Positions 1 through 64,000 of a stretch of DNA of 64,000 nt are shown here, piece after piece. Source of the DNA: Armatimonadota bacterium (GTDB lineage Bacteria; Armatimonadota; Fimbriimonadia; Fimbriimonadales; Fimbriimonadaceae); assembly GCA_018268355.1 (NCBI GenBank), contig JAFDWR010000004.1, positions 186,404-250,403 of the forward strand, given 5' to 3'. The position numbers and the translations under genes are program-made. Under the pieces are notes generated by a model. It saw nothing but the letters and a program-made list of their open reading frames with translations. It was not told where the DNA came from and searched no databases. Positions within the stretch are counted from its first letter, which is position 1, and every line of letters begins with the position of its first letter.

Positions 1-199
1 CTTGGCGCGGGTGATCCTCGGGGAACTTCTCGTAGTCAAAGTCGTGGAGGAGGCCAAGAACGGTCCATCGCTCCACGTCTTCGCCCAGCTTGGCCGCGTA
101 CCAGGCGAGGCTGGCGGCGACGCAGCGGCAATGGCGGCGAAGGGAAGGCGATTCGACGTACTGCTCCAGCAACTTCTCGGCGTCTTGGATCGAGGGCAT
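1..199 (-). CDS. HD-domain protein, partial (runs off the left edge)
   Basis: The minus strand is open from an ATG at 199 to the window edge and gives 66 residues. They contain a spaced histidine (LRRHC), the helix [14 protein letters not shown] and the metal motif [15 protein letters not shown]. This order matches small HD/HDIG phosphohydrolase-like proteins, in which the His and His-Asp pairs bind metal and cleave phosphoesters. The C-terminal half lies outside the window, so substrate and completeness are unknown. It is divergent from the next gene with only 37 bp between the two starts. I am confident of the fold from the motifs but not of the function. Confidence 0.72.
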
Positions 200-236
200 A
201 GGCGAGTCATACCCGCTCACGGGTATCTTTCGACCG

Positions 237-1832
237 ATGCGGGCCCTGGCAGTGCTAGCGATGGTGGTGGCTTGCGCTTGCACATGGGCGGAGCGCATCT
301 TGCTGATTCCCCTGGACTCGCGCCCAGCCTCGGGTCAATTTGTCGCCTCGATCGCCCGCATGGCGAGTGTGGACGTCCAATCCCCGCCCTACGAGGCATT
401 GGGCCGGTTCACCAGCCCCGGCAACCCCGAGCGAATCCTCAAGTGGCTTGAGGGCCAGAACTTCAAGGACGTCAGCGCGGTCATCATCAGCACCGACATG
501 GTCGCCTACGGCGGCCTGATCGCCTCGCGCACGGACGACGTGACCCTGGAGCAAGCACTGGGGCGACTCAAGCGGCTGGCCGAGATTCGCCGCAAGGCCC
601 CTCGGACCAAGTTCTATTGCTTCTCCGCGATCATGCGGCTCGCCCCCACCGCGACGAAGGCGACGGCGGCATGGCGGATCAACCTCGCGCGCTACGCCGA
701 GCTGCGCGACATGGTCCACCGCACCGGATCGCAGGCGACCCTGCAGCAGATGCAGAACCTGCTCGCAAAGATCCCCGCGAACGAGGTCCAGCGGTACGAG
801 GCGGTCCGCCAGCGCGACGTCGCGCTGCAACAAGAGCTGATCCGAATGCTCGTGCGGAAGGAGTGCGACTTCCTGCTCTTTGGTCAGGATGACGCCAAGC
901 AGTACGGTCCCCACTTCGGCGAAACCCGCTTGCTCAAGGCATTCGCCGAGTCGAAAAAGGTCACTTCGCGGACATTCTTTGGTGAGGGCATCGACCAACA
1001 GGCGAACATCCTCCTCAGCCGCGCCTTGCTCCTGAAGGCGGGTTGGAAGCCAAAGCTGCGGGTGGTCTATAGCGACGAGGCGGGACGAAGCGTCATCGCC
1101 CCCTATGAGTCAAAGCCGGTTGAACAGAGTCTGCAGGACCAGATCGCCGCGAGCGGCGCGCAGGTCGCCGACCAGGGCGAGGATTACGACTATTCGCTGT
1201 ATCTGAACACTCCAAACCCCGGCGAAGAGCCGATGAAGAACTTCATCAATGCCCTGACGAGCGAGATCGACCAGGGCTTTCCCGTCGCGGTTGCCGACAT
1301 CAACATCGGCAAGGATGGGACCGCCGACCCCGAGCTCTTCAAGGTTCTCACCGAAGAGGACCGGATGCACAAGCTCCTCGCCTATGCGGGGTGGAACACG
1401 GCGGGGAACACGATGGGAACGACGATCCCCGCCGCCAACGTCTACTTATTGGCAAGGCGACAAAACCGAAACCCCCTCCAACGCGAAGTGGCGCAGCAGG
1501 AATTCTTGCTCCACCGCTTTGTTAACGATTATTGCTACCATAAATTTACTAGGCCGCGGGCGTATCAGATGATTGATGCCAGCCCGTTTGCCTCCCGAGA
1601 AGAAACGTATGGCGAAGCATTTGCGGCAGTGGACCGTTTTGTGCGAACCGACCTCTCGGAATACCTGCAGGATTACTGGAAAAATGAGTTCCAGGGAAGG
1701 AAATTCTTTGCTGGCTCGCAACAATATCAGCTTGCAGAACTGAGGGACCTACGCGTATTCTTACCCTGGCCAAGAGCCTACGAAGTTCGGCTGGAGTTTC
1801 GAATCATCGCCGAGCCAGTAAGTAGGTACTGA
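237..1832 (+). CDS. DUF4127 family secreted protein
   Basis: The protein has 531 residues. I chose the ATG at 237 because the following [18 protein letters not shown] is a clear signal peptide; the frame is open further upstream but lacks one. The mature start ([12 protein letters not shown]) and internal patterns such as [46 protein letters not shown] and [11 protein letters not shown] are typical of DUF4127, a family of unknown function related by fold to creatinine amidohydrolase-like or phosphohydrolase-like proteins. It is probably periplasmic. The last 130 codons or so are visibly more AT-rich than the rest. No enzymatic role can be assigned from sequence. Confidence 0.8.
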
Positions 1833-1850
1833 ACCAACCTGGGCGGCACC

Positions 1851-2582
1851 ATGGACCAGAAGCGGACTATTGATTTAAACAATCCCGATTTGCGCATCGT
1901 CGCGATGGGATATGACAAGCAGCAGACGAAAGAGTTGTTGCAAGAGCTTGCGCGTGAGATCGCTCGATTGAACGCCGAGCTGGACGAGGCGTATGCCCAG
2001 ATCGACGATCTGGAGAAGACCAAGCACACGCAGCCGGCCAACACAATCGCGCCCCAGCCCGCTCAGCCCGTCGCCCTCGCCGCCAATCCCACCCCCGTCG
2101 CTCCCGCGCCCGCCGCTGCCGCACCGTCGGCCGGTCACGAGCAGATCGCCGAGGTCCTCATCCTCGCCCATCGCCTCGCCGAAGAGGTCAAGCAAAAGGC
2201 GACCGCAGATGCCGAGCAGGTCACCCGAACCGCTGCCGTCACCATCCAGGCGATGAAGGAACAGACCGAGCGAGAGGCCCTTGCCACCCGCGGCGCGGCA
2301 CAGGTCGAAGCCGACCAGATTCGAGCCAAGGCCAAGGCCGAGGCCGACGCCATCTTGAACCAAGCCACCGCAGCCACTCGCGAGGCCATCGCTCAGCACG
2401 AGCAGAAACTCAATGACCTCCGATGGGAGATGGAGCGGCTCCGCCAGGAGCGCGAGAAGCAGCTTCATCTCATGCGGGGCATGATCGAGGCCCAGATTGC
2501 CGACCTCAGCAAGCACCTTGGAACCAAGCTTGTCGTCGTGGAAACGGAACCAAGTCCGGTGAATCCACCGTCCTTGGGTTGA
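1851..2582 (+). CDS. DivIVA-like coiled-coil protein
   Basis: This is a 243-residue cytoplasmic protein with no signal or membrane segment. Residues 1-60 (IDLNNPDLRIVAMGYDKQQ followed by a heptad-rich helix) resemble the N-terminal lipid-binding and coiled-coil part of DivIVA/GpsB proteins. A Pro/Ala-rich linker spans about 60-100. A long Ala/Glu/Lys-rich coiled coil (about 100-225) then follows, resembling ATP synthase b-subunit stalks. DivIVA-like proteins mark poles or septa in growth and division. The assignment rests on architecture rather than a catalytic motif. It sits 2 bp before the next gene and probably shares its transcript. Confidence 0.55.
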   Translation: MDQKRTIDLNNPDLRIVAMGYDKQQTKELLQELAREIARLNAELDEAYAQIDDLEKTKHTQPANTIAPQPAQPVALAANPTPVAPAPAAAAPSAGHEQIAEVLILAHRLAEEVKQKATADAEQVTRTAAVTIQAMKEQTEREALATRGAAQVEADQIRAKAKAEADAILNQATAATREAIAQHEQKLNDLRWEMERLRQEREKQLHLMRGMIEAQIADLSKHLGTKLVVVETEPSPVNPPSLG

Positions 2583-2583
2583 G

Positions 2584-2919
2584 ATGTCCTCGAGCCGAGT
2601 TTTCTCTATCCGCTGCGAGCGGCCTAGCGGCGCGTCCTTCGAATTCCGGGTCGCCCCGGAAGGCCGGATCGGGGTCTACCTTGTTCGCGAATCGGAAACG
2701 AGGGTTCACCTCACGGACCCCACGTCGTTCCACAATGTCGTGATGGGCTATGCCTTCGAGACGCCCGATGGCCTCGGCGGACGGCTCGCGCTCCAGATTC
2801 AAGACGGCGTCATCGTGGTCGATCATCGCGACGCCAAGAAAGAGCAATCGGTGGCCCGGATGTCGGCGGTGGAGTTTGGTCGCCGGATTCAGGGTCTCGG
2901 CGCGGCGTTTGTGCTGTAG
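2584..2919 (+). CDS. hypothetical protein
   Basis: This 111-residue soluble protein is not one I recognise. It begins one base after the stop of the coiled-coil gene and ends 24 bp before purS, so it is probably co-transcribed with both. The middle carries alternating short strands (FEFRVAPEGRIGVYLV, ALQIQDGVIVVDH), suggesting a small beta-rich domain, and the C-terminus is helical. No metal ligands, signal peptide or repeats are visible. Coding is supported by codon bias like that of its neighbours and by the tight spacing. Confidence 0.6.
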   Translation: MSSSRVFSIRCERPSGASFEFRVAPEGRIGVYLVRESETRVHLTDPTSFHNVVMGYAFETPDGLGGRLALQIQDGVIVVDHRDAKKEQSVARMSAVEFGRRIQGLGAAFVL

Positions 2920-2943
2920 TCCAGATCAGATAAACTGGGAAGC

Positions 2944-3177
2944 ATGCCGTTGGTCCGCGTTTATGTCTCCCTCAAGCCCCAATTGCTGGATTCTGCGGGT
3001 CGAACGGTGGGCGACGCCCTGAAGAGCCTCGGCTATGCTGAAGCCGAAGACGTTCGGATCGGCAAGATGATCGAGCTGAACCTGACGAGCTTCGACGAGG
3101 CCCGCGTCCGCGAGATGTGCGACAAGCTGCTCGCGAATCCGGTAATCGAGACCTACCGATTTGAGGTTGTCGAATGA
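2944..3177 (+). CDS. purS: phosphoribosylformylglycinamidine synthase, PurS subunit
   Basis: This 77-residue protein is the usual PurS size. The sequence [19 protein letters not shown], then GDALKSLGY and [10 protein letters not shown], is characteristic. PurS bridges PurL and PurQ in the ATP-dependent conversion of FGAR to FGAM, the fourth step of purine synthesis. The stop overlaps the start of purQ by 4 bp (ATGA), giving translational coupling. PurL is not in the window, so the large subunit must be encoded elsewhere. A GGGAAGC stretch just before the ATG can serve as ribosome-binding site. Confidence 0.95.
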
Positions 3178-3836
3178 AGGTCGCCGTCCTTCGATTCCCC
3201 GGTTCAAACTGCGACCAGGACGCGCTCCATGCCCTGCGCGACTCGCTCGGCGTTCAGGCTGACTATGTTTGGCACGAGGAGCCTTCGCTGGCTGGCTTTG
3301 ACGCCGTCTTCGTCCCCGGCGGGTTCAGTTATGGCGACTACCTGCGCTGCGGGGCGATGGCTTCGCAGGCGAAGGTGATGGATGGCGTCCGCGAACTCGC
3401 GGCAAAAGGCGCGCCCGTCCTCGGCGTCTGCAACGGATTCCAAATCCTCTGCGAGGCTGACCTCCTGCCGGGAGCGCTCATGCAAAACGAGGGTCAGAAG
3501 TTCATCTGTGCGCCGGTGCGGCTCGAGGCAGTGAACCGAACGAGCGCCTGGACAAGCGCGGTGGATCGCGTCATTGAGATTCCGATTGCACACGGTGAAG
3601 GTCGCTACGTCGTCGACGAAGCCACCCTCGCCGAACTCAAGGCCAACAACCAGATCGCTTTTCGCTACCTCGACAACCCGAACGGATCGGTCGACTCGAT
3701 TGCGGGCGTCCTCAACCGCGAGGGCAACGTGCTTGGCATGATGCCCCACCCCGAGCGCGCGGCGTTTGATCGTCTCGGACTCACCGACGGCCTCGCGATC
3801 CTCAAGGGCTTCCAGGTTCTCGTCGCCTCGCGCTGA
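3174..3836 (+). CDS. purQ: phosphoribosylformylglycinamidine synthase, PurQ glutaminase subunit
   Basis: This 220-residue class I glutamine amidotransferase provides ammonia for FGAM synthesis. The nucleophile is Cys86 in GVCNGFQIL, and the His/Glu partners are in MMPHPER (His192, Glu194). The N-terminal [10 protein letters not shown] and the [12 protein letters not shown] segment are PurQ signatures. Its length fits the stand-alone PurQ of the PurS/PurQ/PurL system, not the fused Gram-negative enzyme. The start overlaps purS by 4 bp, and the stop shares one base with the ribF start (TGATG). Confidence 0.96.
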
Positions 3837-4759
3837 TGGACATCCACTTCGGCCCGGAACTCCTCGTCCCAGAATGGCCGGGCAGCGTGGCTTGTATCGG
3901 CACCTTCGACGGCGTCCACCTTGGCCACCAAGCCGTCATTCGGCGTGCAGTGGACCGAGCTCGCGAGCTCCAGCTACCTTGCACGCTTGTCACCTTTGAC
4001 CGTCACCCCGCCGCCGTCCTCCACCCCGCGCGCGCCCCGCAGGCGGTGGATTCCCTCGCGGCGAACCTTGCCGCGTTTGAGCGGCTCGGCGTCTCCGTCG
4101 CGCTCGTTCTGCCCTTTACCGCCGAGCTGAGCCAGACCACTGCCCAGAACTTTTTCGACGGCGTTCTTCGCGACCGACTTCGGGCCAAGGAGATCGTGGT
4201 TGGCCACGACTTTGCCTTCGGCCAGAACCGCGAGGGAGACGGCAATTGGCTCGCGCAACGACTGCCCACCAGCATCGTCGAACCGTTCCTTTTCGACGGT
4301 TTGCGAGTGAGCTCTTCGGCGGTGCGAGCGGCGGTCGGCGAAGGAAGGATGGAAGATGCCCACCGGTGGCTCGGGCGGCCGTTCCGGGTTCATTCCGTCG
4401 TCGTTGGGGGACAGCGGCTGGGCCGGACGATTGGCTACCCAACCCTCAACCTCGCGCGGTCGTTCAACCAGGTGGTCCCTGCGTACGGCGTCTATGGCGC
4501 ACGGGCGAGCGGGAGCTTCGGGTCGTACATGGCGGCGGTTTCCATCGGCGAAAGGCCGACCGTCAACGGCGTGGGCAGGACGATTGAGGCCTATCTGCTC
4601 GACTATCCGGGCGACGAAATTTACGGATGTACCGTCGATCTCGACCTGTTTTTCCGTTTGCGCGGCGAGGAACGATTCGACAGCCTTGAGGCGATGGTGG
4701 CCCAGATCGACCGCGATGTTGACGACGTGCGTCTTCGCATGAAGGCCGAAGATTGGTAG
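3836..4759 (+). CDS. ribF: bifunctional riboflavin kinase / FAD synthetase
   Basis: This 307-residue protein makes FMN from riboflavin and then FAD. The N-terminal nucleotidyltransferase domain (about 1-175) shows IGTFDGVHLGHQ, VTFDRHPAAVLHP and VVGHDFAFGQNREG; the segment VSSSAVRAAVGEG closes it. The C-terminal riboflavin kinase domain (about 180-305) has GQRLGRTIGYPTLNL and a PTVNG-type turn. Size and domain order match standard RibF. It starts on the last base of the purQ stop codon, so it is translationally coupled to the purine genes. I see no FMN riboswitch. Confidence 0.94.
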   Translation: MDIHFGPELLVPEWPGSVACIGTFDGVHLGHQAVIRRAVDRARELQLPCTLVTFDRHPAAVLHPARAPQAVDSLAANLAAFERLGVSVALVLPFTAELSQTTAQNFFDGVLRDRLRAKEIVVGHDFAFGQNREGDGNWLAQRLPTSIVEPFLFDGLRVSSSAVRAAVGEGRMEDAHRWLGRPFRVHSVVVGGQRLGRTIGYPTLNLARSFNQVVPAYGVYGARASGSFGSYMAAVSIGERPTVNGVGRTIEAYLLDYPGDEIYGCTVDLDLFFRLRGEERFDSLEAMVAQIDRDVDDVRLRMKAEDW

Positions 4760-4781
4760 AATCGGCGCAGCAAGGGCGACG

Positions 4782-5828
4782 ATGGCAAGATTTGAAATCT
4801 CGACGGACTACCTGATCACAACGCTGATCGACCTTCTTAATACGCCGAGCCCAACCGGCGACACGGAGTATGCGGTTGCCTTTGTGCAACAGGAACTGGA
4901 GCACATGGGGGTCGCGACCGAGCTGACCCACAAGGGGGCCCTCGTGGCGACGATGCCGGGGCACCGACAGGACGCTCCCCGCGCGCTGACCGCCCACGTC
5001 GACACCCTCGGCGCGATGGTGGTCGGGATCAAGCCGAATGGCCGTCTGAAGCTCGCCGCCCTGAACGGCCTCAACTGGCCGACGGTCGAAAGCGAAGGCG
5101 TTACAATTGCCACCCGCAGCGGCCGCCGATTCCGCGGCAGCCTCGTCCACGTCAACGGCGCCGCCCACGTGAACAAGGACGCCACGAGCGGTCCGCGCAA
5201 CGCAGACACGCTGGAAGTCCGGCTCGATGAGCGTACGATGAACGCGGAGGAGACGAGTTTCCTTGGGATTGAGATTGGCGACTTTGTCGCCTTCGACCCC
5301 CGGGTCGAAAAGTCGGATTCGGGGTTCATTCGCTCGCGATTCCTCGATGACAAGGCTTGCGTGGCCTGCGCGCTGGCAGCGTTCAAGGCCCTTCGCGATG
5401 CGGGAGCGACGCCGGCGCAAAGGACGAGCTTCTTGCTCAGCAACTATGAGGAAGTCGGCCACGGTGGACGCGCGGGTCTCCCCGATGACCTTGCCGAGCT
5501 GGTCGTCCTCGACATGGCTTGCATCGGCGACGGCCTCAACGGCGACGAATTCCATTGTTCGGTGTGTGTGAAGGACAGCAGCGGCCCTTATTCAAAGCGG
5601 CTGACTGGCAAGCTCCGCGAGATCGCCGAGCGACGCGGCATCGACCTCAAGGCTGACCACTATCCGTATTACGGCTCCGACGGCTCGATGTATTGGCGGT
5701 CGGGTGGCCAGGCGGATGTGGCCCTGATCGGCCCCGGCGTTGATACCAGCCACGGCTATGAGCGAACCCACATGGAGGCGCTCCTGGATACGTCGCTCCT
5801 CATCGCCGAGTACCTCGTCGAGGAATAA
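4782..5828 (+). CDS. M42 family metallopeptidase
   Basis: This 348-residue cytosolic aminopeptidase-like protein belongs to the M42/M18 co-catalytic metal clan. Metal and catalytic motifs appear in order: TAHVDTLGAM, FLDDKACVA, NYEEVGHGG (catalytic Glu), DMACIGDG, YYGSDGS and a closing SHGYERTH. M42 enzymes form large tetrahedral complexes that trim short peptides; related members act as endoglucanases or deblocking enzymes, so the substrate is open. An AAGGGCGACG stretch precedes the ATG. It is the last gene before a strong bidirectional terminator. A second, divergent M42 gene lies at 10071. Confidence 0.88.
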   Translation: MARFEISTDYLITTLIDLLNTPSPTGDTEYAVAFVQQELEHMGVATELTHKGALVATMPGHRQDAPRALTAHVDTLGAMVVGIKPNGRLKLAALNGLNWPTVESEGVTIATRSGRRFRGSLVHVNGAAHVNKDATSGPRNADTLEVRLDERTMNAEETSFLGIEIGDFVAFDPRVEKSDSGFIRSRFLDDKACVACALAAFKALRDAGATPAQRTSFLLSNYEEVGHGGRAGLPDDLAELVVLDMACIGDGLNGDEFHCSVCVKDSSGPYSKRLTGKLREIAERRGIDLKADHYPYYGSDGSMYWRSGGQADVALIGPGVDTSHGYERTHMEALLDTSLLIAEYLVEE

Positions 5829-5837
5829 GGCAAAAAA

Positions 5838-5877
5838 GAGATCGGCCACTCCAAAACGGAGTGGCCGATCTTCTTTT
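5838..5877. terminator. bidirectional intrinsic terminator
   Basis: A perfect 13-bp inverted repeat (5840-5852 with 5858-5870, loop AAAAC) is flanked by an A-run on the left and TTCTTTT on the right. It can therefore end transcripts of both convergent neighbours, the M42 peptidase (+) and rplL (-). Confidence 0.93.
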
Positions 5878-5891
5878 GCGTTTGGGGTCGT

Positions 5892-6278
<387 letters not shown>

Positions 6279-6338
6279 GGTGTTATTGGTTCCTGTTTTG
6301 TTTAAGTTTGAATGGACAAGAGTGTCCAAATTCGATCG

Positions 6339-6863
6339 TTAGGCGTTCCCTTCCGCGACCTTGTCGGCAGCAGCCATGACCGTTCGGATCGGCTGAGCAT
6401 ACAGGGCTTCCACGGTGCCGACGAGGTTGCTGATCGGGGCGGCAATCGCTCCGATGACCTGGGCAATGAGGACTTCCTTGGACGGGAGTTCGCTGAGCGC
6501 TTCGACTTGCTTGGCGTTGAACGCCTTGCCGAAGTAGCCTCCCTTGATGACGAGTTTCTTACTGCTTTTTGCGAAGTCGACCAGAGCCTTAGCGCAGACG
6601 CTTTCGTTCTCCTTGACGAAGGCGATCGCGGTGGTTCCGTTATGGAATTCATCCGCAAAGCTCGCCACATCGTCGCCTGCGGCAATCCGGAAGAGCGTGT
6701 TCTTCACGACGTGAATCTCGGCGCCCTTGGCTCGGAGATCCCGTCGAAGCGACTGGATTTCCTTCACCGTGAGACCGCGATAGTCGGTAAAGATAACGCC
6801 TGCCGAGTTGGAGTACCACTCGCGCGCCTGGTCGATAATTCGTGCTTTCTCTGCTGTTGGCAT
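6339..6863 (-). CDS. rplJ: 50S ribosomal protein L10
   Basis: This is a 174-residue protein. The ATG at 6863 has an AGGTG ribosome-binding site 8 nt upstream; a GTG three codons earlier is possible. Signatures are IFTDYRGLTVKEIQSLRRDL, IHVVKNTLFRIA and KGGYFGKAF, with a C-terminal helix that binds L7/L12 dimers. L10 anchors the stalk to 23S rRNA and in many bacteria represses its own operon by binding the mRNA leader; such a leader is visible directly upstream (6889-7050). The rplK-rplA genes that often precede it are not here. Confidence 0.96.
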   Translation of the reverse strand: MPTAEKARIIDQAREWYSNSAGVIFTDYRGLTVKEIQSLRRDLRAKGAEIHVVKNTLFRIAAGDDVASFADEFHNGTTAIAFVKENESVCAKALVDFAKSSKKLVIKGGYFGKAFNAKQVEALSELPSKEVLIAQVIGAIAAPISNLVGTVEALYAQPIRTVMAAADKVAEGNA

Positions 6864-6888
6864 CGTGTGCACCTAAGTGGCTCATCTG

Positions 6889-7050
6889 AAAATCAAGCGG
6901 GGCCTCTGCCAACCAAGCAGAGGCCCCGCGAGATCAAACCTGACCCTTGGGCCCGGCGATCAAAATCTCGTTTGTCCTCTCCTCGGCAGGCTGTCCTCCC
7001 TTGCGGGACGACGCTTCGGCTTTGCACCTGCTTTCTTCAGAGCGTTTGGA
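6889..7050 (-). ncRNA. ribosomal protein L10 leader with attenuator hairpin
   Basis: Upstream of rplJ, the minus-strand transcript carries GCAGGTGCAAAGCCGAAGC and then GCCTGCCGAGG (plus 6981-6990). This pair of conserved internal-loop elements is what I associate with the L10-leader family, where L10(L12)4 binds to repress. Downstream is a perfect 13-bp hairpin (6897-6909 with 6917-6929) followed by TTGATTTTC, which could act as an intrinsic attenuator ahead of rplJ. Together with the Pho-box-like repeats this fills the 327-bp gap between rplJ and pstS. Boundaries are approximate. Confidence 0.75.
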
Positions 7051-7103
7051 GAGTGTGACACCCGCCGGCCCCGAATTGCAACCCTATGATTCGATGCCGG
7101 GTT

Positions 7104-7130
7104 CTTAACATTCTTAACAGTCGCTTAACG
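7104..7130 (+). promoter_or_regulatory. Pho-box-like triple CTTAAC direct repeat
   Basis: CTTAAC occurs three times at 7104, 7113 and 7124, that is 9 and 11 bp apart, on one face of the helix, about 60 bp before pstS. Phosphate-response boxes are direct repeats with about 11-bp period; TTAACA-type units (Bacillus PhoP) and CTTAACCT-type units (cyanobacterial SphR) are known. Position before pstSCA supports a PhoB/PhoP-type operator. The regulator itself is not in the window. Confidence 0.68.
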
Positions 7131-7190
7131 GCCGACTCACAAAATGGAGCAAGGTGGGCGAGCGGTTTCGCCCCAAAGAGAAGACACAAC

Positions 7191-8225
7191 ATGAAACCTT
7201 GGATCTTGGCTTCGGCCCTTGCCCTTCTCATCAGCGTTGTGGGTTGCAAGCCCTCCACCGACACCGGTACTGGCGGTACGACTCCCGCGCCGAAGGGCGA
7301 AGCAAAGTCGGGCGGCGAAGGCGGCATCAAGCCCGGTTCGGTCACCATCGACGGAAGCGGCACCGTTTATCCCATCGCGAGCCTCATGGCCGAAGACTTC
7401 GGCGCAGCCAATTCCGACATCACCGTCTCGGTGAACAAGGCGGGTACGGGTAGCGGATTCAAGAAGTTCATCGATGGTTCGATCGACATCGCCACTGCCT
7501 CGCGAACGATCGAAGAGAAGGAAGAAGCCGACTGCAAGGCCAAGGGCGTCGAGTTCATTGAAATCCCGATCGCATACGACGGCATCTCGGTTATCGTGAA
7601 CAAGGACAACGCCTTCGTTGACAAGCTTTCCACCGACGAGCTCAAGAAGCTCTACGGCGAGGATTCCAAGGCCATGACCTGGGCCGACGTCCGCGCGGGT
7701 TGGCCGGCCGACAAGTTCAACCTCACCGGTCCGAGCGACAACCACGGCACCTACGAATTCTTCACCGAGAAGGGCCTGGGCAAGAAGAACGCGATCCGAA
7801 AGGAATATCAGGCGCAGCAGGAATACAACACGATCATCCAGGCCGTCGAAGGCGACAAGAACGCCATCGGCTACCTTGGCTACAGCTACTACGCCGACAA
7901 CAAGGACAAGGTCAAGCTCATCCCGATCGACGGCGTCGAGCCCACCCCCGAGACGATCGCGAACGGTTCGTACAAGCCGCTTGGCCGAACGCTCTTCCTC
8001 TACGTGAACAAGAAGTTGGCTGACCGACCGGAGATCAAGAAGTTCCTCGAGTACGCGCTCAGCGCCGATGGACTCAAGGCAGTCACCGAACGACAATACG
8101 TCCTACTTCCCGAGCGAGCCTATGAGATGATCAAGGCCCGCATCGCCGCTGGAAAGACCGGTTCGATCTTCCGAACCGCCCCCGCCGGAAAGACGACGGT
8201 CGACATCCTCGACGCCGCCAAGTAA
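7191..8225 (+). CDS. pstS: phosphate ABC transporter, substrate-binding lipoprotein
   Basis: This is a 344-residue protein. The ATG at 7191 gives a lipoprotein signal (MKPWILASALALLISVVGC), with Cys19 as the acylated residue. A Gly/Thr/Pro linker follows, then the PstS fold: TIDGSGTVYPIASLMAEDF, NKAGTGSGFKKFIDGSIDIA and RTIEEKE, typical phosphate-loop segments. It captures phosphate outside the membrane for the PstC/PstA channel encoded next. An in-frame upstream extension to 7086 overlaps the Pho-box region and is unlikely to be translated. Confidence 0.94.
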   Translation: MKPWILASALALLISVVGCKPSTDTGTGGTTPAPKGEAKSGGEGGIKPGSVTIDGSGTVYPIASLMAEDFGAANSDITVSVNKAGTGSGFKKFIDGSIDIATASRTIEEKEEADCKAKGVEFIEIPIAYDGISVIVNKDNAFVDKLSTDELKKLYGEDSKAMTWADVRAGWPADKFNLTGPSDNHGTYEFFTEKGLGKKNAIRKEYQAQQEYNTIIQAVEGDKNAIGYLGYSYYADNKDKVKLIPIDGVEPTPETIANGSYKPLGRTLFLYVNKKLADRPEIKKFLEYALSADGLKAVTERQYVLLPERAYEMIKARIAAGKTGSIFRTAPAGKTTVDILDAAK

Positions 8226-8245
8226 GCACCGCAGAAGAAGGACTC

Positions 8246-9184
8246 ATGAGCCCCTCGACCTTGGAAAGAACAACGCGTTTTCAATCCAGTTCGAGGGGCT
8301 TTTTCTCTCGATCCGGTTGGGAGAAAGCGGTCAAGGCGACGACGATGATCTGCGCGTTCGTCTCCATCGCTACCACCGTCGGCATCCTCGTGGTCCTTCT
8401 CAGTCAGAGCCTCCCGTTCTTCCGCGAGGCATCGATGTCCCAGTTCGTGAGCGGGACGGAGTGGAATCCGTCCAAGACGCCCCCCGCAGTTGGCATTTGG
8501 CCGCTCCTGCTCGGAACCCTGATGATCACCATCGGGGCCGGACTCATTGCGATCCCGCTCGGACTCCTGAGCGCGATCTACCTCAGCGAATATGCCTCGC
8601 CGAAGGTTCGGGGCGTCCTCAAGCCTGCACTTGAGCTCCTCGCGGGAATTCCCACCGTCGTTTATGGCTTCTTTGGGTTCGCCTTCGTTACGCCGCTGCT
8701 GAAAAACATCTTTCCGAACATCCAGAACCAGAACGGCCTCGCGGGCGCGATCATCGTCGGCATCATGATTCTGCCGCTCGTGTCGTCGCTCTGCGAAGAT
8801 GCGATCCGAGCGGTGCCGCGCGCGCTTCGCGAAGGCGCCTATGGCCTCGGTTCGACCAAGTTCGAAGTCACGATGAAGGTCGTGGTTCCGGCCGCGTTCT
8901 CCGGCATCATGGCGTCGTTCATCCTTGCCCTCAGCCGCGCGCTTGGCGAGACGATGGCAGTCGCCCTCGCGGCGGGTTCGACCCCCAACTTCACCTTTAA
9001 CCCGACCCAAAGCATCGAGACGATGACCGCCTACATCGTCCAAACGACGAAGGGCGACAGCGCGGTCGGCGGGTTCAAGTACCACTCGCTCTTCGCGGTC
9101 GGCATCACCCTCTTTGCCTTCACGCTCATCATGAACCTCATCGCCCAGCGACTCGTGAAGCGATTCCGGCAGGTGTACGCATGA
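8246..9184 (+). CDS. pstC: phosphate ABC transporter permease PstC
   Basis: This is a 312-residue inner-membrane permease with about six transmembrane helices. The cytoplasmic EAA loop is recognisable (AIRAVPRALREGAYGLGSTK), as is GIPTVVYGFFGF, a PstC/PstA hallmark. It forms the transmembrane phosphate channel with PstA. The gene starts 20 bp after pstS and overlaps pstA by 4 bp (ATGA). An AGAAGGACTC stretch before the ATG is a plausible ribosome-binding site. Confidence 0.94.
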   Translation: MSPSTLERTTRFQSSSRGFFSRSGWEKAVKATTMICAFVSIATTVGILVVLLSQSLPFFREASMSQFVSGTEWNPSKTPPAVGIWPLLLGTLMITIGAGLIAIPLGLLSAIYLSEYASPKVRGVLKPALELLAGIPTVVYGFFGFAFVTPLLKNIFPNIQNQNGLAGAIIVGIMILPLVSSLCEDAIRAVPRALREGAYGLGSTKFEVTMKVVVPAAFSGIMASFILALSRALGETMAVALAAGSTPNFTFNPTQSIETMTAYIVQTTKGDSAVGGFKYHSLFAVGITLFAFTLIMNLIAQRLVKRFRQVYA

Positions 9185-10053
9185 TCGTTGGCTCGAATCC
9201 CCAGCTTCGCCGTCGCCGACGGGCGGACAACATCTTCCGCTGGCTCTGCTTCTCGGCTGCCGCCCTCGGTGTGGTCCTCCTCATCACCTTTCTCACCAAG
9301 ATCTTCGTCGGTGGCCTCTCGCGCGTCGACTGGCACTTCATCACCGGCAAGCTGAGCAACCGCCCGGTCAAGACCGGCCTCTGGGAGGCGATCGTGGGCA
9401 GCTTCTACGTGATGATCCTCACCGGCCTGATCGCGGTGCCCATTGGCGTCGGGGCTGCCCTCTATCTCGAGGAGTTCAACCGAAAGCGAAACCGGCTGAC
9501 CAACTTCATTCAGCTCAATATTTCGAACCTCGCGGGTGTCCCGTCGATCGTGTATGGCCTGCTCGGCCTGACCGTCTTTGTCACCTGGCTGAGCCTGGGC
9601 CGAAGCCTCATCGCGGGCGCGCTCACCATGAGCCTGCTCATCCTGCCGATGGTGATCATCGTCACCCAGGAAGCGCTGAAGGCGGTCCCGAAGAGCTATC
9701 GCGAAGGTGCGCTCGCCCTCGGTTGCACGCCGTGGCAGGCGATCCGCCGCCAGGTGCTCCCGAACGCCGCACCCGGAATCTGGACCGGCATCATCCTCGC
9801 CTTGAGCCGCGCGATCGGCGAAACCGCCCCGCTCATCGTCGTGGGCGCGGTCTCCTACGTCAGCGCGACGCCCAAGTCGCTCGGTGACACCTTCACCGTC
9901 TTGCCGATCAAGATCTTCGACTGGTCGGGCGAATCCAAGGCTGACTTCCACGTCGCGGCCGCCGGCGCGATCATCGTTCTCATCCTGACCCTTCTGACCC
10001 TCAACTCGGTGGCGATCATTCTCCGAGCACGAGTCGCCAAGCGGCTCCGCTGA
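9181..10053 (+). CDS. pstA: phosphate ABC transporter permease PstA
   Basis: This is a 290-residue permease paralogous to PstC. Landmarks are SNLAGVPSIVYGLLGL, the EAA loop EALKAVPKSYREGALALGCT and the downstream SRAIGETAPLIVVGA. It completes the membrane part of the Pst system. In most genomes pstB (the ATPase) and often phoU follow directly; here the next gene is an M42 peptidase 17 bp downstream, so the ATPase must be encoded elsewhere or shared. Confidence 0.94.
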   Translation: MIVGSNPQLRRRRRADNIFRWLCFSAAALGVVLLITFLTKIFVGGLSRVDWHFITGKLSNRPVKTGLWEAIVGSFYVMILTGLIAVPIGVGAALYLEEFNRKRNRLTNFIQLNISNLAGVPSIVYGLLGLTVFVTWLSLGRSLIAGALTMSLLILPMVIIVTQEALKAVPKSYREGALALGCTPWQAIRRQVLPNAAPGIWTGIILALSRAIGETAPLIVVGAVSYVSATPKSLGDTFTVLPIKIFDWSGESKADFHVAAAGAIIVLILTLLTLNSVAIILRARVAKRLR

Positions 10054-10070
10054 TCGGTCAAAATCGGGGC

Positions 10071-11150
10071 ATGCGCCCTGAATCGCTCGACTTCTTCCGA
10101 CTTATTGTCAACACACCTTCGCCCAGCGGCTATGAGGAGCACGCGGCCGAGGTCTATCGAAACTACACGAATACCTGGGCGGACGAGATCAAGACCGACG
10201 TCCACGGCAACGTTGCCGCCATCCTCAACCCCCACGCCGAAATGCGAATCATGCTCGCGGGGCACATGGACGAGATCGGCTTCATCGTCCACTACATCGA
10301 CGACGCGGGCCTGATCTACTTCAGTGGCATCGGCGGCCATGACAGCACGGTCGCGATTGGCCAGCGGGTTTGGATTCATGGTCAAGCTGGCCGGGTCTGC
10401 GGCGTGATCGGTCGAAAGGCCATCCACCTCCTTGAAGAAGAGGAGCGCAAGAAGAAGCCTGAGCTGAAGGACATGTGGATCGACATCGGTGCCTCGAACC
10501 GCGCCGAAGCGGAGGCGGTCATCGCCCTCGGAGACGTCGTGACCTACCAAGTTGAATTCCAGAACCTTCTCGGCGACCGCGCGACGGCACGCGGCTTTGA
10601 CAACAAGATGGGCTCGTTCATCGTCGCGGAGACGATTCGACTCCTGAAGGAAGACGGCGGCCTCGACCCGAACGTGGGCGTTTATGCGGTGGCCACGGTA
10701 CAAGAAGAGATCGGCCTGCGCGGCGCGCGAACGTCGGCCTTCTGGATCGAAGCTCAGTCGGGCCTCGCGGTTGACGTGAACCACGCGATTGACTATCCGT
10801 CGGTCAGCAAGACGCGCTACGGCCAGCTCGACCTCGGCAAGGGCCCGAGCGTCATGCGCGGTGCGAACGCCAACCCGATCGTCTTCCAGATGATCCGCGA
10901 TGCAGCGGCACGGGAGGACATCCCCTATCAGGTCGACGTCGCTCCGGGCGGAACTGGCACCGACGGCAACGCGATGCAGCTCAACCGCGGCGGTATGGCG
11001 GTCGGGATCCTCGGTGTGGCGCTGCGCTACATGCACACCCCGTGCGAAGTGCTCTCGCTCACCGACGTCGAGAACTGCGCGCGACTGATGGCGGCCTACT
11101 GCCGATCGGTCAAGCCCGACACCGACTTTACCCCGCGCATCACGCGCTAG
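10071..11150 (+). CDS. M42 family metallopeptidase (second copy)
   Basis: This is a 359-residue soluble enzyme. The full M42 motif series is present: AGHMDEIGFIVHY, ARGFDNKMGS, VQEEIGLRGART (catalytic Glu), VDVNHAIDYP, GGTGTDGNAM and LRYMHTPCEV. It is closer to canonical M42 aminopeptidases than the copy at 4782, whose first metal motif is HVDTLG. It lies 17 bp after pstA, probably on the same transcript, though no phosphate-related role is implied. The stop codon interlocks with that of convergent nadA in a CTAG palindrome. Confidence 0.92.
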   Translation: MRPESLDFFRLIVNTPSPSGYEEHAAEVYRNYTNTWADEIKTDVHGNVAAILNPHAEMRIMLAGHMDEIGFIVHYIDDAGLIYFSGIGGHDSTVAIGQRVWIHGQAGRVCGVIGRKAIHLLEEEERKKKPELKDMWIDIGASNRAEAEAVIALGDVVTYQVEFQNLLGDRATARGFDNKMGSFIVAETIRLLKEDGGLDPNVGVYAVATVQEEIGLRGARTSAFWIEAQSGLAVDVNHAIDYPSVSKTRYGQLDLGKGPSVMRGANANPIVFQMIRDAAAREDIPYQVDVAPGGTGTDGNAMQLNRGGMAVGILGVALRYMHTPCEVLSLTDVENCARLMAAYCRSVKPDTDFTPRITR

Positions 11151-12244
11151 GCACAGACGGTGAGCATGCGCTGAAGGGCGATCAGCGCGGGTACCCGAAC
11201 GTGATCGGGAACGAGAACCTGGTTAACGACTTCTCCGTTGACCAGGTTTTCTAATGCCCAAAGCAGGAAGCTCGGGTGGATGCGATACATCGTCGCGCAA
11301 GGGCAAATCTGCGGGTCAAGGCAGAAGATCGTCCGGTCGGGCAGCTCCTTCGCCATGCGGTTGACGAGGTTGACCTCGGTGCCGACCGCCCACGCGGAGC
11401 CAGGTTCGGACTTGCGCAAGGTGTCAACAATGAATTCGGTTGAACCGTTGAGGTCCGCCGCGCGCACCACGTCCAGCTCGCATTCCGGGTGTACAAGGGC
11501 GGTCAGTCCGGGATACTTCGCCCGCGCTTCTTCGATTTGGGCGACGGTGAACCGCTTGTGGACCGAGCAGTGGCCCTTCCAGAGGATGAATTTCGCCCGC
11601 TGGATCGACTCGGGCGTATTGCCGCCGAGGGGCTTGAATGGATCCCAGAGGATCATGTCCGCATCGGGGTCATAGCCGAGTCGGACGCCAGTGTTTCGCC
11701 CGAGGTGCTGGTCGGGGAAGAAGAGCACCTTCGGCCGCTCGTTGAGGGCCCATTCGACGGCGGTCGGCGCGTTGGTCGAGGTGCAAACGGTGCCGCCATG
11801 CTCGCCGACGAACGCCTTGAGGTTGGCCGCCGAATTGATGTAGGTCACCGGCATGACCTGGCCGGGTTGGCCAATTGCTTCTTCAATCTGCTTCCAGGCT
11901 CGCTGGACTTGGAAGAGGTTCGCCATGTCCGCCATCGAGCATCCCGCCGCCATGTTGGGGAGGATGACCTTTTGGTTCGCGGGCGTGAGGATGTCGGCAC
12001 TCTCGGCCATGAAGTGGACGCCGCAAAAAACGATGAACTCGGCGTCGGGCGTCGCGGCGGCATTCTTCGCGAGCTTGTAGCTGTCGCCGCGAAAGTCGGC
12101 GTGTTCGATGATCTCGTCGCGCTGGTAGTGGTGACCGAGGATGACCAGTCGGTCGCCTAGCTTGGCCTTCGCCTCCTGGATGCGCTCCCTGGTGGTCGAA
12201 GCATCCATCTCGGTGTACTTTTCGGGGAGAGCAACCTGTGCCAT
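11147..12244 (-). CDS. nadA: quinolinate synthase
   Basis: This 365-residue [4Fe-4S] enzyme condenses iminoaspartate with dihydroxyacetone phosphate to quinolinate in de novo NAD synthesis. Recognisable parts are VILGHHYQRDEI, FCGVHFMAESA, MAAGCSMADM (cluster Cys), HPECELDV (cluster Cys) and CPCATMYRI (cluster Cys). nadB and nadC are not in the window. A TAGAAT box lies 6 nt before the ATG (plus 12251-12256) and no Shine-Dalgarno is visible, so the mRNA may be leaderless. A terminator separates it from the upstream secreted-protein gene. Confidence 0.96.
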   Translation of the reverse strand: MAQVALPEKYTEMDASTTRERIQEAKAKLGDRLVILGHHYQRDEIIEHADFRGDSYKLAKNAAATPDAEFIVFCGVHFMAESADILTPANQKVILPNMAAGCSMADMANLFQVQRAWKQIEEAIGQPGQVMPVTYINSAANLKAFVGEHGGTVCTSTNAPTAVEWALNERPKVLFFPDQHLGRNTGVRLGYDPDADMILWDPFKPLGGNTPESIQRAKFILWKGHCSVHKRFTVAQIEEARAKYPGLTALVHPECELDVVRAADLNGSTEFIVDTLRKSEPGSAWAVGTEVNLVNRMAKELPDRTIFCLDPQICPCATMYRIHPSFLLWALENLVNGEVVNQVLVPDHVRVPALIALQRMLTVCA

Positions 12245-12250
12245 TAACTC

Positions 12251-12256
12251 ATTCTA
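12251..12256 (-). promoter_or_regulatory. -10 box for leaderless nadA
   Basis: On the minus strand TAGAAT stands 6 nt before the nadA ATG with no ribosome-binding site between. Transcription would start at or next to the A of the ATG. It is one of several such arrangements in the window. Confidence 0.5.
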
Positions 12257-12271
12257 CGTTCTGTCGGCGAC

Positions 12272-12303
12272 AAAAAAGCCCTGCCGAACGGGTTCAGCAG
12301 GGC
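12272..12303 (-). terminator. intrinsic terminator of the secreted-protein gene
   Basis: A 12-bp stem with one mismatch (12278-12289 with 12292-12303) is followed in the minus direction by TTTTTTG. It ends the transcript of the gene at 12325-13074 just before the nadA promoter. Confidence 0.88.
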
Positions 12304-12324
12304 CTTGGAGTGAGGATTCGACCC

Positions 12325-13074
12325 TTACAGCCGGATGCGACTGAGGTCGACCTTGTCGAGCAAGCCTCGGTTCTTGGTGCCGAGCTTGTCGAGCAAGTCG
12401 TTGAGGCCCTTCAGGCGACCGTCAAACGTGCTGAGGACGCTGTAGCCCGAGCCGAGGTCGGCGAGCTGCGCGGCAACGTGCTGATAGGTCGATCGGAGTT
12501 CCTTTTCGTTGTAGCTCTCAATCGGCACACCGCTGGGGCCGGTCTTTTGGGGCATAACCCACGGCCAAGCTGCGTTGATCGCGGCCGGTCGCTTCGGCGT
12601 GTCGTTCAGGTTGATCCCAAGTCGGGAGGCGCGCAGACGAATCTCGCCCATCACCTTGTTGCAAAGGCTGATGCACTTGTTGGTCGTCATCGTGATCGGG
12701 ACATAGCGTCGTCGCTGATCGGCGGCCTGCTTCACGAGCACGTCTCGGACCGCAAGCTGGCGAAGGATGTCGAGCTGGCTGGCATCGAGGCTCTTCGTCT
12801 TCAGTCGGTCGGAAAGGTAGCGGTTGGTGAGCTCGTTCAGATCACCTTCAAAGCCGCGACCATCGAGGAACGAGTGCAGGTCGTTTGAGATCCGGTCGAT
12901 GACGTTGACGTTGGACTTGCCGAGCTTCGACGAGATGAGATCGGAGTCCTTCACCAGGATGTCGGCGATCGAGAACGAGCGACCTCCGCCCAGATCAAGC
13001 TTGAGGTCTGCCGAAGCCGTTGCCGAGAGCACAAGCGGGGCGACGATGATCGATAGGATTGCTTTTGCGTTCAT
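12325..13074 (-). CDS. hypothetical secreted protein
   Basis: This is a 249-residue protein with a signal peptide (MNAKAILSIIVAPLVLSATASA, cleavage after ASA). The mature part is charged and mostly helical, with SFSIADILVKDSDLISSKLG near the start, two cysteines in KCISLCNKV that could form a disulfide, and a C-terminus rich in Leu and Asp. I do not recognise the family. It is monocistronic: its own terminator lies downstream and the gap to dprE1 upstream is 59 bp. Probably periplasmic. Confidence 0.65.
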   Translation of the reverse strand: MNAKAILSIIVAPLVLSATASADLKLDLGGGRSFSIADILVKDSDLISSKLGKSNVNVIDRISNDLHSFLDGRGFEGDLNELTNRYLSDRLKTKSLDASQLDILRQLAVRDVLVKQAADQRRRYVPITMTTNKCISLCNKVMGEIRLRASRLGINLNDTPKRPAAINAAWPWVMPQKTGPSGVPIESYNEKELRSTYQHVAAQLADLGSGYSVLSTFDGRLKGLNDLLDKLGTKNRGLLDKVDLSRIRL

Positions 13075-13133
13075 TAACTTCGTTCGACGAATCGGTTGGG
13101 ATTCGACTCCATGTGATTAGACGAGGATGCTGC

Positions 13134-14525
13134 CTAAGGGGTTCGGATTTCTAGGCCCAATCGCCGGGCAAGGTCGCTCGTGAAGAGGCCATTCGGATCC
13201 AGCCTTGTCTTCGCTTCATGATATCTCGCCAGCGTCGCTTCGCCAAGGTAGCGCTGAACTTCGCTGGGACTTAAGACTGAGTCTTTTGCAAAGTAGAAGC
13301 GCCCACCCGCATCGAGGACTCGCTCTGTCATCCGCCGGAGGAGGTCTTTTTGTTGGTCGCCCGAGGCAGGTTGGACCTTGAAGTCAAGGGCAAGCGAGTA
13401 GCCGTCGAGGGCATAGCTAAAGAGCCAGTTCAGCTTGTCGGCCCGGTGCCGCTTCATGACGGCAAGGAACGGCTCCATTCGGGCGTCGGCTGCGTCGGCG
13501 AGGAGGGCCTGAAAGACCTCTCGCGCGTGGTCCTTGGGCACAAACGGCTGAAACTGAAGCAGTCCGTCCGCGCCATAGGCTCGCTGCCAGTTGGGGACAT
13601 AGTCAAGCAGGAACTGGAACTCGACGAGGCCCTGGCGATGGACCTTGTTGTCGGCGAACTTGGCCCCGAGGGCCTTTACGCTGTTGAGGCTGCGCATCCC
13701 CCCGCGGGTGTTCAGCAACCGCAGGATCGGCCAGACCCAGGCCTTCGGCCAAAGGCCGAGAATCCGCGAAGGAAGGTCTTGTGCTCGGTCTTTTCGACCA
13801 TCTTCGGCATAGTGGGCGGAGTGGAAGTGCCCACGCCCTTGGCCAAAGGCATCGATCCAGCTCACTCGGTAGTCCGCGCCTTCTTCTTCGGCGAACGCGG
13901 CAAACTGGCCAGCCCAATCGGCTGCGTGGAGGGACTTCACGTCAACTTCGCCGCTCGGCACTCGCTTCATGCGCAAGGTGACCTGGGTGATTACGCCAAG
14001 CAGCCCCGCCCCCGAGATCACGTTGGCGAAGTCGGGATCGTCCGGCAAAAGGATGTGCGTCCCGCGCGGCGACCAAACGTCGATCCGATCGACCCACTCG
14101 CCGAGCGTCCCCGCATCCGCGGCATTCTTGCCATGGATGTTCATCGCGAGCGCTCCCGCGAGGGTCGGCCGCATCGTGCCGCTCACGACGGGTGGCCAGT
14201 AGCCATCGGGCAGCGTGAGCCGCCAAATCTGCTCCAGCGTCACCCCTGGCTCAGCGACGAGGACCCCAGTTTCCGGATTCCAGTCGAGAATCTGGTTCCA
14301 CTGAGAGAGATCGAGCACAAAGGCCTCGGCGGCTTGGGCGGGGTCGCCGTACGACCGGGCCGAACCTCGGAGCGCGATCTTGCGACCGGACTGGAGAGCA
14401 AGATCGGCAACCTCATGAAGGTCGGCCGTGCTTGTGGGGTGGAACAAGAACCCGTCGGACCGGCAATTGCCGCCAAAGCCCTGAAGGCTGGCCATGCGAT
14501 GCCAAGGGAGGGGCGAATTGGTCAC
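13134..14525 (-). CDS. dprE1: decaprenylphosphoryl-ribose 2'-oxidase-like FAD enzyme (DprE1-like)
   Basis: This is a 463-residue protein starting at the GTG at 14525, which overlaps the dprE2 stop as GTGA; the open frame extends further but inside dprE2. The N-terminal FAD domain has LRGSARSYGD (53-61) and MNIHGKNAADAG with His131, matching mycobacterial DprE1 His132. The C-terminal substrate domain has FYFAKDS with Lys414, matching catalytic Lys418. In Mycobacterium DprE1 oxidises polyprenyl-phosphoribose to the 2'-keto form. The position of Cys387, the benzothiazinone target, is Ala379 (GYSLALDF). Assignment is by motif and by its two pathway neighbours; the polyprenyl chain length is unknown. 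Confidence 0.86.
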   Translation of the reverse strand: MTNSPLPWHRMASLQGFGGNCRSDGFLFHPTSTADLHEVADLALQSGRKIALRGSARSYGDPAQAAEAFVLDLSQWNQILDWNPETGVLVAEPGVTLEQIWRLTLPDGYWPPVVSGTMRPTLAGALAMNIHGKNAADAGTLGEWVDRIDVWSPRGTHILLPDDPDFANVISGAGLLGVITQVTLRMKRVPSGEVDVKSLHAADWAGQFAAFAEEEGADYRVSWIDAFGQGRGHFHSAHYAEDGRKDRAQDLPSRILGLWPKAWVWPILRLLNTRGGMRSLNSVKALGAKFADNKVHRQGLVEFQFLLDYVPNWQRAYGADGLLQFQPFVPKDHAREVFQALLADAADARMEPFLAVMKRHRADKLNWLFSYALDGYSLALDFKVQPASGDQQKDLLRRMTERVLDAGGRFYFAKDSVLSPSEVQRYLGEATLARYHEAKTRLDPNGLFTSDLARRLGLEIRTP

Positions 14526-15250
14526 AGCTTCAATCGGCGGAAAATCGCTCCCGGAATGAGGCGGATCACCGCAAAAATCAGCCGGTGGGTGATCTTCAGG
14601 TAGTGCTCGCCAGGGCGGGTCATCTTGCCGAGGCACTTCTGGGCGGCCTGCTCCACGGGCATCATCTTCGATTGGTCGAGGTGGGCGGTCATCTCGGTGG
14701 CGAGCGGTCCGGGCTTGATCGTCACCACGGTGACGCCTTGGCGGTCGAGGCGGTTGCGGAGGGCCTCAAGGTAGGTCGCCAGCGCGGCCTTCGAGGCGTT
14801 GTAACCCGGTTGTCCGCGCCGTCCGCGGTCTCCTGCGACGCTTCCGATGCCCACGATGGTGCCCTTACCCACCGACTGAAAACGGGTTGCGGCCAGGTTG
14901 CACCAGGCCATCGCTCCCGTCACATTGGTGTCCATCATGAGGGCGTCCTTCGAGGTGTCGAACTCGTCCAACTCGACCTCGGGCATGACTCCCGCCGCAT
15001 AGATGAGGAGGTCAAGCCCGCCGAGGGCTTGGGTTGCTTGGGCGAAGAGGTCGGGCACCGATTCCAGGTCGGTGACGTCGTGCCAGAACGGGAGAATGTT
15101 GTCCGGCGAGGTGGCGGCGAGCTCGTTCAGCTTGTCCTCACGGCGGCCCATGACTGCGACCCGCGCACCCTCGGCGGCGAGCAGCTTGGCCAATTCAGCC
15201 CCGAGCCCGCTCGTTGCGCCAATGATGATCACGTGACGCCAAACGTTCAC
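14522..15250 (-). CDS. dprE2: SDR oxidoreductase, decaprenylphosphoryl-2-keto-pentose reductase-like (DprE2-like)
   Basis: This is a 242-residue short-chain dehydrogenase. The nucleotide-binding motif is IIIGATSGLGAELAK, the structural NAG equivalent is YAAGVM, and the catalytic pair is in GYNASKAALATY after the Ser of GSVAGDRGRRG. In the arabinose pathway DprE2 reduces the keto intermediate made by DprE1, giving polyprenyl-phosphoryl arabinose. Alone it would be only a generic SDR; its position between ubiA-like and dprE1-like genes with GTGA overlaps on both sides makes the DprE2 role likely. The start codon is GTG. Confidence 0.82.
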   Translation of the reverse strand: MNVWRHVIIIGATSGLGAELAKLLAAEGARVAVMGRREDKLNELAATSPDNILPFWHDVTDLESVPDLFAQATQALGGLDLLIYAAGVMPEVELDEFDTSKDALMMDTNVTGAMAWCNLAATRFQSVGKGTIVGIGSVAGDRGRRGQPGYNASKAALATYLEALRNRLDRQGVTVVTIKPGPLATEMTAHLDQSKMMPVEQAAQKCLGKMTRPGEHYLKITHRLIFAVIRLIPGAIFRRLKL

Positions 15251-16182
15251 TTCAGCACCCCCGAGTACTGCGGTGAGAGCACGGCGATGGCGGCGGTGAG
15301 CATGAACAAAACGACGGAGAGAAGCAGGCGACGGTCGCTGAACAGCAGCGTTTCCGGCTCTTCACCCTCCTTGGAGCCGAACACGATCAGCAGGTAGCGA
15401 CAGACGCCATAGGCGACGAAGATCGCGGTCGCGGCGAGGCCGGGATGCTGCTTGGCGGTCGTGCTTTCGATGCAATACAGGCCGTAGCAGAGCAGCGACG
15501 AGGTCGCAAAGACGACGACAAAGCGGTCGAGGGCATCCTTGGTGTAGGAGGCAAGGCTCGGGCGGGTCTTCGCATCTGGCCCCTCGTTCAAGAACTCCTG
15601 ACGCCGCTTCGCAAAGCCCAACATGAGCGCGAGCGACCCCGTACAGAAAAGCAGCCACGGCGAGATCGTCACCGAGATCACCACCGCACCGAGAACCGCG
15701 CGGAGGACAAACCCGACCGAGATGCAAAAGATGTCGGCGACGGGCTCATGCTTCAGCCACAGGTTGTAAAGAACCTGAAGCGCGAGATAGGTGACGCCGA
15801 CGATCAGGCTCCAGCGGTTCAGCCAAAACGCGAGACCGAGACCACCGACGACGAGCAACACAGCCAGGATCCCCGCGTGGAGGGGCTTGATCGCGCCACT
15901 CGCGAGAGGGCGATGACGCTTGCGAGCGTGACTTCGGTCGAGCTCGATGTCGCGAAGGTCGTTGAAGATGTAAACCGCGCTGCTGATGAAGCACATCGCG
16001 GCGAACCCGAGAAGCACGCGCAGAGCAATTCCACCCTGGGTGATTTGACCCGTAAAGAGGGCGGCGGCAAAAACGAGGAGGTTCTTGGTCCACTGCCGAA
16101 CGCGCAGGAGCCGGACCCACGCACTGATCCCCTTTGCCGGGGCAACGGTGAGGCCTTCAGTCTTTGGCGTCGGAGTGGTCAT
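15247..16182 (-). CDS. UbiA-family decaprenyl-phosphate phosphoribosyltransferase-like protein
   Basis: This is a 311-residue membrane protein with about eight to nine helices. [16 protein letters not shown] near the start and the first metal motif [19 protein letters not shown] (from residue 74) are typical of the Rv3806c subfamily, which transfers phosphoribose from PRPP to a polyprenyl phosphate, rather than of menaquinone or haem UbiA enzymes. The second Asp-rich motif is less clear. This is the committing step for polyprenyl-phosphoryl arabinose. It overlaps mnmG upstream (ATGA) and dprE2 downstream (GTGA). The phosphatase of the pathway is not adjacent. Confidence 0.84.
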
Positions 16183-18089
16183 GAGATCGGGATCGCGTCG
16201 GCTTTGGGACGAGCATAGCGCAACGTCCCAATCAGCAACGCGATATCTGTCGGTCGAATTCCCGGAATGCGCGAAGCCTGGCCAATCGTCGAGGGTCGAA
16301 TGCGCCCCAACTTGTCCTTCGCCTCGTGGCTGAGCGAGTTCACGGACTCAAAGTCGAACCAGCCCGGGATCTTGAGGTCATCCAGCCGCTTGGCTTGCTC
16401 GATCGTCCGCGCCTGCTTCTCCAGGAAGCCGTCGTACATGCCCTGAAGCTCAATCGCCGCGCGAACCACGCCTTGCTCGGGGAGCCTGAGGTCAATCCCC
16501 AGCCCAGCGGCGACTTCTTCGACCTGGTCGAGGTTCATCGTTGGCCGCTTCATGAGGTCAAAAAGGCTCGTCCGGTCGCGCACCGGTGCCTCCCCGAGCG
16601 ATTCAAGGACGTCCGACTGGTTCGGTGCAATCGTGTGTGTACGGAGCGATGAGATCCCCGCCTCAATCGCCTCGCGCTTGGCCTCGAAGGTGCGCCAGTC
16701 GTCGTCGCCGATGAGGCCAATCTCTCGACCGATGGGGCTGAGCCGCTGGTCGGCATTGTCGTGGCGAAGCAGCAGCCGGTGCTCAGCGCGCGCGGTGAGC
16801 ATCCGGTAGGGATCTTCCACTCCCTTGGTCACGAGGTCATCGATCATCACGCCGAGGAAGGAATCGCGACGCGTGAACTCAACCGGCGGCTCTTCCTTCG
16901 CCCGGCGGGCGGCGTTGATCCCCGCGACGATGCCCTGACCGGCAGCTTCTTCATAACCGCTGGTGCCGTTGATCTGACCGGCGAGGTAGAGGCCGTCGAG
17001 GAGCTTCGACTCCAACGTGGGCCGAAGCTGAAGCGGGTCCGCCATGTCGTATTCCACCGCGTAGCCGGGGCGGATCATCTCGACGTTCTCGAGTCCGGGA
17101 ACCGTGCGCAAAAGCGCCTCTTGGACGTCGGCGGGGAGGCTGGTGGAGACGCCTTGAACATATACCGACTCGGTGTGCCACTCCTCTTTTTCCAGGAAGA
17201 TCGGATGCGACGTTTTGTCGGCAAAGCGGACGATCTTGTCCTCGATGCTTGGACAGTAGCGCGGGCCGACGCCTTCGATTTCGCCGGAGTACATCGCGCT
17301 CTCCGTGATTCGCTCGCGGATGACGTCGTGGGTGAAGGCGTTGGTGTGGGTTTGCCAGCAGGGCAGAAGCTCGCGGTCAGTCTGTAGCCGATGGTTCCAG
17401 AAGCTCACCGGACCTGCGTCGGGTTCGCTCTCCATCGCGAGGGTCTTGCTAAAGTCGATGCTCGAGAACTTCACGCGGGGCGTCGTTCCCGTCTTGAACC
17501 GGCGCAGGTGGACGCCGATGTCAAAGAGGAATGTGGCGAGGTCAATCGCGGCTTGGTCGCCGTGCCGGGCGGCAACCGTCTTCTTTCGACCTTCATGGCA
17601 GAGGCCGTTCAAAAAGGTGCCCGTGGTGAGGATGACGGCAGCGCAATCCACCCGCTGGGGGGCGGACTCGCCGCTGGCCACGAACTCGGCACCTGCGATC
17701 TTGCCGCCTTGCTCGGTCAGCCGGGTGACAGTCCCTTCGATCACGGTGAGATTGGGCTCGCTCAGCAGGACGCCCTGCATGATCTCGGGATAGAGGGTTT
17801 TGCAGACGTGGGCGCGGAAGGTCTGGACCGCGGGCCCTTTGCCGGTGCCGACCCGGCGGATATGGGTCATCGCGAGGTCGGTGGTTCGGCCCATTTGGCC
17901 ACCGAGGGCGTCGACTTCGCGCGCGATGTGGCCTTTGGCGGGTCCGCCAACACTGCAGTTGCAAGGAAGGTGACCGATCCGGTCCTTCCGCATCGTGATG
18001 CAGAGCGTCTTGACGCCCAGGCGTGCCGAGGCTAGCGCGGCCTCAATGCCCGCGTGACCCGCTCCGACGACGACGACCTCGAACCTCAA
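16179..18089 (-). CDS. mnmG: tRNA uridine-5-carboxymethylaminomethyl modification enzyme MnmG (GidA)
   Basis: This 636-residue protein has the full family length. The FAD-binding start [20 protein letters not shown], the [13 protein letters not shown] motif, and later RYCPSIEDK and GYEEAAGQG are MnmG hallmarks. With MnmE it installs the cmnm5 group at U34 of tRNAs. The start is a TTG at 18089 that overlaps the stop of the upstream GAF gene (TTGA). It heads, with that gene, the arabinose-donor operon, a combination that looks like simple hitch-hiking of a housekeeping gene. Confidence 0.96.
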
Positions 18090-18538
18090 TCAGCCCACCT
18101 TTCGGCGATGAGCCGGGCGAGGTCCTCAAGCATCGCTTCGTCGCTCGCGTCAAACCCACCGACCTCATGGCCGTCGATGTCGATCTGGCCGAGGATGGTT
18201 TCGCCTTCGCGAATCAGGACGACAATCTCCGAGCGCGTTTGCAGGGAGCAGGCGAGGTAGTTGTCAAGTTCACGAACGTCGGCGATAACCTGGTTGGCGT
18301 TCTCGGCCACCGCCGTGCCGCAAACGCCGACCCCGACCTTGATGTGGGTGTGGTCGGTCGCCGCGCCGACGTAGGCATCAAGCACCAGGGTGTCGCCCTC
18401 GAGTCGGTAAATGCCCGACCAATGGTAGTCGCTGAGCTGGTTGAGGGCCTCCATCGCGGCCTGCCGAAAAGCCATTCCACGGAAGCCAGTGCCGCGGAGC
18501 GAGGACAGGATTTGTTCGTGTTGGAGCGAGGAAACCAC
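18086..18538 (-). CDS. GAF-domain protein, free methionine-(R)-sulfoxide reductase-like
   Basis: This is a 150-residue single GAF domain. The pattern [18 protein letters not shown], then [15 protein letters not shown] and [14 protein letters not shown] follows free Met-R-sulfoxide reductases. Two of the three redox cysteines (GVCG and LACS, the latter catalytic) are kept. The third, about ten residues before GVCG, is His here, so the usual disulfide partner may be missing or provided by the other Cys. It is the first gene of the coupled operon to dprE1; start codon GTG. Confidence 0.75.
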
Positions 18539-18589
18539 GGCCTATTGTGACAGACGGGGCCTACTGCCGGTCAAATCCTACTGAACCTT

Positions 18590-19117
18590 ATGAAATCTTG
18601 CTCGTTAACGCCTGGCAGTCCTTTGATTGCGGTGTTAATGATGAGCGTTCCTCTTGCCAAGTCCCCGGAAAGAATCCAAGTCGCCGACCGGACCATTGAG
18701 TGGGTCTCGGCCCATTCGGTCACCCTTCTGCGAATTTCGATGGGGATTATCTTCTTCTGGTTTGGCGTCCTGAAGTTCTTTCCAGGTACAAGTCCGGCCG
18801 AGATTCTTGCCGGGAAGACCATCCAACAGCTTTCACTCGGAACTCTCAAACCAGCGGTCAGTTTGCCGCTCATAGCAGCACTAGAATGTGGTCTAGGTCT
18901 CGCCTTTCTTACGGGTTATCGACTGAAGTCAGCAACCCTTGTCCTCTTGTTTCACATGGCGGGTACGTTCACGCCGATGCTGCTATTCCCAAGTGAAACG
19001 TTCAAGGTTTTCCCGATCGTCCCCACGCTGGAAGGCCAGTACATTCTGAAGAATCTTGTCCTTCTCAGCGCGGGGCTGGTGATCGGGGCGAAGGCTATCG
19101 CATCAGGATCGCGTTGA
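18590..19117 (+). CDS. DoxX-like membrane protein
   Basis: This protein of up to 175 residues has four hydrophobic helices. The segment LRISMGIIFFWFGVLKFFPG is the typical DoxX start, followed by a helix with ALECGLGLAFLTG and a third with LVLLFHMAGTFTPML. DoxX-like proteins are small quinone-linked or uncharacterised membrane proteins. The start is uncertain: the ATG at 18590 or the double ATG at 18638/18641, none with a clear ribosome-binding site. Its 3' end overlaps the convergent M14 peptidase gene by 23 bp. The base composition is lower in GC than the neighbours. Confidence 0.75.
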   Translation: MKSCSLTPGSPLIAVLMMSVPLAKSPERIQVADRTIEWVSAHSVTLLRISMGIIFFWFGVLKFFPGTSPAEILAGKTIQQLSLGTLKPAVSLPLIAALECGLGLAFLTGYRLKSATLVLLFHMAGTFTPMLLFPSETFKVFPIVPTLEGQYILKNLVLLSAGLVIGAKAIASGSR

Positions 19118-21584
19118 GGATCATCCGGTAGGTTCCCGGCCACATGACGCGGTCCGTCGGGTCATAAAGGAACCCAACCACCCGGCCTGCGCCGAGCCGC
19201 GTCTCCTGGAGCCATGCCGTCCCCGCAAGTGCCTTCTCGGTTTCATCGGGCCATGCCCAGCCCGAGAGCAGTTTCGTCTCCGACCCCTCGGCGAACTTCA
19301 CCACTGAGTTGCTGTTCGAACCGAAGAACTGGAAGCCACCGACCGGCACCGAGATGGGAATCGTGCCCTTGCCGTCCCACGCATAGCCATAGCTCAGGCT
19401 CGTGCTTGGATTCAGCTGCGCTCGGAAGATTCCGCCCGGGATGCCGTCGCCGGTTCCGCTGCCCGCACCGGCGTTGAACGCCGAGAGCGTGCCGCCATCG
19501 CCCAGCGAGATGATCGTTCCACCCTCGCGCACCCACGTCTTCACGGCATCACTCGAAAGGGTGACGTCGGACGGGACGAGGATCGCGGTGAGCTTGCTCA
19601 GGGTCGACTGGCGGATGTTGTCGGCGCGCAACGGCGTGTAGGGCAGCTTCCAAACGCGGTCCATGAGGTACCAAATCGCGCCCACGTCGGCGAGTCGCTC
19701 GCCGGTGCCAAAGACGACGCCGATCTTCGGCGCGGTGAGCGCGCTCACGGACTCAGAACCCGGGCCCTGACGGCCCGAATCCGGATAGCTCGTGTCGAGG
19801 ATCTCGACCTTGCCGCCGTAGCGCTTGGCGGTTTCCCGAACCTTGTCGACGTAGCTCGCGTCGTTGCGCGCGCGGAGGAAGACGAACGTTCCGCGCGGGT
19901 AGTCCTTGCCGCCGATCTTCATCATGCGGTTGGTGACCATGCCCTTTACGCCTTGGCTCAAGAGGTCCATCACGCCGAGGATGTCGTCGTCATCCTGATA
20001 AATCCAGGCATAGCCGGCAGTGCCGCGGCCTACATCGAACTTGAACTCCGGATCGGCGTAAGGGCGCGTCGAAGAAGGAAGGCTCATCAGCTCGTAAGCC
20101 TCAAGGTTGTGGGCGTACGGAATCGACCACCCGGCGAGATCATAGAAGCTGTCCTCGTCGTTCTCCTCGAAGTCGCCGGCAGGGCGTGGCTTGTGGGCCT
20201 TGAGGACGCTCGCGACGAACTCCGGCTCGAACTGCGGCTGGGGCTCAAGGACCGACTTCGCGAGACGTCCCTGGCTCTGGAGCAGGGAAACCATCAGCGT
20301 CGCACCCTTCAGCGTGACCGCTTTCGCATCCTTGGAACCAAAGGCGCGGGCCTTGGTCGAGGTCAGACCTTCGACCAGGCTGGACTCAATCCCGGCATAG
20401 CCGAGCTGCGCCTTCACTCGTCGCAGGGCTCGGAGGTCGCCGGTCATCGCATAACCCTTCACCTCGGGCGAGAACTTGCCGGTGACGGTGTCGCTTTGGA
20501 ACTTCGCGAAGCTCGCACGGAGGGCTTGTCGGTGGGTGGCGGCGGCCTTGATGACGCTGATTGCGCTCGCAAAGTGCCGACTCGCGCCGTCGCGGAGGGT
20601 GAGGATGGTCCCGTCGTCGCGGGTCGTCTTGACAAGTCGACCGCCGTCGGTCTCGTGGGTCATTCCGATCGCGCCCGAAAGCGTGGTGAACGAGTCGAGG
20701 TAGCCGGAGTAGAAGAGGTCGAAGGTGTCGCGGATGAAGTAGGTCCATCCTGCGGCATCAAACGTCGCCGCGCAGGCGCGGCCGAACACCTGGGTCCATT
20801 GCTCCACGCGGTCGCGGTCGGTGTTGTCGTTCACCGCGCGCTGGTTGGGCGGGAAGAAGTAGTTCTCCACCTGGCCGTGCTGATCAATATAGACCTGCGG
20901 TCGCCACTTCAGGAACTCGGCAACTTCGGCGCGGCTTTCGTCTTGCGACATCGCGACGCGGTCGCGATTCATGTCGAACCGGTAGTGATTGGTGCGGCCG
21001 TGGATCGTTCGCGGTTCGATTGCCTCAAAGGCATCGCGGTTGGCCCCGCCGACCGAAATCGAGTTGTAGTAAACGACGTAGCGCTCGTGACCATCCGGGT
21101 TGTAGGTGGGGTTCAGGAGCACGACGACATTCGCGAGGTCCTTCTCGATCTTCGAGCTCGCGGCGAGGTTATAGAGGAGCGGCATCGCCGACTCAAAGCT
21201 CGCGGTTTCGTTGCCGTGGATGCCTTCGTTGACCCAGACGAGAGCGGGGAGGTCGGCAGAAACCGGTTGACCATTTGCCGCTTGAAGATTGGCAAGGCGG
21301 ATCTGCTCAAGCCGCTTGATGTTCTCCGCAGTCGAGACCGCGTAAAGCCGGAGCGGGCGCCCTTCGACCGAACGGCCGAACTCGATGACCTTCACCTTGG
21401 CCTTCGCCTTCTCCGCAATCGCAAAGAGGGCTTTCTCTTGCTCGCGGAACGTCGTGTGTCGGTCGCCTGGGCCATAGCCAAGGGTCACATCGGGACGGGG
21501 GACACCGGAAGCATACGGGCCGAACTTGTACCAGTCATAGCTGCTCTGCTTCAAGAGGACGAAGGCAGAAAGGGATGCGAGCAT
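19095..21584 (-). CDS. M14-family zinc carboxypeptidase-like protein, secreted
   Basis: This is an 829-residue protein. The short N-terminal hydrophobic run (MLASLSAFVLL) is a possible export signal. The M14 zinc site is visible: NEGIHGNETAS (His123, Glu126) and a later VYIDQHGQ (third ligand), with a downstream GMTHETDGG region expected to carry the catalytic Glu. After about residue 420 comes a long C-terminal part with a class I amidotransferase-like Rossmann stretch (ILVPSDVTLS, WVREGGTIISLGDGG). Long M14 proteins of this kind are common in soil bacteria. The substrate is unknown; probably extracellular peptides. Confidence 0.88.
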   Translation of the reverse strand: MLASLSAFVLLKQSSYDWYKFGPYASGVPRPDVTLGYGPGDRHTTFREQEKALFAIAEKAKAKVKVIEFGRSVEGRPLRLYAVSTAENIKRLEQIRLANLQAANGQPVSADLPALVWVNEGIHGNETASFESAMPLLYNLAASSKIEKDLANVVVLLNPTYNPDGHERYVVYYNSISVGGANRDAFEAIEPRTIHGRTNHYRFDMNRDRVAMSQDESRAEVAEFLKWRPQVYIDQHGQVENYFFPPNQRAVNDNTDRDRVEQWTQVFGRACAATFDAAGWTYFIRDTFDLFYSGYLDSFTTLSGAIGMTHETDGGRLVKTTRDDGTILTLRDGASRHFASAISVIKAAATHRQALRASFAKFQSDTVTGKFSPEVKGYAMTGDLRALRRVKAQLGYAGIESSLVEGLTSTKARAFGSKDAKAVTLKGATLMVSLLQSQGRLAKSVLEPQPQFEPEFVASVLKAHKPRPAGDFEENDEDSFYDLAGWSIPYAHNLEAYELMSLPSSTRPYADPEFKFDVGRGTAGYAWIYQDDDDILGVMDLLSQGVKGMVTNRMMKIGGKDYPRGTFVFLRARNDASYVDKVRETAKRYGGKVEILDTSYPDSGRQGPGSESVSALTAPKIGVVFGTGERLADVGAIWYLMDRVWKLPYTPLRADNIRQSTLSKLTAILVPSDVTLSSDAVKTWVREGGTIISLGDGGTLSAFNAGAGSGTGDGIPGGIFRAQLNPSTSLSYGYAWDGKGTIPISVPVGGFQFFGSNSNSVVKFAEGSETKLLSGWAWPDETEKALAGTAWLQETRLGAGRVVGFLYDPTDRVMWPGTYRMILNAILMR

Positions 21585-21613
21585 GGACGTCAGTCTAGCG
21601 TATCCTTTAGGCC

Positions 21614-22096
21614 ATGGTTGGGGTCGTGATGGGCAGCAAGACGGATTGGGAAACGATGGGCGCGGCGGTGGACGTGCTGAAGGAATTCGGCATCCTTCAC
21701 GAGGTGAAGGTCGTCTCCGCTCATCGCACGCCGGTTGGGATGGTCGACTATGCGCAGTCCGCCCGATCGCGCGGGATCCAGGTGATCATCGCTGGCGCAG
21801 GCGGGGCCGCCCACTTGCCGGGAATGATCGCGAGCCTTACGACGTTGCCCGTGATCGGTGTGCCGGTCGAATCGAAGGCACTCAAGGGAATGGATTCGCT
21901 GCTCAGCATCGTTCAAATGCCGAAGGGGATCCCCGTGGCGACGGTCGCGATCGGCGGGGCGGCCAACGCAGGCATTCTCGCCGCGCGGATCTTGGGCCTC
22001 AACGACCCGTCCCTTGCCCAAAAGCTCGACGACTTCGCCAAGTCGCAGGTGAACGCGGTCGCGCAAATGAATGCCGAACTGGGCTTTCAGCCCTAA
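21614..22096 (+). CDS. purE: N5-carboxyaminoimidazole ribonucleotide mutase
   Basis: This 160-residue protein is the standard class I Pur[23 protein letters not shown] and [12 protein letters not shown] are the active-site segments. It converts N5-CAIR to CAIR in purine synthesis, normally after PurK, which is not in the window. It is divergent from the M14 gene with 29 bp between starts, and a TATCCT box lies 7 nt before the ATG, so the transcript may be leaderless. Confidence 0.96.
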
Positions 22097-22141
22097 ATCC
22101 GTGAACGGAAGGCCATCCGAATCTCGTTAGAGGATTGAATC

Positions 22142-22642
22142 ATGAAAAAAGCGCTGATTGGAATCGTCGTTCTCCTCGCCATCGTTTTGGGGGTCAAGGG
22201 CGTGATGACGCTGCGGGGTCCGTCTGATCAGCAGCTGATCAAAGAAGCGCTCCAAGAGGCGATTAAGGCGAGCCGCGAGGGCCGCGCGGGCAGCGTGATG
22301 GACTTCATCAGCCAGAAGCTGAAGGTCAACGAGATCAAGATCATGGGCCGCGATGCCGCGGACTTCATTCGCCAGGCCAAGCCGGAGATCGTGGTGAAGT
22401 CGATCAACCCCGTCGTGAACGACGCAGAAGGGACCGCGATTGTGCAGTCCACCGTCAACCTGAAGGTGAGCTACCTTGGTTTCAACATCGACCGCGACGT
22501 CGAGGGCGTCACGCTCAAGTTCGCCCGCGAATCGGCGCGAGAATGGCTCATCTTCCCCGTGAAGCAGTGGCGACTCACCGACGTTTCGTTGCCGCCCGAC
22601 GCGATCCCTGCCAACTTGGGCTTTGGGATGGGGTCCAATTAA
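22142..22642 (+). CDS. membrane-anchored hypothetical protein
   Basis: This is a 166-residue protein. An N-terminal membrane anchor (KKALIGIVVLLAIVLGVKGV) without a clear cleavage site is followed by a soluble domain with helix-helix then several strands (VVKSINPVVNDAEGTAIVQ, FAREWLIFPVKQW region). The alternation resembles the NTF2/SnoaL-like cone fold, but I cannot confirm this. AGAGGA precedes the ATG by 7 nt. It lies 45 bp after purE and 6 bp before a small lipoprotein gene, so the three may be co-transcribed. Confidence 0.6.
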   Translation: MKKALIGIVVLLAIVLGVKGVMTLRGPSDQQLIKEALQEAIKASREGRAGSVMDFISQKLKVNEIKIMGRDAADFIRQAKPEIVVKSINPVVNDAEGTAIVQSTVNLKVSYLGFNIDRDVEGVTLKFARESAREWLIFPVKQWRLTDVSLPPDAIPANLGFGMGSN

Positions 22643-22648
22643 GGGCGC

Positions 22649-22909
22649 ATGAAGAATTTCCTCATCCTCGCTGCCGTTGCCGCTGCCTTGATCGGTTGTG
22701 GCCAAGCCGGCGACACCGGCACGGGCTCGACCGGAGAAGCCGCTCCCACCGCCAAGCCGTCGCCGACCGCATCGGCAACCCCGGGTGCGACGACCAGCCC
22801 GGCGCCGACCACGCCGTCGCCCTCCGCGCCCGCGCCTTCAGCTTCGCCGAGCGGAACCCCCGCACCTGCACCGGGAACCGCCGCGCCGAAGGACATCGAC
22901 GGAAAATAA
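22649..22909 (+). CDS. small Pro/Ala/Ser/Thr-rich lipoprotein
   Basis: This is an 86-residue protein. MKNFLILAAVAAALIGCG is a lipobox signal with Cys17. The mature part is almost wholly Pro, Ala, Thr, Ser and Gly, probably an unfolded, possibly glycosylated, surface linker. No folded domain is visible. It follows the preceding gene by 6 bp. Low complexity makes homology uninformative, but the signal peptide and spacing support it as real. Confidence 0.62.
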   Translation: MKNFLILAAVAAALIGCGQAGDTGTGSTGEAAPTAKPSPTASATPGATTSPAPTTPSPSAPAPSASPSGTPAPAPGTAAPKDIDGK

Positions 22910-22961
22910 ACCCGTAGCCGCCCCCGCCATCCAAGGACTCGGATAAGACATACTTTGGGCG

Positions 22962-23488
22962 ATGAGCACGATCCTGCTCGACGCGGGAGACGTCAAGCGT
23001 ACGCTCGGACGACTCGCCCACGAAATTCTCGAAGCCAATGGCGGGGCGGATCAGCTTGTCGTCGTTGGCGTGCTGCGTAAGGGCTGGCCGGTCGCCAAGC
23101 GACTCGCCTTCCTGATGACCCAGATTGAGGGACAGACCGTCCCTTGCGGCAAGCTCGACGTGAGCGGCAGCCGCGACGACCGACCGCGTGGCGTGGACGA
23201 AGGAAGCGAAATCCCCTTCCAGGTCAACGGTCAAACCGTCGTCCTCGTGGACGAGGTCATCTTCACCGGACGCACGATCCGGGCCGCCCTCGACGCGCTT
23301 TTGACCCACGGTAGACCCGCTCGGGTCCAGCTTGCCGTCCTGGTTGATCGCGGCCACCACGAACTCCCGATAGCGCCCGACTTCTGTGGCCGAAAGGTCG
23401 ACACGCTCCGCTCGGACCGCGTGGAAGTTCGACTCCACGAAATTGATGGCGAGGACGCCGTTCTGCTTCACTCCACCGAGGAAACATC

Positions 23489-23492
<4 letters not shown>
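22962..23492 (+). CDS. pyrR: pyrimidine operon regulator / uracil phosphoribosyltransferase PyrR
   Basis: This is a 176-residue type I phosphoribosyltransferase fold. The PRPP loop is VVLVDEVIFTGRTIRAAL, and LVDRGHHELPI is the PyrR signature. In Gram-positives PyrR binds pyr mRNA leaders to promote termination and also has UPRT activity. Here the start has TACTTT only 5 nt upstream of the ATG and no leader hairpins are visible, so leader attenuation of this operon is not evident. It overlaps pyrB by 4 bp (ATGA). Confidence 0.9.
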
Positions 23493-24441
<949 letters not shown>

Positions 24442-24445
<4 letters not shown>

Positions 24446-25761
24446 GAACTCTCCTGAAGAACGGTCGCATCCTCGACCCCTCGCAAGAACTCGACATGAT
24501 CGGCAACGTCCTGATCGAGGGCGACCAGGTCATCGAGGTCGGCGACACGAGCACGGACGACATCGACGAGACTTACGACTGTACGGGCTTTTGGATCACC
24601 CCGGGCCTTGTCGACCTGCACACCCACCTGCGCGAGCCGGGCGACACCCATAAGGAAACGATCATCACCGGCACCCAGGCGGCAGCGGCGGGCGGCTACA
24701 CCACGATCTGCACGATGCCCAACACGAACCCGGTGTTGGACAACCCCGCCCTCATCGACTTCATCCTCGACCGCGCGGCCTCGCCCGAAGCGGGCGGCAT
24801 CTTTGTCGCTCCGGTGGGCGCGCTCACGGTCGGAATGGAAGGGAAGCACCTCGCCGACCTCGCCGCGATGAAGGAAGCGGGCATCGTCGCCGCGAGTGAC
24901 GAACAGTTCCCGATCCAAGACTCGCTGGTCATGACCAAGGCAATGCAAACCTGCCTCCAGCTCGACCTGCCGATCATGGCCCACTGTGAGGACACCAGCC
25001 TCACCCGGGGTGGGGCGATGAACGAGGGTGCGGTGAGCGCGATGCTCGGCCTCAAGGGCATCCCGCGCGCAGCAGAAGAGATCGCGGTGATGCGCAACTG
25101 CATCCTCTCTCTCAACACCGACTGCCGACTCCACGTCATGCGCGTCAGCACCTGGGGTGCGGTGGCGATGATCCGCCAGGCGAAGTACCTCGGTGCGCCG
25201 GTGACCTGCGAAGTCAATCCGATGCACTTCACCTTCACCGACGAGGCGATTGGCGAGTTCCAGACCCAGTTCAAGACCCTGCCGCCGCTCCGAACGCGCA
25301 TCGACATGGACTCGCTGTATGAGGCGCTCCAAGATGGCACCATCGACGTCATTGCAAGCGACCACTCGCCGCATGCCGCGCACGAGACCGCGGTCCCCTT
25401 CGACGAGGCACCCTTCGGCGCGACCGGCCTCGAATCGGCGGTCGGCGTGACTCTGACCATGCTCACCCATCGCGGCATCCTGAGCCCGCTGGAGACGATT
25501 CGCAAGATGAGCACCAAGCCGGCGGAGATCCTCGGCATGGACGCAGGCACGTTGGAACCGGGCGGAACGCCGGTGGCCGCAGTGACCGTCATCGACCCCA
25601 ATTGCGAATGGGTTTACGACCGAAAGAAGACCTTTAGCAAGTCGAAGAACTCGCCTTTCCACGGCATGACGCTGCGCGGAAAGACGATGCTGACCTTCTG
25701 TGGCGGCGAAATCTATCGCGATGCCCGGTTTGAGGAGCGACGCTATACGATCTCGGAATAG
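24442..25761 (+). CDS. pyrC: dihydroorotase
   Basis: This is a 439-residue class I dihydroorotase, starting at ATG 24442 on the pyrB stop (ATGA). The metal motif DLHTHLREPG, the loop TICTMPNTNPV, and the distal ASDHSPHA are typical. It closes carbamoyl-aspartate to dihydroorotate. The last codons overlap the next gene, which starts inside pyrC. Confidence 0.96.
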
Positions 25762-26512
25762 GTTCGTCACGTTGGCCGTGCTTGGCCTTGCGCTGTTCGG
25801 GTGCAAGACCGGCGTCGCGCCCGATCCGAACGATCCCGCTGAGGCGGGCGTGATGGGTCCCGACGTGTTGCAACAGAACCTAAAGGGTGCCAACGAGGCG
25901 CTTTATCAGCGGTTGCTCGCCGGTGAGATTGACGAGCAGACGTACAAGAAGTACATCGAACAGGCGGCGGAAGACATCCTCGAGAAGTCGCCGATTGATC
26001 GGCTCAGCCCCACCGAGGCTTGGAAGTACGTTGAGGTCTTGCGGACTGCGGGCCGATGGCGCGATACCGCCCAGCTTGCTCGCGTGGCGGTCGATTTTGC
26101 CAAGAAGAGCAAGAACACCGACCGCTGGGTGAACGACTCGCTTCGACTTGCCCAAGCTGAGGCGATGCTCGGCAATGTGGACACCGCGATTAAGGACGTC
26201 GAGGCGATTTTAGGGGTTGGGGATACCGATGCGGCTCCCATTCTGCTCGGGGTTTACCTTGAGGTGGTCCCCGCCGCGCGCGGCAAGGGTCGCGACGCCG
26301 AACTCGCCGCCCTGACCGAAAAGGCGATTGCCTGCCAGATGCGCACGAAGGTCAACGAGAACAGCGAGGCAGGCGCGAACTTCATCAAGGCGCGCCCGAC
26401 CCACGTGAGCCGGGCTTGGGGCCTGGTGGTCGACCTGCTGAATTCGGCGGGCCGCCGGCAGGAGGCGCTCGCCGCCGCCGAGCGTGGACGGCAGATGATG
26501 CGGAGTCTGTGA
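25721..26512 (+). CDS. lipoprotein with TPR-like repeats
   Basis: About 263 residues. The start at ATG 25721 overlaps the pyrC end by 41 bp; a TTG at 25730 is an alternative. Either gives basic residues then FVTLAVLGLALFGC, a lipobox. The mature part is all-helical with repeats such as AWKYVEVLRTAGRWRDTAQLARVAV and ALGNVDTAIKD-like units, suggesting tetratricopeptide-type packing. No enzyme motif is seen. It may ride on the pyr transcript, but a pyrimidine role is not implied. The window shows no terminator between it and pyrC. Confidence 0.65.
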   Translation: MPGLRSDAIRSRNRFVTLAVLGLALFGCKTGVAPDPNDPAEAGVMGPDVLQQNLKGANEALYQRLLAGEIDEQTYKKYIEQAAEDILEKSPIDRLSPTEAWKYVEVLRTAGRWRDTAQLARVAVDFAKKSKNTDRWVNDSLRLAQAEAMLGNVDTAIKDVEAILGVGDTDAAPILLGVYLEVVPAARGKGRDAELAALTEKAIACQMRTKVNENSEAGANFIKARPTHVSRAWGLVVDLLNSAGRRQEALAAAERGRQMMRSL

Positions 26513-26590
26513 GGCTTCTCGGGGACGATTCTTTACGAAACGATTGGTCCCGCAACACGTTCTTTGATAAGATAGATTTGGACGTGATTT

Positions 26591-27550
26591 ATGGTCTCGG
26601 CGCTTCTCCTTTCGCTCTACATCCGACCCACGGGCCTCGCCCTCCCGGCTTCGACACGCGTCGTTAGCGGCGATGAGAGATATGCCCTGATCGTCGGGAA
26701 GGACTCGAAGATCACCGATGAGGAAGCGCAGATGATCCTGCGGTCGCAGGCCGCGCCTGACTCAAAGCAGTTCGCCGTCCTCAAGTACAAGCAGTTCTCC
26801 TTCTTGGTCGAGCCTTCCCTCGTCAGCTTCGCCGACGAGCGGCGACAACTGGAGTCCGCCATTTACTTGATCAAGAACGCCACGAAGGAGCTCGTCGAGT
26901 TTGGACGCCTCCCGCTTGAGGTCCAAGGGAGCCTGGCGATCATTGGCGGGCAGATCGCGAGAAAGCTTGATTTGAAACGAACCCAAGTGTTCTTGGGGTG
27001 CGGCGTCAGCCTTCACTTAAAGCGGGGGAAGCCCGGCGATGCGCTGATCTTCATGGACGCTGCGAAGAAGCCGAATTGGCCAAAGTGGAGGGCTCCCGCA
27101 AGCACCGGGGCCGAGGAACTCAAGTTCATTTCGATGTCCGACCAGCGGCCACCCAACTATTGGCCCAGCCAAGGACCGTTGACCATTCACACCCTGGACG
27201 GCATCACGCCGGACTATCGGAACACCGTCATCAAAGAGGCACTCGACGCGATCACCGAGTCGAGGAAGCGAGTGTGTCTGGAAATCAGGACCGAGATGGA
27301 GCGGCTGGGGCGCGAGCTCGCAGCAACGCTACCGGACCGGACAGAGTGGAGCAAGCAGGAGTCAAAGCTGTTCGGTCAACTTCCCGAGAGTCTCCAACGC
27401 GAGTTCTTTCGGACGTCGGGGCACCTACCCGGATACGGCCCGGGCACGGACCTGACCAACGAGTGGATTGAGATTCAGGTCTATCCAGAAGTGTTGTTTG
27501 ATGATGGAATGACTCGGTTTACTGCCGGTTTCACGGGATTCCTTAAGTAA
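26591..27550 (+). CDS. hypothetical protein
   Basis: This is a 319-residue protein I do not recognise. The N-terminus is mildly hydrophobic (MVSALLLSLYIRPTGLALP) and might be an export signal. The body contains VVSGDERYALIVG, a helical central third (ESAIYLIKNATKELVEFG) and a C-terminus rich in aromatic residues. No obvious ribosome-binding site precedes the ATG. The neighbours are a lipoprotein and a NamZ-type muramidase, which could suggest an envelope role, but this is only context. Confidence 0.55.
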   Translation: MVSALLLSLYIRPTGLALPASTRVVSGDERYALIVGKDSKITDEEAQMILRSQAAPDSKQFAVLKYKQFSFLVEPSLVSFADERRQLESAIYLIKNATKELVEFGRLPLEVQGSLAIIGGQIARKLDLKRTQVFLGCGVSLHLKRGKPGDALIFMDAAKKPNWPKWRAPASTGAEELKFISMSDQRPPNYWPSQGPLTIHTLDGITPDYRNTVIKEALDAITESRKRVCLEIRTEMERLGRELAATLPDRTEWSKQESKLFGQLPESLQREFFRTSGHLPGYGPGTDLTNEWIEIQVYPEVLFDDGMTRFTAGFTGFLK

Positions 27551-27591
27551 GCCGCGAGGCCCGCTCGCGGGGTAACGTCCTCGTACCCGAC

Positions 27592-28770
27592 ATGAGCACC
27601 CAGACCGGACTCGACCTCTGCCTCCAGAACGGCTTTTCCACCCTGCAAAACGACGCCCTCGGCTGGGTGTGCAACCAGGCCTCGATCTCGCGCCGCTATC
27701 GCCACGGCATCGACGAGCTCAAGGACGCGGAGAAGAAGGGTCAGGTCAAGGTCGCGGCGGTCTTTGGCCCCGAACACGGACTCTTCGGCCACACCCAAGA
27801 CAACATGATCGAATGGGAGGGGGCGGTTGACCCGCGCTACGGCTGGCCGATCCACTCGCTCTACGGAACCCACCGCGAACCCCAAGACTTCATGATGCGG
27901 GGCGTCGAGCGGATGGTGATCGACCTCCCCGACGTCGGATCACGCTACTACACGTTCATCTGGACGATGGCGCTTTGCATGAAGGCCTGCGTGCGGCTTG
28001 GCGTGCCGATGACGGTGCTCGACCGGCCGAACCCGATCAATGGAATCACCGTCGAGGGCAACCTCTTGCGCCAGGAGTTCGACTCGTTTGTCGGTCTCTA
28101 TCCGCTGCCCACGCGCCATGGCCTCACGATTGGCGAGGTGGCGACCTACCTGCACCAAACCCAATTCCCCGGCCTCGACCTCACGGTGGTGAAGATGATG
28201 GGCTGGGACCGGTCGATGTACTTCGAGGAGACGGGTCTGCCTTGGGCGGTGCCTTCGCCCAACATGCCGACCGTCGATTGCGCGGTGGTCTATCCCGGCG
28301 GCTGCATCCTTGAGGCGACCAACGTAAGCGAGGGTCGCGGGACAACGCGTCCGTTCGAGATCATGGGCGCGCCGTGGATCGATGGCTGGGAGCTTGCCGA
28401 CGCGCTGAACGGCCTTGGGCTTCCGGGTTGCGTGTTCCGGCCCCTTCCGTTCGAGCCGACCTTTAACAAATTCGCCCGCGAGCTTTGTGGCGGCGTGTTC
28501 CTCCACGTCACCGACCGCTCGACCTACGAATCGACCCTCACGATGGTCGCCATTCTCCAGCAGATCCGGCGACTTTATGGCGACAAGCTGGTCTGGCGCG
28601 ACGGGCCTTACGAGTACGAGTACCAGAAGCGTCCGATCGACATCCTCGCGGGCGATACCTGGTTTACCGAGGCGGTCGACAACCTGTGGCCGCTGGCCCA
28701 GGTGAAGGAGCGATTCCTCGCCGAGTGTGCCGAGTTCGAACCCACCCGGCAAGCCTGCCTGCTCTACTGA
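27592..28770 (+). CDS. DUF1343 / NamZ-type exo-beta-N-acetylmuramidase-like protein
   Basis: This is a 392-residue protein. GLFGHTQDNMIEW, SLYGTHREP, DLPDVGSRYYTFIWTM, VLDRPNPING and VPSPNMPT are the conserved blocks of DUF1343, whose founding member NamZ of Bacillus removes MurNAc from the non-reducing ends of peptidoglycan fragments. Bacillus NamZ is secreted; here the N-terminus (MSTQTGLDLCLQNGF) has no signal peptide, so this copy appears cytosolic and could recycle imported muropeptides. The annotation of activity is by family only. Confidence 0.85.
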   Translation: MSTQTGLDLCLQNGFSTLQNDALGWVCNQASISRRYRHGIDELKDAEKKGQVKVAAVFGPEHGLFGHTQDNMIEWEGAVDPRYGWPIHSLYGTHREPQDFMMRGVERMVIDLPDVGSRYYTFIWTMALCMKACVRLGVPMTVLDRPNPINGITVEGNLLRQEFDSFVGLYPLPTRHGLTIGEVATYLHQTQFPGLDLTVVKMMGWDRSMYFEETGLPWAVPSPNMPTVDCAVVYPGGCILEATNVSEGRGTTRPFEIMGAPWIDGWELADALNGLGLPGCVFRPLPFEPTFNKFARELCGGVFLHVTDRSTYESTLTMVAILQQIRRLYGDKLVWRDGPYEYEYQKRPIDILAGDTWFTEAVDNLWPLAQVKERFLAECAEFEPTRQACLLY

Positions 28771-28929
28771 TTTTTCCGCAATTTCTTGAGAATCTTTGCA
28801 ATGTCAAGGGTTGGTGAGCATGTAGAATCCTTAACGGAAATTTAAAGAACGGATTCCACAATGCATAGGTCCAAGGATGGTAGTCGTCTCGCCGGCCTTC
28901 GAGCTGTCGGGACGAGGAGTCGCCCTTAT

Positions 28930-29871
28930 ATGAAGAAAGCCTTTACGCTCATCGAACTTCTCGTCGTGATCGCGATTATCGCGATTCTCGCTGCGATTCT
29001 TTTCCCGGTCTTCGCCCAAGCCAAGGCTGCTGCGAAGAAGACGGCTGCTCTGTCCAACCAGAAGCAAATCGGTACGTCGATCCAGATCTACATGGCCGAC
29101 TACGATGACATGTTCCCGCGAAACGACGGTTGCCAGCAGTTCAGCTCGCTGAACGCTGCTCTCAACGTCACCGGCGCTGTTGCTGGCGACGGTTGTTCGG
29201 GCGCAGGTCCTTTCCCCTACCGACTCAACCACTACGCCTGGCAGAAGTGGGTCCTTCCTTACACGAAGAACCTCCAGCTGTTCGAGCACCCGGGTCGACA
29301 GCGACTTGACGTTGGCACCCCGCGACAGTGGTCGCAGAACGGCCAGATCATGGGCGGCATGGCGCTGAACCTCGCTCTCACCGGCGCGCTCAACACCTTC
29401 CCGAACCCCAACGCGATCCGAGCGTTCCGCAACTCGTGGCGCGGCGGCAACCAGAACAGCCTTCCGGATGTTTCGCGAGCCATGCTCCTGTTCGAGTTCA
29501 GCAACCCGACGATCAACTTCGCTCCGGTTGTCACCACCACCGTCGACGATACGCAGAACGTGCAGATCGTCTACCCGATGGCTGTTCGCGAGTTCTGGGC
29601 TTCGAACTTCCGAAAGACCGATGCTAGCTGTAACGACCTCGGCGTGAACGATGACGCTCGAGTGTTTGCTGGCGTGATCGTGGTTGGCTTCGCCGACGGT
29701 TCGGCCAAGTCGATCCCGGTTGGCCGATGGCTCAGCGAAACCCCGACCGCAGCTCAGTACGGACTGACCCTTCCGTCGTCCATCCGATGCGGCGTGTCGA
29801 GCGGTACGTTCTTCGGCAACCCGATCCCCAACCTCAACATCAACTTCCCGTTCTGGGGTCTTAGCAACTAA
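28930..29871 (+). CDS. type IV prepilin-like protein with N-terminal methylation motif
   Basis: This is a 313-residue protein. I start it at ATG 28930: MKKA then FTLIELLVVIAIIAILAAIL, the class III prepilin signal (cleavage before Phe5, Glu at mature position 5). The segment FPVFAQAKAAAKKTAALSNQKQIG continues the N-terminal helix in the style I associate with Armatimonadota. The C-terminal globular part contains VGFADGSAKSIP, like the DG end of the H-X9-DG domain but without the His. The frame is open back to 28861 with a GC-rich, possibly folded leader. It could be a pseudopilin or a surface protein rather than a pilus subunit. Confidence 0.88.
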   Translation: MKKAFTLIELLVVIAIIAILAAILFPVFAQAKAAAKKTAALSNQKQIGTSIQIYMADYDDMFPRNDGCQQFSSLNAALNVTGAVAGDGCSGAGPFPYRLNHYAWQKWVLPYTKNLQLFEHPGRQRLDVGTPRQWSQNGQIMGGMALNLALTGALNTFPNPNAIRAFRNSWRGGNQNSLPDVSRAMLLFEFSNPTINFAPVVTTTVDDTQNVQIVYPMAVREFWASNFRKTDASCNDLGVNDDARVFAGVIVVGFADGSAKSIPVGRWLSETPTAAQYGLTLPSSIRCGVSSGTFFGNPIPNLNINFPFWGLSN

Positions 29872-30044
29872 TGTTGAAGAGACTGCTGATCGGAGCGGTG
29901 GTGATCGGCGCCATGATTGGTTGCAGCAGCCCTGCAAGCGACGTGGGTGCTGACAGCGCGACCAAGGCTTATCAGTCGCAAGACGAAAAGGCCAAGGCGC
30001 TTGAAAAGCAGAACGGCGAAGTTCGCCGCGACCGCGGAGGCTAG
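29871..30044 (+). CDS. small lipoprotein
   Basis: This is a 57-residue protein. The ATG shares a base with the prepilin stop (TAATG). MLKRLLIGAVVIGAMIGCSS is a clear lipobox signal with Cys18; about 40 mature residues, mostly Lys, Glu, Gln and Ala, probably form one helix. It ends 19 bp before a terminator, so it forms a two-gene unit with the prepilin. It might be an accessory of the prepilin-like protein; that is inference from coupling alone. Confidence 0.75.
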   Translation: MLKRLLIGAVVIGAMIGCSSPASDVGADSATKAYQSQDEKAKALEKQNGEVRRDRGG

Positions 30045-30063
30045 TCCTCTCGGTTGAACGACG

Positions 30064-30100
30064 GGGCCTCGATTCGAATCTCGGATCGAGGCCCTCTTCG
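30064..30100 (+). terminator. intrinsic terminator after the prepilin/lipoprotein pair
   Basis: A perfect 10-bp stem (30064-30073 with 30085-30094) with an 11-nt loop is followed by TCTTCGTTT. The next promoter -10 box starts at 30103. Confidence 0.85.
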
Positions 30101-30102
30101 TT

Positions 30103-30108
30103 TATAAT
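30103..30108 (+). promoter_or_regulatory. -10 box (TATAAT) for a leaderless darA transcript
   Basis: A consensus TATAAT ends 7 nt before the TTG at 30116. The upstream ATG at 30107 overlaps this box, so it would lie upstream of the transcription start and cannot be translated from this promoter. No good -35 is visible, as the upstream DNA is the terminator stem. Confidence 0.6.
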
Positions 30109-30115
30109 GTCCGGG

Positions 30116-30445
30116 TTGAAGCTCGTTGTCTGCATCGTCCACAACCGCGACAAAGCTCGGATGACCGATGAGCTTGTCCGTGCCGGGTTCAAGTTCACCC
30201 TTGTCGGGTCGACGGGTGGCTTCCTGCGTGAGGGCAACACGACGCTTCTCATCGGGAGTGAGGACGATGACGTCCCGTCACTCCTGAAGGTCATCGAGTC
30301 GAACTCGCAGACCCGCGAGCAGATCGTCGGAAGTCCGCCCGTCGAGACCGCTCCCGCCGGAGTTTTTGTCGGCCAACCGATCAAGGCGCAAGTCGGCGGC
30401 GCAGTGGTCTTTGTGATGAACGTTGATGAATTCCACCGCTTCTAG
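30116..30445 (+). CDS. darA: DarA-like (PII-like) cyclic-di-AMP receptor
   Basis: About 109 residues. I favour the TTG start at 30116, giving MKLVVCIVHNRD, because known DarA/PstA proteins begin MKL and the ATG at 30107 lies in the -10 box. LVGSTGGFLREGNTTLLIGSE is the family's ligand-loop signature. DarA proteins are trimeric PII-like receptors for c-di-AMP in Gram-positives; presence next to holB, as in many Firmicutes, supports the call. No c-di-AMP synthase is in the window. Confidence 0.9.
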   Translation: MKLVVCIVHNRDKARMTDELVRAGFKFTLVGSTGGFLREGNTTLLIGSEDDDVPSLLKVIESNSQTREQIVGSPPVETAPAGVFVGQPIKAQVGGAVVFVMNVDEFHRF

Positions 30446-31298
30446 GCCGCACCAAGAGCTGATTTCCAAACTCGCCGAGGGCACCAATGGCGTCCACGCG
30501 GTGATGTTTTATGGCCTCGAAGGGGTAGGCAAGCGCGACCTCGCTCGTCAGCTCGCCAAGGTGTGGTGCTGTCTTGATCCCACCGATGCCGCCGAGTGCA
30601 GGGCGTGTGGGGCGTTCGAGCGAGGCACGATTCCCGACCTGCTCACCGTTCGCCCGGTCGGCGCGAGCCGCATTATTCGTCTTGGGCTGATCGTGCCGAC
30701 GAAGGCGGACGAGGAATCCGTTCCCATTTCCGACTTCCTTCGCACCGGGCCGCTCATGGCGCGCCACAAGGTCGTGGTGATCGAGGATGCCGACCGCATG
30801 AACGGCGACGCCGCAAACGCCCTCCTGAAGATGATCGAGGAACCTCCCGCGAAGGTCAAGTTCGTGCTCACCACCGCCTCGATCTCACGCATTCTGCCCA
30901 CCATCCGCTCGCGATGCCTTTGCGTCGCGGTCGAAGCAAGCGAGGAGATGACCGCCACCGTCCAGGGCATCCCCGAAGAGGCCTGGAACCGGATCGATCA
31001 CCTCGCGCGCGACCTGAAGTCGATGCATCCGAGCCATGCGCTCGTTGCCGCCCATCGACTGCGCGAAGCCGCCGAACTGGTCGAATCGGAAGACGGAGCG
31101 CGGACCCAGAACGCGATGGCGGTGAGCTTGCTCGCCGAAAGGCTGTGCGTCCACCTTACGTCGTACCCGGAGGCCGCCATCCGAGCGGTCGAAGCTCATC
31201 GCAGGATCGTCGGCAATGGTAGTCCCATTTACCAGTTCGACGCCTTGATCGCCGACATTCTCTGCCGACGTGCCGATCCTTCGGGGCACAGAAGGTAA
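30426..31298 (+). CDS. holB: DNA polymerase III delta' subunit
   Basis: This is a 290-residue clamp-loader AAA+ protein starting at ATG 30426 inside the end of darA. It has a Walker A-like GLEGVGKRDLA, a partial zinc module (paired Cys then CRACG, with the fourth Cys absent), IEDADRMNGDAANALLKMIEEPP (delta' signature) and sensor-1 FVLTTASISRILPTIRSRC. It helps open the beta clamp. The C-terminal collar domain is shorter than in E. coli. The darA-holB neighbourhood is known from Firmicutes. Confidence 0.92.
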   Translation: MNSTASRPHQELISKLAEGTNGVHAVMFYGLEGVGKRDLARQLAKVWCCLDPTDAAECRACGAFERGTIPDLLTVRPVGASRIIRLGLIVPTKADEESVPISDFLRTGPLMARHKVVVIEDADRMNGDAANALLKMIEEPPAKVKFVLTTASISRILPTIRSRCLCVAVEASEEMTATVQGIPEEAWNRIDHLARDLKSMHPSHALVAAHRLREAAELVESEDGARTQNAMAVSLLAERLCVHLTSYPEAAIRAVEAHRRIVGNGSPIYQFDALIADILCRRADPSGHRR

Positions 31299-31310
31299 AA
31301 ACACGCCATG

Positions 31311-31339
31311 GGAACTCGTCGAAGGTTTGGGTTCGTATC
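31311..31339 (+). promoter_or_regulatory. candidate ECF-sigma autoregulatory promoter
   Basis: GGAACT (31311-31316) and CGTATC (31334-31339) are separated by 17 bp. GGAAC -35 elements with CGT-type -10 elements are typical of group IV (ECF) sigma factors, which often drive their own operons. The sigma factor start codon follows 26 bp later with AAGGAAAA as ribosome-binding site. Confidence 0.5.
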
Positions 31340-31364
31340 CTTTGAACGCTCAAAGGAAAACGCA

Positions 31365-31964
31365 ATGCACGTTGCATTAACGCAAACCCGAATCGAGATG
31401 GGAAAGGACAGTCGCGAGCAGTTCGAATCGCTTGCGAGACAGACGCACCAACAGGCGTTTGGTTTCGCCTTTCGGCTGACGGGAAATGCTGCCGAGGCAG
31501 AAGACCTGTTGCAGGAGTCCTTCCTGCGCGCTTTCCGATTTTTCGCCCGATACGACCACTCGATGCCGTTCACGAGTTGGCTCTATCGGATCATGAGCAA
31601 CACCCACATCGACCTGCTCCGCCGAAAGGGTCGACTGCAAACCCTCAGCTTGGAACAACCGAACGCCGACGGAAGTCTGGCCACTTGGGATGTTGCGGAT
31701 GACGAGGCAACGGCCGAGCAAAAGCTCATTGATGCCACCCTCGATGCACCGCTCCAGGCGGGTCTGATGAACATGACGCCAGAGTTTCGTCAAGCCGTGG
31801 TCCTTGCCGACGTAGAAGGAATGGCCTATGAAGAGATCGCCGAGGTGATGGGAACTTCGATCGGAACCGTGCGTTCTCGCATCCATAGGGGACGAAAACA
31901 ACTTCGCCGATACTTACTGAAGGCGGCCCCCGCAACCTATAGGAGTTTGATCAATGAACTGTAA
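31365..31964 (+). CDS. ECF (RpoE-like) RNA polymerase sigma factor
   Basis: This is a 199-residue protein starting at ATG 31365 with AAGGAAAA upstream; an in-frame extension to 31308 would cover the putative promoter. Region 2 is AEDLLQESFLRAFRFFARYD...FTSWLYRIMSNTHIDLLRR, and region 4 is MAYEEIAEVMGTSIGTVRSR. Only these two sigma domains are present, as in ECF factors. The following genes (anti-sigma, RseB-like, HtrA) match the rpoE-rseA-rseB-mucD order of envelope-stress operons. It overlaps the anti-sigma gene by 11 bp. Confidence 0.93.
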   Translation: MHVALTQTRIEMGKDSREQFESLARQTHQQAFGFAFRLTGNAAEAEDLLQESFLRAFRFFARYDHSMPFTSWLYRIMSNTHIDLLRRKGRLQTLSLEQPNADGSLATWDVADDEATAEQKLIDATLDAPLQAGLMNMTPEFRQAVVLADVEGMAYEEIAEVMGTSIGTVRSRIHRGRKQLRRYLLKAAPATYRSLINEL

Positions 31965-32460
31965 GCTCGCCAGCACCAAGTTGTCTGCTTACATCGATCG
32001 TGAGCTTGGCACCGACGAGATGATGCAGATTCGCCAACATCTCGCCAGCTGCTCCGCCTGCGCTTCCGAAGCCAAGGTGCTCGAATCGCTCAAGTTCGCC
32101 CTCAATCGCACCGCCAGCGTTGAGGTTCCCGAAGGACTCGAAGAGCGACTCTTTGCTCGCCTCCGCATGGAGCCCGTCGCAACCGAAGAACCCGCGGTTG
32201 CTCCTGCCGCCAAGCCCTGGCGCCTCGTCGGCGCGATGGCGGTTGCTGCCTCGATTGGACTTTTCGCGACCCTGCTGATTCTCCGCCTGAACGCGGGTAC
32301 CAGCCCCTCCCAACCCACGCTTGACCAGTTCTCCGCCCGGACGTCGTCCGATGCGTTGCCGGTTGGCATGGAGATTGGTCGCGAGCAAATGCTGCAGTCA
32401 TCCACCGATCCGTTCGCGGGTCCGGTAGGAGGTCTTCCCGCTGTCTATGGTGGTCGCTAA
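31954..32460 (+). CDS. zinc-finger anti-sigma factor (RseA-like role)
   Basis: This is a 168-residue single-pass membrane protein. The N-terminal ZAS motif is HLASCSACASE (His30, Cys34, Cys37), the usual sigma-binding zinc site. A transmembrane helix spans about 90-110 (LVGAMAVAASIGLFATLLIL), leaving a 55-residue outer tail. The protein would hold the cognate ECF sigma at the membrane until proteolysis. It overlaps the sigma gene (11 bp) and the RseB-like gene (14 bp). Confidence 0.9.
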   Translation: MNCKLASTKLSAYIDRELGTDEMMQIRQHLASCSACASEAKVLESLKFALNRTASVEVPEGLEERLFARLRMEPVATEEPAVAPAAKPWRLVGAMAVAASIGLFATLLILRLNAGTSPSQPTLDQFSARTSSDALPVGMEIGREQMLQSSTDPFAGPVGGLPAVYGGR

Positions 32461-33550
32461 CCGAATCACACTAGCCCTTCTGGTCTCGGGTCTTGCCCTG
32501 GTCGGCTACGCCCAGCAGAAGGTCGGCAAGACAACAAGCGTTACGACAAGGGTCAACGTCACGTACCGCCAGTCGAGCCTCTCGCCACGAGTGCGGGACA
32601 TGCTCGTGCGAGCCTTTGACCAAAAGACCAATAAGGACGTGGTCATGCTCGTGGTCTACACCTCGACGAGCACCGGCGAGCAAGAGCAGCACAAGCTGAT
32701 GCGCAGCCGAGACGGCAAGGTGCACCGAATTTGGCTCCAACCCCTCAGCAGGGCCGGAATGGAGATGGTCGACGATGGTCGCCAGATTCAGACCTACTTC
32801 AAGGACATCAACACGATCATGGTGACGACGTCCTCGGGAGACAAGGTCACCGGCGCGCGTCGGATTGGCCTCGTTGAGCGGAACTACACGATTGACCTTG
32901 AAGACGACTTCAGCTACCTCGGTCGTGATGCCTACCGACTCGTGGCAATCCCGAGATTCGCTGAGATGGATCAGCGAACGATGGTGATCGACGCGCAAAC
33001 CGGGCTCTTCCTTCGCCTCGATGTCGGCAAGGGCAAGGCGGCCAAACCAAGGCTCCAAGTCCAGTCGCTTTCAACCACGGAAAAGCTCAACAGTCAGTCG
33101 TTCCAGCTGAATAAGATGGACGCCGAACGACGCCAGTATGCCGAGCGGCGTAACCTCGACATGCGCGAGGCGAGGCGGGCAATGGGAATCCGACCGGTAG
33201 AGGTCGACAACCTCCCGTTTGGCTTCGAGGTCTTGACCAAGGAAATGGAGCTCGAGCAGTCGAAGGCGGTGGTTTTCCGGTTTTCGGATGGCCTTTCGAA
33301 CGGCACGCTCTATCAGCTCGCGCGACTCAAGGACGAGGCCAAAGTTTCTTCCGATCTGCTTCGCCGCGATGTCGGCAAGCTCACCTTCTTGCTCCAGGTT
33401 GATGCGTCCAATCGCATCCGAGAGCAGCTGATGGACGAGATCGTTCGTCAGGCGACGGAGTCGACCCAAAACGCGGTGCTGAACCCAATGGCGGGACTCT
33501 TGTTCTACTTGGGAACTCCTCTTCCGCAGAATGACGTTGCGAAGATTTGA
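32447..33550 (+). CDS. RseB/MucB-like secreted regulator
   Basis: This is a 367-residue protein with an N-terminal export signal (RITLALLVSGLALVGYAQQ). The body fits the LolA/RseB-type half-barrel: LMRSRDGKVHRIWL, YTIDLEDDFSYLGRDAYRLVAIPR, QRTMVIDAQTGLFLRLDV. In Gram-negatives RseB binds the anti-sigma factor outside the membrane and senses envelope lipid stress. Position between anti-sigma and HtrA genes supports this. Similarity is of fold and context; exact orthology is inference. Confidence 0.8.
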   Translation: MVVANRITLALLVSGLALVGYAQQKVGKTTSVTTRVNVTYRQSSLSPRVRDMLVRAFDQKTNKDVVMLVVYTSTSTGEQEQHKLMRSRDGKVHRIWLQPLSRAGMEMVDDGRQIQTYFKDINTIMVTTSSGDKVTGARRIGLVERNYTIDLEDDFSYLGRDAYRLVAIPRFAEMDQRTMVIDAQTGLFLRLDVGKGKAAKPRLQVQSLSTTEKLNSQSFQLNKMDAERRQYAERRNLDMREARRAMGIRPVEVDNLPFGFEVLTKEMELEQSKAVVFRFSDGLSNGTLYQLARLKDEAKVSSDLLRRDVGKLTFLLQVDASNRIREQLMDEIVRQATESTQNAVLNPMAGLLFYLGTPLPQNDVAKI

Positions 33551-33595
33551 TGATTATTGGTCCCTCGTTTTCTTTTGGACCAAGGTGAATTGAAG

Positions 33596-35125
33596 ATGAA
33601 ATTGAAGCAAGCATGGCTTAACAACCCCGCCGTTTGGACCATTGGTGCGGTGGTGGCAATTGGTGCAGTTGCGCTCGGTGCTCGAGGAATCGGTAGCCCG
33701 GCGAAGACGACCGCCCTCAACACGATCCCCGCTCCTGCGGTCTCCGTTTCCAGCGAGCGCACGGTGATGATGGTGGATCTCAAGGCCCTCGACCGCTCCT
33801 TCCAAGCGCTCGCCGAGGCCGCCGCGCCCGCCGTCGTCCACATCCGGACTCAGGGCCGAAGCGCCAACGTCTTTGGAGCGTCCGACCTCGTCGAAGCCGA
33901 GGGTTCGGGCTTTATCTTCCGCCCCGATGGCTACGTGATCACCAATGACCACGTCGTTGGTGGCATGGACAAGGTCACCGTGGTCCTCCACGACGGCCGG
34001 GAATTTGAAGGCAAGGTTATCCGAGCCGAAGAAAGCGATATCGCCGTCGTGAAGATCGACGCCAAGGACCTCCCGACGCTCCGCTTTGCGAACTCGAAGG
34101 ATGTTCGCGTCGGGCAGCTCGGCATGGCGATCGGTGCGCCGTTTGGACTCGAGAACTCGGTCACCTATGGCCACGTCAGCGCCCTCAACCGCACGAACGA
34201 AATTCCCGACCCGCGAACAGGCTCCAGCCGACGCTACTTTGACCTGATCCAGACCGACACCCCGATCAACAAGGGCAACTCGGGCGGACCACTCATCAAT
34301 GTCGACGGCGAAGTGATCGGCATCAACTCGGCGATCTTCTCGCTTTCGGGCGGAAGCAATGGCATCGGCTTCGCGATCAGCGCCAACACCGCTCGAACGC
34401 TCGCCGAGACGTTGATCGAGAAGGGTCGTGTCAAGCGCGGCTACCTCGGCATCGCTCCGACGAACCTGAAGGAATACGAGCGCAAGAAGTTTGGCATCGG
34501 AACCGGTGCGATCCTCCGCGAGGTCGAGAGCAATGGCCCCGCCGCTGCCGCTGGCCTCAAGGAGAACGACGTGATCGTCAAGATCGGCGCGCAAGACGTG
34601 ACCGATGACGGCGACCTGCGCCGCGCACTCTTTGCCTACGAGCCGGGTTCGGAGACCAAGGTCGAATACGTCCGCGGTGGGGAAAAGAAGTCGACCACGG
34701 TGCGCGTGGCCGAGCCGCCGACCGTCACGGCGCGACAGACTCCTTCGGAGATCGACACCCCCGACCAGCCGTTCCCGCAGTTCAAGGACAACCCTTTCCA
34801 GGGCGATCCTTCCGAGAAGAATGGCCGACCCAAGCTGGGCGTCACCTTGCAGAGTCTCGACTCAAACCTGCGAAGCCAGTTCAAGCTCCCGAACGACGTG
34901 AATGGCGTCGTCGTCTCCGCCGTGGTTCCGGGCTCGTTCGCCGAGCGCTATGGACTCAAGCCGGGCGACGTGATCACGCAGTTCGACGGCAAGGCGGTCA
35001 CCAAGCCGGAAGAGATCGTCGACATGATGAGCAAGAAGCGATCGGGCCAGACGGTCTCGCTCGGCTTCACGCGAGTCGACGGCAGTGGCCGACAGCAGCA
35101 GATGGTCCAGGCCCCGCTGCCCTAA
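33596..35125 (+). CDS. HtrA/DegP-type periplasmic serine protease with two PDZ domains
   Basis: This is a 509-residue protein. I start at ATG 33596 with AAGGTGA upstream. A membrane anchor or signal spans 10-30. The trypsin-like domain has the triad His119 (NDHVVGG), Asp148 (EESDIAVVKI) and Ser229 (NKGNSGGPL). PDZ1 starts near RGYLGIAP (about 295) and PDZ2 near PKLGVTLQSL (about 415). It degrades or refolds damaged envelope proteins. As the last gene of the sigma operon it corresponds to MucD. The transcript ends at the terminator at 35148. Confidence 0.95.
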   Translation: MKLKQAWLNNPAVWTIGAVVAIGAVALGARGIGSPAKTTALNTIPAPAVSVSSERTVMMVDLKALDRSFQALAEAAAPAVVHIRTQGRSANVFGASDLVEAEGSGFIFRPDGYVITNDHVVGGMDKVTVVLHDGREFEGKVIRAEESDIAVVKIDAKDLPTLRFANSKDVRVGQLGMAIGAPFGLENSVTYGHVSALNRTNEIPDPRTGSSRRYFDLIQTDTPINKGNSGGPLINVDGEVIGINSAIFSLSGGSNGIGFAISANTARTLAETLIEKGRVKRGYLGIAPTNLKEYERKKFGIGTGAILREVESNGPAAAAGLKENDVIVKIGAQDVTDDGDLRRALFAYEPGSETKVEYVRGGEKKSTTVRVAEPPTVTARQTPSEIDTPDQPFPQFKDNPFQGDPSEKNGRPKLGVTLQSLDSNLRSQFKLPNDVNGVVVSAVVPGSFAERYGLKPGDVITQFDGKAVTKPEEIVDMMSKKRSGQTVSLGFTRVDGSGRQQQMVQAPLP

Positions 35126-35147
35126 TCGGGACGGCCAAACACAAGAA

Positions 35148-35183
35148 AAGAGGGGATGGAGCCGAAAGGCTCCATCCCCTCTT
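35148..35183. terminator. strong bidirectional hairpin between htrA and fur-like gene
   Basis: A perfect 16-bp stem (35148-35163 with 35168-35183) has a GAAA loop. The T-rich side (TTTTCTTG) is in the minus direction, favouring the Fur-like gene; plus transcripts of htrA also meet it. Confidence 0.9.
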
Positions 35184-35197
35184 GTTATGAGGATGGC

Positions 35198-35656
35198 TTA
35201 CGACGGGTCGGTGCGGTTGGTGCGTGCCGAAATTTCGATGCGCACGGTCTCAAGCGTGGCTCCTGCGCGGCGGCAAAGCGCCTCGAGGTGCATCAGCAGC
35301 TCGTTGGAAACCGGCATCGGGACAAAGACCTTCTGGTCCGGCTCTACGATCACGCTCGTCTCGACTCGGCGGTCGATTTGGGGGTCGCGTGGAGCATAAG
35401 CGTCGATCGTGCCAACGTACTGAACGAGTCCCGCGCCCTGGAGCGCAGAGAGAATTCGGTACACGCTGACGAGGTCGATGCGCTCGCTACTGCCCAAAAC
35501 AGCCTGGTGGATGTCGTTCGCAGTCACCGCCTTGGGTGTCGCGGCAAGCACTTTGAGCACCTGGATGCGCGCGTTCGTGACGCGCTGTCCACCCCTTCGC
35601 AAGACCTGAATGGCTCGGTTCTCGTAGTCGGGAATCCCGCCTTTCGAGTTGTTCAT
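35198..35656 (-). CDS. Fur-fold transcriptional regulator lacking usual metal sites
   Basis: This is a 152-residue protein. The N-terminal winged helix matches Fur: LRRGGQRVTNARIQVLKVL, AVTANDIHQAVL, LVSVYRILSALQGAGLVQ. The C-terminal dimerisation half, however, has DRRVETSVIVEPDQKVFVPMP where Fur has its HHH-x-C-x-x-C metal ligands; only one Cys (EALCRRAG) remains. It is probably a Fur paralogue that does not bind iron or zinc in the usual way. A GTAGGGAGAAATCGAACC stretch precedes the ATG. Targets are unknown. Confidence 0.82.
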   Translation of the reverse strand: MNNSKGGIPDYENRAIQVLRRGGQRVTNARIQVLKVLAATPKAVTANDIHQAVLGSSERIDLVSVYRILSALQGAGLVQYVGTIDAYAPRDPQIDRRVETSVIVEPDQKVFVPMPVSNELLMHLEALCRRAGATLETVRIEISARTNRTDPS

Positions 35657-35882
35657 GGTTCGATTTCTCCCTACTTTGAACGGACCAAGCCCCCGCCGTT
35701 CGTAGAGAACTTATCAAAGTCAGCTCTAAAATCTCTCGAAAATTGGCCAGATCGAGACTTTTTTTCTTGAACCTGAGCGAATTCGGTGAATCCATTGCCC
35801 CCTCAAGTTGCGTCACGGTATATGATAGAGGCGCGGTGAACCTGCGTCTCAGGTAAACCTACGATCAGGGAGGGAAAAGAAT

Positions 35883-36077
35883 ATGAAGTTTTACAACCTC
35901 AAAACTCGTTCACATGTTGAAGTGCCGGAAAGCGCAGTTCAAAAGATGAAGATGGTGCGAAAGACCAAGTCGGGCGAACAGGTCCGATACGCGTTCACCG
36001 CCGTTCACGAGGGAGCCAAGCTCTTCAAGTTCATCAACGAAGCCACCTACAAGGCTTCCAACGCCAAGGAAGCCTAA
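35883..36077 (+). CDS. small conserved-looking hypothetical protein
   Basis: This is a 64-residue basic protein (many Lys, no signal or membrane segment). MKFYNLKTRSHVEVPESAVQ and VRYAFTAVHEGAKLFKFI suggest a small beta-rich domain. It has the strongest Shine-Dalgarno in the window (AGGGAGGGAAAAG) and its own terminator 21 bp downstream, so it is probably a highly expressed monocistronic gene. A TATGAT box at 35821-35826 may be its -10. I do not recognise the family. Confidence 0.75.
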   Translation: MKFYNLKTRSHVEVPESAVQKMKMVRKTKSGEQVRYAFTAVHEGAKLFKFINEATYKASNAKEA

Positions 36078-36097
36078 GCCAGGCTTCAACTGAAAAG

Positions 36098-36130
36098 TGC
36101 TCATCCCTTGCTGGGATGGGCATTTTTTTT
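36098..36130 (+). terminator. intrinsic terminator of the 64-residue gene
   Basis: A 10-bp stem (36098-36107 with 36113-36122) with loop TTGCT is followed by eight T residues (36123-36130). Confidence 0.94.
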
Positions 36131-36175
36131 GTATTCGATGATGAACTCTGTGGGGAGACATCCGTCCAGACCGAT

Positions 36176-37588
36176 ATGGCTTTGACGACAGATCGGCAAA
36201 AGTGTGCTCACCTGCTTCGCAGGTTTGGGCTCGGAGCCAGTGAAGCCGAGCTGGATTTTTACTTGTCCAAAGGCGGGATTGATGGTGCCATCGACACGCT
36301 CCTGAACTACGAGGGCACTCCCGAAGGCTGGGATCTTGACGTTGAGGCGATGGCCAACAAGAACAACAACAACGTCAATCCGCAGGCGGTTGGCGTCTGG
36401 TGGGCGGGCCGAATGCTCGTCACCGCGCGCCCGCTCCAAGAGAAGATGACCCTTTTCTGGCATGACCACTTCGCCACGAGCGGCAGCAAGGTCACCAACG
36501 GGCGGGTCATGCACGGCCAGAACGAGGTCCTGAGGGCCAACGCCACTGGTAACTTCCGCACCCTCTTGCGCGAGGTCAGCAAGGACCCGGCGATGCTCCT
36601 CTGGCTCGACAACCAATACAACGTGAAGGGCAAGCCGAACGAGAACTTCGCTCGCGAGATCATGGAGCTCTTCACGCTGGGAATCGGCAACTACACCGAG
36701 AAGGACATCCAAGAGGGCGCACGCGCCTTCACCGGCTGGAGCATTGGACGAGGTCCACAAGGTCGGCCGGTTGGCGACAACGCCAAGATCCCGCGCGGAA
36801 GCCTTGGATTCCAGTTCCGCCCGACTCTCCATGATTCCGGAAGCAAGTCGTTCCTCGGAAAGACGGGCACCTTCGATGGCGACGACGTCATCGACATCCT
36901 TTGCGACAATCCGCGGACCGCGTTCTACATCACCCACAAGCTGTGGGAGTGGTTCGTCTATCCCGAGCCGGACGAGAAGGTCATTCAGCCCGTTGCAGAC
37001 AAGTTTCATAAGTCGAACATGAACATTAAGTTGCTTCTTCGCACCGTGATGAAGCATCCGGAGTTCTACAGCGCGAGGGCAGAACGCAAGATTTTCAAGT
37101 GCCCGGTGGACTTCTCAATCGCGATTCTGCGCCAGCTCGGTATCGGCCAAATGGTTGCCCAGCGGCTTGCCGCCGGCGGCGACAACGTTGGCCAGCAGCT
37201 TGGACCCGCCTTTCTCGCGAAGCAGAAGATGAAGTCGATGGGCATGGACCTGCTGTTCCCGCCCGACGTTGCGGGCTGGGATTCGGGTGCGAACTGGGTG
37301 ACCTCGGCGACGATGGTCGAGCGCATCAACTATGCCAACCTCGTCTTCGGCACCGGCGCGCGCAATGTTCGCTATCCGGCCGCTTCGCTCATCGGCGACG
37401 CCAGCCCTGAACAAGCGGTCGGCAAGCTGCTCTCGATCTTTGATCTTGAGCTACCGATGAACAAGGTCAACATCCTCGTGGATGCAGCCCGCCAGGCCCA
37501 GAGCAAGGCAAAGGGTGACAGCGCAGCGGCAATGGCCCAGGCGATTGCGAGGTTGATCTTCGCGACTCCTGAGTTTCAGTTCTGCTAA
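36176..37588 (+). CDS. DUF1800 family protein
   Basis: This is a 470-residue protein. I take ATG 36176 (MALTTDRQKCAHLLRRFG), because the upstream frame runs back into the terminator. The conserved blocks are FWHDHFATSGSKV, ENFAREIMELFTLGIGNYTE, GARAFTGW and DLLFPPDVAGWDSG. DUF1800 proteins are common in Planctomycetes and relatives, usually beside a DUF1501 sulfatase-like gene; no DUF1501 gene follows here. Function is unknown. No signal peptide is seen. Confidence 0.85.
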   Translation: MALTTDRQKCAHLLRRFGLGASEAELDFYLSKGGIDGAIDTLLNYEGTPEGWDLDVEAMANKNNNNVNPQAVGVWWAGRMLVTARPLQEKMTLFWHDHFATSGSKVTNGRVMHGQNEVLRANATGNFRTLLREVSKDPAMLLWLDNQYNVKGKPNENFAREIMELFTLGIGNYTEKDIQEGARAFTGWSIGRGPQGRPVGDNAKIPRGSLGFQFRPTLHDSGSKSFLGKTGTFDGDDVIDILCDNPRTAFYITHKLWEWFVYPEPDEKVIQPVADKFHKSNMNIKLLLRTVMKHPEFYSARAERKIFKCPVDFSIAILRQLGIGQMVAQRLAAGGDNVGQQLGPAFLAKQKMKSMGMDLLFPPDVAGWDSGANWVTSATMVERINYANLVFGTGARNVRYPAASLIGDASPEQAVGKLLSIFDLELPMNKVNILVDAARQAQSKAKGDSAAAMAQAIARLIFATPEFQFC

Positions 37589-37624
37589 ACGAAGCGCGGC
37601 GGTCGAACGAACGTCTCTTTAGGC

Positions 37625-39226
37625 ATGGGATTGTTTATTTCGATCGCCGCGATGTCGCTCGGCGCTCAGGCAAAGGAAGCGACTGAGGCGAAAGTCGTCG
37701 CTGCTTCGATGTTCAAAAACGGGTTTGTCGTGATCACGCGAGAAATCCCGCTCGATAGCAAGAACGTTGGACTCATCGTCGACCCGCCCCGAGCCGCCCT
37801 CGGCACGATCTGGTTCACCACCACGACGAACAAGATCAAATCGGTCTCGACCTTCAACGAGACGGTGAAGAACTCCTACAAGGTCACCGCTTCGGACTTC
37901 GCCAGCTTCCTTCGACTCAACGTTGGCAAGGTCGCCGACATTACGACCACCAACCTCGGTGTGATCAAGGCGAAGGTCGTCGAAGTTGCGGGGTCGAACG
38001 TCACCCTCGAGGCCGAAGACAAGTCGGTTTCCATGATCTCGCTGAGCGAGATTCGCCGGGTCTCGTTTGGCGCAGGGGCGACCCTCTCCAAGACCGAAGA
38101 GGGTGCCGTTGATCGGCGCGTACTGCGCGTCGAAACCGACAGCCCTGGAAAGCTCTACATGGTCAGCCTTGAGCAGGGAATGAGCTGGGCACCGGGCTAT
38201 GCAATTGACATCTCGAAGCCCGACAAGCTGAGCATCACGGGCAAGGCGACGGTCGTTAACGACCTCGTCGACATGAAGGACGTGGATGCCCGGTTCGTCG
38301 CCGGATTCCCGAACCTGCCTTACGCCAGCATCTTTGACCCGCTCACGAGTGGTGAGTCGCTCACGAGCTTCGTCCGGTCCATCGGTGGCCCTCCGGGGAA
38401 TGCCGGTGGCGGCATGATGGGCCAGGGACGAGCGATGGAGATGATGAAGAACTCGGCGCCTGCGATCTCGGCGGACGACATCGCGGGTTCGTTTGCCACC
38501 CCCGAGCTTGGCGGTGAGCAGAACGATGAGCTCTTCTTCTACCGATCCGAGAACCTGACCCTGCCGCGCGGCGGGCGCTCGTACCAGGTGCTCTTCAACG
38601 CCCAGGCACCCTACGAAAAGATCTTCCGATGGGATTCGGTCGACAGCATGAACTCGATCTATGGTCCATCGGGCGAAACCGCCGGTTTCGACGGCTCGTG
38701 GATGAAGGACGCGAACGACTCTTGGAACTGGGAAGGCGACGACGTCTGGCAGACGATCAAGTTCACGAACACCGCCGGTCAGCCGTTCTCGACCGCGGTC
38801 GCAACGATCTTCCGCAATGGTCAGGTTGTCGGTCAGGACATGATGCGCTACACCTCGCCGGGCGGACCCGCCACGGTGCGCGTGACGAAGGCGATGGACG
38901 TCCAGACCACCTCGGACATCAAGCAGACCGAGCGCAAGCAAAAGACGGTCCGGATCAGCGAGAACCAAACGTGGGTCTTTGACCAGGTGGTCTATCGCAC
39001 GACCTTGACGCTCCAAAACCGAAAGAAGGACCCGATCAAGGTTCGTGTCCGACGTGGCGTGACCGGCATGGTCGTCGCGGTGGAAGATGGCGGCAAGGTC
39101 GTCCGCGACATCCCAGGTGCCAACCAGTGGGTGGCGAACGCGGTTCTTGAATGGACGATTAACATCCCGGCAGGCGCCAAGACCACGGTGAGCTACTCGG
39201 TACGACGAAACGAACCGATCCGGTAG
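37625..39226 (+). CDS. secreted DUF4139-like protein
   Basis: This is a 533-residue protein. The signal peptide MGLFISIAAMSLGAQA is short. Strand-rich segments GFVVITREIPLD, MSWAPGYAIDIS, LPRGGRSYQVLFNAQAPYEKIF and the final WTINIPAGAKTTVSYSVRR resemble the DUF4139/mucoidy-inhibitor architecture, in which a C-terminal domain carries the W-x-I-x-I-P-A-G strand. A Gly/Met-rich insert (about 260-285) is flexible. Role unknown; probably envelope. It ends 9 bp before the NanEK start. Confidence 0.65.
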   Translation: MGLFISIAAMSLGAQAKEATEAKVVAASMFKNGFVVITREIPLDSKNVGLIVDPPRAALGTIWFTTTTNKIKSVSTFNETVKNSYKVTASDFASFLRLNVGKVADITTTNLGVIKAKVVEVAGSNVTLEAEDKSVSMISLSEIRRVSFGAGATLSKTEEGAVDRRVLRVETDSPGKLYMVSLEQGMSWAPGYAIDISKPDKLSITGKATVVNDLVDMKDVDARFVAGFPNLPYASIFDPLTSGESLTSFVRSIGGPPGNAGGGMMGQGRAMEMMKNSAPAISADDIAGSFATPELGGEQNDELFFYRSENLTLPRGGRSYQVLFNAQAPYEKIFRWDSVDSMNSIYGPSGETAGFDGSWMKDANDSWNWEGDDVWQTIKFTNTAGQPFSTAVATIFRNGQVVGQDMMRYTSPGGPATVRVTKAMDVQTTSDIKQTERKQKTVRISENQTWVFDQVVYRTTLTLQNRKKDPIKVRVRRGVTGMVVAVEDGGKVVRDIPGANQWVANAVLEWTINIPAGAKTTVSYSVRRNEPIR

Positions 39227-39235
39227 CCTTAAAGA

Positions 39236-40675
39236 GTGACCCTCGACGCCCTGCTCGCCGTTTGGACCGAGTCCCCTTTGGTGGCCTCGGTCCAGGCGTC
39301 GGAGGGCGCGATGGTCGACGATCCAGATGTCCTTCGACGCATGGCGGGCGATTCGCTGAGCCAAGGCGTACGGTGCCTCCGCCTCCAAGGCGTCGAGAAC
39401 ATCCGGACTATCTGCTCCGCCTTTCCCGTTCCCACGATTGGCCTCATCAAGCGGACCTATGGCGACTCGGACGTGTACATCACGCCGACGCTCGCCGAAG
39501 TCGATGCGCTTCTTGCGCTAGGCGTGGAGGTGATTGCCCTCGATGGCACCGCGCGGCCTCGTCCCGGCAGTGAAACCCTCCATCAGTTGATTGCGCGGGT
39601 TCATGCCGGCGGTGCGCTCGCGATGGCGGACTGCGATTCGGTCGAATCGGCCCTCTTTGCCGTCGAAGCCGGTGCCGACCTCGTCGGGACGACCCTCGCC
39701 GGTTACACGCCGGCGCGCCGTGCCACTCCAGGACCGGACTTCGACCTCTTGCGCGAGCTTTGCATCGCCGTGCGCGTTCCCGTGATTGCGGAAGGCCGAT
39801 TTTACGAGCCGTGGCAGGCCCAGGCGGCAATCGCCGCCGGTGCGAGGGCGGTCGTGGTGGGTGGTGCGCTCAACGATCCGATCAAGCAAACCAAGGCATT
39901 CTTCTCGGCGGTCGAGCCGACCCGGGCAAAGTGTGGAGCGGTGGACATTGGCGGGACGTGGATCCGGTGTGCCACGGTGCTGCCCAGCGGGGAGCTCGGC
40001 GAGGTCTATCGCATCCCCACGTCACCCGACCGCGAGGTCCGGCTCGATCAGATTCGGGCGTGGGTCGAAGGGGCGGGCGTGGACCGCGTCGGGGTGAGCT
40101 CGGGCGGCGTGGTCGACCTGCAGACCGCCACCGTCACCGATGCCTTGCCCGTGATTCCAAACCACGTTGGCACCGACTTCCGGAGCCTTGCCAAGGAGGT
40201 CGTCGCACTCAATGATGGTCTCGCGGCGGCGTGGGCCCACGCGCTCCATCCCACCTTTGCCGCGCGTCGGGTGGCGACCCTCGCGCTCGGAACGGGTGTG
40301 GGTTGCGGCCTCGTCGATCGGGGAGAGATTTGGACCGACGCTCGGGGCGACTATCCGCGCCTGAACCAGGCACCCACGGGAGGCGGCAAGAGCTTTGAAG
40401 AGCTGCTCGGCGGGGCCGCCCTGAGTCCCAATCCCACTCAGGCCCAGGTCGAATCCGCCATAGAAGCCGCCCACTTGGCGGTGGGTTGGATTCGAGCGAT
40501 GTGGATGCCGGAGGCGATTGTGGTCGCGGGATCGGTTGGCTTTGCGCCGTGGTTGCCGGTCGACGAGCTCGGCCTCATCCGTTCGCCCTACGGCCCAGAT
40601 GCTGCTCTACGCGGCGCGGCTGCGCTTTGCCTTCGAAGGCCGCGCAACGTCCTGATCCACGCTCACCAAGGCTGA
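39236..40675 (+). CDS. nanEK: fused ManNAc-6-phosphate 2-epimerase / ROK-family ManNAc kinase (NanE-NanK)
   Basis: This is a 479-residue protein starting at GTG 39236. Residues 1-222 are a NanE-type TIM barrel: [57 protein letters not shown]. Residues 225-479 are a ROK sugar kinase: [48 protein letters not shown]. The kinase would phosphorylate ManNAc and the epimerase convert ManNAc-6-P to GlcNAc-6-P in sialic-acid or amino-sugar use. The ROK zinc cysteines are not obvious. No nanA lyase or transporter is adjacent. Its end overlaps mcp by 69 bp. Confidence 0.85.
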
Positions 40676-41983
40676 CGTCGATTCCAAGATCGTATCCGCG
40701 TAGCGCGAAGCGTCGTTCGCCAGTCGAGTCGTGACCTCGATGCGATCACGAACGGCGGCACCCGAAGCCTGCAAGTCCTCAAGAACCGCGCGCGATTCCT
40801 TTTCCAGGAGCCGGAGCTGGCGCGACCATTCCGAGCTTTCCTCCACCTTCTTCACGCAGGTTTGGAGGCTCGAGCTGATCTCACAAAGGCACTCGTGCGT
40901 CTTCTCGGCGGTGTTCATGATCGCCTCAAATCGGTCGGAGAGTTCGTCGCCCTGACTTCTCGTTTCGACGACCGTGGATCGAAGCATCGACATGCTCTCG
41001 ACGGTCGAAAGGACATCTGCTTCAGTCTGCTCGATGAGGAGCCGGATGGATTCGCCGGAAGCAGCCGATTGCTCGGCCAGCTTGCGAACTTCCTCGGCGA
41101 CAACCGAGAATCCCTTGCCGACCTCACCGGCGCGGGCAGCTTCGATGGATGCGTTGAGCGCGAGGAGGTTGGTGCGCTCAGAAATCGAGGTGATCGTCGA
41201 GATGATCTCGCGGATGTCTTTGCCGCGTTGACCAAGCTGCTCCACGATCGCCTGGGCGGTCACCATGTGCTGGCCGAGGTCATCGAGTCGGACCTTGAGC
41301 GAGTCCATCGCCTCGTTGCCATGGTGGGCCGACTGGGAGTTCTCTTCCACTGAGGCCATCGCGCGGTGGGCGGCATCGGTCATGAGCTGGCTACCTTCGC
41401 CGAGCTCGGCGACAACGCGGGCGTTGTGCTCGACGATCTCACTTTGAGCGGCGTTCCACTCAGCGACGAGCCGGATGGCGCCTTCCATCGCAAAGACCTC
41501 GGACATCGAGATCGAGCCCTGCTGGGTGGAGTGGAGCGAGAGATTGGTGGCGTCGATCGCAACAGTGTGCAGACTGCCCAGCATCTTCTGGCGCGTGACA
41601 TCCTGCTTGTTGATAGTCGGAGAGGCCGCTCGGAGTCGCTCGCTGATTGAGGCGAGCAAGGGGGCAATTTCGTCCGTCTTCGACCAGGATTCAACGGTCA
41701 CGGGTTTGCCGTCGGCAAGGTCTTGCAGGCATTGGAAACGGTCGTCCATGATCCTCGCGGCATCGCGAAGGACGGGATTGTCAAAAGCGGTTGGCTCCCA
41801 ATAGCCATCCTCAAAGTCGAACCACTCGGCTTCGCTGGGCCGGGATTGCCATCGGGCGATGCCGAAGCCAACGAGGCCAGCACCGACGAGGGCGGGCCAC
41901 AAACTTCCGAGGGCAATCGCCCCCGCGGTGATGGCGATTCCTCCGCCAATCCAAGCTAAATCCTTTGCGCCGACAACCTTCAT
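40607..41983 (-). CDS. methyl-accepting chemotaxis protein without sensor domain
   Basis: This is a 458-residue protein. Two hydrophobic helices (about 8-45) lie back to back, leaving no periplasmic ligand domain and no clear HAMP. The cytoplasmic rod is a long coiled coil with the signalling tip [19 protein letters not shown] and [20 protein letters not shown], which binds CheA/CheW. It probably senses an internal signal or works with a partner. The C-terminus lacks a CheR-binding pentapeptide. Its gene overlaps nanEK by 69 bp in convergent orientation. Confidence 0.92.
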
Positions 41984-42081
41984 CCCCGTATCCCTACCTA
42001 ATATCGGCGGTACGTTTGCCGGGGCTTAGGGAGCAGGGCACCGCGATTCCCAACTTTGAACTTGCGTAGACTCAAGAGCGG

Positions 42082-43713
42082 ATGGCTTATCGCGATTTTC
42101 AGCAATTTATCGAGCACTTGGAGTCGAAGGGCGAGCTCAAACGGATCAAAGCGCCGGTGAGCCCGATCCTTGAGGTCACCGAGATTGCGGATCGCGTGAT
42201 GAAAAAGGCGGGACCCGCCCTGCTGTTCGAAAATGTGGTCGGCAACGTCCCGCGGCTCGGCTCCCCGAACCCGAAGAGCGCGGTGCAAGGCCACCCGTCG
42301 ATCCTCGATGGTAGCGGGGGCGTTCGCACACCCGGAACCGGCTATGGCGTGCCCGGCCACCCCGAGTCGAAGGGAGGAAATGAGGCGACGATTGCCCAGA
42401 CCAACTCGCAGGTCCGGACCTACGACTTCCCGATTGCGATCAACACGATGGGCTCGCGCAAGCGGATGTCGATGGCCCTCAGCTGCGAGGACTTCGAGGA
42501 GCATGCCGAACGCATCGAATCCCTCCTCAAGCCCGAGATCCCCGAGCGCAAGCTCGAAGCGCTCAAGAAGGGCTTTGCCCTCCTCGGCGAACTCAAAAAC
42601 GTCCCGACCAAGGACGCGAAGGGCACCGCGCTTTGCCAACAAGTGGTTTGGAAGGGCGACGAAATCGACCTCACCAAGCTCCCCGTGCTCACCTGCTGGC
42701 CCGAGGATGGCGGACCGTTCGTCACCCTCCCGCTCGTTTTCACCCATGACCCGAACACGGGCAAGCGCAACGTCGGCATGTACCGCGTGCAAATTCACGA
42801 CGAGAAGACCTGCGGCATCCACTGGCAGATGCACAAGACCGGTATGCGGCAGATGGAAGACGCGGGCGAGAAGCGCAAGAACCTTGAGGTTTGTATATGT
42901 TTAGGCGGCGATCCTGTCTATAATTTCGCCGCAATCTCGCCCCTTCCGCCCGGTATTGATGAGATGAACTTCGCTGGATTCATCCGCCGCGAGAGCGTGA
43001 AGACGGTGAAGGCGAAGACAGTCGATGTCGAGGTCCCCGCCGATTGCGAGATCGTCATCGAGGGCTATGTTGACCCTACCGAGCGGCGGCTTGAAGGGCC
43101 GTTTGGCGACCACACCGGCTATTACTCCCTCGCCGACCAGTTCCCGGTCATCCACGTCACCGCGATCACGATGCGCGAAAAGGCGGTTTATCCCGCGACG
43201 ATTGTCGGCGTCCCGCCGATGGAGGATGGCTGGATGGGCAAGGCAGTGGAGCGCATCTTCCTGCCGATGATTCGGCTCACCGTCCCTGAGATCGTGGACA
43301 TGAACCTGCCCGTCGAGGCGACCTTCCACAACATGGCCTTCGTGAGCGTGAAGAAGAAGTATCCCGGCCACGCCTACAAGATCATGAACGCGATCTGGGG
43401 GCTGGGCGGACTCGCCTTCACCAAGTTCGTGTTCATCTTCGACGAGGACACCAACGTCCAAGATATCGGCGAGGTGCTCTTCCGCATCGGCGCGAACTGC
43501 GACCCTGGCCGCGACACGTTGCACACGCGCGGTCCCGTCGACCAGCTTGACCATGCCTCGGTCCAGGTTGGATTCGGCGGCAAGGTCGGGTTCGACTGCA
43601 CCCACAAGTGGCCGGGCGAAAACGGCTTCACCCGTGACTATCCGAAGCTGATTCGGATGTCGGACGGGGTGAAGGCGAAGATCGACGCCCTCTGGCCGCA
43701 GCTCGGGCTTTAG
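42082..43713 (+). CDS. ubiD: UbiD-family decarboxylase with an internal insertion
   Basis: This is a 543-residue member of the prenylated-FMN decarboxylases, which act in ubiquinone or menaquinone synthesis. Conserved parts are FQQFIEHLESKGELKRI, GPALLFEN, LPVLTCWPEDGGPF, YRVQIHDEKTCGIHWQMHKTG (prFMN/metal site) and EGPFGDHTGYYS (catalytic Glu region). Usual UbiD joins the FEN-x-x-G strand directly to the Y-x-P-V/I-x-x-N strand; here about 57 Gly/Pro-rich residues (about 55-112) intervene. Together with ubiE and a polyprenyl synthase at 60877-62600 it suggests menaquinone production. The flavin prenyltransferase UbiX is not in the window. Confidence 0.92.
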   Translation: MAYRDFQQFIEHLESKGELKRIKAPVSPILEVTEIADRVMKKAGPALLFENVVGNVPRLGSPNPKSAVQGHPSILDGSGGVRTPGTGYGVPGHPESKGGNEATIAQTNSQVRTYDFPIAINTMGSRKRMSMALSCEDFEEHAERIESLLKPEIPERKLEALKKGFALLGELKNVPTKDAKGTALCQQVVWKGDEIDLTKLPVLTCWPEDGGPFVTLPLVFTHDPNTGKRNVGMYRVQIHDEKTCGIHWQMHKTGMRQMEDAGEKRKNLEVCICLGGDPVYNFAAISPLPPGIDEMNFAGFIRRESVKTVKAKTVDVEVPADCEIVIEGYVDPTERRLEGPFGDHTGYYSLADQFPVIHVTAITMREKAVYPATIVGVPPMEDGWMGKAVERIFLPMIRLTVPEIVDMNLPVEATFHNMAFVSVKKKYPGHAYKIMNAIWGLGGLAFTKFVFIFDEDTNVQDIGEVLFRIGANCDPGRDTLHTRGPVDQLDHASVQVGFGGKVGFDCTHKWPGENGFTRDYPKLIRMSDGVKAKIDALWPQLGL

Positions 43714-45647
43714 CGAACCTGCGCGCCTTCGGGGGCTTCGCGGTCGGGCATGAGCAGGATCGCCTTGCCGTCCTCGTCCACTGCGGCGAGCAGCATGCCC
43801 TGGCTCTCGGTGCCTCGGAGCTTGGCGGGCTTCAGGTTGGCCACAACGATCACCTGGCGACCGATGAGATCCTCGGCGGTGTAGCCCGCGCGGATCCCCG
43901 CGACGATCTGGCGATTCTCGGTGCCAATGACGACCTGCAGCTTGAGCAGCTTGTCGCTGCCTTCGAGCGGCTCGGCCTCAAAGACGCGGCCGACCTTCAG
44001 CTGGACCTTGAGGAAGTCCTCAATCGTGATCTCGTTGGTCGCAGCGGGTGCGGCAGGGGCGGGAGCGGCCTTTTCGACGGGCTTGGATTCGGGAGTGGGG
44101 TTCATCTTGGGTTTGGCGTTGGGGTCAAGTCGTGGGAAGATCGGCTGGGGTTGCTGGAGCGCGGTTCCGGAGGGGAGCGAATCGGGGGTGCCGATGGCGG
44201 CCCACGACGTCAGCGGAGCCAGGCCGAGCTGCGCGGCGATGCGGTCGGCCACGTGGGGCATGATCGGCCGGAACAGACCTTCCGAGGTGCGCAGGCAGAG
44301 CAGCATCGACCGGAGCACCGAGCCGAGGCGCGGGTCGTTGTTCTTGGCAAGTGCCCAAGGCGCCTGGGAGTCGATGTACTTGTTCAGGAACCGGACCAGG
44401 CTCATCGCCGCCTCGCTTGCTTGCTCCAGTCGCAGGCTCGCGAACCCAGCCTCGTAGGCGTCCTTCGCGGTCTGGATCGCGGTGAGCATCTCGTCGTCTG
44501 GCGCGTCGGTGGGGATCACGCCGCCGACGAACTTGTGCGACATCGCGAGCGACCGGTTCAGCGCGTTACCGAGGTCGTTGGCCAGGTCCGAGTTGAAGCG
44601 GCGGTCGAACTCGGCTTCGGTGAAGACGACGTCATTCTCGAACGGGAAGGTGGCGATCATCCAGTGGCGCAGGGCGTCGATGGCGACTTCCGACGGACAT
44701 CCCGCGCGCTCAGCGAGCTCGCCGGTGAAGACGAGCGGCTCGACCACGTTGCCCTTCGACTTCGAGATCTTTTCGCCGCCAAGGAGGATCCAGCCGTGGG
44801 CGGCAACTGCCTTCGGCACCTCGAGGCCCGCGCCCATCAGCATCGCCGGCCAGAGGGTCGCGTGGAACCGGGTGAGGATGTCCTTGCCAAGCCACTGCAC
44901 GACGGGCGGCCATCGCTTGGCGTCGAACGAATCCGGATAGCCGAGCGAGGCGATGTAACAGATGACCGCGTCGAACCAAACGTAGATCGCTTGGCTGTCG
45001 TCGCCGGGGACGGGAATGCCCCATCCGGTGTTCGTCCGCGAGATACAGGTGTCGCGCAGGCCCTGGCGAATGAAGCTGAGGACCTCGTTTTGGCGCGTCT
45101 CAGGGATGATCTTCATCCGCCCCGATTCAATCGCCTCGATGAGCTGGTCGCCAAAGGTGCTGAGTCGGAAGAAGTAGTTCTGCTCGCTCACCCATCGGAC
45201 TTCGTTGCCGTCGGGCGACTTGCCGTCGACGAGTTCGGACTCTTTGAAGTAGGTCTCGGTCGAAACGTCGTACCAGCCTTCGTAGGTGCCGACGTAGATG
45301 TGGCCGTTCTCTTGGAGCTTAGAAAAGAGAGCTTGGGCGGCGCGGCGATGTTCGTCCGACGTCGTGCGGACAAAGGCGTCGTAGGAAAGGTTGAGCGACT
45401 TGAAGATCTCAATGAACCGCCCTGCAATGCGGTCCACAAACGGGCCAACGCCCTCGCCGCTGCGGTCGGCGGCTTCTTTGATCTTCTGGCCGTTTTCGTC
45501 GGTGCCCGATTGAAAGACGACGTCGTCGCCGCGCATTCGGTAGTAGCGAGCAGTGACGTCACCCGCGAGGGTCGTGAGCACGTTTCCAATATGCGGCGTC
45601 GAGTTCACGTACGGGATCGCCGTCATGATTGAAACGGGGTTGGACAT
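43710..45647 (-). CDS. metG: methionyl-tRNA synthetase
   Basis: This is a 645-residue protein starting at ATG 45647 (MSNPVSIMTAIPYVN); the longer open frame runs into the uvrC region. Class I motifs are NSTPHIGNVLTT (HIGH-like) and EKISKSKGNVVEP (KMSKS-like). There is no Cys zinc knuckle in the connective peptide. A C-terminal EMAPII-type tRNA-binding domain spans about 545-645 (DFLKVQLKVGRVFEAEPLEGSDKL). A Pro/Ala/Lys linker joins the two. It charges tRNA-Met. The stop interlocks with that of ubiD in TTAG. Confidence 0.96.
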   Translation of the reverse strand: MSNPVSIMTAIPYVNSTPHIGNVLTTLAGDVTARYYRMRGDDVVFQSGTDENGQKIKEAADRSGEGVGPFVDRIAGRFIEIFKSLNLSYDAFVRTTSDEHRRAAQALFSKLQENGHIYVGTYEGWYDVSTETYFKESELVDGKSPDGNEVRWVSEQNYFFRLSTFGDQLIEAIESGRMKIIPETRQNEVLSFIRQGLRDTCISRTNTGWGIPVPGDDSQAIYVWFDAVICYIASLGYPDSFDAKRWPPVVQWLGKDILTRFHATLWPAMLMGAGLEVPKAVAAHGWILLGGEKISKSKGNVVEPLVFTGELAERAGCPSEVAIDALRHWMIATFPFENDVVFTEAEFDRRFNSDLANDLGNALNRSLAMSHKFVGGVIPTDAPDDEMLTAIQTAKDAYEAGFASLRLEQASEAAMSLVRFLNKYIDSQAPWALAKNNDPRLGSVLRSMLLCLRTSEGLFRPIMPHVADRIAAQLGLAPLTSWAAIGTPDSLPSGTALQQPQPIFPRLDPNAKPKMNPTPESKPVEKAAPAPAAPAATNEITIEDFLKVQLKVGRVFEAEPLEGSDKLLKLQVVIGTENRQIVAGIRAGYTAEDLIGRQVIVVANLKPAKLRGTESQGMLLAAVDEDGKAILLMPDREAPEGAQVR

Positions 45648-45711
45648 ATGGTGAAAAGTTACCCCGCGCCCGGGTACGACGTGCAGTAAGGACGCACGAG
45701 AAAGGAACGGA

Positions 45712-47634
45712 ATGCCAAGAGCGACGCGAGCGATCAGGAACGAACACGTGCAGGAGCAGCTCAAGACGCTGCCCGACGCGCCGGGTTGCTACATCTACCG
45801 CGACGAAAAAGGCAACGTCCTGTATGTCGGCAAGGCGATCGTCCTCAAGAACCGCGTCCGTAGCTACTTCCAGCCGTCGGCCAAGCACGGCCCGCGCATC
45901 GAACGGCTCGTCCACCGGGTGCGCGACATCGAGACGATTGTGGTCGACTCGGAAATCGAGGCACTCGTGCTCGAGTGCAACCTGATCAAGCGCTATCGAC
46001 CGCCGTTCAACGTCCGGATGCGCGACGACAAGAGCTATCCGTACATCGTCATCACGAACGAGGCTTACCCGCGCGTGCTCTTCACCCGCCAGGTGCGAAA
46101 GGACAAGGCGAAGTACTTCGGCCCGTACCCGAACTCGTATGCGGTGCGCGACACGCTCCAGCTGCTCCACAAGGTCTTCCCGCTGATCCCATGCGGCAAG
46201 AGCTTCAGCGGTGATCCGGTCCAACGGCCATGCCTCTACTACCACCTCGGCCAGTGCCTCGCGCCGTGTGCGGGCCTTGCCGATCGCAGCGAATACGACC
46301 AGGTGCTCGACCGGGTGGGCCGCTTCCTTGGGGGCAAGGAAACCACCCTCATCGAGGAGATGACCGCCGAGATGGAAGCCGCCGCTGAGGAGCTCGATTT
46401 TGAACTTGCGGCGAAGCGTCGGGACCAGATTCGCGCGCTTGAATCCGTCCAGCAGCGGCAGAAGGTGAACTCCGCCGAGGGCGTGGACCAAGACGTCGTT
46501 GCCCTCGTCAAGGACGAGCGTGGAGCGGCAATCCAAATGCTCTACATTCGCGGTGGAAAGCTGCTCGGCCAGAAGCAGTTCGCGCTCGACGGGGCGAAGG
46601 AAGTCACTGCGGGCGAGGCGATTGGCGAGTTCCTGAAGCAGTACTACAACGAGTCGCCCGAGGTCCCGCGCGAAGTTCTGCTGCCGATCGAGATTGAGGA
46701 GCGGCAGATCGTCCAGTCGTGGTTGCGCCAACAGCGCGGTTCGGCGGTCACTCTGGAGGTGCCCCAGGGCGGCGAAAAGCTGCGCCTCGTTGAGATGGCA
46801 GCGGCGAACGCTGAGCAGAGCCTTGCGGTGATGGCCAGCGAGCTTGCGGCACGGCAGGATTGGGCCGATCAGGCGATGGATCAGCTGCAAGAGTCGCTCG
46901 CATTGCCATCGCCGCCGCTGCGGGTGGAGGGCTACGACATTTCGAACATCCAAGGCACGTCGCCGGTGAGCTCGATGGTCGTGGTCGAGAATGGCGATGC
47001 GGCGAAGGACCAATACCGCCGGTTCAAGATTCGCTATCACCCGGAGAGCCCGAACGACTTTGCGATGATGCACGAGACGATCTTCCGGCGTCTCAAGGCC
47101 GCGATTGACGGCGACGAGAAGTTCAGCAAGCTGCCCGACCTGATCATGATCGACGGCGGCAAGGGTCAGCTCGGGGCCGCACTGAAGGCGCGCGATGAGC
47201 TTGGGCTATCGATCCCGATGGTCGGCCTTGCCAAGCGGCTTGAGCTGATTTACGTCCCGATGGAGATCTCACGCAACGCCGACGTCGAGCCGATGCGCGA
47301 GTATTCCTATGACCGGCCCGCGCCGGTGGAATACGCCTTCCGCGAGGTTGAGCTGCCGCTCCAGTCGCCGGGGCTATTGCTCCTGCGCAAGCTGCGTGAC
47401 GAGGCCCACCGGTTCGCCCTCACCTATCACCGCAAGCTGCGCGACAAGCGCACGGGCGGCTCCGTGCTCGACGAGATTCCCGGCATTGGTCCGCGCAGGA
47501 AGCGGCTGCTCCTTCGCACGTTTGGCTCGGTTGAGGCAATCCGACGCTCAACGATTGACGACATCGCGGCGGTGCCGACGATGACCAAGGCCCAAGCGAC
47601 CCGGATTCACGAGTTCCTTAACGACTCGACTTAA
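45712..47634 (+). CDS. uvrC: excinuclease ABC subunit C
   Basis: This is a 640-residue protein with the standard UvrC architecture. The N-terminal GIY-YIG nuclease is [22 protein letters not shown]; the Cys-containing linker is [14 protein letters not shown]; the UVR motif is near 200-240; the RNase H-like C-terminal nuclease has [11 protein letters not shown] and MIDGGKGQL; helix-hairpin-helix segments close the protein ([14 protein letters not shown]). It makes both incisions in nucleotide excision repair. GAAAGGAACGG precedes the ATG. Its last 17 bp overlap convergent uvrA. Confidence 0.97.
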
Positions 47635-50593
47635 CCTTCGTCTTGCGCGGCTCGGCGACCTTCGCGACCGCCTTGGCCTCATGGACAACGAGCGGCGTGG
47701 CCGGTGCCTGCTTGGCAAAGATCTCGCGCAGGAACGCACCCGTCGAGGACTGCGGTTCGCTCGCGACCTGCTCGGGCGTGCCCCAAGCGATGATCTGGCC
47801 GCCGCGATGGCCGCCCTCGGGGCCGAGGTCGACGACGGTGTCGGCGGTCTTGATCACGTCAAGGTTGTGCTCGATAACGACCACGGTGTTGCCTTGGTCC
47901 ACGAGTTGGTGGAGGACTTCCAGGAGTCGGTTCACGTCCTCAAAGTGGAGGCCGGTGGTGGGTTCGTCGAGGATGTAAATCGTCCGGCCCGTCGAGCGCT
48001 TGCTGAGCTCGGTCGCGAGCTTCACGCGCTGGGCTTCGCCGCCCGAAAGCGTGGTCGCGGGTTGCCCGAGCCGAATGTAACCCAGGCCGACCTGTTGCAG
48101 CGTGATCAGCTTGCGGAAGATCTTCGGAATCGGACGGAAGAACTCCACCGCCTCGTCGATCGTCATAGCGAGCACTTCGGCGATGTTCTTGCCTTTATAG
48201 CGGACCTCGAGCGTCTCGCGGTTGTACCGCTTGCCCTTACAGACTTCGCACGGCACATAGACGTCGGGAAGGAAGACCATCTCGATCTTCAACACGCCGT
48301 CGCCTCGGCAGGCCTCGCACCGACCGCCCTTCACGTTGAAGCTGAACCGTCCGTTCTTGTATCCGCGCTGCTTGGCGTCGGGAGTGAGCGCGAAGAGGTC
48401 GCGGATCATGTCGAAGGTGCCGGTGTAGGTGGCGGGGTTCGACCGCGGCGTACGACCGATCGGGGATTGGTCGATGTCGATCACCTTGTCGATCTCGTCG
48501 ATGCCTTCGATGGAGTCGTGGGGCTCCCAGACCGAACGGGTGCCGTAAGTTTCGTACATCAGGCGCGGGAAGAGGGTGTCCTGGATCAAGGTGGACTTGC
48601 CCGAACCCGAAACGCCGGTGATGCAGACGAACTGGCCGAGCGGGATGCGCAGGTCAACGCCTTTGAGGTTGTGCCCACGGGCATTGCGCACCACGATCTC
48701 GCCCCGCGTGATGCCGCGCCGGGTCTCGGGCATCGGGACCGACTTCCGACCGCTGAGATACTGCGCGGTGATCGCCTCCGACTTCAGGAACTGCTCGACG
48801 GTGCCTTGGGCGACGACTTGGCCACCATGCTCGCCCGCGCCGGGTCCGAGTTCGAGCAAGTGGTCTGCCGAGAGCATCGTCTCTTCGTCGTGCTCGACCA
48901 CGACGACGGTGTTGCCGAGGTCGCGGAGGCGGCAAAGCGTCTCGATCAGCTTGCGGTTGTCGCGCTGGTGAAGCCCAATGCTCGGCTCGTCGAGGATGTA
49001 AAGGCATCCCATGAGCCCCGAGCCGATCTGGGTGGCAAGGCGGATGCGCTGGGCCTCGCCGCCGCTCAGGGTGCGGGCGTTTCGGTCGAGGGTGAGGTAG
49101 CCAAGGCCAACGTCGCTGAGGAAGTTCAGCCGCTCGATGACCTCCTTGATCGCGCGCTCGCCGATCGTCATCTGGCGGGCGTTGAGCTTCGCGGGCAAGG
49201 CGCGGAAGAAGTCGAGGCTGGTCTCGATGGAGTCGTTGACCACGTCGCTCATGTCGCGGTCGGCGAGGGTGACGCTCAGCGATTCGGGCTTGAGTCGCTT
49301 GCCGCGACAGGTCGGACAAGGCTTCGTCGACATGTATTGGGCGAGGTCATTCTTCACCCACTCGCTCTCGGTCTCCTCGTGCCTCTTGCGGAGCGAGGCG
49401 AGGACGCCCCGCCATTCGGTCTTGAACGACCGCTCCGACTTGCCGTATTTCATGACGACGGTGATCGGCTCGGGGAGGCCCTGCCAAACCGCCTTCATCC
49501 CTTCCTCGGGAATCTCTCGCACTGGCTTCGAGGCATCAAAGCCCATCACGCGGCCAACCGCATCGAGCATCTCGGGCCACCAGTCCTTCACTTCGCCCGA
49601 CTTGTACACGAAGGGGAGGATCGCGCCCGAGCGGAGCGGCTTTGAGGGGTCCGGACAGACGAGTTCGGGGTCAAATTCGGTCTTGGTACCCAGACCAGTA
49701 CAGTCCGGACATGCGCCATACGGCGAGTTGAACGAGAACATCCGTGGCTCGAGCGACGGCAGCGAGTAGCCGCACACCGGACAAGCGAACGACTCGGAGA
49801 AGAGCGCATCCTGGCTGCCATCGGGCCCTTCTTCGCCGACGGGGATCAGCGGGGGACGCTCGGCTCCCTCGGGAAGGACATAGCTCAAGGTCACGAGCCC
49901 ATTGCCCATCTTCAGCGCGGCCTCAACCGAATCGCTGAGGCGTCGCTCCAAGCCTTCCTTCACGACGATTCGGTCGACAACGACCTCAATCGTGTGCTGC
50001 TTGTAGCGGTCCATCGGGACGTCTTCGTCCACCTCATACAAGATGCCGTCGACGCGGACGCGGACATAGCCCGCCTTCGCGACGTCTTGGAGCACTTGCT
50101 TGTACTCGCCCTTTCGACCTCGGATGACGGGTGCAAGCACTTGGAGCTTGGTCCCCACCGGCAGTTGGAGGGCAGCCTCGACAATCTGGTCGGTGCTTTG
50201 GCGTTCGATGGGTCCGTGGCCGTTGGGACAGTTCGGGATTCCTGCGCGGGCAAAGAGGATGCGCAGGTAGTCGTAAATCTCAGTGACGGTGCCGACGGTC
50301 GAGCGGGGGTTCTTGCTCGCGCTCTTTTGGTCGATGGAAACCGCAGGGGAAAGGCCCTCAATGTGGTCGACGTCGGGCTTGTCCATCTGGCCGAGGAACT
50401 GGCGCGCGTAGGCGCTCAGCGACTCCACGTAGCGGCGTTGGCCTTCGGCGTAGATCGTGTCGAACGCAAGGCTGGACTTTCCGCTGCCGCTCAGCCCGGT
50501 GACGACCACGAGCTTGTCGCGGGGAATCTCAACCGTGATGTTCTTGAGGTTGTTTTCCCTCGCTCCGACAACGATGATCTTCTCTTGCGGCAT
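47618..50593 (-). CDS. uvrA: excinuclease ABC subunit A
   Basis: This is a 991-residue ABC-type damage-recognition ATPase. The first Walker A is [20 protein letters not shown], the second [20 protein letters not shown]. Zinc modules show [11 protein letters not shown]...CPDCTG and [14 protein letters not shown]...[12 protein letters not shown] signatures are [10 protein letters not shown] and [10 protein letters not shown]. The C-terminal 25 residues form a basic tail. A 20-bp palindrome (50613-50632) lies 20 bp upstream of the start and could be an operator. UvrA and uvrC converge with a short overlap. Confidence 0.98.
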
Positions 50594-50612
50594 GGTGGTC
50601 TTCGGCCCTTAT

Positions 50613-50632
50613 TGGTAGACGCAAGACTACCA
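50613..50632. promoter_or_regulatory. palindrome TGGTAG-N8-CTACCA upstream of uvrA
   Basis: This is an inverted repeat of 6-bp arms with 8-bp spacing, spanning a possible -10 (TAGTCT on the minus strand). The spacing equals that of E. coli LexA boxes (CTGT-N8-ACAG) though the arms differ. A second, overlapping inverted pair GTAGAC (50616) / GTCTAC (50645) is also present. Confidence 0.45.
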
Positions 50633-50678
50633 GATCGACCCCATTGTCTACGAACAATCGCCAGAAAGTGTCCCGATC

Positions 50679-52067
50679 CTAGGCCAGCTCGGCAAAACCT
50701 TCCGCTTCGACCACTGCCGTCGCCCGCTCCAGCTGGATGCGCATCGCTTCGGGACCGGGGGCACCGAACGAGTTGCGGCGGCGGACGCTCTCCTCGGGTT
50801 GAAGGAGGACGAGGTCGGCCTCATTTGCCTCGGGGATGCAGTGGTGGAGGTCGGCCATTGTCGCGTCTTCTAGGCTGATTCCCGATTCCTCGCAATGCCG
50901 CACGAACTTGGCGACCTGCTCAAACGCCTCGCGGAACGGCACGCCACGCGCGGCGAGCGCATCGGCGAGGTCGGTGGCGGTGGAGAAGTCGCCGCGTACG
51001 GCTTCGCGCATTCGGTCGGTGTGCCAGTTCGCAGTTTCGAGCATCAGGTGGCTGAGCCGGATCGCGTCGCGGGTGAGCTTGAGCGACTCGAAGAGCGGCG
51101 GCTTATCGTCCTGGGTGTCGCGGTTGTAGCCGAGGGGCAGACCCTTCAGCGCGGTGGCGAGGGCGACATAGTTGCCAATCGCCTTTCCTGCCCGACCGCG
51201 AATCAGCTCCGCCATGTCGGGGTTGCGCTTCTGCGGCAGAACCGAGGAGCCGGTGGTGACCGATTCGCTGAGGGTGACAAAGCCGTACTCGCGGCTCGAC
51301 CAAAGCACAAGCTCTTGGCTCAGCCGGGAAAGGTCGATCATCGTTTGTGCGCAGAGGTGGAGCGCGTCAAGGATGTAGCTGCGGTCGCTCGTGGCGTCGA
51401 GCGCGTTCGGGATCGGGGCGGTGAAGCCAAGCTCGTCCGACGTTTGATCCCGATTGATCGGGAAGCTGGTTCCCGCGAGGACGTTCGCGCCGAGAGGCGA
51501 GAAGTTGGCGAGAAGGGTGAGCCGCTCGGCCCGGTAGCCGTGGCGTTGCAAGGCCCAGAAGTGGGCGAGCAGGTGGAATCCGAGGGTGACCGGCTGGGCG
51601 CGCTGGGTGTGGGTGTAGCCCGGCATCAGATCGTCCTTGTGCTTGTCGGCGAGGCTGATGAGGGTGCGCTGGAGCTTCTTCAGGAGGTCAAGGTGGCGAA
51701 GCAGCTCGTTGTGCAGGAAAAGCCGGGTATCGGTCGCAATTTGGTCGTTGCGGCTGCGGGCGGTGTTCAGTTTGCCGGCGACGTCGCCAACGATCTCGCG
51801 GAGGCGGACTTCGACCGCGGTGTGGATGTCCTCAACGTCTTTGGGCAGACGGTCCGGACCTTCTTCGTGGATCTGTTCAAGTCCCTTAATGAGAAGGTTG
51901 GACTCTTCGCGCGAGATGATGCCGGTGTCGCCGAGCATACGGGCATGGGCCACGCTCCCAATCACGTCCTCTTGCCAAAACGTGAGGTCCGAATGCACGG
52001 ATTGGCTGAACCGTGCGACGAGCTGATTGGTGTCTTCTTCGAATCCTGCGCCCCAGAGCGTTCGCAT
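50679..52067 (-). CDS. argH: argininosuccinate lyase
   Basis: This is a 462-residue fumarase-superfamily enzyme. The signature GSSVLPQKRNPD (catalytic Ser loop), KLNTARSRNDQIATDTRLF and MPGYTHTQRAQPVTLG are intact. It splits argininosuccinate to arginine and fumarate. It is 21 bp downstream of the rhomboid-like gene and may be co-transcribed, though a TACGCT box 6 nt before the ATG could also start a leaderless mRNA. No argG or argF is nearby. Confidence 0.96.
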   Translation of the reverse strand: MRTLWGAGFEEDTNQLVARFSQSVHSDLTFWQEDVIGSVAHARMLGDTGIISREESNLLIKGLEQIHEEGPDRLPKDVEDIHTAVEVRLREIVGDVAGKLNTARSRNDQIATDTRLFLHNELLRHLDLLKKLQRTLISLADKHKDDLMPGYTHTQRAQPVTLGFHLLAHFWALQRHGYRAERLTLLANFSPLGANVLAGTSFPINRDQTSDELGFTAPIPNALDATSDRSYILDALHLCAQTMIDLSRLSQELVLWSSREYGFVTLSESVTTGSSVLPQKRNPDMAELIRGRAGKAIGNYVALATALKGLPLGYNRDTQDDKPPLFESLKLTRDAIRLSHLMLETANWHTDRMREAVRGDFSTATDLADALAARGVPFREAFEQVAKFVRHCEESGISLEDATMADLHHCIPEANEADLVLLQPEESVRRRNSFGAPGPEAMRIQLERATAVVEAEGFAELA

Positions 52068-52088
52068 GGATTCAGCGTACCCGCGCGA

Positions 52089-52850
52089 CTAGCGGTCGTC
52101 GCCCTCGTCGAGGCTGGATTCGAACAGCTTGCGGAGTCGCTCACGCTCTTCGCGCTCTTTCTCGCGGCGGCGAGCCTCCTCGTAGTACGATTCGGGCATC
52201 CGGTCCTTCTTCGGCGCGACTCGGGTCCGCTCGGAGGTCTCTCCGACTCTGAACTTCACGAACACATCCGAGAACCAATAGGCGAGACCCACCGGAACAA
52301 TAGCAAAAACGCCCAATACCGGGCCCTTGTACATGTCGAGAAAGGGCAGGTAATGCAGCAGCGTAAAGAGGCCAAGGATGAACTCGATCTGGATGTAGCT
52401 GGTTCCGAAGAGGCAGGTTTGCGCCCTTTTGTGCTGGCCCACATAGAGGCCAAACAGGGTGAGGGTGACGGGGCATGCCGCGCTGAGGACGAACGGGATC
52501 TCCAACAGCTTGGCACCGAGGACCATGAAGAACGCGACCGCCATCATGCAGCCGAAGTAGTACAGCATCGTCCTCAGGGTTCCAAACTGGCTCTCGACCG
52601 TGGTCAAGAAGTACATCGTCAGGAACAACGTCAGGATCAGATTCGCTAGGCCTGTTCCGCCCCCTGGAACCGCGAGAGGATAGGTGAGGAGTCCCCAAAG
52701 CTGAGAGAAGTCCGTCGGAAAGGAGAGGAATGCGGACACCTTTCCGCTCGTGATCGTCGTTCCGAAGTACGACAGCACGAGCAGAATGAAGAGCCCAAGC
52801 GAGAATCGAGTCGTCTTGAGCGAGAAGTTTGGTAAAAGGCTCGACCGCAT
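52089..52850 (-). CDS. rhomboid-like membrane protein without catalytic residues
   Basis: This is a 253-residue protein with six likely transmembrane helices and a charged C-terminal tail (EEARRREKEREERERLRK). The segment LWGLLTYPLAVPG...LANLILTLFLTMYFLTTVESQFGT follows the rhomboid pattern WRLLTYPFLH...LLFNMLALWFFGPPLE. Where active rhomboids have GxSG the sequence is SAACPVTLTLFGLY, and the later catalytic His is absent. It is probably a pseudoprotease of the iRhom/derlin kind, perhaps a membrane chaperone. It lies between MFS and argH genes with gaps of 11 and 21 bp. Confidence 0.6.
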   Translation of the reverse strand: MRSSLLPNFSLKTTRFSLGLFILLVLSYFGTTITSGKVSAFLSFPTDFSQLWGLLTYPLAVPGGGTGLANLILTLFLTMYFLTTVESQFGTLRTMLYYFGCMMAVAFFMVLGAKLLEIPFVLSAACPVTLTLFGLYVGQHKRAQTCLFGTSYIQIEFILGLFTLLHYLPFLDMYKGPVLGVFAIVPVGLAYWFSDVFVKFRVGETSERTRVAPKKDRMPESYYEEARRREKEREERERLRKLFESSLDEGDDR

Positions 52851-52861
52851 CCTAGTAAGAA

Positions 52862-54154
52862 TTATGGGGCACTCATCCTTTCCGCAACACCCTCGGTTGA
52901 TGCCTTAGGTTCAGATTCAGCCTGAATTGCCCGCACATTCCGGTACGGCGCGTCCAGAAAGCCGATCAATCCGCTCGCGATCATGCCGACACCCATGAGG
53001 ATGAACGTCGATTCGAGGCCCAACGACTTGACAAGCAACCCGCCCAGGGCACTGCCAATCGGCACCGCCGCCGCGCCCAACATGTTCATCGCCGCATAGA
53101 AGCGACCGCGGAACTCATCGGGAATCGTGTGCTGAAGCCAGATGTTGATCGGCAGGTCGGTGATCGGGATCGCGATGCCACACAGGGCATTCCAGAGCAC
53201 AAACAGCCAGATGCTGCGCGAGAACGCCATGAACCCGACAAACAGGCCGACCATCGCCAACCCTATGGCAAATGACCACGTCGGACGACGGATGTTCAGC
53301 TTCGCGACAAGCGGTGTCGCCACGAGCATGGCGGCGAAGAACGAGAACTCGAACCAGGCGAGAGTCGAGGGCTTGCCACCAAACCAAAGGTCGTTCGACG
53401 CGATGTAGACCACGAAAAACGGGGCGACAAAGAGTCGGAACCAGAAGATCAGTGCGATGAGCACGACGAGCTCGCGGCGACCCTTGATGAACCGAAGGCC
53501 GTCCTTGAAGTCCTGCCACGGGTGGGCCTCATGGAGGTCCTCACGGTCCGGGATGACGGGCGGAACGAGCAGCAAGAAGCCAGCGGAGGCGAGGAACGAA
53601 ACCGCGTTCACCCCGAAAACGAGCACGAAGAACAGCTTCGGCTGGAACTCCCAGATGCTCGCGATGGCAGAGGCCGAGATTGCGAGTCCGAAGAGCGGAG
53701 CGAGGTTGTTCGTGGTTTGGGTGAGCGTCGTCGCGGTGGGGATCGCTTCCTTGGGCACGAGGTTCGGCAAGACCGCGTTCAGCGCGGGTCGGAAGAAGCA
53801 CCGCACCGAGCTCAACAAGAACGGCATCACGAGCAGCACCCAAAGCGGAGGCTTCGCGACGCCAAAGCTCACGAGCACGGCGACGATCAAGCCAAGCGCG
53901 CACAGCAGGTCGCTCCAAATGAGGATCTTCTTGCGGTCAACACGGTCGGCGAGAACGCCGGCGAATCCGGAAAAGAGGATGAACGGAATTGCCTCCAGCG
54001 CACCAACGACACCGACCATCGAGTCGTTGCCCGTCACCTTCTTCACCATGAACATGAAGCTGGTGTAGTAAAGGGCATCGCCGATGATCGAGATCGCCTG
54101 GCCGAGCCAGAGATTGCGATAGGCAGGGATGCGTAAAACGTCGCGGAAGGTCAA
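52862..54154 (-). CDS. MefA-like major facilitator superfamily exporter
   Basis: This is a 430-residue protein with about 12 helices. NLWLGQAISIIGDALYY, FSGFAGVLADRVDRKKILIWSDL (MFS loop 2-3 motif) and the repeat halves are typical of the H+ antiporter-3 group that includes macrolide exporters such as MefA. Start: TTG 54154, with AGGAG 8 nt upstream. That AGGAG is paired with an upstream complement in the leader (54155-54247), which also holds a 6-codon ORF. The substrate is unknown, but the leader layout suggests an antibiotic acting on the ribosome. Confidence 0.85.
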   Translation of the reverse strand: MTFRDVLRIPAYRNLWLGQAISIIGDALYYTSFMFMVKKVTGNDSMVGVVGALEAIPFILFSGFAGVLADRVDRKKILIWSDLLCALGLIVAVLVSFGVAKPPLWVLLVMPFLLSSVRCFFRPALNAVLPNLVPKEAIPTATTLTQTTNNLAPLFGLAISASAIASIWEFQPKLFFVLVFGVNAVSFLASAGFLLLVPPVIPDREDLHEAHPWQDFKDGLRFIKGRRELVVLIALIFWFRLFVAPFFVVYIASNDLWFGGKPSTLAWFEFSFFAAMLVATPLVAKLNIRRPTWSFAIGLAMVGLFVGFMAFSRSIWLFVLWNALCGIAIPITDLPINIWLQHTIPDEFRGRFYAAMNMLGAAAVPIGSALGGLLVKSLGLESTFILMGVGMIASGLIGFLDAPYRNVRAIQAESEPKASTEGVAERMSAP

Positions 54155-54247
54155 GATTCAAACTCCTATGGGTAGGTCAGGGCGGTGCCGAAGGTCGAAG
54201 AAGCGGCACGAAAGAAAGCCGCCGAGCTAGGAGTTACGGAGAATCAT
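54155..54247 (-). promoter_or_regulatory. leader RNA with sequestered Shine-Dalgarno (candidate translational attenuator)
   Basis: In RNA sense, AACUCCUA (54235-54228) is fully complementary to UAGGAGUU (54168-54161), the ribosome-binding site of the MFS gene. Between them are two further nested stems: GGCGG/CCGCC (54223-54219 with 54185-54181) and UGCCG/CGGCA (54208-54204 with 54190-54186). The outer 8-bp helix would close the start of the exporter. The 5' strand of that helix is also the end of a short ORF, so ribosome stalling there would open it. Confidence 0.6.
54227..54247 (-). CDS. putative leader peptide MILRNS
   Basis: ATG ATT CTC CGT AAC TCC TAG encodes six residues. The last codons AAC TCC TA(G) are exactly the anti-Shine-Dalgarno strand of the outer helix before the MFS gene. 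Length and position match leader peptides of erm, cat and mef attenuators. It starts 9 nt after the -10 box, so its mRNA 5' end is very short and it has no ribosome-binding site. Confidence 0.48.
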   Translation of the reverse strand: MILRNS

Positions 54248-54256
54248 AGTTCGACA

Positions 54257-54286
54257 ATGATATCAGGTTGGATCGATGTTTTTCAA
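54257..54286 (-). promoter_or_regulatory. sigma-70-type promoter of the MFS leader
   Basis: On the minus strand TTGAAA (54286-54281), an 18-bp spacer and TATCAT (54262-54257) form a good housekeeping promoter. It would start transcription 3-5 nt before the leader ORF. Confidence 0.65.
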
Positions 54287-54354
54287 GGCCATCCGACTCC
54301 GCGGGGTGCCAAGAGTCCCACCGGTTCAGGGTCCTTCGGTTAACCTGTAATGGA

Positions 54355-55662
54355 ATGAGGCGACGATTGCTGCTCTATCCGCTTGCGGCGGTGGCTTTGG
54401 TGGGATGTTCCAAGTCCGAAGTGGACAAGGGTCCCCACCTGAACTACACGTTGAAGGCGGCGCGGCTTGTACCGGTGAAGGCAGCGGGCCGCAAGGCGAT
54501 CTTTTCGGCCTGTGATCCTTCGTTGCGCGCGCTTCGGATTGAATTCAACTCGTCCGACGCCCAGCGCACGACCGAGAAGAACCTCAAGCTCTTCCTCGTC
54601 AACAAAGACGGCGCATGGATGATTGCCCCGGTGGAAAAGGACTACATCGACGAGAACCTCTATGGCACGTTCTGGCCGGGGTGGGACGACTCGTTTGAAA
54701 CGTGCGATGCGATCCTTGTTGAAGGCGACCACGTCGCCGCGCGGTGGAGCTTGGCGGGGCTCGGGATGCAAGAAGGCACGATCCCCGGGATGCCATCTGC
54801 GCCGAACGGAACCATCCAATTTGATCCGATTCCCAATGAGTCATTTCAGGCCAAGGCGACGCTTGATCTCAATGCCACCCTCGCGGCGAACGACCTCCAG
54901 TACCGGATTCAACTTCAGTGCTCGGATCCTTCGACCACGGATGGGCGCATGTCCATCTTTCGGCGGTGGTTGTTGGGCGAGAGCGGCTTTCGAACCTTTC
55001 CCGCGATTGAGAAGAAGCTCGCCACCGAATGGGTTCAGGCATCACCGTTTTCGACCACTCGTACGTCGCTCGGACTCCTCATTGAACACCGAATCGCTGA
55101 GTTCGAGGATGTTCAGATTAAGGCCAGCGGATACCACCCGATGATCGTCGGCCGAGAATCGTGGATCCTGCGTCGGGACAAAGACGAGATTACGAGAATT
55201 GGTCAAGCGGGCGTCGCCATGGTCCCCCGCTATGGCGGCGACTACGGTCGACGACCGGGTGTGACTGCCCCAAACACCTACCGTTTTCGGTTCCTGGTTC
55301 CTAGTTCGATTGACGACCCCTTGGGTGATCTCAGTATGGCCGGCGGACTGCACGACGCTACGCGATATATTGACGCTCCGACGGCCAAGCGAACGTTCTT
55401 CCCCGGCGAGGGTGATGAGTTTGTCTTCGAAGTCAAACCAGAGGAACTCGGACTGAAGCCAGGCGAGATGCTCGGGCCAAAGCAGACGGTGAGCTTTCCG
55501 GCCACCGTCGTCATTGTTTACGGCGAGCGACGAAACCGGGTCGCGGCGGAGATTGAGGGTCGACAGCCCTCATTCGAAGAAGTCCTGAAGGTGATTGGCA
55601 AGGGCCGAATCCGCACGTATGTCGACCTGAAGGCTCCCCAGGGGATCGTCAACGTCCGATGA
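54355..55662 (+). CDS. hypothetical lipoprotein
   Basis: This is a 435-residue protein. The start at ATG 54355 gives RRRLLLYPLAAVALVGCSKS, a lipobox with Cys18 (counting that Met as 1). The mature protein is strand-rich: LRIEFNSSDAQRTTEKNLKLF, DAILVEGDHVAARWSLAG, YRFRFLVPSSIDDP and a late TVSFPATVVIVYGERRN suggest several beta domains. I do not recognise a family. It is probably membrane-anchored on the periplasmic or outer side. It is divergent from the MFS operon. Confidence 0.65.
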   Translation: MRRRLLLYPLAAVALVGCSKSEVDKGPHLNYTLKAARLVPVKAAGRKAIFSACDPSLRALRIEFNSSDAQRTTEKNLKLFLVNKDGAWMIAPVEKDYIDENLYGTFWPGWDDSFETCDAILVEGDHVAARWSLAGLGMQEGTIPGMPSAPNGTIQFDPIPNESFQAKATLDLNATLAANDLQYRIQLQCSDPSTTDGRMSIFRRWLLGESGFRTFPAIEKKLATEWVQASPFSTTRTSLGLLIEHRIAEFEDVQIKASGYHPMIVGRESWILRRDKDEITRIGQAGVAMVPRYGGDYGRRPGVTAPNTYRFRFLVPSSIDDPLGDLSMAGGLHDATRYIDAPTAKRTFFPGEGDEFVFEVKPEELGLKPGEMLGPKQTVSFPATVVIVYGERRNRVAAEIEGRQPSFEEVLKVIGKGRIRTYVDLKAPQGIVNVR

Positions 55663-55689
55663 TCGGGAACCTTTGCAACTATTTGCGTG

Positions 55690-55695
55690 TACAAT
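55690..55695 (+). promoter_or_regulatory. -10 box of leaderless mhqO-like transcript
   Basis: TACAAT stands 6 nt before the ATG at 55702 in an AT-rich stretch, without a ribosome-binding site. TTGCAA at 55673 is too close (11 bp) to be a normal -35. Confidence 0.5.
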
Positions 55696-55701
55696 AATTG
55701 C

Positions 55702-56649
55702 ATGAGCAACCAATTAAGCGTCCAAGGGTTCCACCACATCACCGCAATCTCGGGTGATGCGCAGTCGAACGTCGACTTCTATGCGGGCGTGCTTGGCCTT
55801 CGGCTCGTGAAGGTCACGGTCAACTTTGATGACCCCACCGCCTATCACCTGTACTACGGCGACGGAATCGGGACGCCGGGAACGGCGCTCACGTTCTTCC
55901 CCTATGCGGGGGGAAGGTCGGCCCGAACCGGCAACGGTGCGTTTGGAACGACGATCCTCGCCATCCCCGAGGGTTCGATGGGCTTTTGGGAAGAGCGGCT
56001 GGCCTCGAAGGGCGTTTCTGCGATTCGGTCGCGCTCACCTTTTGGGGAGGAGTCGCTTGAGTTTGGCGACGTGGATGGCTTTGCGATTGCCCTCCAGGAG
56101 AAGGTGACGAAGGAGCCCGTTCGGTGGGAAGGCTCGGAAGTGCCCTTTGAGCATGCGATTCGAGGCGTGACCACCATGCAGCTCCATTCGCGCAGCGGCA
56201 GCTCGGCGAACTTCGTCGTCGACCAGCTCGGCGGCGAGGTCTTAGACGAGAAGGAAGGCGTGGTCCGGCTTGCGATTGGCGAAGGCAACCACATCGACCT
56301 CTCGACGGTGGATCGCGAGGCCCTGAGCGGCCACGGGGGCATCCACCACGTGGCGGTGGCGGTGAAGGACGAGGCCGAGCAAGAGGCTTTCCACGCGCGG
56401 CTTTATGAACAGGGTCGCCACGTTTCCCCGGTGATGAATCGGACCTACTTCAAGTCGATCTACTTCCGGGAGCCGGGCGGCGCCCTCTATGAGATCGCGA
56501 CGCTTGGGCCGGGATTCACGGTCGACGAGACGCTCACCGACCTCGGAGCGGGGCTCTACCTGCCGCCGCAGTACGAGAGCCATCGCGCCGCGATCGAGGC
56601 GAACCTGCCTCGGCTGAAACTTCCCTCGGGGGTGGTTGTCGGTGGCTGA
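55702..56649 (+). CDS. VOC-family ring-cleaving dioxygenase (MhqO-like)
   Basis: This is a 315-residue protein made of two glyoxalase/VOC modules. The first opens with VQGFHHITAISGDAQSNVDFY (metal His), the second near HGGIHHVAVAVKD, and GGALYEIATLGPGF carries the Glu ligand. Bacillus MhqO-type enzymes open hydroquinone or catechol rings during quinone stress and sit with the hydrolase MhqD; here an MhqD-like hydrolase overlaps its 3' end by 8 bp. The substrate is inferred from this pairing. Confidence 0.85.
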   Translation: MSNQLSVQGFHHITAISGDAQSNVDFYAGVLGLRLVKVTVNFDDPTAYHLYYGDGIGTPGTALTFFPYAGGRSARTGNGAFGTTILAIPEGSMGFWEERLASKGVSAIRSRSPFGEESLEFGDVDGFAIALQEKVTKEPVRWEGSEVPFEHAIRGVTTMQLHSRSGSSANFVVDQLGGEVLDEKEGVVRLAIGEGNHIDLSTVDREALSGHGGIHHVAVAVKDEAEQEAFHARLYEQGRHVSPVMNRTYFKSIYFREPGGALYEIATLGPGFTVDETLTDLGAGLYLPPQYESHRAAIEANLPRLKLPSGVVVGG

Positions 56650-57253
56650 GTTCAAGCACGTTTGGGTTGATCGTGGGTCGCCGAACACCTTGCTGCTCCT
56701 CCACGGGACCGGCGGATCGGAGACCGACCTCTTGCCGATTGGCGACACGCTCGCGCCGACCTTTAACCAGCTTTCCCCGGCGGGGAGGGTGATGGAGGGG
56801 CCGATGCGACGGTTCTTCCGTCGATATGGCGAGGGCAAATTCGACGAATCGAGCATCCGGGAAGAGGCTGCCGCTTTGGCAGAGTTTGTCCGCTGGGCGG
56901 CGGGTGCGTATGGGTTCGACCCTTCGCGAGTCTATGGAGTTGGGTTCTCGAACGGGGCGAACATCGCGGGTTCGCTGCTGCTTCTGCATCCGACCGTGCT
57001 TGCGGGCGGGATGCTGATGCGGCCGATGCTCCCCCTCGAGCCGCCGGAGGTGCCGGACCTTCGCGGGAAGCGGGTTTTGACGGTGAACGGCGAGCGGGAC
57101 GAGATGGCTCCGCTTGCGAGCGTGGAGCGGTTGCACGCGCTGCTGCGCGAGGGCGGCGCGGATCTTGAGGCCGTTTGGCACAGCGGCGGTCATGGCCTGA
57201 CCCGAGGCGAGCTGTCGCACGGGGCGGGCTGGTTCGCGGGTTTTGGTGAGTGA
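56642..57253 (+). CDS. alpha/beta hydrolase, phospholipase/carboxylesterase type (MhqD-like)
   Basis: This is a 203-residue protein. The start is GTG 56642 (or TTG 56636). TLLLLHGTGGSETDLLPI holds the oxyanion loop, VYGVGFSNGANIAGSLLL the nucleophile Ser, LTVNGERDEMAP the Asp and SGGHGLTRGE the His. Length and motifs fit the short carboxylesterase family that includes MhqD. It overlaps the dioxygenase and probably processes its ring-fission product. An SRPBCC protein follows 55 bp later. Confidence 0.85.
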   Translation: MAEFKHVWVDRGSPNTLLLLHGTGGSETDLLPIGDTLAPTFNQLSPAGRVMEGPMRRFFRRYGEGKFDESSIREEAAALAEFVRWAAGAYGFDPSRVYGVGFSNGANIAGSLLLLHPTVLAGGMLMRPMLPLEPPEVPDLRGKRVLTVNGERDEMAPLASVERLHALLREGGADLEAVWHSGGHGLTRGELSHGAGWFAGFGE

Positions 57254-57308
57254 TTGGGGGCCATCCGCCAGTGAGACACCAGCGCCCTCGGCGGCGTAGC
57301 CCAAGGTG

Positions 57309-57770
57309 ATGGGTCGAATACACATTGAAACGCGAATCAATGCGCCCATCGAGGTCGTTTTCGACCTCGCCCGCGACGTCGATGCCCACGCCGAGTCGAC
57401 CCAGGCGACCAAGGAGCGGATTGTCGGCGGCCGACTCTCCGGGCTGCTCGAGCTCGGGGACGAGGTGACCTTTGAGGCAGTCCACCTGGGCGTACGCCAG
57501 CGGCTCACCTCGAAGATCATCGAGATGGACCGCCCGTACCGGTTTGTCGACGAGATGCAAAAGGGCGCATTCAAGTCTTTGCGCCACATCCACGCCTTCT
57601 CGGAGGCTGATGGGGTGACCACGATGACCGACGAGTTGGTCTTTCGCGCTCCGCTTGGCCCGCTCGGCTGGATCGCCGAGCGGGTTTTCCTCGACCGGTA
57701 CTTGACCCGTTTCTTGCGGGAGCGGTGCGAGGCGTTGAAGTCGATGGCGGAGCAGGCTTCGAGGGCCTAG
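57309..57770 (+). CDS. SRPBCC (START-like) family protein
   Basis: This is a 153-residue single domain of the Bet v 1/START fold: RIHIETRINAPIEVVFDLARDVDAHAES, DEVTFEAVHLGVRQRLTSKI, FVDEMQKGAFKSLRHIHAFS and a C-terminal amphipathic helix. These proteins bind small hydrophobic ligands. Start at ATG 57309, preceded by CAAGGTG. It may share the dioxygenase/hydrolase transcript. The ligand is unknown. The end is followed by the repeat region. Confidence 0.82.
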   Translation: MGRIHIETRINAPIEVVFDLARDVDAHAESTQATKERIVGGRLSGLLELGDEVTFEAVHLGVRQRLTSKIIEMDRPYRFVDEMQKGAFKSLRHIHAFSEADGVTTMTDELVFRAPLGPLGWIAERVFLDRYLTRFLRERCEALKSMAEQASRA

Positions 57771-57793
57771 TTCCCCTGCGTCGGGGCAAGTGA

Positions 57794-58064
57794 CCCCCTG
57801 TCTCTGCCCGCGCCTCGCCCTCGTCGCTTCGCTCCTCCGCCCAGAGACAGGGGGATGGGGCGGCCGTCCTCGGACGAGCGATTCCTGTTCAGGTGCGGTG
57901 TTCAATCTCGCTCCGTCCGGTCGCGGGGGAAAAGCTTGGCCAATGCCGTGAGCCAAACTTTCGCTTGTAGGTCAGTGCAGGCCTGTAAACGGAGCCGACC
58001 GCAGTCCACCCCGCCCGAGGGCGGAGGAGCGCAGCGACGAGGGTGAGGCTCGGGCCGGGCGGGG
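57794..58064. repeat. paired inverted repeats in a 380-bp gene-free region
   Basis: No convincing gene lies between 57771 and 58150. A perfect 13-bp stem (57794-57806 with 57842-57854) encloses a C-rich loop; a second 9-bp stem (58009-58017 with 58056-58064) encloses a G-rich loop. The two loops are complementary over 31 bp with two mismatches (57812-57842 against 58018-58048). The halves could fold as two hairpins or one long duplex. It looks like an intergenic palindromic repeat pair (REP- or MITE-like); copies elsewhere in the genome would be expected. Confidence 0.65.
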
Positions 58065-58150
58065 TCCATCGGCCTCGAAAACCCCACCCCCGCCAGGACC
58101 ATCGGCCCAAACGAAACCAACCCGCCCCCGGCGGCGTTGCAATCTCCATC

Positions 58151-58399
58151 ATGGAGCCGATGGAAGGAGCAGGATGCCTGATCGACCTCCTCTTCCTGTG
58201 CCTCGAGTTCACCACCCTTCGCTTTTGGGGGTTCGTCCTCACCACGGGCGGCTTGGTCGCACTCACCCTCTACCTCGGCAAGAAGGTCATGGCGTGGCAA
58301 ACCGGTTTCGGGGTGCTTTTCATTGTCTTCGGATGCCTGATCTCGCTTGCCATCGGAATCCTCGTCGCAAGGATGCTCCCGAAGAGTGAGGAGGCTTAA
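58151..58399 (+). CDS. small membrane protein, twin 1
   Basis: This is an 82-residue protein. The start is ATG 58151 (or 58160). Two membrane helices (FWGFVLTTGGLVALTLYLG and FGVLFIVFGCLISLAIGILV) flank a short loop. The second helix resembles that of the next gene, suggesting tandem duplication. Function is unknown. GAGGCTTAAACTAGAGCGG separates the two genes. Confidence 0.62.
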   Translation: MEPMEGAGCLIDLLFLCLEFTTLRFWGFVLTTGGLVALTLYLGKKVMAWQTGFGVLFIVFGCLISLAIGILVARMLPKSEEA

Positions 58400-58410
58400 A
58401 CTAGAGCGGA

Positions 58411-58647
58411 ATGTACGGGTACAGCCCCATCGGACTCAAAGGCTATGTCTTCCTCGGGGTGACGGGACTGCTGATGGCGGGAACGTTCATCCTGGGGATG
58501 AGGATCCTCAAGTGGAACGACCTCTTCGGTGTCGTCTTCATCATCTTGGGGAGCCTCACCGCCATCATCGTCGGCGCTCTTGCCGCCGCATGGGCGGGAA
58601 GGAAGCTCTATGAGGCCGGCCTATGCGACGACGACGACCTCCTGTGA
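58411..58647 (+). CDS. small membrane protein, twin 2
   Basis: This is a 78-residue protein with two membrane helices (GYVFLGVTGLLMAGTFILG and FGVVFIILGSLTAIIVGALA) and an acidic C-terminus (CDDDDLL). It is similar in layout and second-helix sequence to the preceding gene, 11 bp upstream. I do not recognise the family. It ends 24 bp from the 3' end of the tmRNA gene on the other strand. Confidence 0.65.
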   Translation: MYGYSPIGLKGYVFLGVTGLLMAGTFILGMRILKWNDLFGVVFIILGSLTAIIVGALAAAWAGRKLYEAGLCDDDDLL

Positions 58648-58671
58648 AGTCACAGGAATAAGAAGATAAGT

Positions 58672-59029
58672 TGGTGGAGGCGGGGAGAATCGAACTCCCT
58701 TCCAAAGCTGCCTTCCCACGAGCCACCACGAGCGTCTCCTCTGTACTTTATCTCGACGCCGCCCTCTGCCGAGGCCGCCTAGGCGGGCGTCCAGTTCGAT
58801 TTATTTAGACGAGTCAGCTACGAACAGAAGCTTTCCCATCGATCCGGATTTTTTGACGCCCGACCCGTTCCCAACCGGCTAGAGAACGACGGACGACGCG
58901 GCTCAATTAGGCTGCGTAAGCGTAGTTGTTGTTCGCAACTGCTTTCTGGACGGCTTTTTACGAGGCCAACCGACCAACCTCGGCTCGCAACTCGGAGTCG
59001 CTTCAGCTCTGTCGAAACCTGACGCCCCC
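58672..59029 (-). ncRNA. ssrA: transfer-messenger RNA (tmRNA)
   Basis: The minus strand starts with GGGGGCGTCAGGTTTCGACA and ends with GGTTCGA-type T arm sequence and GCCTCCACCA (CCA encoded, 58674-58672). The seven-pair acceptor stem contains the G3-U70 pair needed for alanylation. The tag reading frame (58936-58907) is GCG AAC AAC AAC TAC GCT TAC GCA GCC TAA, tag ANNNYAYAA. tmRNA rescues stalled ribosomes with SmpB and marks the product for proteolysis. The 358-nt length is normal. A CATAAT box about 15 nt upstream may be the -10. This fills the gap 58648-59099. Confidence 0.97.
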
Positions 59030-59099
59030 AACTTGTCTTCCTCTATTATGACGCCCGAGCCGCCCCATCATTACGGTCGGGGGTGATAGAATCCGAGCC

Positions 59100-60005
59100 A
59101 TGCCTTGTGCGCCGCGGATCACCGGAACCTTCCTCGACGAGATCACCCACGACATTCCGAGCCAGAACTGGGGCAAGGACGACTGGCGAAAGGAGTTCGA
59201 GCTCTACAACGAGATCGGCATCGACACCGTCATCATCATCCGCGCCGGCTATCGAAACAAGTGCATCTTCCCCGCGAAGACCATCCCCGGACTGCTCCCG
59301 ATCTACGAAGACCTCGGCGAAACCTTCTTCTCCCTCGCCGACGAATACAACCTGAACCTCTACTTCGGGACCTATGATTCCGGCCACTACTGGTGGCGGC
59401 GAACCTGGTGGAAAGAGGTCGAGCTGAACAAGGCCTTCATCAAGGAGGTTGTCGACCGCTACGGCCACCACAAGAGCTTTGCTGGTTGGTATCTCACCCA
59501 CGAAACCGGGAAGAACGACGCCCACATCATCGAGCTGTTCAACGAGATCGGCGGCGCGTGTCGCGAGGCGAAGAACGTCCCCATCCTCATCTCGCCCTAT
59601 CCCCAAGGGGCCAAGCAGCTCGGCGAGGCCGGGTTCACCCTCGATGAGAGCTTTGACCACTGGGACCGCATCTTCGCGGCGACAAAGGGCTCGTTCGACA
59701 TCTGCGCCTTCCAAGATGGCCAGGTTCACTATGAAGAGCTGCCCCACTTTGTGAAGGGGATCGGCGAACTCGGCGAGAAGTACGGAGTGACGATCTGGTC
59801 CAACCTCGAGACCTTCGATCGCGACATGCCGATCAAGTTCCCGCCCGCCGACTGGCGCTACCTGCGGTTCAAGATGGAATCGGCCTGTCCGGTCGCGGAA
59901 AAGATCATCACGTTCGAGTTCCCGCACTTCATGTCGCCCCATTCGTGCTATCCGGCCGCCCATAACCTCTTCAAGCGATACCGCGAGTTCTGTTTGGACT
60001 CATGA
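59100..60005 (+). CDS. DUF4434-type TIM-barrel protein
   Basis: This is a 301-residue protein. ITGTFLDEITHDIPSQNWGKDDWRKEF, IGIDTVIIIRAGY, FGTYDSGHYWW, FAGWYLTHETG and LISPYPQG follow the DUF4434 pattern, a glycoside-hydrolase-like barrel of unproven activity. No signal peptide is present, so it appears cytosolic. TAGAAT lies 7 nt before the ATG with no Shine-Dalgarno, a candidate leaderless start. It is divergent from tmRNA. Confidence 0.78.
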   Translation: MPCAPRITGTFLDEITHDIPSQNWGKDDWRKEFELYNEIGIDTVIIIRAGYRNKCIFPAKTIPGLLPIYEDLGETFFSLADEYNLNLYFGTYDSGHYWWRRTWWKEVELNKAFIKEVVDRYGHHKSFAGWYLTHETGKNDAHIIELFNEIGGACREAKNVPILISPYPQGAKQLGEAGFTLDESFDHWDRIFAATKGSFDICAFQDGQVHYEELPHFVKGIGELGEKYGVTIWSNLETFDRDMPIKFPPADWRYLRFKMESACPVAEKIITFEFPHFMSPHSCYPAAHNLFKRYREFCLDS

Positions 60006-60100
60006 TCTGAGGCCGATTGGTGGCCAAAAGCCCTCGCTTTGCGAAAGTGGAGCAAGGGCCGCCGACGAACGGCTCGGAAGTAAGCGGGCTTGGCCAATCG

Positions 60101-60129
60101 GGGCGGGAGGACGGTTTGTCCTCTCGCCC
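60101..60129 (+). terminator. hairpin after the DUF4434 gene
   Basis: A 12-bp stem with one G-U (60101-60112 with 60118-60129), loop GGTTT, is followed by TTTCCTATT. It may end the plus transcript; on the minus side there is no T-run. Confidence 0.55.
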
Positions 60130-60133
60130 TTTC

Positions 60134-60880
60134 CTATTGAATCAGGGCCCGGAGATCGGGGCTGGAAGGGACGCCAGCGGGGGCTTCGGTGGCCACGCCA
60201 GTGAGGACAAGGTGGACCTGGGTGCCAGCCCGGAGGCCGGCCTCGATGTCGGTGTCGAGGCGGTCGCCCACGACGATGGTCTCAGTCGGCAGAACGCCCG
60301 CGCCATCAATCAGGTCGAGGATCATCGTTGGCTCGGGCTTGCCGATCGTCACCGGTGATCGGCCAAGCGCGGTCTCAAGCGCGGCGACCATCGTCCCCGC
60401 GCCAGGACCGAAGCGACCCTTCTCATAAGGATAAGTTGCGTCGCGATTTGTTGCATAAAACGATGCGCCGCCGAGGCCGACTTGCATCGCCTCATCGAGC
60501 ACCTCGTAGGTGAACGAGCGGCAGATACCCACCACGAGCGCGTCGGGCGAGTCCTTGGTGATCGTGATCCCGGCGGCTTCGAGGGTGGCGTTGAGGCCCG
60601 CCTCACCGACCGTCCAAGCGGTTTGGTGGCCCGCCGCGGCGAGCGCGCGGGCGGTGGCAAGCGCACTCGTCATCACGTCGCCGTTTTCGACCCGAAAGCC
60701 CATCCCGAGCAGCTTCTCGGCAGTCTGGGCGACCGTCTTGCTGGAGTTGTTGGTGACGTAGCGGACAATCACGCCGCGCCGATGGAGCTCGCGAAGGACC
60801 TCCAACGCGTAGGGAAGGGCCTCGTCACCGCGATAAAGGGTGCCGTCGAGGTCAAAGATCGCGAGGCGAAACGCGTTCAC
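60134..60880 (-). CDS. HAD-IIA family sugar phosphatase (NagD-like)
   Basis: This is a 248-residue HAD hydrolase. Motif I is LAIFDLDGTLYRG, motif II YVTNNSSKT, motif III the Lys of GKPEPTMI, motif IV VVGDRLDTDIEAG. A C2 cap of the NagD/phosphoglycolate type lies between. Substrates of this family include sugar phosphates and 2-phosphoglycolate. The GTG start overlaps the stop of the polyprenyl synthase (GTGA), so it may be coupled to quinone-side-chain synthesis, perhaps as a housekeeping phosphatase. Confidence 0.88.
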   Translation of the reverse strand: MNAFRLAIFDLDGTLYRGDEALPYALEVLRELHRRGVIVRYVTNNSSKTVAQTAEKLLGMGFRVENGDVMTSALATARALAAAGHQTAWTVGEAGLNATLEAAGITITKDSPDALVVGICRSFTYEVLDEAMQVGLGGASFYATNRDATYPYEKGRFGPGAGTMVAALETALGRSPVTIGKPEPTMILDLIDGAGVLPTETIVVGDRLDTDIEAGLRAGTQVHLVLTGVATEAPAGVPSSPDLRALIQ

Positions 60881-61884
60881 CGGCTTCGCGAAAGGACAAG
60901 TCCGGAGACCGATTCGAGAAGGGTCCTCGACTCCGAGTTCGGCAATCGCTCGAGCGCGGCAAGGGCGATCTCCACGTGCCGCTCGGCGCGCGATTCGGCC
61001 TCGTCAAAGGCACCGCGGTCGCGCATCCATCCGGTGAGCAGCGTGAGGTCGTCGCTGTTGATCTCAGTGCCAAAGTGCCGCTGAGCGAAGGCGTATTCCT
61101 CGTTGTTGAGGCTTTTCCGAAGCAGGATGAGGGGAAGGGTCGCTTGGCCCTCGCGGAAGTCGCCCGCCTTGGGCTTGCCGGTGTCGTTGCTGCGATAGTC
61201 GAGCAGGTCGTCGACGATCTGGAAGGCAAGGCCGATCTCCGCGCCGTAGTCGCGCAGGGCTTGGATCGTCGTGGCATCGTCGGTGGCGATCATCGCGCCG
61301 ACCAGGCAGCAGCACTCGATAAAGGCGGCGGTCTTCATGCGAAGGACCTCCATGTGCTCGCGCTCCGAAAGGTCAAACTGGTTGCGGACTTCAAGCTCGC
61401 GGACCTCTCCCTCGGCCATCTCGACGACCATTTGGCTGACGGTTCGGATGACCTGCAGGTCACCGTCTTCGGCGAGGAGGACCATCGCCTTCGCGAGGAG
61501 CACGTCACCGGCGAGGATCGCGGGCGTAGCGCCGACCTGGGTGTGGGCGGTCGGCTGTCCACGGCGGAGCGGTGACTGGTCAATCACGTCGTCGTGGATG
61601 AGGGTCGCCATGTGGATCATCTCCATGCATGCGCCGAGCCGGATTGCTCGCTCGGAGTCGAAGGGGCGGCCCGTCGCGCGGGCGGCGATGCCAAGGATCG
61701 CGGGTCGAAGGCGCTTTCCGCCTGCCTTGAGGGTGGATTGGCCGACGAGTTCAACGGTGCCGATCTGGCTGCCCACCTGGCGAACCAGCTCTTGCTCGAC
61801 TCTCGCAACCTCAGAGGAGATGAGATCGAGCACCTCATTTGAGACTTTGCCGTCGACGGCTTGGAAAAAGGCGCTTGCGCTCAT
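60877..61884 (-). CDS. trans-polyprenyl diphosphate synthase
   Basis: This is a 335-residue all-helical prenyltransferase. The first aspartate-rich motif is LIHDDVIDQSPLRRGQPT, the second FQIVDDLLDYRSN. Small residues before the first motif (MIHMATLIHDD) suggest long-chain products, as for heptaprenyl or octaprenyl synthases that supply the menaquinone tail. It lies between ubiE and the HAD gene with 4-bp overlaps on both sides. It could also supply the lipid carrier for the dprE pathway; that is inference. Confidence 0.93.
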   Translation of the reverse strand: MSASAFFQAVDGKVSNEVLDLISSEVARVEQELVRQVGSQIGTVELVGQSTLKAGGKRLRPAILGIAARATGRPFDSERAIRLGACMEMIHMATLIHDDVIDQSPLRRGQPTAHTQVGATPAILAGDVLLAKAMVLLAEDGDLQVIRTVSQMVVEMAEGEVRELEVRNQFDLSEREHMEVLRMKTAAFIECCCLVGAMIATDDATTIQALRDYGAEIGLAFQIVDDLLDYRSNDTGKPKAGDFREGQATLPLILLRKSLNNEEYAFAQRHFGTEINSDDLTLLTGWMRDRGAFDEAESRAERHVEIALAALERLPNSESRTLLESVSGLVLSRSR

Positions 61885-62600
61885 GATTTCACTCCCCAGT
61901 GCATGCAGACATTGCCAAAGAACAGGTCCTTCATCCGGACATCGCGGAACCCGGCCGCCTCCATCGAGGCCTTCAGCTCTTCGCGCGACTTAAACCGCTC
62001 GGTGCTCTTTGGCAGGTACTTGTAGGCTTCGCCCTTGCCGATCAATCGGCCGATGAAAGGGACCACCCGGTGGAAAACGAGGTTCGACTGCCAGCGCATG
62101 AAGCCAGACTTCGGCACTGCCATGTCGATGGAAACGAATCGACCGCCGGGCCGCAAGACGCGGGCGATCTCGCGATGGGCAAGGTCGATGTCGGGGACGT
62201 TGCGAATGCCCCAGCCGACGGTGACCGCATCGACCACGCCGCTCTGCATCGGGATCTGGCAGGCATCGGCCTGGGCGAGCCGCTCGGATTTGAACTTGGT
62301 TGCCGCCTTGTCGAGCATCGGAAGGCAGAAGTCTGCGCCGATGACGGTGCCCTCGGTGCCGACCGCCTCGCGGAGCGGGGCAAGGAAGTCGCCGGTGCCA
62401 CAGCAAAGGTCGAGGACGCGCTCGCCAGGGGTCAATTGGAGGGTCTGGACGGCGAGGCGACGCCACTTGTGGTGAAGCCGGACCGACATCACCGAGTTCA
62501 TCAGGTCGTAAGACGGCGCGATCTCGCCAAACATGCGCTGGACCGCCTGCCGCTTTTCGCTGCCTTCGGTGTGCCAGATTGCTTGGTCGCTCGCCATCAT
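61881..62600 (-). CDS. ubiE: demethylmenaquinone methyltransferase (UbiE/MenG)
   Basis: This is a 239-residue SAM-dependent methyltransferase. FGEIAPSYDLMNSVMSVRLHH, ERVLDLCCGTGDFLAPL (SAM motif I), VTVGWGIRNVPD and RVLRPGGRFVSIDM are typical UbiE signatures. It performs the final methylation of menaquinone. Either of the double ATG codons (62600, 62597) may start it. A palindrome (62611-62634) lies immediately upstream and may control it. Confidence 0.95.
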   Translation of the reverse strand: MMASDQAIWHTEGSEKRQAVQRMFGEIAPSYDLMNSVMSVRLHHKWRRLAVQTLQLTPGERVLDLCCGTGDFLAPLREAVGTEGTVIGADFCLPMLDKAATKFKSERLAQADACQIPMQSGVVDAVTVGWGIRNVPDIDLAHREIARVLRPGGRFVSIDMAVPKSGFMRWQSNLVFHRVVPFIGRLIGKGEAYKYLPKSTERFKSREELKASMEAAGFRDVRMKDLFFGNVCMHWGVKS

Positions 62601-62610
62601 GACCGTTCTG

Positions 62611-62634
62611 AAGTTTCAAAAATCTTTGAAACTT
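62611..62634. promoter_or_regulatory. 24-bp palindrome between ubiE and the YCII gene
   Basis: AAGTTTCAAA-AATC-TTTGAAACTT: perfect 10-bp arms with a 4-bp centre, in the 124-bp divergent gap. On the minus strand TACAAT (plus 62639-62644) lies just upstream, so the palindrome covers the likely ubiE transcription start. It is a good candidate operator. It is AT-rich and has no T-run pattern typical of a terminator. Confidence 0.6.
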
Positions 62635-62724
62635 GTCTTATTGTACGTCAGCAGGGGATCGAAAGTCATAGGAATTGGCACACGAACCTTTCCTCGCCGC
62701 AACAATTTGGGATAAGTTTTTATC

Positions 62725-63399
62725 ATGCTTTCCGCCGTTCTTGCCCTCGGACTTCGCCGGGACTTCAAGCTTCCGCCGATGGAGCAGGTCACTCTGCTCA
62801 TCTTCATGCGAGGAAAAAGCTCCAAAGGGATGCCCGCCGAGCAGCTCGAAACGATGCAAAAGGGCCACATCGCGAACCTGGAGCGGTTAGGAAAGGCCCA
62901 CAAGGCACCCTGCGCAGGGCCGTTTGAGAATGGAGGCGACCGGCGCGGTCTGGTTGTCCTCACGTTGCCCAAGGACAAGGTTCCTCAAGAGTTCGAGAAC
63001 GACCCCTTTGTGAAAGAGGGACTGCTCAAGCTTGAGCTCCACACTTGGATGGTGCCCAAGGGCCTGTTTGCTTGGCCCACACTGACGAAGTTCGAGATGG
63101 GGATGTTCACGTTTGCCTGGGTCTCCAAGGGCAAGAACCCCAAGCTTCCAGAGCCGAAGGACGAGCTAGCCAAGCACGTTGAGCACAACTTGGGTCTGAT
63201 GCGCGATGGCCGCGCCGCACTCATCGGCCCGTTCCTCGATGAGAACCCCTGGGCGCTCGGCGGCTACATCTTCAATGAGACCGATGAGGCAAAGATCAAC
63301 GAGTGGCAAAAGGCCGATCCGAGGATTCAATCGGGACGACTTGAATTCCACACCCTGAAGCTCTATATGGCCAAGGGGCTCTTCAAACGCCTGCCCTAA
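62725..63399 (+). CDS. tandem YCII-like domain protein
   Basis: This is a 224-residue protein with two related halves: EQVTLLIFMRGKSSKGM...EQLETMQKGHIANLERLG...GPFENGGDRRGL and MGMFTFAWVSKGKNP...HVEHNLGLMRDG...GPFLDENPWALGGY, each closing with a MVPKGLF or MAKGLF end. The halves follow YciI (YCII) ferredoxin-like domains, small dehydrochlorinase-like or ligand-binding units with a conserved His. Function is unknown. TAAGTT lies 6 nt before the ATG (leaderless candidate). Confidence 0.72.
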   Translation: MLSAVLALGLRRDFKLPPMEQVTLLIFMRGKSSKGMPAEQLETMQKGHIANLERLGKAHKAPCAGPFENGGDRRGLVVLTLPKDKVPQEFENDPFVKEGLLKLELHTWMVPKGLFAWPTLTKFEMGMFTFAWVSKGKNPKLPEPKDELAKHVEHNLGLMRDGRAALIGPFLDENPWALGGYIFNETDEAKINEWQKADPRIQSGRLEFHTLKLYMAKGLFKRLP

Positions 63400-63406
63400 A
63401 AAGAGT

Positions 63407-63434
63407 GCGGGACCGCCAATCCTGGCGATCCCGC
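63407..63434 (-). terminator. intrinsic terminator of mdh
   Basis: An 11-bp stem with one mismatch (63407-63417 with 63424-63434) is followed in the minus direction by ACTCTTTTT. It terminates mdh and also lies just after the convergent YCII gene. Confidence 0.85.
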
Positions 63435-63459
63435 CCTTCCATTTCCCGAAAAGGAGAAC

Positions 63460-64000
63460 TTAGTCGATCTGGGCGAGAACGTCCTTGAGCGACTGAGCCG
63501 ACTTGTGCAGGCCTTCTCGTTCGGCTTCGCTGACGCTCGGCTCAAGGATGGCATGCGCGCCACCGCGACCGACGACGGTCGGGAGCGAGAGCGAGATGTC
63601 GCTGATGCCGAGGGCACCCGACTGGTAGACCGAAACCGGGAGGACGGCTTCCGAGTTCAGGGCGATCGCTTCCACGACTTCCTTGATCGAAATACCGACC
63701 GCGCGGCCCGCGCCACCCTTGAGGCGGATGACTTCGGCGCCCGACTTGCGCGTGAACTGGAAGACTTCGTCAACCTGCTCGGCATAGCCGGGAATGCTGG
63801 TCATCGGGACGCCGCCGATGGTTGCCGAGCTTAGAATCGGCACCATGCTGTCGCCGTGCTCACCGAGGATGAGCGCCTTGACGTCCATCGCGTTCACCTT
63901 GAAGTGATCGGCGAGGAGCGATCGGAATCGGCAGGTGTCGAGCACTGTACCGAGGCCGAGAACCTTCTCGACGGGAACGATGCCGCTCTGACCAGCGAGG
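63460..64000 (-). CDS. mdh: malate (or lactate) dehydrogenase, C-terminal part
   Basis: About 180 residues are seen; the N-terminus is beyond the right edge. LGLGTVLDTCRFRSLLADH holds the substrate Asp/Arg region, GEHGDSMVPILSSATIGG the catalytic His, and the C-terminal helix closes the fold. This is the LDH-like MDH family. The coenzyme loop and the residue that discriminates malate from lactate are outside the window, so MDH is the likelier but not the only reading. A terminator follows. Confidence 0.88.
   Translation of the reverse strand, partial: LAGQSGIVPVEKVLGLGTVLDTCRFRSLLADHFKVNAMDVKALILGEHGDSMVPILSSATIGGVPMTSIPGYAEQVDEVFQFTRKSGAEVIRLKGGAGRAVGISIKEVVEAIALNSEAVLPVSVYQSGALGISDISLSLPTVVGRGGAHAILEPSVSEAEREGLHKSAQSLKDVLAQID

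Follow-up and report, generated by a model that had tools for sequence, protein, structure and literature searches.

The window, the whole stretch of 64,000 nucleotides analysed here, carries on its minus strand a gene for an MFS exporter that begins with a TTG codon (Table 1). The protein lies over the cut-off for both Pfam MFS_1 and MFS_3 and below the curated NCBIfam cut-offs for 2A0121, MefA, EntS, MefB and Tap; by these profile scores, it appears to be distantly related to the Mef, Tap and EntS exporters within the MFS. No relatives were found in the viral contigs searched. The exporter is possibly co-transcribed with the rhomboid-like ORF that follows it after 11 nt. These two ORFs, an argininosuccinate-lyase-like ORF and a UvrA-like ORF are co-directional and separated by short gaps (47618–54154, minus strand), so the leader described below might control more than the exporter.

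The exporter is preceded by an extended −10 promoter with a spacer of 18 nt between the TTGAAA and TATCAT hexamers. This promoter is the sole σ70-like match on either strand of a 600-nt region, in which shuffled sequences give 0.2 ± 0.5 matches. After a gap of 9 nt, TATCAT is followed by a mini-ORF of six codons, ATGATTCTCCGTAACTCCTAG (ATG-ATT-CTC-CGT-AAC-TCC-TAG), the end of which lies 72 nt from the exporter TTG. The mini-ORF has no Shine–Dalgarno (SD) sequence of its own and, with its start 9 nt past the −10 box, would be essentially leaderless. Its end contains AACTCCTA (hereafter the anti-SD), which is exactly complementary to TAGGAGTT, the ribosome-binding site (RBS) of the exporter. The promoter, the ORF and the pairing had been read from the DNA in the original prediction, which did not remark on the leaderless position of the ORF or on its missing SD: the promoter and the ORF placed 9 nt after it are exact to the base on the minus strand, and the complementarity claimed between the last eight bases of the ORF and the exporter RBS is present. 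A search of the source genome gave no 16S match; in relatives, the 16S rRNA has an intact 3′ end, which reads CACCTCCTT. A scan of the 600-nt region gave 0 terminator-like sites between the leader ORF and the exporter, and a reading of the leader as a transcription attenuator was rejected on this result. An Rfam scan for described leader or riboswitch families gave no match at E ≤ 1.

Table 1. Leader elements, exporter gene and neighbouring ORF in the window.
Feature	Position	Strand	Basis
−35 hexamer TTGAAA	54286-54281	(-)	sequence; promoter scan 10/12
Extended −10 TATCAT, with TG at 54265-54264	54262-54257	(-)	sequence and promoter scan
Mini-ORF ATGATTCTCCGTAACTCCTAG (MILRNS; ATG from 54247, stop TAG 54229-54227)	54247-54227	(-)	sequence; orthologue counterparts of 3–9 codons
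GATTC at mini-ORF start, paired with 54159-54155	54245-54241	(-)	MFE fold
Anti-SD AACTCCTA, +13 to +20, within mini-ORF end	54235-54228	(-)	8-bp RBS complement; covariation, swap test
Two nested stems, anti-SD to SD (54225-54218:54183-54177 and 54209-54204:54190-54185)	54225..54177	(-)	MFE fold
Exporter RBS/SD TAGGAGTT, 8 nt before TTG	54168-54161	(-)	sequence; 16S tail of relatives
GAATC between SD and TTG, partner of 54245-54241	54159-54155	(-)	MFE fold
MFS exporter, 430 aa, TTG start, MefA/Tap/EntS-like branch	52862..54154	(-)	Pfam, NCBIfam
253-aa ORF, rhomboid-like by eye	52089..52850	(-)	ORF list

The minimum free energy (MFE) fold of the window leader consists of the anti-SD:SD helix, the two further nested stems that had been proposed to lie between its strands, and an extra helix of 5 bp, GATTC:GAATC, which in the predicted structure places the start of the mini-ORF beside that of the exporter. 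The folding energy is unremarkable (z = −1.36; 20/200 shuffled sequences fold equally well). Taken by itself, this value sits well with chance, that is, with a functionless short ORF and an 8-bp match that happen to fall in a GC-rich 5′ region. As the leader fold alone is not unusually stable, the case for more than chance rests on comparison.

The closest hits are metagenome-assembled genomes of the Fimbriimonadaceae. For the comparison, exporter homologues and their upstream DNA were gathered from 85 Fimbriimonadaceae genomes and from 291 genomes of the Armatimonadota, many of which are draft assemblies or metagenome-assembled genomes; among the genomes returned by the genome search, none was a same-genus relative of the source genome. 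Leaders were scored by a strict rule (−10 score of at least 6, spacing of 8–11, an ATG or GTG ORF of 2–9 codons and an ungapped RBS helix score of at least 20). A rule was used to assign main start codons, so that some of them (L109 and L059/L064/L066) may be incorrect; for L109, the start initially chosen is probably the wrong one. The strict rule picked out 12/19 close, 5/27 middle and 0/11 distant orthologues, counts that are fully rule-based, against 14/613 control genes, the rate at which leaders arise by chance (Fisher p = 5.5e-14 for close orthologues versus controls). Within a 464-kb sample of the source genome (391 genes), the exporter has the strongest strict mini-ORF/anti-SD match of all, and none of the other MFS, ABC-F and KsgA/Erm-type genes found in the same genome has a comparable leader. 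L155 (the same gene as L163), the sole rule-passing case in its set, pairs at a place where there is no SD-like sequence and is probably a chance match.

A quick maximum-likelihood tree (83 rows) groups most of the leaders in a single exporter clade with an SH-aLRT of 93; of its 36 rows, 20 have paired leaders and 8 have a mini-ORF with weak pairing. By the strict rule alone, and so with fully rule-based counts, the mini-ORF is found in 23/34 and the helix in 19/34 rows of this clade, compared with 5/43 and 4/43 among other MFS homologues. A sister pair outside the clade, L090/L091, also has the leader. Clade members with a mini-ORF but little SD pairing include L003, L106 and L059/L064/L066, and L013, L010, L103 and L115 have no leader. 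Elsewhere in the phylum, in families f2, f5, f10, f12 and f13, no convincing leader was seen before exporter homologues. One of the f2 homologues, L144 (G051:C3), has a TATAAT shortly before its own GTG start and no mini-ORF; judged by this spacing, that exporter appears to be leaderless itself, the same gene under a different expression logic. Clade-wide conservation disfavours chance already at this stage, and together with the other family-wide tests (orthologue counts, swap, positions, tree and covariation) it leaves that explanation barely credible. Among the outcomes named beforehand as speaking against the prediction was that the ORF or the pairing would not be kept in relatives; this did not occur.

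The orthologues of other genera share 36–50% protein identity and have the same layout in different sequence. Examples, each with −10 box, gap in nucleotides and leader peptide, are L005 (TATACT, 8, MLAN; pairing CCTTCCGGG:TTCGGAAGG), L100 (TAGAAT, 9, MRTTFLL; GACTTTCCTT:AAGGAAAGTT), L110 (CATAAT, 9, MKQPQLL; AACTTCTTT:AAAGAAGTT), L117 (TAGAAT, 9, MRR; CTTCCGGG:CCCGGAAG) and L078 (CATAGT, 10, MRMVLL; GAATGGTTCT:AGAACCGTTC), every peptide being followed directly by a stop codon. Common to these leaders are a −10 box 8–10 nt before an ORF of 3–9 codons and an anti-SD at about +9 to +25 from the ORF start. Several variations on the layout were seen. L059, L064 and L066 keep an MKL[I/T/L]RTR ORF with R-X-R at its end but barely pair with the presumed RBS, which may reflect a wrongly assigned main start or a different mechanism. 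In L147 (G013:C42), tandem CACATCC repeats extend up to the exporter promoter region. L101, L104–L107 and L110 have a conserved hairpin directly 3′ of the mini-stop (for example, GCAGC-CGCCACC-GCTGC), the loop of which is complementary to a downstream, nearly invariant GGTGG; this complementarity suggests an alternative pairing or a pseudoknot.

The RBS-sequestering helix covaries. Leaders paired with their own SD region score higher than with swapped ones (mean 22.6 versus 18.0, z = 5.3, 0/20,000 permutations, with leaders partly picked by eye). For six related leaders (g20), RNAalifold returned three helices, one of them anti-SD:SD and another a hairpin that immediately follows the stop codon; this hairpin, the equivalent of the nested stems in the window leader, covaries. 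In this alignment, 7/19 pairs have changed on both sides, and 86% of cells are paired, compared with 78.3 ± 1.9% for shuffled sequences and 40–55% when the alignment is slid by 1–3 columns. The sister leaders L065 and L073 illustrate such exchange: CGTTCT:AGAACG in the pair is replaced by CGTGTT:AACACG. Folding and covariation over orthologous leaders had been proposed as a check on the prediction, and the helix comes through it, with a minority of leaders that pair weakly. The proposed class, a short leader ORF with an SD-sequestering hairpin, is thus strongly supported by family-wide conservation and covariation. On this comparative evidence, the leader is real and conserved and is most probably of the uORF translational attenuation kind, unusual in that it would be leaderless, very short and anchored at its start.

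The anchoring is seen in the spacing of the elements. The best −10 box ends 8–10 nt before the mini-start in 23/26 orthologous leaders, which implies a 5′ UTR of about 0–4 nt. The centre of the anti-SD lies 17.3 ± 4.4 nt from the mini-start and is more scattered relative to the mini-stop (s.d. 7.5); like the −10 spacing, these positions come from leaders partly picked by eye. The anti-SD is found inside the ORF in some leaders and just behind it in others. When a ribosome occupies a start codon, its downstream edge lies near +16 to +18 (PMC12121999), so a ribosome anywhere on the ORF would cover the anti-SD in part or in full. SD use is low in the Fimbriimonadaceae (a 4-mer core precedes 19% of control genes versus 8.6% background); an SD-led exporter with a sequestered RBS is therefore itself unusual there. 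In the sample of the source genome, a start codon falls 7–11 nt past a good −10 box in 15/391 genes, and in 2 when the position is shifted by 100 nt; these 15 are probably leaderless genes, here in a member of the Armatimonadota.

The peptides, by contrast with the spacing, are not conserved between leaders, save for Arg or Lys at codon 2, which occurs in 14/26 leaders compared with a background of 17% (p = 2.4e-5). Arg at this codon is spelled in five ways (CGA, CGC, CGT, AGA and AGG), which indicates selection on the amino acid and thereby points to translation of the mini-ORF. The Leu-rich ends of several leaders are the CTT/CTC anti-SD sequence as translated. In L098 and L099, the mini-ORF and the bases directly after it are identical and the stretch from −10 to ATG has diverged.

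A basic second codon could also be the mark of a starvation attenuator, in which ribosomes pause on Arg or Lys codons when charged tRNA is low and the transporter moves a metabolite; the argininosuccinate-lyase-like ORF two genes downstream of the exporter would suit this, as would the 14 leaders with basic codon 2. However, the other 12/26 have no basic residue there, several (MLAN, MIL and MTGTVLL) have none at all, no leader contains a run of a single amino acid and the protein belongs to drug-efflux families. We therefore regard a starvation signal as very improbable.

The original prediction had drawn an analogy with erm, cat and mef-type genes and called the exporter MefA-like. A macrolide-specific device, in the sense of MefAL or ErmDL, would depend on erythromycin-like drugs that stall ribosomes on a particular nascent peptide. 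The exporter does lie in the MefA-like branch, and MKLIRTR, MRLILTIR and MRLL resemble arrest peptides of the MRLR type. Yet the R/K-X-R/K motif occurs only in the three MKLxRTR leaders, is not above its frequency in shuffled peptides (P = 0.92) and is absent from MILRNS, and the peptides differ between genera. MefAL and msrDL, moreover, act on transcription termination, and the scan found no terminator here. The exporter itself scores 113.9 bits against NCBIfam Mef(A), for which the cut-off is 675 bits. The macrolide analogy is thus not borne out, and a macrolide-specific arrest device is quite improbable. The pause on MILRNS that the prediction had envisaged is not supported either: as this peptide is not conserved, pausing that depends on its sequence is unlikely to explain the leaders in general.

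A third alternative takes the constancy of the start region at face value. Here, each passage of a ribosome would open the helix and exporter output would track the rate of leaderless initiation by 70S ribosomes, the signal being any condition that favours leaderless over SD-led initiation and not drug stalling. The −10-to-ATG spacing and the absent SD are indeed the most constant features of the leaders, their peptides are not conserved, and leaderless and SD-led initiation are known to be differently regulated (PMC9031893). On the other side, the preference for Arg or Lys at codon 2 suggests a role for elongation on particular early residues, and the helix would not stay open for long if the ribosome passed fast. 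We consider such a gauge of leaderless translation unlikely.

The best explanation of the exporter leader, to which we assign a probability of roughly 0.7 from the genomic comparisons, is a leaderless uORF that acts as a translational attenuator. We infer the following course of events. The transcript would start 0–4 nt before the mini-ORF, where 70S ribosomes would initiate without an SD. In an undisturbed cell, the ribosome would quickly traverse the 3–9 codons and depart, the 5′ end would refold, and pairing of the anti-SD (about +9 to +25) with the exporter RBS would shut the exporter. Ribosomes lingering at the start, in the interior or at the stop of the mini-ORF would mask the anti-SD with their footprint, leaving the RBS free and allowing the exporter to be made. 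Computed SD release agrees in direction with this switch, although not for every leader: the mean unpaired probability of the SD rises modestly in the window leader, from 0.27 when free to 0.45–0.47 with a ribosome on the ORF, and more clearly in L110, from 0.13 to 0.75 on ribosome occupancy.

The most likely physiological trigger of this attenuator would be a ribosome-targeting compound that is removed by the exporter; that such compounds induce it we infer from the kind of gene controlled. Because the distance from start to anti-SD is kept and the peptide is not conserved, any drug by which early elongation or termination is slowed would be expected to elicit the response, which would not be confined to a single pairing of drug and peptide. 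We therefore favour a generic sensor of translation slowdown, similar to toiL, which fits the leaders better than a macrolide-specific device similar to MefAL. The broader proposition is that the family has a class of leaderless uORF switches reduced to as little as an ATG and two further codons (MRR and MIL), with selection on geometry relative to the start codon and not on the peptide, so that the exporter reports slowed ribosomes in general. It has in our estimate an even chance of being right; if it is, drugs would be sensed by leaderless 70S initiation.

If the attenuator is true, uORF-based sensing of translation inhibitors would be extended to the Armatimonadota, and leaderless initiation would be joined with drug-responsive attenuation, usually separate subjects. 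In addition, the leaders amount to about 25 natural variants of one switch in which the peptide varies and the geometry is constant, making possible a direct test of whether a specific arrest peptide is required at all in leaders of this type. Full-text searches of the literature, which were non-exhaustive, returned neither a leaderless drug-type attenuator nor any such system in the Armatimonadota, in line with the statement of the original prediction that no description from this phylum was known.

In leaders of the ermC/cat type, the ORF is preceded by an SD and encodes a drug-specific arrest peptide, on which the stalled ribosome opens an SD-sequestering hairpin. The exporter leader resembles them in having a leader ORF before a resistance-type gene and the SD of that gene sequestered in a hairpin, but there is no SD before the mini-ORF, no arrest peptide was recognized, and the ORF is very short, with the anti-SD inside it or immediately behind. 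Attenuation of erm is also described in PMC5118997. In the mefA/msrD operon, MefAL (MTASMRLR) and msrDL (MYLIFM) control transcription anti-termination at an intrinsic terminator, and at the stop codon of msrDL, a leader of six codons, a ribosome can become trapped (PMC10314930). Both precede resistance genes, one of which is distantly related to our exporter, and they resemble our leader in that a very short leader peptide controls, or here would control, a MefA-type exporter or ABC-F; the differences are that MefAL and msrDL act at a terminator, none of which was found before our exporter, and that the peptides do not match.

In Escherichia coli, the toiL uORF of topAI-yjhQ pairs with the downstream RBS, as is predicted for our leaders, and this RBS is released by a ribosome lingering anywhere on the uORF; toiL senses at least five classes of drug, and multi-drug sensing has been proposed for it (PMC12121999). 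However, an SD for the uORF and a conserved N terminus set toiL apart, as does its control of a toxin–antitoxin operon, whereas the Fimbriimonadaceae leader would be leaderless, has 3–9 codons and an unconserved peptide, and precedes the exporter that it would control. Mycobacteria translate leaderless small ORFs (PMC4633059), and in them leaderless short polycysteine ORFs attenuate the downstream gene and sense cysteine (Canestrari 2020, cited in PMC9031893). These are alike in that a leaderless short ORF at the 5′ end attenuates a downstream gene. They differ in their runs of cysteine codons, of which the leaders described here have none; here, an RBS-sequestering helix lies before an exporter, in the Armatimonadota.
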